Positions 1 through 26,258 of a stretch of 26,258 nucleotides of DNA are shown piece after piece. Position 1 is the first letter of the stretch. The number at the start of each line of letters is the position of its first letter. The DNA lies in the IMG/VR virus record IMGVR_UViG_3300025127_000229, positions 1 through 26,258 of that record; one strand, 5' to 3'. Made by a program: the position numbers and the translations under genes. Under the pieces are notes generated by a model. It was not told the DNA's origin. It was given only the letters and a program-made list of their open reading frames with translations, and searched no databases. This stretch comes from a virus.

Positions 1-161
1 GACTGACTAACAATATCACCATATTTTTTTGTGTATTCATCAGCAGTTAGCTTGGCTATTTGCTGGCGCACATTCCTGTGTTCATCAGTGCATAATTTTC
101 TCAGCTTATTATAAGTGTGAATATCCACACCAACTGACTTGAACTTATCAGTATCTGTCAT
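1..161 (-). CDS. Partial ribbon-helix-helix-like small DNA-binding protein
   Basis: The reading frame starts at ATG (161-159 on the minus strand) and runs off the left edge, leaving about 53 codons. The product begins MTDTDKFKSVGVDIHTYNKL and continues with a helical segment. A short strand with hydrophobic residues alternating (KSVGVDI), followed by two predicted helices, resembles Arc/CopG ribbon-helix-helix regulators; this is a pattern match by eye. An AGGTGA ribosome binding site lies about 6 nt upstream of the start. The gene diverges from the DUF1064 gene, with only 41 bp between the two starts, so both promoters must lie in or next to that gap. The C-terminus is missing. It could be a regulator of the early genes or an unrelated small helical protein. 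Confidence 0.6.
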   Translation of the reverse strand, partial: MTDTDKFKSVGVDIHTYNKLRKLCTDEHRNVRQQIAKLTADEYTKKYGDIVSQ

Positions 162-202
162 TACAATCACCTAATTATAACCATAAAGAGCCACATTTTA
201 TC

Positions 203-556
203 ATGTATAGGTATAAACGCAAGTCTAATAAATTTGGCGCAAGAAAGACCAAATTCATGGGATACACCTTTGATTCCATATGGGAGGCAGAGCGCTGGGG
301 AGAACTGTCAGCCATGCAGAGAGCTGGAGTTGTGAAAGACTTGGAGCGTCAAGTGCGATATAACCTTGTGATAAATGATCAGAAAATTTGTGCTTATATT
401 GCAGACTTTCGATACAAATTAGTTGATGAAAACGGATTTGAGAAAGAAATTGTTGAAGACGCTAAAGGCGTAGAAACCGCAGAGTTCAAGCTAAAAAAGA
501 AGATGATGAAAGCGATACTGGGCATTGATGTAATTATTTCTAAAAAAAGGCATTGA
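203..556 (+). CDS. DUF1064-family nuclease-like protein
   Basis: The 117-residue product matches the DUF1064 phage family: a basic N-terminus, an FDSIWEAERW segment (23-32), a KDLERQVRY segment (45-53), then IADF (66-69) and VEDAKG (84-89). The last two look like the D...(E/D)xK core of a PD-(D/E)xK nuclease fold (D68, E85 or D86, K88). The family's role in phages is not firmly established; a junction- or end-processing endonuclease working with the recombination genes downstream is the usual suggestion. The start at 203 has only a weak AAAGAG Shine-Dalgarno, but it keeps the basic N-terminus usual for the family. The stop codon lies inside the -35 element of the next promoter. Confidence 0.75.
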   Translation: MYRYKRKSNKFGARKTKFMGYTFDSIWEAERWGELSAMQRAGVVKDLERQVRYNLVINDQKICAYIADFRYKLVDENGFEKEIVEDAKGVETAEFKLKKKMMKAILGIDVIISKKRH

Positions 557-581
557 CAAAATGTTCTCAAGTTCTTAATTC
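553..581 (+). promoter_or_regulatory. Sigma70-type promoter for the recombination/replication run
   Basis: TTGACA (553-558), a 17-bp spacer, then TAATTC (576-581). It lies in the only gap before the gene run starting at 625. The -10 is poor. The leader that follows (TAACACACTAACGAAACATGGGAG) resembles the leaders of the cassette promoters further right, but the spacer lacks their 13-bp dyad. Confidence 0.5.
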
Positions 582-624
582 TATAAATACTAACTAACAC
601 ACTAACGAAACATGGGAGTCTTAA

Positions 625-1056
625 ATGACAATCACACCTCTTTGGAATGACCTTACTTTGCTGCACAACCGCCGCCAAGAGGTCAAAGATAAAATTGATG
701 ATCTCAGCCGAGAGCTAAAAGTCATCAATAATTCCTTACAACAAATGGTTGAAGATCAGGCGCGGATCAAGCTTGCTGAGAAGGGCAAAGATTTTGGTCA
801 AGTTACGATTGAGTCTGGCGACCACAAGGTTACGGTTGATTTCCGTAAGCGTGTCGAATGGGATCAGGAACTTCTGACTACTCTGTTGAACCAGATGAAT
901 CCCGAAGATGCTCGTCACTATGCAACGATTAAGTATTCTGTATCTGAATCAAAGTTTCAAAATGCCACGCCAGAGATTAAGGCGGCTTTGTCAGAAGCGC
1001 GTACTGTGTATCCGCAAAGCATTTCTGTAGACATTAAGGAGATTGAGAATGCTTAA
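625..1056 (+). CDS. Hypothetical protein, coiled-coil N-terminus, in Sak4 operon
   Basis: The 143-residue product is not recognised with confidence. Residues about 10-55 (HNRRQEVKDKIDDLSRELK onward) form a heptad-like charged helix, probably a coiled coil. The rest is a mixed alpha/beta segment containing VTVDFRKRVEWD (69-80). The start has a GGGAG ribosome site. The last 8 bp overlap the start of the Sak4-like ATPase gene, so translation is probably coupled. This position suggests an accessory role in annealing-type recombination, but that is inference from context only. Confidence 0.7.
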   Translation: MTITPLWNDLTLLHNRRQEVKDKIDDLSRELKVINNSLQQMVEDQARIKLAEKGKDFGQVTIESGDHKVTVDFRKRVEWDQELLTTLLNQMNPEDARHYATIKYSVSESKFQNATPEIKAALSEARTVYPQSISVDIKEIENA

Positions 1057-1921
1057 AATTATTTCTGCCGAAGAGCGCCTCGCTGAAAAGCGAGGCCATA
1101 AGATGGTGATCGTTGGCAAGAGTGGTATTGGAAAGACCAGTCTTGTCAGGACACTTGATCAGGCAAAGACCCTGTTTATGGATTTAGAGGCTGGAGACGC
1201 TGCAATCGAGGGCTGTCCTGTGGATGTTATTCGTCCACGGACATGGTCTGAGTGTCGTGACTTTGCATGCTTTTTAGGTGGTGGCAATCCAGCACTGCCT
1301 GATGATGCGTTTTATAGCATGACACATTATCAATCTGTGTGTCAGATTTATGGTGATCCAACTCCTGTATTGGAGAAGTATGACACGTTGTTCATTGACA
1401 GTATTACAGTGGCGGGTCGGCTTTGTTTCTCTTGGGGGCAAAACCAGCCAGAGTGTCGTTCAGATCGCACTGGCAAGCTAGACACCAGAGCCGTATATGG
1501 TTTGCAGGGTCGTGAGATGATGAGTTGGCTCACACAGCTACAGCACATTCGTGACAAGAACGTAATCTTTGTCGGCATCCTTGATGAGAAGGTTGATGAC
1601 TATGGAAGGGCTACCTTTGATCTACAGATTGAAGGTGCAAAGACTGGCAGAGAGTTGCCGGGAATTGTTGATGAGGTAATCACGATGACTACCTTGACCA
1701 GCGATGATGGTCAGCAGTTTCGTGGTTTTGTTTGTCAAACAATGAATCAGTGGGGATACCCTGCTAAAGATCGTAGTGGGCGCTTGGACATGATTGAAGA
1801 GCCGCACTTAGGTAAGCTAATGCAAAAGATGTCTAGTGGTGTTCCTCAGGTTGAACGTCCAATGGCTTTTACTAATCCTACTGAGGTCAGCATTGCAGAA
1901 GGAGATAACAACAATGCTTAA
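1049..1921 (+). CDS. Sak4-like RecA-fold ATPase, single-strand annealing recombinase
   Basis: The 290-residue product has a Walker A motif GKSGIGKT (23-30), an acidic strand FMDLEAG (43-49) and a Walker B-like TLFIDS (113-118). This layout fits the Sak4 group of phage RecA-core ATPases (AAA_24-type), which promote single-strand annealing and replication-linked recombination in the host cytoplasm. The start at 1049 follows AAGGAG with good spacing; an upstream in-frame TTG at 1043 is less likely. The gene overlaps its upstream neighbour by 8 bp. It also overlaps the downstream gene, a candidate ssDNA-binding protein, by 8 bp. That pairing is common for Sak4 and supports the call. Confidence 0.8.
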   Translation: MLKIISAEERLAEKRGHKMVIVGKSGIGKTSLVRTLDQAKTLFMDLEAGDAAIEGCPVDVIRPRTWSECRDFACFLGGGNPALPDDAFYSMTHYQSVCQIYGDPTPVLEKYDTLFIDSITVAGRLCFSWGQNQPECRSDRTGKLDTRAVYGLQGREMMSWLTQLQHIRDKNVIFVGILDEKVDDYGRATFDLQIEGAKTGRELPGIVDEVITMTTLTSDDGQQFRGFVCQTMNQWGYPAKDRSGRLDMIEEPHLGKLMQKMSSGVPQVERPMAFTNPTEVSIAEGDNNNA

Positions 1922-2558
1922 TTTAAATAACGTCCCAAGTGACGATAACAATCGTGAGTTTGAATTGATTCCTGATGGAACTATTGTTCGTGCCATCATC
2001 AAACTTGAGGGTGGAACGACTGAGTTGCCCGAATTTGGCGCTGGTACGTTTTTCAGAGTATCGCAACAAACTAACTCAAAGTGGTTGCCTATGGAGTTGA
2101 CTATCGTTGGCGGTAACTTTGATAGGCGCAAAATCTGGCAGAGTATCTTTGTTGATGGCACTAAGATCTCTGAAAAGACAGGTATGCCAATCGCAAAAGA
2201 GATTGGATTGCGTACTATGAAGTCAATCATTGATAGTGCTTTTAATCTTGATCCAAAAGATCAGTCAGAGGCATCTCAACAGAAACGTAATCTGCAAGGC
2301 GTTAGCCAGCTTAACGGCATGGAGTTCTGTTTTAAAGTAGCGATTGAAAAAGGCACCAATGGCTATAAAGATCAAAATAAAATTAAGGTTGTGTTGACAC
2401 CAGACATGAATGGATTTATTGCTGGTTCACCAACACAGTCAGTGCCAGCTAGTGCGCCACCCATGCAACAGCCTGTGGCTACGCAAGCGGCACCACAACA
2501 AACTGCGACAGCAGGTGTCGTGCCACCTTGGGCAAATAACCAAGGGAGCGCACAATGA
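1914..2558 (+). CDS. Candidate single-stranded DNA-binding protein (DUF669-like)
   Basis: The 214-residue product has a beta-rich body of about 165 residues, with IPDGTIVRAIIKLEGG (22-37) and an IFVDGTKIS segment typical of OB-like folds. A disordered tail rich in P, Q and A follows, from about residue 168 to the end. Small OB proteins with such tails usually follow Sak-type recombinases in phages, where they coat ssDNA and recruit the recombinase. The body resembles DUF669-type proteins by eye. The tail lacks the acidic tip (DDIPF-like) of bacterial SSB. The chosen start at 1914 follows AAGGAGATAACAACA; a longer reading from 1836 would overlap the Sak4 gene without a ribosome site. The stop overlaps the next start (ATGA). 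Confidence 0.6.
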   Translation: MLNLNNVPSDDNNREFELIPDGTIVRAIIKLEGGTTELPEFGAGTFFRVSQQTNSKWLPMELTIVGGNFDRRKIWQSIFVDGTKISEKTGMPIAKEIGLRTMKSIIDSAFNLDPKDQSEASQQKRNLQGVSQLNGMEFCFKVAIEKGTNGYKDQNKIKVVLTPDMNGFIAGSPTQSVPASAPPMQQPVATQAAPQQTATAGVVPPWANNQGSAQ

Positions 2559-2833
2559 ACTGGTTGAAAAAGATTCTAGCGGCAGCCCTCCATGTGGTCG
2601 TTAGTCCGAGTTTGGGGGGTACTCGGGCCGCAAATCCCCCCATCCCAAATTACTGTGACGCTTTGCGAGGTCTGCTACAGGCTAGATCTTACACGCTGTC
2701 AGAGTTGGAAAGTGTGCTTACTAAGAAGCGCAGCACTTTGTATCAAGAGATGAGCGAGTTGCGTAAGGCTGGCTACAAAGTCAAAAAGTCTTATGACAAG
2801 CAAAACTCTAAATACAAGTACATGATTGTTTAG
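2555..2833 (+). CDS. Small winged-helix protein
   Basis: The 92-residue product has a clear helix-turn-helix-like C-terminal half: YTLSELESVLTKKRSTLYQE (44-63), then MSELRKAGYKVKKSY and a wing ending KYKYMIV. The N-terminal 30 residues (MNWLKKILAAALHVVVSPSL then a GTRAANPP stretch) do not belong to that fold and are encoded across a GC-rich hairpin. The ATG overlaps the upstream stop (ATGA), so this start is favoured. The gene lies between the candidate SSB and the helicase. It may be a replication accessory or an autoregulator; which one cannot be told from sequence. Confidence 0.65.
   Translation: MNWLKKILAAALHVVVSPSLGGTRAANPPIPNYCDALRGLLQARSYTLSELESVLTKKRSTLYQEMSELRKAGYKVKKSYDKQNSKYKYMIV
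2613..2642 (+). other. G6/C6 hairpin inside the start of the winged-helix gene
   Basis: TGGGGGG (2613-2619) can pair perfectly with CCCCCCA (2636-2642) around a 16-nt loop, about 55 nt after the start codon. Such runs are rare in this window. The structure could slow translation or attenuate transcription. No T-run follows, so it is not a standard terminator. Confidence 0.5.
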
Positions 2834-2835
2834 TC

Positions 2836-4518
2836 ATGTTACTCCGCAAATATCAGGAGGTGGCAGTTGATGCCGCCTCCAAAGCCTTAGACGATAAGGG
2901 CAACACATTAGTTGTAGCGCCAACAGGCGCTGGCAAAACTATTATGCTGTCTGCTCTTGTTGGTAAGAGATTTAAAAAAGGCGAACAGGTTCTAGTGCTA
3001 CAGCACAGGGACGAGCTTGTTTCACAAAACTCCACAAAATTTCATCGTGTGAACGATAACATCACAACAAGTGAGGTAAACGCCGCTAACAAAGACTGGA
3101 GCGCGGATACCGTATTTGCGATGGTGCAGACTCTATCTCGTGAGAAAAACCTAGAGCAAATGCCCAAGGTTGATCTGATCGTAGTTGATGAGGCGCACCA
3201 CACGGTAGCAGACACATATCAACGTATCATTAACGCCGCTAGAAAGGCCAATGAGGGGGTTCAGATCGTTGGCTTTACCGCAACCCCCAATCGAGGCGAT
3301 AAGGCTGGTCTGAGGGGCGTATTTGACAATTGCAGCCATCAGATTGAAATATCCACATTGATTGATGAGGGATTCTTGGTGCGCCCGAAAACATTCGTGA
3401 TTGATGTTGGTGTGCAAAATGAATTGCGTGAGGTCAGAAAAACAATTGCTGATTTTGATATGGAAGCAGTTGAAAGAATTATGAATCGCCGCGCTGTTAA
3501 CGTAAAGGTGGTTGAAGAGTGGCAACGCAGATGTATTGGACGTAAGACCATTGCGTTCTGCTCCACGATAAAACACGCAACAGATTTATGTGAAGAGTTC
3601 CATATTGCTGGTGTCAATGCAGAGATGGTGACTGGCGATACTCCTAAGGATGAACGTGAAGAGATACTACATGAGCTTGCTCATGGTGATGTTGAGGTGG
3701 TTGTAAATGTGGCAGTGTTGACCGAGGGGTTTGATGCGCCGCCTGTATCCTGCATAATTCTGACTCGCCCATGCTCGTACAAGTCTACTATGGTTCAGAT
3801 GGTTGGACGCGGTCTGCGGACTATAGACCCAGAAGAATATCCTGGTGTAGTTAAAACAGACTGCGTGGTGTTAGACTTTGGTACGTCAATACTGACTCAT
3901 GGATCGCTTGATGATCCAGTCAATTTGGATGGCAGTGAAGCTAATGCAGATCAAGGTCCGGTCAAAATATGTCCTGAGTGTAATTCAGAAGTTCCGCTTG
4001 CGGTAAAAGAATGTCCGATATGTGGACATGAGTTTGCATCTCTAGGCATGGGTGATGCTGAAGAGTTAGAGCATTTTGAGTTAACAGAGGTAGATCTTAT
4101 AGATCGCTCTCCGTTCCGTTGGATTGATCTATTCGGCAATGGCGCTTGTATGTCAGCGTCAGGATTTAACTGTTTTGCTATGGTCGCTGATGTTAATGGT
4201 TTGTCCATAGCTTTGGTTAAAAAGAATTTGAGTGATGTTAGGCTCATTAGCGTAGGCACAAAGCGTCAGGCGATGGCGGCTGCTGATGATTTTATGAGAG
4301 TCAATGAAGATAGCAATAGTTCTAAAAAAACTAAGCGCTGGCTTAACGAACGCATTACAGATAAGCAACGTAATGCGTTACATCGTCAAGGTATAGCGAT
4401 AAGCGCATTTGACTTTGGGTGGACTAAGTATAAGGCGGCATGTATGCTCAATTACGTTTGGAATAAAAGATCTATAGACAAGATGGTTTATAACGTAATT
4501 GAGAAAGAAAGCGCATGA
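2836..4518 (+). CDS. Superfamily 2 DEAH-type helicase with C-terminal zinc ribbon
   Basis: The 560-residue product carries the SF2 set: Q-like RKYQ at the N-terminus, Walker A APTGAGKT (28-35), DEAH (118-121), TAT (148-150), and QMVGRGLR (321-328) as motif VI. A zinc ribbon with two C-x2-C pairs (C379, C382, C393, C396) follows the second RecA domain. A further C-terminal domain of about 150 residues is not recognised. This matches the phage DEAD/DEAH helicases often called UvsW-like or SSL2-like, which unwind or anneal branched DNA during replication and recombination. The start lies 2 nt after the previous stop; the stop overlaps the next ATG (ATGA). Helicase identity is near certain, the exact substrate is not. 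Confidence 0.92.
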   Translation: MLLRKYQEVAVDAASKALDDKGNTLVVAPTGAGKTIMLSALVGKRFKKGEQVLVLQHRDELVSQNSTKFHRVNDNITTSEVNAANKDWSADTVFAMVQTLSREKNLEQMPKVDLIVVDEAHHTVADTYQRIINAARKANEGVQIVGFTATPNRGDKAGLRGVFDNCSHQIEISTLIDEGFLVRPKTFVIDVGVQNELREVRKTIADFDMEAVERIMNRRAVNVKVVEEWQRRCIGRKTIAFCSTIKHATDLCEEFHIAGVNAEMVTGDTPKDEREEILHELAHGDVEVVVNVAVLTEGFDAPPVSCIILTRPCSYKSTMVQMVGRGLRTIDPEEYPGVVKTDCVVLDFGTSILTHGSLDDPVNLDGSEANADQGPVKICPECNSEVPLAVKECPICGHEFASLGMGDAEELEHFELTEVDLIDRSPFRWIDLFGNGACMSASGFNCFAMVADVNGLSIALVKKNLSDVRLISVGTKRQAMAAADDFMRVNEDSNSSKKTKRWLNERITDKQRNALHRQGIAISAFDFGWTKYKAACMLNYVWNKRSIDKMVYNVIEKESA

Positions 4519-4793
4519 ACAGGGGAGAGGTAAGGCTCACTGCAAATTTTGTTGATCACACAACGATTGACGTTAACTGCTTTGTTAATTTTAAGGATCC
4601 AAGAGACAAAGAAGAGATTATAGATGTGGTTATGGGTGCTTTTGATGCAATTGTTGCGGATAATGACGACACCTCTCTGTTGAGCGGTTTTGCCGAAGTA
4701 GAATTTTTTGAAGGTCTTTTGATATATAAAGTTCGTTTTGATGATGAAATGGAGAGGGCTGCGTGGGACTGGTCAGGAGAGACACTGCATTAG
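4515..4793 (+). CDS. Hypothetical small acidic protein
   Basis: The 92-residue product is not recognised. It appears as alternating beta and helix: VRLTANFVDHTTIDVNCFV, then a helix KEEIIDVVMGAFDAIVADND, then FAEVEFFEGLLIYKVRFDDE. It is rich in D and E. The ATG overlaps the helicase stop (ATGA), and the gene is overlapped by the following GTG-initiated gene, so it is probably translated by coupling. Context suggests a replication accessory, without direct evidence. Confidence 0.65.
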   Translation: MNRGEVRLTANFVDHTTIDVNCFVNFKDPRDKEEIIDVVMGAFDAIVADNDDTSLLSGFAEVEFFEGLLIYKVRFDDEMERAAWDWSGETLH

Positions 4794-4996
4794 AAAAGAT
4801 AGGGCAAGCGTTTGGTAATATAGGCTGGGACAAAAAGTTTAGTGATCTTAGTCAAGAGGACGCAATAGGTTTGGTTGTTGTATTAAAGAGTATAGAAGGG
4901 TTGGAAGATGAGTTCGCTGGGGACTACCTTACAGAATTATATTTCAAGTATGGAGGCGGCAGAGTCGGACTTCAGCCAGAAGACATCCCATTCTGA
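4763..4996 (+). CDS. Hypothetical small protein, GTG start
   Basis: The 77-residue product starts at GTG 4763, preceded by GGAGAGGG with good spacing, and overlaps its upstream neighbour by 31 bp. Residues 28-51 (LSQEDAIGLVVVLKSIEGLE onward) form a likely helix, and the C-terminus ends GLQPEDIPF. That DIPF end looks like the acidic C-terminal tip with which SSB-family proteins bind partners, so this protein might act as a tip-bearing adaptor; this is speculative. It overlaps the Cas4-like nuclease gene by 89 bp in another frame. Confidence 0.6.
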   Translation: MGLVRRDTALEKIGQAFGNIGWDKKFSDLSQEDAIGLVVVLKSIEGLEDEFAGDYLTELYFKYGGGRVGLQPEDIPF

Positions 4997-5699
4997 TGTA
5001 TCACAATACATAATTCAAGAGATTGATCGAGGCATAAAGGACAAGGAGAATAAGCAACCAAGACGTAAATATCTTGGGGCTTCCTCTTTAGGCGAAGAGT
5101 GCGCCAGAAAAATACAGTACAGGTACATGGGACAGCAAGTTGATGAAGGCAAAGGCTTCCCTCCCAAAACATTACGAACATTTTCATTAGGTCATGCAAT
5201 TGAAGATTTGATGATCATGTATTTTCGTGATGCTGGTTTTGATTTGCGTACAGAAAAGGGAGGCGAACAATTTGGATTCGCTGTGGCCGAGGGAGAGATC
5301 AAGGGTCACATTGATGGCGTGATAGTCGGCGGTCCTTTGCCGATTCAATATCCTATGCTTTGGGAATGTAAGTCTGCCAACGATAGAAAGTTTGCTGAAT
5401 TTGTTCGTAAAGGTGTAGCAGAGGCTAACCCAGTATACGCAGCACAGGTAGCTATGTATCAAGCCTATATGGATTTGACAGACAATCCATGTTGCTTCAC
5501 GGTATTAAACAAGAATACAAGTGAGATATATATTGAGCTAATTCCGTTCAATCAGGAGCTTGCTCAATCGACAAGCGACAAGGCAGTAAATATAATAAGA
5601 GCGACTAGGGGTAATGACATGTTGCCCCGTATCGCACAGAATGATGATTTCTTTATGTGTAAGTGGTGTGAGTTTCGTAACACTTGTTGGGATAAATAA
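4908..5699 (+). CDS. Cas4/RecB-like PD-(D/E)xK exonuclease, Fe-S cysteines present
   Basis: The 263-residue product has the RecB/Cas4 nuclease order: GASSLGEECARK (57-68), GHAIED (95-100), GHIDG (133-137, D136), WECKS (152-156, E153 and K155) and a QxxxY motif (Q180, Y184). A cysteine at 65 and a C-terminal CKWCEFRNTC (C251, C254, C260) give the one-plus-three arrangement that ligates a 4Fe-4S cluster in Cas4 and AddB. The likely role is 5' or 3' resection of DNA ends to feed the Sak4/SSB annealing system. The start at 4908 has GAAGGG/GGAAG upstream; the next ATG (4953) has no ribosome site. The 89-bp overlap with the previous gene is long but plausible in a phage. Confidence 0.85.
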   Translation: MSSLGTTLQNYISSMEAAESDFSQKTSHSDVSQYIIQEIDRGIKDKENKQPRRKYLGASSLGEECARKIQYRYMGQQVDEGKGFPPKTLRTFSLGHAIEDLMIMYFRDAGFDLRTEKGGEQFGFAVAEGEIKGHIDGVIVGGPLPIQYPMLWECKSANDRKFAEFVRKGVAEANPVYAAQVAMYQAYMDLTDNPCCFTVLNKNTSEIYIELIPFNQELAQSTSDKAVNIIRATRGNDMLPRIAQNDDFFMCKWCEFRNTCWDK

Positions 5700-5704
5700 A
5701 GGAT

Positions 5705-5738
5705 GGGGTGCCGTTAGTTGATACCTAGACGACACCCC
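5705..5738 (+). other. Stem-loop between nuclease and primase genes
   Basis: GGGGTG (5705-5710) pairs with CACCCC (5733-5738); one C/A mismatch and a CG/CG pair extend the stem, with a 16-nt loop. AAAAGGT follows instead of a T-run. It sits just upstream of the primase ribosome site, so it may be an RNA-processing or attenuation element. Confidence 0.5.
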
Positions 5739-5758
5739 AAAAGGTAAAACAATGCTTA

Positions 5759-7969
5759 ATGGGGTACAATATAATGAGTGTAGTGAGGTTTGGCAATACT
5801 ACATCTAGTGGCTCATCTCATAATTTAGTTGAAGAGATTTCTGCTAGAGTTCCAAAAAGCGAACAAATTAGAGTGCTGCAAGATACGTTTCCTGCTGGTC
5901 GCGTACATGGCAACACATTTTATATAGGGTCTTTGCTCGGTAATGAGGGGCAATCGTTAAAGATTGATATTGATCCTAGATCTCCACACTTCATGCGTGG
6001 TCAGGATTTCAATGGCCATTTTATGCGTGGTCAGGATTTCAATGGCGGTGTCGGAATCGGCGGTATCGTTAAGATACTGATGGAATCTCGTGGCTTAAAG
6101 CTTTCAGAGATTAAAGAGATGTTCTCGCAGTATCTCGATGATAGTCCCAGAATTGTTCGGGATAATGCCCCGGTCGAAAATCCCATCAAGCCTCAATACA
6201 ATATCAATAGTCCATATGATGCAGAGTATATCTATACGAATGCAGATGGTGAGGTACTGGTTTCTGTCAGGCGGTATAACGTCAAGGACATTGCTGGTAA
6301 TCCCATGCTTAATACGAAGGGCAAGCCAAAGAAAGAGTTTCGTCCGTTTGTTGATGGCTCTGCATATTCAAAGTTTCCTGATGTCAGGCCGCTGTATAAT
6401 ATCCCGAACATTTTGGCATCTGAGCGTGTCATATGGGTTGAGGGCGAGAAGTGTGCTGATGCGCTTAATCATGCTGGTTATACAGCAACATGCACAATCG
6501 GTGGGGCTGGTGCATTAACGAAAAAGACTGCGCCACAATATGACTTCTCTCCACTGCACGGCAAAGAGCTGATCATATGGCCTGATAACGATACTGCTGG
6601 CAAGAAGCTTGCCGATCTTATACAGGATTTGGCTTTGTCTGCTGGTGCAAAGTCGGTAACAATGCTGACTCCACCACAAGGCAAGCCCGACCAATGGGAT
6701 GCTGCTGACGCTTTGTCAGAGGGCTTTAACATCTCTGATTTTGTTCATGCAAAATCAAATGTTACAAAAAGTAACATTAATTTACTTGATGATAGTTTGC
6801 TTATTGATAGGTTCACTGGACCAGCACCCGAACAAAAGTTCCTGATTGATGGCACGTTTCCGCTTGGGGTTCCAATCTTGTTTGCCGCAGCAGGGGATGC
6901 TGGTAAAGGGCTTATGACGCTTGATATGGGTATGAAGATTGCCTCTGGTGCGCCTATGTCTCATGCTTTTGGTGGCATAGTTCAGGAGTTCGGTAACGTA
7001 GTCATTTTCACGGCAGAGGATGATGAAGCAGAAATGCACAGGCGGATTGACAGACTTGATCCGCTCGGGGCTAGGTTTGATTACAAGTATCAGATTCGGA
7101 TTGTGCCGTTACCTAACGTGGGCGGTGTGTTTCCAGTTCTAACAGAGTCAAGTGGTGAGTTCAGAACGAGCGAGGTGTTTGATCGCATTTACGAACAAAT
7201 GTTACAAATGCACGATTTGAAGTTAATCATCTTTGATCCGCTGGCATCATTCGTACACGCTGATGTCAATGCTGATCCTGCGGCTGGTGCTGCGCTTACT
7301 GGTTTGCTTGCCAAGACTGCAACAGAAACAGGAGCATCGGTGCTGGTCTGCCACCACATGACAAAGATAAAGGACGACACAGTTGTCAAAACACCAGAAC
7401 AGGCTCGTAACCTGATTCGGGGTACTACAGCTTTGGTTGATGGTGTCAGGTCTGCTTTTGCGCTATGGCAAGTGGATACAGCTCGGGGTCAGAAAACATG
7501 TGAAAAGCTAGGAGTTCCGTATCAGCGTAATACATGCTTTGATGGCGCTGTTGTTAAATCAAATGGCCCAGCAAGTAGAATTGTTCGGCATTTCATCCGG
7601 GACTCGATGACGGGCCTGTTGGAAGATCAGACTGATGCCATTGAAGCGTTAGAGCGTGGCAGTGCAAGAGAGATCAAGATGGAGGCCATGTTTGATTGGA
7701 TCGTAGAGTCCGAGCGTAATGGTGTGGCTCTAACGCATATGAGTGGTAATAACTCTGTTTATAAACGCTCTGAGGACGCTGATGCCCCTGAGTCACTGCA
7801 AGGTTTAAGCAAGCGTGTGCTGGAGCAATATGTTCGTGATTTGCAAGCCGCAGGACGCATTAACAAGTTTCAGTTGTCCGCAGCAGGTGGCAAGATATGG
7901 TTAGGCGCAGTAGACGGCGATATGTCTAGGGGTGAGTATGAACCCACTACAGCTAGGGACAATGTGTGA
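5759..7969 (+). CDS. Primase-helicase: TOPRIM domain plus RepA-like RecA-fold helicase
   Basis: The 736-residue product has an N-terminal primase-like region, a TOPRIM domain with WVEGEKCADAL (226-236) and WPDNDTAGK (274-282), and a RepA/AAA_25-type helicase domain with a P-loop AAAGDAGKG (376-384), Walker B LIIFDP (489-494) and VLVCHH (528-532). It probably primes and unwinds DNA at the phage fork. No DNA polymerase gene is in this window. Residues 77-96 hold the decapeptide HFMRGQDFNG twice in tandem. Starts at 5759 and 5774 are both possible. An ATG at 5752 has the best ribosome-site spacing (AAGGT) but opens an 18-codon frame that ends at 5808, which could be a leader peptide. The stop overlaps the next gene (TGATG). 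Confidence 0.88.
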   Translation: MGYNIMSVVRFGNTTSSGSSHNLVEEISARVPKSEQIRVLQDTFPAGRVHGNTFYIGSLLGNEGQSLKIDIDPRSPHFMRGQDFNGHFMRGQDFNGGVGIGGIVKILMESRGLKLSEIKEMFSQYLDDSPRIVRDNAPVENPIKPQYNINSPYDAEYIYTNADGEVLVSVRRYNVKDIAGNPMLNTKGKPKKEFRPFVDGSAYSKFPDVRPLYNIPNILASERVIWVEGEKCADALNHAGYTATCTIGGAGALTKKTAPQYDFSPLHGKELIIWPDNDTAGKKLADLIQDLALSAGAKSVTMLTPPQGKPDQWDAADALSEGFNISDFVHAKSNVTKSNINLLDDSLLIDRFTGPAPEQKFLIDGTFPLGVPILFAAAGDAGKGLMTLDMGMKIASGAPMSHAFGGIVQEFGNVVIFTAEDDEAEMHRRIDRLDPLGARFDYKYQIRIVPLPNVGGVFPVLTESSGEFRTSEVFDRIYEQMLQMHDLKLIIFDPLASFVHADVNADPAAGAALTGLLAKTATETGASVLVCHHMTKIKDDTVVKTPEQARNLIRGTTALVDGVRSAFALWQVDTARGQKTCEKLGVPYQRNTCFDGAVVKSNGPASRIVRHFIRDSMTGLLEDQTDAIEALERGSAREIKMEAMFDWIVESERNGVALTHMSGNNSVYKRSEDADAPESLQGLSKRVLEQYVRDLQAAGRINKFQLSAAGGKIWLGAVDGDMSRGEYEPTTARDNV
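5987..6046 (+). repeat. 30-bp in-frame tandem duplication in the primase gene
   Basis: Units 5987-6016 and 6017-6046 both encode HFMRGQDFNG. They differ at two silent positions only (CAC TTC versus CAT TTT). Confidence 0.95.
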
Positions 7970-8751
7970 TGATTATATCTTGGTGGTCGGCTGGCGTTAC
8001 CAGTGCGGTAGCAACAAAGCTGGCGATAGATAAGCACGGCAAAGAAAACGTGCTGCCAATATATTTTCATATAGACTCGGCGCATTCTGACAATGAGCGA
8101 TTTATCCGTGAGTGTGAGGAGTGGTATGGTCGTGACATTATGATCACCAAGTCTCACAAGCATAACAATCAGTTTGAAGTCATTACCAAAGATAAGTATG
8201 TCAATGGTCCAGGGGGTGCGCGGTGTACTCTGGTGCTAAAGAAACGTGTTCGGCAGCGCTTGGAAAAAGAGATGGACTATGACGCACAAGTGTTCGGGTT
8301 TGAATACTCGAAGAAGGAGGTCAACAGAGCTATCAGATTCAAAGAGCAATACCCTGATGCCAAGCCGATTTTCCCGTTGATTGAAAAAAAACTAACTAAG
8401 CCAGAGTGTTTGTTTTACTTAGAGCAAGCTGGAATCAAGCGGCCTACTATGTACACTTTAGGCTATGGCAATAATAATTGCATCGGGTGTGTTAAGGGAG
8501 GCAAAGGATACTGGAACAAGATCCGTAAAGACTTTCCCGAACAATTTGATCGCATGGCCGCAGCGGAACGGGAGGTTGGCAACTCCTGCATTCGTGGCGT
8601 ATATTTAGATGAGTTGCACCCGTCTGAGGGAGTAGAACAAAAGTTTGTCATGGCTGATTGTGGTAATTTTTGTGACATTGAATTTACAGAGATCATGCAC
8701 AAGGACATTGATGTGATTATGCGTGAACCAGAACAATTGAGTTTGTTTTAA
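7969..8751 (+). CDS. PP-loop ATPase, PAPS-reductase-like phage protein
   Basis: The 260-residue product opens with WWSAGVTSAVATKLA (5-19), the PP-loop of ATP-pyrophosphatases (SAGVTS, 7-12). Cysteine pairs follow at CIGC (171-174) and DCGNFC (C231, C235), with C86 and C207 between. This pattern belongs to the phage and mobile-element branch usually annotated as phosphoadenosine phosphosulfate reductase. That family includes true PAPS reductases and also DNA- or RNA-modifying relatives such as DndC. The extra cysteines may bind a metal or Fe-S cluster. True sulfate assimilation in a phage is doubtful; nucleic-acid or nucleotide modification is an alternative. ATG 7969 overlaps the primase stop; an in-frame GTG at 7966 is also possible. 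Confidence 0.8.
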   Translation: MIISWWSAGVTSAVATKLAIDKHGKENVLPIYFHIDSAHSDNERFIRECEEWYGRDIMITKSHKHNNQFEVITKDKYVNGPGGARCTLVLKKRVRQRLEKEMDYDAQVFGFEYSKKEVNRAIRFKEQYPDAKPIFPLIEKKLTKPECLFYLEQAGIKRPTMYTLGYGNNNCIGCVKGGKGYWNKIRKDFPEQFDRMAAAEREVGNSCIRGVYLDELHPSEGVEQKFVMADCGNFCDIEFTEIMHKDIDVIMREPEQLSLF

Positions 8752-8927
8752 TGATTAGTCAGGGCGATGGCAGCATAGCTCGTTTGGTGGCTGATGGACT
8801 ATGCCCGAGGTGTCATACGGTTATACCACCAGTTGAGGTGCATGGGCATATACAATGTTCGGTGTGTAAGATGGTTATCGTAGATTGTTGTCAGGGCGAG
8901 AGAGCGGATGACAAAGAACATAAGTGA
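8751..8927 (+). CDS. 58-residue zinc-ribbon protein
   Basis: A short frame begins at ATG 8751, overlapping the PP-loop gene's TAA by one base, and ends with TGA at 8925-8927. The product has CPRC (18-21) and CSVC (36-39), spaced as a zinc ribbon, then a DCCQ segment. The overlap at both ends (20 bp with the next gene) supports real translation. Such mini zinc ribbons often act as nucleic-acid or protein adaptors; its partner here may be the PP-loop enzyme, by position only. Confidence 0.7.
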   Translation: MISQGDGSIARLVADGLCPRCHTVIPPVEVHGHIQCSVCKMVIVDCCQGERADDKEHK

Positions 8928-9111
8928 TTTGTTCGGTGACTATGTTGATCCGTTACGCAAGAAAAAACTAAAAGAGCTGGCAGAAAAAGAGCAGCCAAAG
9001 GAAGCGGCTGCGGGTCCTGTTACGCACATTTGTTCGTATTGTGGATCGCAGCAAGCCTGGTATAGCAGTGATCATGGGGCAACATGGCAGTGCTTCAATC
9101 ATAAAAAATAA
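8908..9111 (+). CDS. 67-residue zinc-finger protein
   Basis: The product has a charged helical N-terminus (residues 12-32, K/E rich) and a C-terminal zinc-binding knuckle: C42-x2-C45, then C62-x2-H65, around AWYSSDHGATWQ. The upstream GGGCGAGAGAGCGG gives a ribosome site. It overlaps the 58-residue zinc-ribbon gene by 20 bp. The function is unknown; the two consecutive zinc proteins after a cysteine-rich PP-loop enzyme suggest a functional set. An A/T palindrome (AAAAAATAATTTTTT) at the stop may act as a weak terminator. Confidence 0.75.
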   Translation: MTKNISDLFGDYVDPLRKKKLKELAEKEQPKEAAAGPVTHICSYCGSQQAWYSSDHGATWQCFNHKK

Positions 9112-9202
9112 TTTTTTTTAGTCCCGAAACGTCAATAATAAAAATTGTTGTGATATTGTTAAATAATCAATAACAAAGGCCACAGGCCAGAAAGACGCAA
9201 CA

Positions 9203-9637
9203 ATGCTTGAAGTAATAAAAAAAGACACAATGATTCGTATGCCACAGTATCCAGAAGTAGAGGGTGTTCCTCTTATGGAAGATGGATATGAGGTTAGGAA
9301 GTTCATTAAAGAAGCCGCGTATCAGGCACGAGTAATGCCACATCAATTAGAGACAGATGATGAGACATATAAACAAGCTTACCACAGATTTACAGGTAAT
9401 CAGTTTTATCTCACTGACATTGATATTGTCCGTGACAAAATCCTTGATGGACTCGTTGCCAATAAGAAAATCCATGATGATGCTTTGAAACAACTATATC
9501 AAGATCTCACATGGGCTTTTGATGAACACGCAGATGCTCTTCATCAATGTATAGACATGGTAGATGAGAATAAGCGTAGAGTGTCAGAGTTGCACACCGA
9601 AGTCAGAAGCGTGATGGACGGTTTATTCCGTAGTTAA
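9203..9637 (+). CDS. Hypothetical helical protein
   Basis: The 144-residue product is not recognised. It appears mostly alpha-helical, with a charged middle and a C-terminal heptad-like stretch (LHQCIDMVDENKRRVSELHT). The ribosome site is weak (AGAAAGACG), and ATG 9230 is an alternative start. The preceding 91-bp gap holds no clear promoter. The gene converges with the minus-strand DUF6378 gene and the two overlap by 15 bp at their 3' ends. Confidence 0.7.
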   Translation: MLEVIKKDTMIRMPQYPEVEGVPLMEDGYEVRKFIKEAAYQARVMPHQLETDDETYKQAYHRFTGNQFYLTDIDIVRDKILDGLVANKKIHDDALKQLYQDLTWAFDEHADALHQCIDMVDENKRRVSELHTEVRSVMDGLFRS

Positions 9638-9886
9638 CTCACCACCACAAGCAAGATAGCCACAGCCGTCAGCCCAATTGTCGGCGTGGCTTTTGTTTGA
9701 TTTGATCCTAGCAAGTTTGAGCAGTGTCATCATGACGGCTACATCATGAGCCGATACTTGTGTTCCAAGATGCGTTGTCCAGTACGCAGCAATCGTGGAA
9801 AAGTTATCTTCCATATCACCATGATCAGCCGCTCGGTCAACAGTCACTTTCTGTTTTGCATCATCTAAAATCTCTGCCCTATTCAT
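9623..9886 (-). CDS. DUF6378-family protein
   Basis: The 87-residue product matches DUF6378 by eye: an N-terminal AEILDDAKQKVTVDRAADHG, then ENFSTIAAYWTTHLG, then VAVMMTLLKLARIKSNKSHA and DGCGYLACGGEL. The family is common in phages and has no established function. The start has an AAAGAGG ribosome site. This is the only complete minus-strand gene in the window and splits two plus-strand blocks. A weak minus-strand promoter (TTAACA, 17 bp, TAGTAA) could lie between it and the plus-strand promoter at 9961. Confidence 0.8.
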   Translation of the reverse strand: MNRAEILDDAKQKVTVDRAADHGDMEDNFSTIAAYWTTHLGTQVSAHDVAVMMTLLKLARIKSNKSHADNWADGCGYLACGGELTTE

Positions 9887-9960
9887 TTTTGCCTCTTTAC
9901 AATGTGGTTATCAATTACTATCATTTTTACATAAAAATGTTAAGAATTTATTTATTTGTA

Positions 9961-9989
9961 TTGACAAGGTAGCAATGATTGCTTATATG
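9961..9989 (+). promoter_or_regulatory. Promoter with perfect 13-bp dyad in its spacer (P2)
   Basis: TTGACA (9961-9966), 17-bp spacer, TATATG (9984-9989). The spacer contains the perfect palindrome AGCAATGATTGCT (9971-9983), placed to touch the -10. An A/T-rich stretch (about 9920-9960) precedes it, and the leader ACTAACAGAAAGCTAGGAGGG follows. It probably drives the gene run 10021-12775. A repressor on the dyad would block polymerase directly. Confidence 0.75.
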
Positions 9990-10020
9990 TAAGTTACTAA
10001 CAGAAAGCTAGGAGGGCAAA

Positions 10021-10245
10021 ATGGCTTTAACTTACGAAAAAATTTTTGATCAGTTACTCGATTTTACAGAGGGCATGGCTAAGTCTGGCGTAACGACTTT
10101 TGATTTGGCTAACGTAATGTCAAGGTTTGTGGTTGAGTTGTCTTATGACACTGCACCGAATACGCAACATGCAACGACATTGTTGCTTACAGCAATCACT
10201 GATCGCATGGAACGCGATATCACAGGGAGTGCAGATGATGAATAA
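10021..10245 (+). CDS. Hypothetical small helical protein
   Basis: The 74-residue product is not recognised; it appears as three helices, including FDQLLDFTEGMAKSG and HATTLLLTAITDRMERD. It is the first gene after promoter P2 and has a strong AGGAGG ribosome site. It overlaps the next gene by 11 bp, so the small genes up to 12775 are probably one transcript. Confidence 0.75.
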   Translation: MALTYEKIFDQLLDFTEGMAKSGVTTFDLANVMSRFVVELSYDTAPNTQHATTLLLTAITDRMERDITGSADDE

Positions 10246-10378
10246 CATGGAAAAGGTAAAGGAATTGGTTGATCTCATGTATTGGGATTATGACAGGATG
10301 TCATCATCTGGTCAGGAGACTCTTGATAAGCTGGCGGATGCAGTTGGCTTGCCTAAGGAGGGCGAGGAAGATGAGTGA
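10235..10378 (+). CDS. 47-residue hypothetical protein
   Basis: A short frame starts at ATG 10235 after AGGGAG and ends at TGA 10376-10378. The product begins MMNNMEKVKELVDLMYWDYD and is helical and acidic. It overlaps both neighbours (11 and 8 bp). A longer reading from an upstream GTG at 10127 would lie inside the previous gene and is unlikely. Function unknown. Confidence 0.6.
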   Translation: MMNNMEKVKELVDLMYWDYDRMSSSGQETLDKLADAVGLPKEGEEDE

Positions 10379-10664
10379 AGAAGGTAACATTATTTATACA
10401 TGCGAGGATCATGGGCTAGAGGCTTACAGAAAGATCAAGAATAATCCTGCTGTTCCCAAAACACATGTGTACGCATACTTCCCACCAGTCGAATTAGAAG
10501 ATGGCAGGAAGATCATGGAAAAGATGTGGATCAGGATTACCAAAGGCAATCGTAAAAGTGGTGAGGGCGTATTGGATAATGAGCCAGCGCACAATCACAA
10601 TTACAAATTGTATCAGGTGGTTTATTACGAAACTGATGAAGATGATATTACGAGGGCGTTATGA
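10371..10664 (+). CDS. Hypothetical protein, possibly DUF2314-like
   Basis: The 97-residue product contains MWIRITKGN (52-60) followed by GEGVLDNEPAH (64-74), which faintly resembles DUF2314-type domains (MWV...G.L.N.P). That match is tentative. ATG 10371 follows GGAGGGCGAGGA and overlaps the upstream stop region; the stop overlaps the next start (ATGA). It is probably part of the P2 transcript. Confidence 0.65.
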   Translation: MSEEGNIIYTCEDHGLEAYRKIKNNPAVPKTHVYAYFPPVELEDGRKIMEKMWIRITKGNRKSGEGVLDNEPAHNHNYKLYQVVYYETDEDDITRAL

Positions 10665-11005
10665 GTGCTGATGGCATGAGACGTAAGTGGGGTTGGTTCT
10701 ATTTTAATGTAATTGAACCAGAGCGCGTTAGGCTCGTTCAAGAGGCTGGCTTTGTTTTTACGCCAGTTTGGGGCGGCTCGTGTGACATTGATATTCTTGA
10801 GCAGGAAGTTCAAGAGAGCATTGAGGCTGTTCAAGAGCAGTTTTGCCGTGAGGGTATGATTTGGCAAGAGCCAAGGTATCGGGTGAATACTTTTGCTTCA
10901 AAGTTGCATGAATCGACTAATGGCAGAGTTGTTCGTGGCCGTAAGAGAAATAAAGACAGTGCCAATGCACTGGAGTCACATCTTAAAAGCAAGGGTGTAC
11001 ATTGA
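10661..11005 (+). CDS. Hypothetical protein with basic C-terminus
   Basis: The 114-residue product is not recognised. The N-terminal half (WGWFYFNVIEPERVRLVQEA and a FTPVWGGSCDIDI segment) appears alpha/beta; the middle is a Q/E-rich helix; the C-terminus is basic (RVVRGRKRNK, about 89-98) and could touch nucleic acid. It starts in an ATGA overlap and ends in a TGATG overlap. Confidence 0.7.
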   Translation: MSADGMRRKWGWFYFNVIEPERVRLVQEAGFVFTPVWGGSCDIDILEQEVQESIEAVQEQFCREGMIWQEPRYRVNTFASKLHESTNGRVVRGRKRNKDSANALESHLKSKGVH

Positions 11006-11202
11006 TGAAATTAAAACGAAGAATAACAGCCAAAGAATATAGCGACATGTTTAATGGGCGGCAAAGTAAATACAGAACAGATTTATATTGGCAATGTAAT
11101 TTGACAAAAGATTATTTCTTACGCTCAGAGTTCCACTCTGGCAATTTTATTCCTAAAAGGCAAACCCCTTTTATTCACACTACTGCTTATAAGGGCAAAT
11201 AA
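11005..11202 (+). CDS. 65-residue basic hypothetical protein
   Basis: The product begins MKLKRRITAKEYSDMFNGRQ and is rich in K, R, Y and F. The ATG overlaps the upstream TGA, and one base separates its stop from the methyltransferase start. Function is not recognised; immediate linkage to the methyltransferase is the only clue. Confidence 0.65.
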   Translation: MKLKRRITAKEYSDMFNGRQSKYRTDLYWQCNLTKDYFLRSEFHSGNFIPKRQTPFIHTTAYKGK

Positions 11203-11203
11203 A

Positions 11204-12433
11204 ATGGAGCATAATTTTGGTAATGTCGTCAGTTTGTTTGATGGCATGTCTTGCGCTCGTATAGCTTTGCAGAGGATGGGTATTGTTCCTAAACGATACT
11301 TTGCCAGCGAGATTGACAAGTATGCAATCACGGTTGCCAAAGCTAATTTTCCCGACACAATACATGTAGGCAATGTTCGTAACTTTGGTAATGTCGTCAG
11401 CTTGTTTGATGGCATGTCTTGCGCTCGTATCGCTTTGCAGAGAATGGGTATTGTTCCTAAACGATACTTTGCCAGCGAGATTGACAAGTATGCAATCACG
11501 GTTGCCAAAGCTAATTTTCCCGACACAATACATGTAGGCAATGTTCGTAACGTAATATGGCCTGAGATATTTGACGGTGAGCCGATTGATCTTTTGATCG
11601 GCGGTTCGCCATGTCAGGGTTTTTCATTTGCAGGTGGTCAGTTGGCGTTTGATGATCCGCGCAGCAAATTGTTTTTTGAATTTGTTCGTGTTCTAAAAGA
11701 GTGCAAGCCGAAGTATTTTCTGTTGGAAAACGTAAATATGAAGCAGGAGTTCCAAGACGTAATAAACGAACAATTAGGGTGTAGGCCCGTAGACATTAAC
11801 TCCAATATCGTTAGCGCACAGAACAGGCGCAGGCTGTATTGGACGAACATTCCAGTCAGGTCGTTGCCGGAAAACAAGCGTATATATCTTAGGGATGTGC
11901 TTGAAGATGGGTTTACAGACCGCGATAAGGCGCATTGTGTGGACGCTAATTACTTCAAGGGCGGTAATCTGAAGTCGTACTTTGAAAAGCACAGGCGGCA
12001 GTTGGTATTTGATTTTGCCGAAGAAGAAGAGGCAGAAGGAACAATGCTGGCTGGTCATGCTGATTTGAAGGGGCATGATTATAATAGGCGCGTATATCAC
12101 CCAGATGGCAAAGCACCAACGCTTGCTGCGGCTTCTGGTGGCAATCTTGAGCCGAAGATACTACAGATCGCTCGAGGTGCTAATAAAGGTGGAATCAGGG
12201 CAGAGGATGGCAAGGTTCCGTCAATGACAAGTTCATCATGGGAGCATAACAATCTTCTTGTTGATGTTGATGATTTAAAATGGCGCAAGCTTACACCAGT
12301 AGAGTGTGAGAGGTTGCAGACCGTACCAGATAATTACACAGCACATGTATCTGATACACAGCGTTACAGAATGCTCGGTAATGGATTTACCGTGGATGTT
12401 ATTTGTCACTTGCTAGGAGGTATGGACAGATGA
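11204..12433 (+). CDS. C5-cytosine DNA methyltransferase with duplicated N-terminus
   Basis: The 409-residue product has the C5-methyltransferase motifs: SAM-binding SLFDGMSCARIAL (motif I) and ASEIDKYAI (motif II), catalytic GGSPCQGFS (133-141, C137), LLENV (173-177), SAQNRRRLYW (204-213) and C-terminal LTPVECERLQ plus RMLGNGFT. It transfers methyl groups to cytosine, probably protecting phage DNA or marking it for timing. No partner restriction gene is visible. Motifs I-II occur twice: residues 5-60 and 61-116 are identical. Without one copy the length would be about 353 residues, normal for this family, so the second copy is unexpected. It ends overlapping the next ATG. Confidence 0.93.
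   Translation: MEHNFGNVVSLFDGMSCARIALQRMGIVPKRYFASEIDKYAITVAKANFPDTIHVGNVRNFGNVVSLFDGMSCARIALQRMGIVPKRYFASEIDKYAITVAKANFPDTIHVGNVRNVIWPEIFDGEPIDLLIGGSPCQGFSFAGGQLAFDDPRSKLFFEFVRVLKECKPKYFLLENVNMKQEFQDVINEQLGCRPVDINSNIVSAQNRRRLYWTNIPVRSLPENKRIYLRDVLEDGFTDRDKAHCVDANYFKGGNLKSYFEKHRRQLVFDFAEEEEAEGTMLAGHADLKGHDYNRRVYHPDGKAPTLAAASGGNLEPKILQIARGANKGGIRAEDGKVPSMTSSSWEHNNLLVDVDDLKWRKLTPVECERLQTVPDNYTAHVSDTQRYRMLGNGFTVDVICHLLGGMDR
11216..11551 (+). repeat. 168-bp in-frame tandem duplication in the methyltransferase gene
   Basis: Units 11216-11383 and 11384-11551 encode the same 56 residues (motifs I and II). I find three differences, all silent (AGT/AGC, ATA/ATC, AGG/AGA). Confidence 0.95.
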
Positions 12434-12612
12434 AAGAAGAAAAGGTTGTCAGCATTCCAAGGATTCCAACGATGGAGCAGTTAAAACGTGATTTGATGAT
12501 TCTGGAGATCAACCCGGAATATGATTCTATGGGTAGAATTGTTCGTAAAAAGAATCTGTCAGGAGTCGAAAGGACTATGGCTAAAAGCATTATGAGTAAA
12601 GACAATGAATGA
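12430..12612 (+). CDS. 60-residue hypothetical protein
   Basis: The product begins MKEEKVVSIPRIPTMEQLKR and is helical and charged. ATG 12430 follows AGGAGG at a 9-nt spacing and overlaps the methyltransferase stop. An alternative start at 12403 lies inside the methyltransferase gene and lacks a ribosome site. Not recognised. Confidence 0.7.
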   Translation: MKEEKVVSIPRIPTMEQLKRDLMILEINPEYDSMGRIVRKKNLSGVERTMAKSIMSKDNE

Positions 12613-12775
12613 AGAGTTGATGATTGCGTATGATCTAAAGCACCAGATTGAGTGCTTGCCGCAGGAATATAAGAGTTCCTCTGTCATTGATAATGTAACT
12701 ACAGAGCATACGATGATGGAAAGAATAGCCATGATAATCCATGTACTGGAGAGTCACGGCAAAGATGTCAGTTAA
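12605..12775 (+). CDS. 56-residue hypothetical protein
   Basis: The frame runs from ATG 12605 (overlapping the upstream gene by 8 bp) to TAA 12773-12775. The product begins MNEELMIAYDLKHQIECLPQ and ends in a helix (HTMMERIAMIIHVLESHGKD). It is the last gene before the repeat-rich gap and probably ends the P2 transcript. Not recognised. Confidence 0.6.
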   Translation: MNEELMIAYDLKHQIECLPQEYKSSSVIDNVTTEHTMMERIAMIIHVLESHGKDVS

Positions 12776-12796
12776 CTTGATATCGGTTAATATTTA

Positions 12797-13002
12797 GTTA
12801 CATGGTTACATGGTTACGGCATGTAACTAAAATCGCATGTAAGTAGGAAGTTATTGTAATTATTGGGTAAATCGGTTTAGTTACATGTGGTTACATTTGT
12901 GACATCGGAAGTTAATTGTGGGTTGTAAGTTGTTGAAAACAAACGTGGTTACATGGTTACATAAGGTTCCCTATATAAATATAGGTATAGGTATATGTAA
13001 CC
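12797..13002. repeat. GTTACAT iteron-like array upstream of terS
   Basis: GTTACAT occurs at 12797, 12805, 12880, 12890, 12948 and 12956 in direct orientation, several as back-to-back 8-mers (GTTACATG GTTACATG GTTACGGC). Inverted ATGTAAC copies lie at 12821-12827 and 12995-13001. The 257-bp gap has no gene. It could be the binding site of the small terminase (pac or cos region), a replication origin or an operator array for the next gene. Confidence 0.8.
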
Positions 13003-13012
13003 TATACCTATA
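12980..13012. repeat. 12-bp inverted repeat before terS
   Basis: TATAGGTATAGG (12980-12991) and CCTATACCTATA (13001-13012) form a perfect dyad around TATATGTAA. The loop holds an inverted GTTACAT copy. No T-run follows, so this is more likely a protein-binding dyad or transcript hairpin than a terminator. It ends 20 bp before the terS start codon. Confidence 0.8.
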
Positions 13013-13032
13013 CCGAAGCAGGAGAGAGCAGT

Positions 13033-13557
13033 ATGCCAAAGGTCGGTGAGGATCTTTCAGAGGATCAAAGACACGCAGGACAGCGTAGATTAAAACCAGT
13101 GCAGCAAAAGTTTCTGGACTTCTATTTGCATCGGGATATGACGCAGACAGAAGCGGCTAGACAGGCAGGGTATAAGAACCCGTCAGTGTCTGCTGTAAGG
13201 CTGTTGCGTAACCCAGTCGTAGCAGAACGATTGCAGGAGATGAGACTCGAAGCACAGGCCAAGTTCGGGGTCAGCGTAGACAAGTCTGTTCGGGATCTGA
13301 AGAAGCTACGAGATCAGGCTTGGGAAATGGGTAAGTTCAGTGAAGCTATTAGAGCTGAAGAGCTGAGATTGAAGGCATCGGGGCTACTTATTAACAAACA
13401 GCACGTTATCAAGGAGGACATCACCGCAGCAACTAAGGAGGATATTGCGAAGAAACTGGCCGAATATAAGCGTTTGGCTGAGTCGCGCATGAAGAATGTA
13501 ACACCAGATGTAGTGCAAATCGAGCATGAAGAGCTAGATATAGTTGAGGATAAGTAA
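13033..13557 (+). CDS. terS: Terminase small subunit (Terminase_2-like)
   Basis: The 174-residue product has the Terminase_2 signature in residues 20-71: LKPVQQKFLDFYLHRDMTQT, then AARQAGYKNPSVSAVRLLRN and PVVAERLQEMR, a helix-turn-helix that recognises the packaging start site. The central helices (about 72-150) would form the oligomer ring. ATG 13033 follows AGGAG. The GTTACAT array directly upstream is a natural candidate for its recognition site, as small terminases often bind near their own gene. The large subunit lies 7.5 kb downstream rather than next to it. Confidence 0.85.
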   Translation: MPKVGEDLSEDQRHAGQRRLKPVQQKFLDFYLHRDMTQTEAARQAGYKNPSVSAVRLLRNPVVAERLQEMRLEAQAKFGVSVDKSVRDLKKLRDQAWEMGKFSEAIRAEELRLKASGLLINKQHVIKEDITAATKEDIAKKLAEYKRLAESRMKNVTPDVVQIEHEELDIVEDK

Positions 13558-13930
13558 TGTTCGGGTTTTTCTGCGGGAAAATCTAGCGCGGGGGGATCGG
13601 GCTTCCTCCTCGGGCTTTTATAGAAATTGTTCGGGTTGTCGGGGTCAATAATACTGGCGTTTGTACCAAATTGTTCGGGTTATCGGGGTTCCAGGTGATC
13701 GGGACTCCAGTACCAGTATAATTGTTCGGGAACTGGGCTGCCGAGCCCGGGGCAGCTGCAGCCTGATCGGGGTGTAACCAGTACAATTGTTCGGGATCGG
13801 GCTTGACTGGGCTGCAGATCGGGGTCATCCTGAACTCTCCTCCCTGGAGAAAGGGGGTCCTGGCAGCCACTCATCTGCCAGGGCCTTCTCCGTAACCAGT
13901 ACAATTGTTCGCCAGTACGCGCAGCGCCCA
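13558..13930. repeat. GC-rich spacer with AATTGTTCGGG repeats (spacer 1)
   Basis: No gene is seen in this 483-bp gap. Copies of the repeat are at 13625-13637, 13669-13681, 13720-13730, 13785-13795 and 13903-13911; an incomplete copy (TGTTCGGGTT, 13558-13567) touches the terS stop. Three are extended on the left as CCAGTA(C/T)AATTGTTCG. TCGGG and CTGCAG-like words fill the spaces. Base composition is visibly GC-richer than the genes (about 58 percent G+C in 13561-13620 by hand count). Minus-strand open frames here are by-products of the repeats. Confidence 0.85.
13855..13886 (+). other. Strong hairpin in spacer 1
   Basis: CCTGGCAG (13859-13866) pairs with CTGCCAGG (13875-13882) around an 8-nt loop. 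A wobble and two or three further pairs extend the stem outward. No T-run follows directly. It may terminate terS transcription with help from Rho, or protect an RNA end. Confidence 0.6.
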
Positions 13931-13980
13931 GTTCCCTGGTCAAGTCTCAAAAAAAAATTAAAAAAAATGCATTTTATCTC

Positions 13981-14009
13981 TTGCAAGTTGTGCATTCATT
14001 GCTTATATT
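13981..14009 (+). promoter_or_regulatory. Cassette A promoter with spacer dyad (P3)
   Basis: TTGCAA (13981-13986), 17-bp spacer, TATATT (14004-14009). The spacer carries TGCATTCATTGCT (13991-14003), the same position as the P2 dyad. A long A-tract (about 13949-13967) upstream could serve as an UP element. The leader CACTAACAACGAATGGAGG follows. Confidence 0.75.
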
Positions 14010-14040
14010 AATATCACTAACAACGAATGGAGGCATTAAA

Positions 14041-14256
14041 ATGCACATTAAAGATATGTTGACCCAGATGGGGTTTAAAGTTGCGAACACAGGCGGCGGT
14101 TGCCAAGGTCTTGAAATGGTTTTGCCTAACGGCTTGTCCATTTTAGTAACAGATGGAGAGGCTGGCATTTCAGAAGACATCAATGCAAATCCAACTATTG
14201 TTTTTGAAAACAGAGAAACAGACACACACGTTGTCGTTGAAGGGAAGGTGGTGTGA
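14041..14256 (+). CDS. Hypothetical 71-residue protein, cassette A
   Basis: The product begins MHIKDMLTQMGFKVANTGGG and continues with short beta strands (LEMVLPNGLSILVTDGEAG, then HVVVEGKVV). It is not recognised. ATG 14041 follows TGGAGG. It is the first gene after promoter P3 and overlaps the next gene by one base (TGATG). Confidence 0.7.
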   Translation: MHIKDMLTQMGFKVANTGGGCQGLEMVLPNGLSILVTDGEAGISEDINANPTIVFENRETDTHVVVEGKVV

Positions 14257-14573
14257 TGGAACGCACAGACATTGAAGTTTTACAGAAGGCGTTTCCAAAA
14301 GGCTCAACGGCTTTCACTAATGTAGTACACGTTTCTAGATCAGGAATGTATAGACACATCTCAGTGCATAAGCCGCACATTGAAAAAGGCGAGGCTGTGA
14401 GTATGCAAAACTACAGCGCGTACATTGCCAGAGTTTTGGGACGTTCATTCAAGGCAAAGAATTACGCTGTTGGCGTTGGTGGATGCGGCATGGATATGGG
14501 TTTTGAACTTATTTACAACCTATCCGCCAAGTTATACGGCGATGGATACGCCATTAAACAGGAATGGATTTAG
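14256..14573 (+). CDS. Conserved phage protein of unknown function (HVSRSGM family)
   Basis: The 105-residue product has VVHVSRSGMYRHISV (23-37), VGGCGMDMGFELIYNLS (74-90) and GDGYAIKQEW (95-104). These blocks recur in many phage proteins I remember, always without known function. The conserved cysteine, histidine and DGY residues suggest a ligand or metal site, but no mechanism is established. ATG 14256 overlaps the upstream TGA; an in-frame GTG at 14253 is possible. It sits just before the cyclotransferase-like gene in the same transcript. Confidence 0.75.
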   Translation: MERTDIEVLQKAFPKGSTAFTNVVHVSRSGMYRHISVHKPHIEKGEAVSMQNYSAYIARVLGRSFKAKNYAVGVGGCGMDMGFELIYNLSAKLYGDGYAIKQEWI

Positions 14574-14581
14574 GAGGTGCG

Positions 14582-14992
14582 ATGATTTATTTTGCATATG
14601 GCTCAAATCTGAACAAGCGTCAGATGAGCGTCAGGTGTCCCAAGGCGAAAGCCTTGGGCGCTGGTTACTTAACAGGATGGCGGCTGGTCTTTCGGGGTGT
14701 GGCCGACATTGAAGAGAACCACACAGACCCAACGGTGATGTTACCAGTCGGGTTCTGGGAGATTACAGATGACTGCTTGCAGTCGCTGGACTTCTATGAG
14801 GGCTACCCTCGGCTTTATCGGAGAGTCAACATCAACGGGATGATGACCTACCGCATGAATAGTTCGGGGTATGCAGCGCCTCATGAGTCATACTTTGACG
14901 CAATCCGTCAGGGGTATCATGACTTCGGGCTTGATGAGTCGGAACTTTACCATGCCCAAGATTGGGCAGACGAGCTGGACGAGGTCATGTAA
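14582..14992 (+). CDS. Gamma-glutamylcyclotransferase-like protein (GGCT/AIG2 fold)
   Basis: The 136-residue product begins MIYFAYGSNLNKRQM, the classic YGSNL substrate loop, and keeps the catalytic glutamate in LDFYEGYPRLYRR (E73). Enzymes of this family release 5-oxoproline from gamma-glutamyl amines or peptides. ATG 14582 is chosen because AGGAGG lies 5 nt upstream; an earlier in-frame ATG (14564) overlaps the previous gene. A strong terminator follows at 15017. The coding sequence is rich in TCGGG words, like the spacers around it. Its likely partner is the amidoligase of cassette C, which makes the kind of bond this fold can cleave. Confidence 0.85.
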   Translation: MIYFAYGSNLNKRQMSVRCPKAKALGAGYLTGWRLVFRGVADIEENHTDPTVMLPVGFWEITDDCLQSLDFYEGYPRLYRRVNINGMMTYRMNSSGYAAPHESYFDAIRQGYHDFGLDESELYHAQDWADELDEVM

Positions 14993-14996
14993 CAAG

Positions 14997-15130
14997 AATT
15001 GTTCGGGTTGAATCGAGGGCTGCAGCGGGTGCTGCGGCCCATTTTTTTTGCCCGGGCCGTCCAGGTACTGGAAAAAACCCGTACAATTGTTCGTGTACTG
15101 GGTACTGGCGCTGCAGCCCAGTTCGTCTTC
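14997..15130. repeat. GC-rich spacer with AATTGTTCG repeats (spacer 2)
   Basis: Copies lie at 14997-15009 (AATTGTTCGGGTT, 4 bp after the cyclotransferase stop) and 15085-15093 (preceded by GTAC). ACTGG and CTGCAGCC words are shared with spacers 1 and 3. The 291-bp gap has no gene beyond a possible five-codon leader frame. Confidence 0.8.
15017..15049 (+). terminator. Intrinsic terminator of cassette A
   Basis: GGGCTGCAGC (15017-15026) pairs with GCTGCGGCCC (15031-15040), one G-T wobble, loop GGGT, then a run of eight T (15042-15049). It would end the transcript containing the cyclotransferase-like gene. Confidence 0.9.
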
Positions 15131-15167
15131 AGCTCGTAAAAAAAGTATCAAATAGTTCTTTTTGTTG

Positions 15168-15196
15168 TTGACAGGTGTGCAGTGATTGCTTAATGT
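15168..15196 (+). promoter_or_regulatory. Cassette B promoter with spacer dyad (P4)
   Basis: TTGACA (15168-15173), 17-bp spacer, TAATGT (15191-15196). The spacer ends with TGCAGTGATTGCT (15178-15190). Unlike the other cassettes, the ACTAACAACC leader lies about 65 nt downstream. The stretch between holds a well-placed ribosome site (GGGGAAG) and a five-codon frame encoding MTADQ (15220-15237). Confidence 0.75.
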
Positions 15197-15283
15197 ATAT
15201 ATACAGGGTAGGGGAAGCGATGACCGCCGACCAGTGATGCGAACAGCACCTCTGCCTTGTACTAACAACCTTTGGAGGGCAAA

Positions 15284-15487
15284 ATGACGGAGCGGGAAAT
15301 TAAAAACAGCTTGTCAATTATCTGGGATGCGTTGCATGATTACAGACAGAATTGTATTCCACAATATAACGATAACGATTTTACAAAAGATGAAGTATCG
15401 TATGATGAGCAGTGGGATGAGATCTGCGGAGCAATGGCAAATGTTACAGAGGAATTAGGTTTAGACAGTGGAGATGACAATGCGTAG
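15284..15487 (+). CDS. 67-residue acidic hypothetical protein, cassette B
   Basis: The product begins MTEREIKNSLSIIWDALHDY and is mostly helical and acidic, ending LGLDSGDDNA. ATG 15284 follows GGAGGGCAAA; an in-frame TTG at 15272 is less likely. It overlaps the following membrane-protein gene by 8 bp, so the two are likely made together. Not recognised. Confidence 0.7.
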   Translation: MTEREIKNSLSIIWDALHDYRQNCIPQYNDNDFTKDEVSYDEQWDEICGAMANVTEELGLDSGDDNA

Positions 15488-15650
15488 ATTTTGTAACTTT
15501 ATGACGGGAGTTTGCTTCCTCGGGGTGATCATGTTGGCAGCAATCGAGCCGCATGATGCACCAGCGTTCTATATTCACGCCGCCATGCTTACAATCCTAT
15601 CAGTCGGGATGGCTGTCTTCGGGATCACAGCTCGCAGCATTCGGGATTAA
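15480..15650 (+). CDS. Small two-helix membrane protein, cassette B
   Basis: The 56-residue product has two hydrophobic segments: CNFMTGVCFLGVIMLAAI (5-22) and a second, about 29-51, running from AFYIHAAMLTIL to FGITA. Basic residues at both ends (MRR and ARSIRD) predict both termini in the cytoplasm. ATG 15480 follows GGAG; GTG 15468 is an alternative. The gene is followed 21 bp later by a terminator. It could be a holin-like, superinfection-exclusion or signalling protein; no family is recognised. Confidence 0.65.
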   Translation: MRRFCNFMTGVCFLGVIMLAAIEPHDAPAFYIHAAMLTILSVGMAVFGITARSIRD

Positions 15651-15671
15651 CCAGAACAATTTCTCCAACTG

Positions 15672-15695
15672 CCCGGCTTCGGCCGGGTTTTTTTT
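15672..15695 (+). terminator. Intrinsic terminator of cassette B
   Basis: CCCGGC (15672-15677), loop TTCG, GCCGGG (15682-15687), then eight T (15688-15695). A textbook stem with a stable tetraloop. Confidence 0.93.
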
Positions 15696-15716
15696 CGCCC
15701 AGTCCCGGTGACTGGC

Positions 15717-15899
15717 GTACAATTGTTCGGGTTATTGCCAGTCGAGCCCAGGTCGGGCAGCGCAGCACCTGCCTTCATCCGGGTGAATCGGGAAATTGTT
15801 CGGGTTCTGGATCGGGATTCGAGGCAGCAGCTGTAGCTCGGGTTCGGGATTCGGGGTCGGGATCGGGCTTTCCCAGTAAAAAACCCGAACAATTGTTCG
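15717..15899. repeat. GC-rich spacer with AATTGTTCGGGTT repeats (spacer 3)
   Basis: Copies lie at 15721-15733, 15794-15806 and 15891-15899. The last joins an inverted copy (AACCCGAACAATT, 15882-15894) to make the 14-bp palindrome CGAACAATTGTTCG (15886-15899). A degenerate CCAGAACAATT touches the stop at 15651. TCGGG repeats densely at 15838-15867. The 395-bp gap also holds terminator B and promoter P5 and no gene that I can support. Confidence 0.85.
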
Positions 15900-15983
15900 T
15901 GACTGGCTGCCTAGGCCCTGGCCCGGCGCCCGGATTTTTTCAAAAAAAATGCTGCGTTTACGTCAAAAAACGCACAATTGCAC

Positions 15984-16012
15984 TTGTTTTATGTGCAATG
16001 AATGCTTATATT
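15984..16012 (+). promoter_or_regulatory. Cassette C promoter with spacer dyad (P5)
   Basis: TTGTTT (15984-15989), 17-bp spacer, TATATT (16007-16012). The spacer ends with TGCAATGAATGCT (15994-16006). The -35 is weaker than in the other cassettes. The leader GGACTACAACGAAACATGGAG follows. Confidence 0.7.
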
Positions 16013-16045
16013 TAAGGGACTACAACGAAACATGGAGATAAAAAA

Positions 16046-17230
16046 ATGACAACGATATTTAGAAGTGATGTATACCCTACATTTGGTTTTGAAAATGAAT
16101 GCGCCAATGGTGGCATATCTCGCGGTTGGTCACCTAGTCGCTGGCAGGATGAATTGAACGATGCCGGTTATAATTGGGTGAATGCAATTCATGATGGCAC
16201 GTCTGAGGTTGACGTAGAATTCATAATACCGCCGTTTTCACCATGTGATGCCGCAAAAAATGACATTGCCGAATTATTCGCATGGATAGAAAGCAAAGGC
16301 GCAATAGTTGGACGCCCTAAACTAGGCGGTCATGTTCATATGGGCAATCGCCTAGTACATACCAATATTAGTAAATCTGATTTTTGGCGCGCATCTAAAG
16401 CGGAATACGCAACGCATAGACGCTATTATAACCCTGCCGCATCCATGACCGCGCCAATGCCGTTGTCGTTGGTTAAGGATGTTATTTGCCGCTATGCCGA
16501 GCATAGAACAGATATAGAAGCAATCTTGCCATTATCACGGCGCAATGGCCGCAATAGCATGATACAAAACATAGATCATGTCGCGCCTAATGGCCGCGAT
16601 TATTCCGCGTTTATGCAATCTGAGAATGCTAGTCGCATGAGCGGAATATTGGGCGGTAAATTTCGCGTTGTTAATCTTGAAACATGGACACGCCTAAACA
16701 CTATTGAATTTCGTCAGCATCAATCAACATTGGATGTTCAAAAGCTTTGGAATTGGTGCTATCTAATTGCAAATATGTTTCAGCATTCAGATTGGCATCG
16801 CATGGATTACAATGCGCCGTCATCAATAATAATAGATACGCCCGAAAATCCATTTAGACGTGGATCAAGAATAGGCGTTTTGTATACGGCCATGCGTGTT
16901 GATGGTGGCGCGACTACTCGTGATCTAATGAATGCGACAGGTTGGAGTGCTGATACAATACGCGCTCGTGTCTCTGAAATACGCAATCGTGACGACATAG
17001 GACAAGGTGGCGTGTTATGCCATACGCAACAAGCATACGGCAATTCATATGGTACTAGCCAAGGTGAACATGATCTGAATGGTTATGAGGTATTGCGTAC
17101 TGTTGAGACACAAGTGCAAGGTGGCGTTGGTTTACTGCCCGAAAACAGACGCGGTATGACAAGCATATGGGCGGGACTATCTGATCAATTGTTTGAATAC
17201 TTTAATGCAAGGCGCGATCAATTGAGATAG
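16046..17230 (+). CDS. Amidoligase (glutamine-synthetase-like fold) with C-terminal HTH-like segment
   Basis: The 394-residue product shows the Amidoligase_2 pattern: FGFENE (13-18), DGTSEVDVEFIIPP (50-63), GGHVHMG (94-100) and NTIEFRQHQSTLD (218-230). The acidic and histidine residues would bind magnesium-ATP. The family forms amide bonds between carboxyl and amino groups, on peptides, proteins or metabolites; the substrate here is unknown. Residues 285-313 (DGGATTRDLMNATGWSADTI then RARVSEIRN) look like a helix-turn-helix of the DUF3489 kind. Arginine is mostly CGC, unlike the CGT-rich neighbouring genes, which suggests separate acquisition. It has its own promoter and terminator. Confidence 0.82.
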   Translation: MTTIFRSDVYPTFGFENECANGGISRGWSPSRWQDELNDAGYNWVNAIHDGTSEVDVEFIIPPFSPCDAAKNDIAELFAWIESKGAIVGRPKLGGHVHMGNRLVHTNISKSDFWRASKAEYATHRRYYNPAASMTAPMPLSLVKDVICRYAEHRTDIEAILPLSRRNGRNSMIQNIDHVAPNGRDYSAFMQSENASRMSGILGGKFRVVNLETWTRLNTIEFRQHQSTLDVQKLWNWCYLIANMFQHSDWHRMDYNAPSSIIIDTPENPFRRGSRIGVLYTAMRVDGGATTRDLMNATGWSADTIRARVSEIRNRDDIGQGGVLCHTQQAYGNSYGTSQGEHDLNGYEVLRTVETQVQGGVGLLPENRRGMTSIWAGLSDQLFEYFNARRDQLR

Positions 17231-17252
17231 TCCCACAAAAAAACAAAACTAA

Positions 17253-17278
17253 GGCGGGCAATGCCCGCCTATTTTTTT
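17253..17278 (+). terminator. Intrinsic terminator of cassette C
   Basis: GGCGGGC (17253-17259), loop AAT, GCCCGCC (17263-17269), then TA and seven T (17272-17278). It ends the amidoligase transcript. Confidence 0.93.
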
Positions 17279-17280
17279 GC

Positions 17281-17431
17281 GTACAATTTGACAAGGTACC
17301 CTGCAGCCGAATGCAAAAAATCCAATCGGGACGCGGGCGGGTATGGTACCCCCCGACAAAAAAAACTTGACAGCGCGACACGTTGCGCCAAGTTCCCCAC
17401 AAACAACCCCCAGTAAAAATAACAACTGGGG
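17281..17431. other. Structured spacer 4 with degenerate repeat remnant
   Basis: GTACAATT (17281-17288) recalls the repeat of the other spacers but lacks GTTCG. GGTACC occurs twice. AACTTG/CAAGTT (17364-17369, 17389-17394) with inner GCGC pairs forms one hairpin, and CCCCAGT/ACTGGGG (17408-17414, 17425-17431) forms a second. No gene is seen in the 287-bp gap. Confidence 0.6.
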
Positions 17432-17456
17432 TCAAAAAAATTTTATATAAAAATCA

Positions 17457-17486
17457 TTGACAGTTTAAGCAACCATTGCCATATTA
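17457..17486 (+). promoter_or_regulatory. Cassette D promoter with degenerate spacer dyad (P6)
   Basis: TTGACA (17457-17462), 17- or 18-bp spacer, CATATT or ATATTA. AGCAACCATTGCC (17468-17480) matches the dyad of P2-P5 with several changes and sits one base further from the -35. A/T-rich sequence precedes it, and CAGGAGGGC follows as ribosome site. Confidence 0.65.
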
Positions 17487-17517
17487 ATACTTACTGTTCA
17501 TTCAGGAGGGCAAAGGT

Positions 17518-17886
17518 ATGAAGAACGAAGATTTATGGAAACATTGCACCAGATTAAATCGTGAGCAGCGTGATGAACTGGGCGTTTTCACCAAGAAAGA
17601 GATGTTGGACTACTGTGTTTTGAACCGCAATCTTCTTGCGAGTGATGTTGAAAAGATAATGTGCAACGATCCTCTGTTTCCTGTGGTAACGGATCCTAGT
17701 GTTGACAGTCCAGATATTCCGTTAAGCGCACAGCGTGGCGGCAAAAAATCAAAGAATTTTTTCTTTCGCCAGGATTTGGATATTTATTTTGGCGGCAGTT
17801 ATGGAATTATAAAGAGTTTTCTTGAGAAGCGTAGCGAAGAGATTTCTTACAAGAAAAAGCGTGGAAGACCAAAGAAGGAGCGATAA
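17518..17886 (+). CDS. AT-hook protein, cassette D
   Basis: The 122-residue product ends with KKKRGRPKKER (112-122), an AT-hook (RGRP core) that binds the minor groove of A/T-rich DNA. The rest is not recognised; it includes a charged helix (REQRDELGVFTKKEMLDYC, 15-33) and an FFFRQDLDIYFGG segment (81-93). ATG 17518 follows AGGAGGGCAAAGGT. It heads the transcript that includes the XRE regulator. The A/T-rich tracts upstream of each cassette promoter are possible targets. Confidence 0.75.
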   Translation: MKNEDLWKHCTRLNREQRDELGVFTKKEMLDYCVLNRNLLASDVEKIMCNDPLFPVVTDPSVDSPDIPLSAQRGGKKSKNFFFRQDLDIYFGGSYGIIKSFLEKRSEEISYKKKRGRPKKER

Positions 17887-17887
17887 A

Positions 17888-18136
17888 ATGAAACAATACA
17901 GACTTAAAATTGGTGGTGATCCGATTGATTTTGTTGCGGAGAACCCAGAGGGTTTCTTGGAGGCTTGGCGTTCTGTCAATCTTCGAGCGAGTTCTGATGA
18001 CAAAGAGTGGCTAAGACAGGCTGCGATGTCTGCATGCGACTGGGCTGGAGGCCCGATCCGTTATGACAATGCAACTGTGTTTGCACAGGACATGATGAGC
18101 AAGGGCATGCTGGAGGAGATTAATGCAGAAGGCTAA
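17888..18136 (+). CDS. 82-residue hypothetical protein, cassette D
   Basis: The product begins MKQYRLKIGGDPIDFVAENP and continues with helices (GFLEAWRSVNLRAS, DDKEWLRQAAMSACDWAGG). It is not recognised. ATG 17888 follows AAGGAG and lies one base after the upstream stop. It overlaps the XRE gene by 14 bp. Confidence 0.7.
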   Translation: MKQYRLKIGGDPIDFVAENPEGFLEAWRSVNLRASSDDKEWLRQAAMSACDWAGGPIRYDNATVFAQDMMSKGMLEEINAEG

Positions 18137-18491
18137 ATCATCTTACAGCATGATGAAGGGCAAGGATCTGGAAGAGATGCGGAATAAATCTGGCAAGAGT
18201 CAGGCATCTTTTGCAGATGCCTTGGGTGTAAGCTTGCGTATGTACAGCTATTACGAGTGCGACAAGAAGCCGATACCCAAGACAGTTGAGCTTTCTTCTC
18301 GTTACATTTTGTCAGAAAAGCAGGGATCTACTGGTTACAAGCCTTCATCTGATTTGACAGACTTTGATATAGATCGCATTAGCAGACTAAGATATGCGTT
18401 GCGAGGCGTTGAGGGTTTTGATGATCGTTCAGACAAGATTGTAAGGCAGTCAGAGCAGGAAATTGAATACCTGTTGTCAAAGTTTGACTAA
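18123..18491 (+). CDS. XRE-family helix-turn-helix regulator
   Basis: The 122-residue product has a Cro/C1-type HTH from about 14 to 60: KDLEEMRNKSGKSQASFADA, then LGVSLRMYSYYECDKKPIP. The C-terminal half is helical and may dimerise. ATG 18123 follows GGAGGAG. It is the best visible candidate for the protein that binds the 13-bp dyads in P2-P6, and P6 would then be autoregulated. That is inference; no binding evidence exists. It is the last gene of cassette D and no clear terminator follows. Confidence 0.8.
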   Translation: MQKAKSSYSMMKGKDLEEMRNKSGKSQASFADALGVSLRMYSYYECDKKPIPKTVELSSRYILSEKQGSTGYKPSSDLTDFDIDRISRLRYALRGVEGFDDRSDKIVRQSEQEIEYLLSKFD

Positions 18492-18535
18492 TAACATATC
18501 ATTGGCTCCATGTATCTTTGTAGAAGGGACTGGGC

Positions 18536-21049
18536 ATGAACACTTTCATGGGGCCAATGACACCTCCTCCAGCGTCACCTGGACAACCGCAGAAGCTTGA
18601 TATACGCACAAATCCTAATCAGAGGGCTGGTTTCAAGCAGTTTATGAAACAGCGCACTGCGCCAGCGGTTATGCCTATTCAGCAAATGCCTCAGGCTCAA
18701 CCCATGCCTATGCCTATGATGCAGCCACGGCCACAAATGCCGCTTCGCATGGAGATGGGTGGTGATGTTGATATTTTTGATCCACAGAACTATCACGAGG
18801 GCGGACTTGTCAACACGTTAGGTCAGCTTGGCACCATGAGCGGTCAGATGGTTGACGCTCTTAACACCATAGTTATGGGCGGTGGTCAGGGCGGTGGTGC
18901 TACCAGCGGCTTTGACAGTGGCAGTGGTTTTACCAGCACACCTAGTGTTTCTCCAACTACGCCTAGTGTTCCTCCTGTTTCTCCAGCCACGCCTGACTTT
19001 GTAAATCCTAATGTTTTAAGCTCCTCTGGTGGTCAGACAGATCCACAGGCGATACTTAATTCGCAGATGAGTGGGGGGCAGGGTTCTGTATTTACTGAAG
19101 GCCAGCCTACTCCAAGTGTATTTCCTTCAGGTCCATCAGGTAACGCTCCAGCGGATGACCCACGAACTCCGCAGAATGAATATCAGGATTTTATTACCAG
19201 TGGTGTGTCAGACACTCCAATGCCATCTAGTTTAAAAGGTGCTTTTGACGAACAAGGCAATCCGTTTAATCTACCTGCAACGATAAATAATGCTTTAGGT
19301 GCTTTAGGCATGAAGGATGGCGGTGCTGTACCACCGCGCCGTACAGAGATTGGTGGTCAGCCGCATATGTTGTCTTACATTACACCTGACGAGGCCGACA
19401 TTTTGGAGGCTTTAGGTGGTAGTGGCGAACCCGGTCCTATGGGTATTCCTGCATTTGACGGTCATGTTGATGGTGCTGATCCTGATTCAGGGCCGGGAGC
19501 GGCTGCTGGTTTTGGGAATGATGACGGTCCTGATGATAACAAAAGCGGCGGCGGACAAGACCGATCCGGCATGCAATCCACTCTTGATTCATATCAAGAT
19601 CAGAGCGCCGCAGAAAAGGCGGCTGATTTTGCCAAGGCTGCACAAGCTGGCAAAGACGCAAGGGATCAAGCCGCAAGAGATCTTGTTGCGAGAACTTTCG
19701 CCACAAGTGATGGAGGCAGGAGTTTAGTTGGCGCACCAGGCAGCAAAACTGGATTTGCTACCACTGGAAAGCCTAGTCAACAACAAATTAACGATGCGTT
19801 AGCCGCCGCAAAGTCTCTAGGCTTTGACATTAGCGGCAGTCAGACAGCCACTGATCTTGGTCTGAATGATCCAGATGATGGAGGAATTGAAGCTGTTTCA
19901 ACTCCTTCAGTTACTGAAGATGATACATCATTGGGTTTTGGTAATTTATTAGATTTACTCGCTCTTGATAATCCTGTTGAGGCAAGAGAGCTTGTTAGCG
20001 CAGGTGCAAACATACCGAGTGTAGCCACATCAACTGATCAATTTACATCTCCAAAATCTGCAAATTTAGCACAACAGAGGGTTAATAATTTAGTTACCGA
20101 TGCTGCGAATGCTTCAACTAGATCATTTACCCCCATAGATTCTGTCTCAGGCGCTGTTCCGACTGGTGATTCAAGCACACCAGCAACTGATTTCTTTGCT
20201 GACGCATATTCTGACATCGTTGAGAGTGCTACTAAAGCGGATCCAGATTCAGAGACGATTGTGGACGCTACTGCGCCGGGAACAACGGGTAGGGCTATTA
20301 TGGACATAGTTTCTCCTGTAAGCACAATAGGAATAGCAAGTCAGATTCTTGGTCTTGATAATCAATTTACTCAGCCAAAAGCATCTCCGGCAGACAGATC
20401 TGCTTTTGCAATAGGTGAGTTGCTTAGTCTTGATGATCGCGCTCGTGATATTAACAAGGCTTTAGAATCTGGTATGTTTGACCCAACAGGCGGTTTGTTT
20501 GGAACAGGAAAGGTTACTGACATCCGACCAGAGGGCTTAGAGAAAGGCTTTTTTAGTACAAATCCGTTTGGCATGGTTGTCTATACTGGTCCAGAGGATG
20601 CTAATTATACAGGCCCTTACAGGGAATTAGTAAATCCTCCGCCTGAAGATACAAAAGGTGGTCCACCACCCGTAAAACAACCATTTGATCCGTGTCCTCA
20701 AGGTTTTGTTTTGAAAGATGGCGTTTGTACGCCCATTGAAACAAATACAGGGGACGGCACTCCTAATCAAATTGGTGGTGGTGTAACGCCTCCGACTGTT
20801 CCGGGTGGCCCTGTCGTGGTGCCGTCAACCAGACCGACTGGCCCGTTTAATCTTCAAGGCCCTGTTGGTTATGGTGTTCCTACCGCTGGCATGGCGGATC
20901 CCTCAGTTGCGACTAATGCCGCACTATATCAGCAGATGTTAAATCAACAGGCTGCGGCTCCGATAAGACTGCAATCTGGCGGCCCTGTATCTTCAAACTT
21001 GGATAGAGCGGCAGATAACTTTTTGAAGTCATTGATGCCAACGGCGTAG
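18536..21049 (+). CDS. Large low-complexity structural-region protein with GG-x-V motifs
   Basis: The 837-residue product is rich in G, S, P, D and T and mostly disordered by appearance. The N-terminus is a P/M/Q stretch (about 42-70). GG-x-V motifs occur at GGDV (75-78), EGGLV (88-92), DGGAV (261-265) and near the C-terminus (SGGPV). The block RTEIGGQPHMLSYITPDEAD (269-288) followed by GGSGEPGPMGIP resembles conserved segments I recall from marine phage proteins next to terminase genes. FDPCPQGFVLKDGVCTPIE, late in the protein, holds a C-x(n)-C pair. The function is unknown; a virion or assembly protein is likely from its position before terL. ATG 18536 follows AGAAGGGA. Confidence 0.75.
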   Translation: MNTFMGPMTPPPASPGQPQKLDIRTNPNQRAGFKQFMKQRTAPAVMPIQQMPQAQPMPMPMMQPRPQMPLRMEMGGDVDIFDPQNYHEGGLVNTLGQLGTMSGQMVDALNTIVMGGGQGGGATSGFDSGSGFTSTPSVSPTTPSVPPVSPATPDFVNPNVLSSSGGQTDPQAILNSQMSGGQGSVFTEGQPTPSVFPSGPSGNAPADDPRTPQNEYQDFITSGVSDTPMPSSLKGAFDEQGNPFNLPATINNALGALGMKDGGAVPPRRTEIGGQPHMLSYITPDEADILEALGGSGEPGPMGIPAFDGHVDGADPDSGPGAAAGFGNDDGPDDNKSGGGQDRSGMQSTLDSYQDQSAAEKAADFAKAAQAGKDARDQAARDLVARTFATSDGGRSLVGAPGSKTGFATTGKPSQQQINDALAAAKSLGFDISGSQTATDLGLNDPDDGGIEAVSTPSVTEDDTSLGFGNLLDLLALDNPVEARELVSAGANIPSVATSTDQFTSPKSANLAQQRVNNLVTDAANASTRSFTPIDSVSGAVPTGDSSTPATDFFADAYSDIVESATKADPDSETIVDATAPGTTGRAIMDIVSPVSTIGIASQILGLDNQFTQPKASPADRSAFAIGELLSLDDRARDINKALESGMFDPTGGLFGTGKVTDIRPEGLEKGFFSTNPFGMVVYTGPEDANYTGPYRELVNPPPEDTKGGPPPVKQPFDPCPQGFVLKDGVCTPIETNTGDGTPNQIGGGVTPPTVPGGPVVVPSTRPTGPFNLQGPVGYGVPTAGMADPSVATNAALYQQMLNQQAAAPIRLQSGGPVSSNLDRAADNFLKSLMPTA

Positions 21050-21053
21050 TCAA

Positions 21054-22538
21054 ATGGATGAAGCTTTTGATATTGCCACCGAGTTCCTGACTGATGCAGA
21101 GCTTGAGTCGCTCGGCAAGCATCTGGACAAGTACAAAGAGCTTCATGACAGAGAAGAGTATCAAAGGGACTTTTTAAAGTTTGTTAAACATGTCTGGCCT
21201 TCTTTTATTACTGGATCTCATCATAGAATTTTTGCGGAGAAACTGGAAAGAGTTGCCCGAGGTGAGCTGAAGCGGCTTATCGTCAACATGCCGCCAAGAC
21301 ACACCAAATCAGAATTTGCGTCCTATCTGTTCCCTGCGTGGGTCATGGGACAATCACCAGAAACAAAGATTATTCAGGCAACGCACACGGCGGAGCTTGC
21401 TGTTGGTTTTGGCCGTAAGGTCAAGAACCTTCTGGACAGTGAGATATACCGTGATGTGTTTCCTGAGATTCAGTTGGCGCGTGATGCGAAGGCATCTGGT
21501 CGTTGGTCAACTGACAAGGGTGGGGAGTATTACGCTGTTGGTGTAGGCGGTGCGTTGGCTGGTCGTGGTGCGAACCTTTGTATTATTGACGATCCTGTTT
21601 CTGAACAGGATGCATTGTCACCAACCGCGCTGGATAATATTTACGAATGGTATACATCAGGACCGAGACAGCGTTTGCAGCCGGGAGGCTCGATAATAAT
21701 TGTGATGACGCGATGGAGCATCCGCGACTTGACGGCGAAAGTGTTACAGAAACAGGCCGAGGGGGGAGCCGATCAGTGGGAAGTTGTGGAGTTTCCTGCG
21801 ATATTTCCAGATACAGACAACGTGTTGTGGCCCGAGTTCTGGAGCAGGGACGAACTAGACGGCGTTAAAGCGTCTATTCCTGTTGCTAAATGGAACGCAC
21901 AGTATCTTCAGAATCCTACTGCTGAAGAGGGTGCGATTATTAAAAGGGAGTGGTGGAATGTTTGGGAGTCTGATGATCCACCTATCGTTGATTACGTCAT
22001 CCAGTCGTATGACACCGCCTTCACCAAATCCGAAAGGGCGGACTACTCGGCCATTACGACTTGGGGTGTGTTTTATCCTGACGAGGGTGATGAGGCTGCG
22101 ATCATATTGCTGGACGCGGAAAAAGGTCGATGGGAGTTTCCAGAGCTTAAAGACGCGGCAATGCGCTTGTATCAGGAATTTGAACCAGACATGGTGTTGA
22201 TAGAGCAGAAAGCATCTGGCACACCGCTGACTCAGGACTTGCGAAAAATGGGCATTCCTGTGTCTGGTTTTACGCCGGGCAGGGGCGCTGATAAGTTCTC
22301 AAGGATGAATGCCTGTTCACCCGTCTTTGAATCTGGTATGGTATGGTGTCCTGAAACGCGCTGGGCAGAGGAAGTTATTGAGGAATGTGCCGCTTTTCCT
22401 AATGGAGAGCATGATGACTTGGCGGATTCCATGACTCAGGCTATACTACGTTTTAGGCAGGGCGGTTTTATACGAACCCGTTCAGATGAAGAGGACGATG
22501 ATTTTTCGCGTTATGACCGCAGCAGGGAGTATTACTGA
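21054..22538 (+). CDS. terL: Terminase large subunit, DNA packaging ATPase-nuclease
   Basis: The 494-residue product has an N-terminal ATPase with a P-loop-like PPRHTKS (80-86) and Walker B CIIDD (176-180), a coupling-like MTRW (218-221), and a C-terminal RNase H-like nuclease with SYDTAF (318-323, D320), LIEQKASGT (382-390, E384) and EHDDLADS (452-459). It drives DNA into the prohead and cuts it. Threonine in place of glycine within the P-loop (RHTKS rather than RHGKS) is a variant within the family. The start is 5 bp after the previous stop, and the stop overlaps the next ATG. Confidence 0.95.
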   Translation: MDEAFDIATEFLTDAELESLGKHLDKYKELHDREEYQRDFLKFVKHVWPSFITGSHHRIFAEKLERVARGELKRLIVNMPPRHTKSEFASYLFPAWVMGQSPETKIIQATHTAELAVGFGRKVKNLLDSEIYRDVFPEIQLARDAKASGRWSTDKGGEYYAVGVGGALAGRGANLCIIDDPVSEQDALSPTALDNIYEWYTSGPRQRLQPGGSIIIVMTRWSIRDLTAKVLQKQAEGGADQWEVVEFPAIFPDTDNVLWPEFWSRDELDGVKASIPVAKWNAQYLQNPTAEEGAIIKREWWNVWESDDPPIVDYVIQSYDTAFTKSERADYSAITTWGVFYPDEGDEAAIILLDAEKGRWEFPELKDAAMRLYQEFEPDMVLIEQKASGTPLTQDLRKMGIPVSGFTPGRGADKFSRMNACSPVFESGMVWCPETRWAEEVIEECAAFPNGEHDDLADSMTQAILRFRQGGFIRTRSDEEDDDFSRYDRSREYY

Positions 22539-22849
22539 TGACTGAAAAGACATTAGATCTGGATACAATGTTAGAGTTGGGACTCTTAACCAAAGAGACA
22601 GAAAAGCTATATGAGCAAGAGCCAAAGTTCAGAGCTGGTCCAGAGACTAGAAAAGCTAAGGCTCCTAAGACACTTCCAAAGTCAAAACCAAAGATGCCTA
22701 CAAAGCTTCCAAAGCCAAAGCCAAAGTCAAAGTCCTCAGGCGTTACATTTGATACCAGCGGTACTACTTCTGGCAAGACAATTGAAAGAATGAACAACGG
22801 TGGTGCGGTCATGTCTGGTCGTGGCGGCAAGTTTAAGGGGATATTCTGA
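22538..22849 (+). CDS. K/P-rich small protein with C-terminal GGAV tag
   Basis: The 103-residue product has an acidic N-terminus, a lysine-proline repeat (about 39-66: KAKAPKTLPKSKPKMPTK and onward) and the C-terminal tag NNGGAVMSGRGGKFKGIF (86-103). The tag recurs in the next protein. It overlaps terL by one base and the next gene by one base. The basic, disordered body suggests DNA contact or internal virion cargo; function is unknown. Confidence 0.75.
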   Translation: MTEKTLDLDTMLELGLLTKETEKLYEQEPKFRAGPETRKAKAPKTLPKSKPKMPTKLPKPKPKSKSSGVTFDTSGTTSGKTIERMNNGGAVMSGRGGKFKGIF

Positions 22850-23055
22850 TGACTGATAAGTTAACAATGACACAAAGAGCGGCTGTTGGAGATATGCGTC
22901 AACAGTTGAAGAAAATGGGCGATCCTCGTGCAGATGATAAAAACGCTATTGTAAAAATTTTAGAAATTTCTCGCCCAAAACTTTTTCCGCAAAAAAAGAT
23001 CAACGGCGGTGCTGTCATGCCCGGTCGCGGCGGTAAGTTTAAGGGGATTAGCTAA
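22849..23055 (+). CDS. 68-residue protein with C-terminal GGAV tag
   Basis: The product has a helical N-terminal half (TMTQRAAVGDMRQQLKKMGD) and ends with INGGAVMPGRGGKFKGIS (51-68), 15 of 18 residues identical to the end of its upstream neighbour. The two DNA copies differ at several silent sites, so the similarity is kept at protein level. It overlaps both neighbours by one base. Function unknown; likely made with the packaging and structural genes. Confidence 0.75.
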   Translation: MTDKLTMTQRAAVGDMRQQLKKMGDPRADDKNAIVKILEISRPKLFPQKKINGGAVMPGRGGKFKGIS

Positions 23056-23951
23056 TGGCACCTAGAAAGCCAAACATACGCTCCAAAAAGCGTAAGTTTA
23101 AAAAAACATCACCTCCGCCCAGATTGTCTACTGCTCAAATACGCAGACTGACTGTTGATGGTGAGGCTGTCACTGACGCTCCTTTTGTACCAGACGTTTT
23201 GCGTAGCGGCAGGTTTAAAAATATTGAGCTTGGCATGAAAGACATGCCAGCAGGATATGAAGAAGGTGGTAAGGTTGGTAAGAAAAGAGTGGTCATTGGA
23301 CCTAATTCAAATCTAACGGACGATGAACTAGAGCGTTACATACAGCAACTAAGGGAGCCTCTCGTGGTAAAACCAGTCAAAAAGAATAAAGGTGGCGGTC
23401 TTAATGCCGCAATCAAGCGCGTTAAAAGAGTCCAAGGCATGCAAGAAGGCGGCAGGGCCATGAGTGATGCTGACATAGCGCGAATATCAAATTTGCCTAC
23501 CGAGGAGTTTTTATCGGCTCTTGGCGCTGCTTTTCCTCTAAGTGGATCTGGAGCTAAAGCAGGATCTAGGCTTGGCGGAATGGCACCTAGAAAAAGAGGC
23601 ATGAGCATGAAACCTAAAGGTAAAATGGGGGGACGTGGACGAACATCTAACTTATCCGCAGAAGAATTTTTGTCTGCGATGGGTTCTGATTTTCCTCTGC
23701 CTAGAGGAGGAAGCGTGACTGACGCTGATAGAGCCAGAATTGCTGCTGCCTTAGGCGCTACTGATAGACAACTTATGGGCATGGAAGACGGCGGCGAGGT
23801 GCCTAAGAAGTTCAAGGGCTTTTCTAAGCTTCCTGAAGATGTGCAACAGCAGATGAACCCCACTCTTGCCGCCAAGTATGAAGATGGTGGCGCAGTTCGT
23901 GGCATGGGTCGAGCCTACATGGGCAAGCCCAGAAAGATTAAGGTAAGATAA
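23055..23951 (+). CDS. Basic structural-region protein with internal repeats and GG motifs
   Basis: The 298-residue product is basic. It carries GG motifs at EGGKV (70-74), EGGRA (131-135), DGGEV (245-249) and DGGAV (277-281), the last opening a C-terminal segment DGGAVRGMGRAYMGKPRKIK that resembles the tags of the two previous proteins. An internal duplication is visible: SNLPTEEFLSALGAAFPL (145-162) and SNLSAEEFLSAMGSDFPL (198-215). It is not a recognised family. Position between terL and portal suggests an assembly or internal virion role. Confidence 0.75.
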   Translation: MAPRKPNIRSKKRKFKKTSPPPRLSTAQIRRLTVDGEAVTDAPFVPDVLRSGRFKNIELGMKDMPAGYEEGGKVGKKRVVIGPNSNLTDDELERYIQQLREPLVVKPVKKNKGGGLNAAIKRVKRVQGMQEGGRAMSDADIARISNLPTEEFLSALGAAFPLSGSGAKAGSRLGGMAPRKRGMSMKPKGKMGGRGRTSNLSAEEFLSAMGSDFPLPRGGSVTDADRARIAAALGATDRQLMGMEDGGEVPKKFKGFSKLPEDVQQQMNPTLAAKYEDGGAVRGMGRAYMGKPRKIKVR

Positions 23952-24238
23952 TGGGAAAGCTTAAAAGTGAATCTCAAGCCGAAATTGATGATTTCTTGTC
24001 AGATTTAAGTGATGATGAAATAAAAATTTTTGAGTCTTTACTTGGCTCTCAAGATGATCTTGGGTCTATGTTTAACGCCATGAGAAAAATGCAATCTAAA
24101 AAATATAGCACTGGTGGCTTTGTTGACCCAGAATCTCCAAAGGCTCAAATGGATAAGATCAATATTTCTATTATCTTAAACATGGGTAAAGAGTCAGAGA
24201 TGAACCCTTCAGATGACGGAAATCAAAATATTATGTGA
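23951..24238 (+). CDS. Small acidic protein with GG-x-V motif
   Basis: The 95-residue product has an acidic helical N-terminus (AEIDDFLSDLSDDEIKIFES) and one STGGFVDPE motif (55-63). It starts in a one-base overlap with the upstream gene. The acidic, helical character recalls small scaffolding proteins, but there is no specific match. It is the last gene before a structured intergenic element. Confidence 0.65.
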   Translation: MGKLKSESQAEIDDFLSDLSDDEIKIFESLLGSQDDLGSMFNAMRKMQSKKYSTGGFVDPESPKAQMDKINISIILNMGKESEMNPSDDGNQNIM

Positions 24239-24269
24239 TGTTGTTTGACTTTGGTGTTATAGTGCGAAA

Positions 24270-24335
24270 GAGGCTGACTCATGGCTTGTCAGTCATGTCT
24301 GATGCCCTTCGCATGACTGCGCTAGAGTCAGCCTC
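24270..24335 (+). other. Nested inverted-repeat element, possible structured leader RNA
   Basis: An 11-bp perfect outer stem, GAGGCTGACTC (24270-24280) with GAGTCAGCCTC (24325-24335), encloses an 8-bp inner stem, CAGTCATG (24290-24297) with CATGACTG (24312-24319). No T-run follows, so a standard terminator is unlikely. TGTTATAGT (24255-24263) just upstream looks like an extended -10, which would start transcription near the outer stem. It may be a leader RNA, an RNase III site or a protein-binding site. Confidence 0.75.
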
Positions 24336-24352
24336 ACCCAAGAGATGGTCAG

Positions 24353-25246
24353 ATGGCAGATGATCAGGGAATCATGGGCGCTTTTTCAGCCCCTCCAGCA
24401 AGCACTGAAATGTTTAAGCGACTTGCTGACAAGACTGATATGTTTGGCCCTACTCCTCTTGGTGCCGTTAATCGCGCTATTGTTGGCACTCCAATTGATG
24501 TTTTAGATTACGCTGGTCGTGTTGGTGAGACAGTTCTGCGTGGTGCCGCCACTGGCGCTGGAAAATTAGCAGAAACCCTTGGCATGGGTGAGGGTATGGC
24601 TGACAGACTGAAGAGGGATGTTTATGGTCTTGGCATTGCTGCATCTACTCTTGCTCCGATGGCTGGGTCTCGTCCACGAGGCAAGTCAAATAAGGCGCTG
24701 GTCCTTGAGGCGCAAAAAGACAAGGTAAAATCACCAGTAGCAAAACAAAAGCTGGATGAGGATCTTGAGATGGAAGCAATCAACGATGCTCTGAAAGACG
24801 CATATCTGGATTTGGACGATACGTTGTCTTTTCAATCTGTTGATGACATAGCGATTACCACTGAAGAATTTGGTGATGTGCTGACCAACAACTTTGCTGG
24901 TTTTAGGGGCGAGGGTAAGAGTCGTGGCGAGGCTATGGTTGACGCCATTAAGATGACTCAAGATGATTTTAATGTGGTTATTGACCGCCCTATACAAGAC
25001 AAAATATTTGCCAGACTTGACGATGATTACGGTTTTGGTGCTAATAGAGCAGTTAAGCGCCGTGAAGAGGCTGCAGCAAACAAGGCAGCTTTGGATGCTC
25101 AGTTAGCCAGAGCGTCAGCAAAGCCAATTCGCACAGTTAGCTTAGATGAGGCTACGCGAATGCAAAACGAGATTAGCGGTATAGGTATACCGCAGCCAAC
25201 ACCGCAGAAGCCAAGATTTACGGTTGTTGAGGGTGGAAAGGATTAA
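24353..25246 (+). CDS. Hypothetical structural-region protein
   Basis: The 297-residue product is not recognised. The N-terminus is A/G-rich with short helices (VNRAIVGTPIDVLDYAGRVG, and YGLGIAASTLAPMAG near 91-105). The middle is acidic and helical (about 135-220), and the C-terminus has an A/K-rich helix and a P-rich end. ATG 24353 follows AGAGATGG; an ATG at 24345 is in another frame. It lies 2 bp before the portal gene, so a role in head assembly or an ejected protein is possible. Confidence 0.7.
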   Translation: MADDQGIMGAFSAPPASTEMFKRLADKTDMFGPTPLGAVNRAIVGTPIDVLDYAGRVGETVLRGAATGAGKLAETLGMGEGMADRLKRDVYGLGIAASTLAPMAGSRPRGKSNKALVLEAQKDKVKSPVAKQKLDEDLEMEAINDALKDAYLDLDDTLSFQSVDDIAITTEEFGDVLTNNFAGFRGEGKSRGEAMVDAIKMTQDDFNVVIDRPIQDKIFARLDDDYGFGANRAVKRREEAAANKAALDAQLARASAKPIRTVSLDEATRMQNEISGIGIPQPTPQKPRFTVVEGGKD

Positions 25247-25248
25247 AC

Positions 25249-26258
25249 ATGGCTGTTGAAAAAGGAATAGGTGCAGGTGGAGACGCCATGACACCGCAGG
25301 AACAAGCAGAAATTGATATAATTGATTTTCCTGCACAGCCCGGCATATCTGAAATGGATGACGGTTCAGTCATTGTTGGAGAGATGATTGAGGAAACCAC
25401 TATTCCTGTTGATGTTCCTTTTGATGCAAACTTAGCAGAATTTATTGATGATGGTGATTTAGGTAGAGTTGCATCCGAAATTTCTAGCGACATTGATGAT
25501 GACATTGCCTCAAGACAGGATTGGGAAGAGTCATACAAAAGAGGTATTGACTTACTTGGTATGAATTATGAGGACAGAACTCAGCCTTTTGAGGGTGCCA
25601 CTGGTGTCGTTCATCCTTTGCTTGCCGAGTCAGTTACACAGTTTCAGGCACAAGCTTACCGTGAGATGCTTCCGTCTGGTGGCCCTGTTCGTGTTCAAAC
25701 TATGGGCGCAGAAACGCCACAGTTAGTGCAACAGGCAACTCGTGTAAAAGATTACATGAATTACATGATTACCTATGAGATGGAGGAGTATGATCCTGAA
25801 ACAGATCAGATGCTGTTCTATCTACCTATAGTGGGATCAACATTCAAAAAAGTCTATTTTGACCCGCTTTTGCAAAGACCAGTGAGTAAATTTGTACATG
25901 CTGAAGATCTTGTAGTGCCGTATGGCGCGACTGATTTACTTACTGCACCTCGTATTACACATATTATCCGCATGGATAAGAATGAGATCCTAAAGCTGCA
26001 ATTAACAGGATTTTACAAAGAAATAGACTTGCCAACTGGATCAACCAGCAGTGAGCGCAATACTGGTGTTCAAGAAGCCCTTGATGACGCTCAAGGCATA
26101 CAGATCGCTGGTTCTGGATCCGAAGAGCTGGTTATTCATGAGGTTCATACATCTCTTGATCTTGATGGCTTTGAGCATCTTGATGATCAGGGAGAGCCTA
26201 CAGGTCTAAAAACTCCATACATAGTAACGATATTAGAGAAAACTGGAGAGATCCTGTC
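25249..26258 (+). CDS. P22-type portal protein, partial
   Basis: The frame is open from ATG 25249 to the right edge (336 codons). After an acidic leader of about 80 residues it reads IDDDIASRQDWEESYKRGID, LGMNYEDRTQPFEGATG, HPLLAESVTQFQAQAYREM, DYMNYMITYEMEEYDPE, LFYLPIVGSTFKKVYFD and AEDLVVPYG, in the order seen in P22-like portal proteins of podovirus-type phages. It forms the dodecameric ring through which DNA enters and to which the terminase docks. The C-terminal half is outside the window. The upstream ribosome site is weak (GGTGGAAAGG). Confidence 0.88.
   Translation, partial: MAVEKGIGAGGDAMTPQEQAEIDIIDFPAQPGISEMDDGSVIVGEMIEETTIPVDVPFDANLAEFIDDGDLGRVASEISSDIDDDIASRQDWEESYKRGIDLLGMNYEDRTQPFEGATGVVHPLLAESVTQFQAQAYREMLPSGGPVRVQTMGAETPQLVQQATRVKDYMNYMITYEMEEYDPETDQMLFYLPIVGSTFKKVYFDPLLQRPVSKFVHAEDLVVPYGATDLLTAPRITHIIRMDKNEILKLQLTGFYKEIDLPTGSTSSERNTGVQEALDDAQGIQIAGSGSEELVIHEVHTSLDLDGFEHLDDQGEPTGLKTPYIVTILEKTGEIL

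Follow-up and report, generated by a model that had tools for sequence, protein, structure and literature searches.

Operators of the lambda, 434 and P22 type are short dyads that overlap the core promoter and are read by an HTH_3 dimer of the XRE kind, and in phage P1 one repressor, C1, serves many operator copies dispersed over the genome. Among the Aca regulators, Aca1 and Aca2 bind repeats overlapping the -10 and -35 elements (PMC8434428), and for ten Aca families it has been shown with representatives that promoters with an inverted repeat in their core are repressed by the cognate Aca (PMC9410906). The sites of mycobacteriophage L5-type regulons are asymmetric, spread genome-wide and halt elongation where they lie (PMC9283540). 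In archaeal viruses, a strong early promoter signature finds anti-defence genes, Aca-like regulators among them (PMC11065993). We describe here a group of phage promoters that share a dyad in the -35/-10 spacer and stand before accessory cassettes and an XRE operon; a full-text literature search found no paper describing this regulator-operator-cassette architecture.

The DNA analysed, hereafter the window, is the whole of an IMG/VR virus record (IMGVR_UViG_3300025127_000229; 26,258 bases, GC 45%) and represents a genome fragment. Its TerL is 55-62% identical to those of the Pelagibacter phages HTVC027P and HTVC023P and of the phages 023Pt_psg01 and DSL-LC04, and its gene order runs from recombination and replication genes through a methyltransferase run, TerS, accessory cassettes and a small operon ending with an XRE gene to a portal-position protein and TerL. 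The methyltransferase run contains a C5 cytosine methyltransferase gene (11204..12433; Pfam DNA_methylase, E 6.7e-50). By Pfam, the cassette genes are a gamma-glutamyl cyclotransferase-like (GGCT-like) gene (14564..14992; GGACT, E 4e-7), an amidoligase-like gene with a C-terminal DUF3489 domain (16046..17230; Amidoligase_2, E 2.3e-6; DUF3489, E 1e-4) and ORFs with no assigned function. The small operon begins with an AT-hook-like protein with a C-terminal KKKRGRPKKER (17518..17886), for which Pfam and PHROG searches gave no match, continues with a small conserved ORF of cluster c7 (17888..18136), and ends with the 122-aa XRE/HTH_3 regulator that we propose as dyad binder and putative autorepressor (18123..18491; Pfam HTH_3, E 2.9e-5); all of these genes lie on the forward strand. 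The large protein that follows (837 aa) had no match in PHROG or Pfam and is presumed to be the portal from its gene position. No XRE or portal-position protein of this type was found in the named phages searched.

Five forward-strand promoters of the window carry the dyad. P2 (9961..9989), upstream of the methyltransferase run, consists of a -35 TTGACA (9961-9966), the core GCAATGATTGC (9972-9982) and a -10 TATATG (9984-9989). P3 (13981..14009) has TTGCAA (13981-13986), GCATTCATTGC (13992-14002) and TATATT (14004-14009), and P4 (15168..15196) has TTGACA (15168-15173), GCAGTGATTGC (15179-15189) and TAATGT (15191-15196). Upstream of the amidoligase gene, P5 (15984..16012) is made up of TTGTTT (15984-15989), GCAATGAATGC (15995-16005) and TATATT (16007-16012), and P6 (17457..17485), which heads the operon ending with the XRE gene, of TTGACA (17457-17462), GCAACCATTGC (17469-17479) and CATATT (17480-17485). 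A -35 of TTGACA is thus confined to P2, P4 and P6, and the spacer is 17 bp in all five. The preliminary description had placed a shared 13-bp dyad in these spacers, and the five 13-mers do lie there (9971-9983, 13991-14003, 15178-15190, 15994-16006 and 17468-17480); what is conserved in them is an 11-bp core, GCAATnATTGC, the outer W/Y pair being loose. The identical distance from the -35 to the dyad that it reported for P2-P5 was borne out, at 6 bp from the end of the pentamer at the TTGAC position to GCA; in P6 this distance is 7 bp. The likeness that it saw among the leaders is looser, in that an exact ACTAACAAC is confined to P3 and P4, with variants in P2 (ACTAACAG), P5 (ACTACAAC) and P6 (ACTTACTG), and the matching GGAGG is present in P2, P3, P4 and P6, whereas P5 has GGAG. 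In P4, ACTAACAAC lies some 60 nt further downstream, after a structured 5' leader RNA (15202..15261, forward strand) with a covarying outer stem and an invariant core, AGCGATGACCGCCGACCAGTGATGCGAACAGC. A search of the promoter leaders against Rfam gave no match.

The bare 13-mer is not significant in the window when one mismatch is allowed (13 found vs 11.7 expected). Combined with the -35, the -10 and the A/T-rich upstream tract, the dyad was matched six times on the forward strand, where P2-P6 account for five, and once on the reverse strand; 200 dinucleotide shuffles gave 1.42 matches on average for the two strands together and never more than 5, and chance was ruled out for the dyad in this promoter context. 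At P1 (553), a -35 and a -10 are followed by an ACTAAC leader like those of the other promoters, but the dyad is missing, the best match having 4 mismatches; the dyad is therefore no general feature of promoters in this phage.

Relatives were sought in viral contigs with the motif. A first, loose pattern, WGCANNNATTGCTTATATT, was discarded since most of its 93 matches were chance; a -35 within two mismatches stood at 9/92 sites, and true relatives numbered just five among the contigs concerned. The pattern TTGACN{6,7}GCAATNATTGCTWWW found at least 119 contigs, and 138 sites were read among the matches listed. Among these listed matches, contigs often carried two sites spaced roughly 400-600 bp apart, and two spacing classes were dominant, one of 7 bp (107 sites, mostly with GC directly before TATATA) and one of 6 bp (31 sites, mostly with one extra T). 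One TerS family was shared by about 95 of the listed loci, the gamma-glutamyl cyclotransferase by 84 and the amidoligase by 69, which indicates that most come from one phage group, and in all 31 listed loci that reach the portal gene, XRE adjoins it. P3 is nearly identical in the window and in L006, L056 and L100, and the genes behind it begin differently. P2 is kept with a perfect dyad in the close relatives L006, L172 and L189; the promoter at the P2 position in the more distant L106, L107, L180, L226 and L250 has the left half only, GCAATCACTTC. In the 56-kb relative G001, dyad sites are confined to the interval between primase and portal.

Loci were also collected by alignment of the XRE protein, without the motif; 80 were fetched, of which 64 had 3.5 kb or more of upstream sequence and were analysed. 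Counted with no prior motif, the commonest perfect 5+1+5 dyad was GCAATnATTGC, found in 57 of the 64 loci, and the next dyad reached 15. Dyad promoters numbered 180, compared with 0.6 in first-order Markov surrogates, and with the recovery from 57 loci this shows that the dyad is not due to chance. The sites run predominantly in the direction of the genes (180 sense, few antisense). As in Aca systems, an inverted repeat lies inside a near-consensus core promoter both in P2-P6 and, with one to five sites per locus, in 64/64 of these loci, which contain XRE by construction; control by XRE would be the corresponding regulatory parallel. The search in relatives that had been recommended thus found the dyad promoter retained even where another gene now lies behind it, and the contrary case, loss of the dyad with the -35 and -10 kept, was not seen for cassette promoters across the 64 loci. 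A further likeness to Aca systems is that XRE's own operon bears the site, so that autoregulation is predicted: besides P6, a dyad promoter lies at most 1 kb upstream of XRE in 39 of the 64 loci, and in the other 25 none was found within that distance. The distance from dyad to XRE is often 282-294 bp, with one small gene between, and is 654 bp in the window. Most sites at XRE operons depart from the perfect dyad (GCAATCTTTGC, GCAATCGTTGC, GCAACCATTGC), and their distance from TTGAC is 5 bp in the majority of loci.

Like the autorepressors Aca1, Aca2 and Aca10, XRE is a small phage HTH protein, encoded by a portal-adjacent gene. In its AF2 model (mean pLDDT 78), the HTH blocks are confident, at about 91-93, and the helical C-terminal part less so. 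Among solved structures, the closest are Aca10, Aca2, SO3848, NE0471 and Aca1, with Aca10, Aca2 and Aca1 at the top by Z (9.7 to 8.7), a resemblance that covers the HTH domain only (residues 5-69) and leaves room for families outside the nearest matches. Foldseek E values for Aca proteins were weak (0.02-0.2), and a profile match to Aca2 had an E of 0.0058.

The XRE clade with the recognition helix HRMWNHYE differs from the remaining XRE clades in other genes too. The most telling evidence on the binder is that the sites of this clade have also changed, the replacement of HRMYCYYE by HRMWNHYE being accompanied by that of GCAAT by GTAAT. T at position 2 or A at position 10 occurs in 9 of the 10 unique sites of this clade, two of which have both (the fully symmetric GTAATCATTAC), and in 1 of 63 sites of the other main XRE clades (Fisher p 1e-9). 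The -35 and -10 are unchanged, and sites at different places in the genome are altered at mirror positions, as would be expected if one trans-acting dimer had switched specificity. The link between helix and site is at the level of the clade and not phylogenetically independent, and in principle it could also be due to a difference in host or to some other gene specific to the clade. By these comparisons, the phage's own XRE (18123-18491), which the preliminary description had named as a candidate, is the best candidate for the dyad binder. That description had further suggested one factor for all cassettes and the methyltransferase run; for the cassettes, a single trans-acting factor is well supported by comparison of the sequences, and the case for the methyltransferase run is weaker, as distant relatives have half a dyad there.

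GCAATnATTGC is, in our view, probably the operator of the phage's own XRE, by which the cassette promoters would be repressed. What is observed is that the dyad exists, is conserved as a separate element, occurs together with XRE and changes in step with it in one XRE clade; from this we infer XRE binding, its repressive effect and its timing. An XRE dimer would sit on the spacer dyad and block RNA polymerase at sigma-70-type promoters that are predicted to be strong, with a near-consensus -35 and -10, an A/T-rich upstream tract and a strong ribosome-binding site. The blocked promoters would drive the accessory cassettes and, in the window's subclade, the methyltransferase run as well. XRE itself would be expressed from a dyad promoter of its own (P6 in the window), and because the site there is less perfect, it would silence the cassettes first and itself later; the outcome would be an early burst of cassette expression followed by shut-off. 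Repression is suggested by the strong promoters, the position of the site in the spacer, its variable phase and the imperfect site at the regulator's operon.

It is most improbable that the dyad is instead a promoter part read by RNA polymerase, either an extended -10 or a signal for a phage-specific polymerase or sigma factor. The right half in the 7-bp class does end in TGC directly before TATATA and so resembles an extended -10, but over 74 unique sites the dyad moves by up to 3 bp against the -35 and -10 with its sequence unchanged, its offset from TTGAC being 5 bp at 21 sites, 6 bp at 13, 7 bp at 39 and 8 bp at one, while the -35/-10 spacing is 17 bp at 60 sites and 18 bp at the rest. The mismatch limits with which the sites were picked inflate per-position conservation and do not affect this sliding. 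Since the hexamers stay near the 17 bp of a sigma-70-type promoter, which these promoters are by sequence, the sliding dyad is an element separate from the -10, and its varying phase, which an extended -10 would not be expected to show, is more in keeping with a blocking repressor than with an activator. Conservation extends symmetrically over both halves, the clade shift is likewise symmetric (positions 2 and 10), and P1 and most of the genome are without the dyad. A host transcription factor site, borrowed by the phages to time or turn on the cassettes, is an unlikely explanation as well. Different hosts could account for the clade differences in the site, but 257 Gb of bacterial and archaeal genomes yielded 74 scattered single matches, mostly apparently within coding sequence and with no taxon obviously enriched, and a host-wide motif was accordingly rejected; the viral contigs, by contrast, numbered at least 119 and often had two sites each, and the site is absent from relatives infecting other hosts. 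Two of the 74 genome matches, L263 and L297, are unrelated cellular XRE genes whose own promoters bear this dyad in the spacer. These few cases give a lead that some XRE proteins may read it; in the order of genomes around L297, a search for cellular XRE-dyad pairs gave one further likely case (L416), and the rest were chance-like.

We consider it very unlikely that another phage DNA-binding protein binds the dyad, whether TerS, the DUF3489 end of the amidoligase or the AT-hook protein. TerS proteins bind DNA, and of the 49 longer XRE-anchored, dyad-bearing loci, 47 have TerS and 47 the amidoligase, so that TerS co-occurs almost as widely as XRE. Yet HTVC023P and HTVC027P have annotated TerS genes and no dyad, and contig G002 keeps dyad promoters and XRE without the amidoligase, c7 or the AT-hook protein. 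The full genomes of four relatives by TerL (HTVC027P, HTVC023P, 023Pt_psg01 and DSL-LC04) contain neither XRE nor the dyad. The AT-hook protein (17518-17886), earlier put forward beside XRE, is present in only 2/49 of the longer loci and was ruled out as a general factor. That XRE binds the dyad and activates the cassette promoters is compatible with the evidence on binding and co-occurrence, which is silent on the sign of regulation, but we regard it as quite unlikely, as the site is placed between the -35 and -10 instead of upstream of them, its position relative to the core promoter shifts by up to 3 bp, the -35, -10 and upstream tract already look strong, and the nearest structural relatives of known function are repressors (PMC8434428, PMC9410906).

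Repression by XRE would resemble acr-aca operons in that dyad promoters head small accessory genes. It would differ in that a genome has not one operon but several cassette promoters at separate places (1-5 found per locus), in that XRE is encoded last in its operon, directly before the portal gene, and in that the downstream genes (GGCT-like, amidoligase-like and other ORFs) are not known to act as anti-CRISPRs. Many sense-oriented copies of one site with one putative phage repressor recall the regulons of phage P1 C1 and of the mycobacteriophage L5 type. Unlike L5-type stoperators, the dyad is symmetric and confined to promoter spacers and the primase-portal interval, and none of the scanned proteins of contig G001 was an integrase. 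The lambda, 434 and P22 systems differ in that here there is one operator per promoter, with no cooperative operator triplets seen, and that nothing in the window points to a lysogenic switch. The archaeal virus signature likewise marks accessory genes by a shared regulatory sequence, but its promoters are archaeal and some of its genes have been tested (PMC11065993). In HTVC027P, gp33 and gp34 of the TerS-TerL interval form their own expression cluster with a peak at 6-9 h (PMC12753301). By analogy, separate timing of this interval in the window's phage group is plausible, although HTVC027P itself is without this XRE.

What we judge to be new is a putative Aca-like repressor over several dispersed, swappable cassettes, Aca-type repression itself being known. 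A tentative and rather less probable extension is that the dyad marks a counter-defence island, in which the swappable cassettes would be mainly anti-host or anti-defence genes, expressed in an early burst and shut off by the Aca-like repressor; if this is true, a short operator pattern could serve as bait for new anti-defence genes of uncultured marine phages. The dyad and XRE are a candidate regulator-operator pair from a hitherto undescribed group of marine phages, and the pair includes a probable specificity change of natural origin. Because the promoter and putative operator are kept when the cassette behind them is exchanged, the operator may be used to list probably early genes with no assigned function in uncultivated phages.

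Behind P4, one of the promoters carrying a GCAATnATTGC dyad in the -35/-10 spacer, lies a leader (window 15202-15261) in which an outer stem with compensatory changes encloses an invariant core. Across the window, L006, L226, L350 and L417-L437, 32 cells of this stem had both sides changed, compared with 8.7 in shuffles (a value of 32 was reached in 0 of 500), and a sliding control gave at most eight such cells. This covariation marks the leader as a conserved structured RNA. An Rfam search with it returned no match. The core pattern was detected by scanning in 32 viral contigs, where a dyad promoter precedes 17 of its 33 copies; the remaining copies, which belong to a second group of viruses, lie behind different promoters. 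Two further leaders, GCCGGTGAG...CTCACTGGC and AAGCCAAAAGTATAACGCC...GTGGC, recur behind dyad promoters (L144, L185, L149, L166) and look able to fold.

The 9-mer CGAACAATT/AATTGTTCG occurs 17 times in the window versus 0.19 expected, in intergenic spacers within 13625-15899 and at six intragenic places. G001 and G003 carry 17 and eight copies, respectively, and the 9-mer is absent from the parts examined in four named relatives. In palindromic form, GAACAATTGTTC, it occurs in 56 of the 64 loci anchored on XRE, the small regulator proposed to bind the dyad. The GCAATnATTGC dyad was also observed in the promoter spacers of two cellular XRE genes, from Tenericutes and Clostridium MAGs, one of which is fused to a nucleotidyltransferase-like part.

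The C5 methyltransferase gene contains a 168-bp direct tandem duplication (window 11212-11547), in frame and with copies 98% identical, that is either genuine or an assembly artefact.

Strong terminator-like hairpins follow the swappable accessory cassettes (window 15017-15040, 15671-15688 and 17252-17270), and for this reason each cassette looks like a separate promoter-gene-terminator unit.
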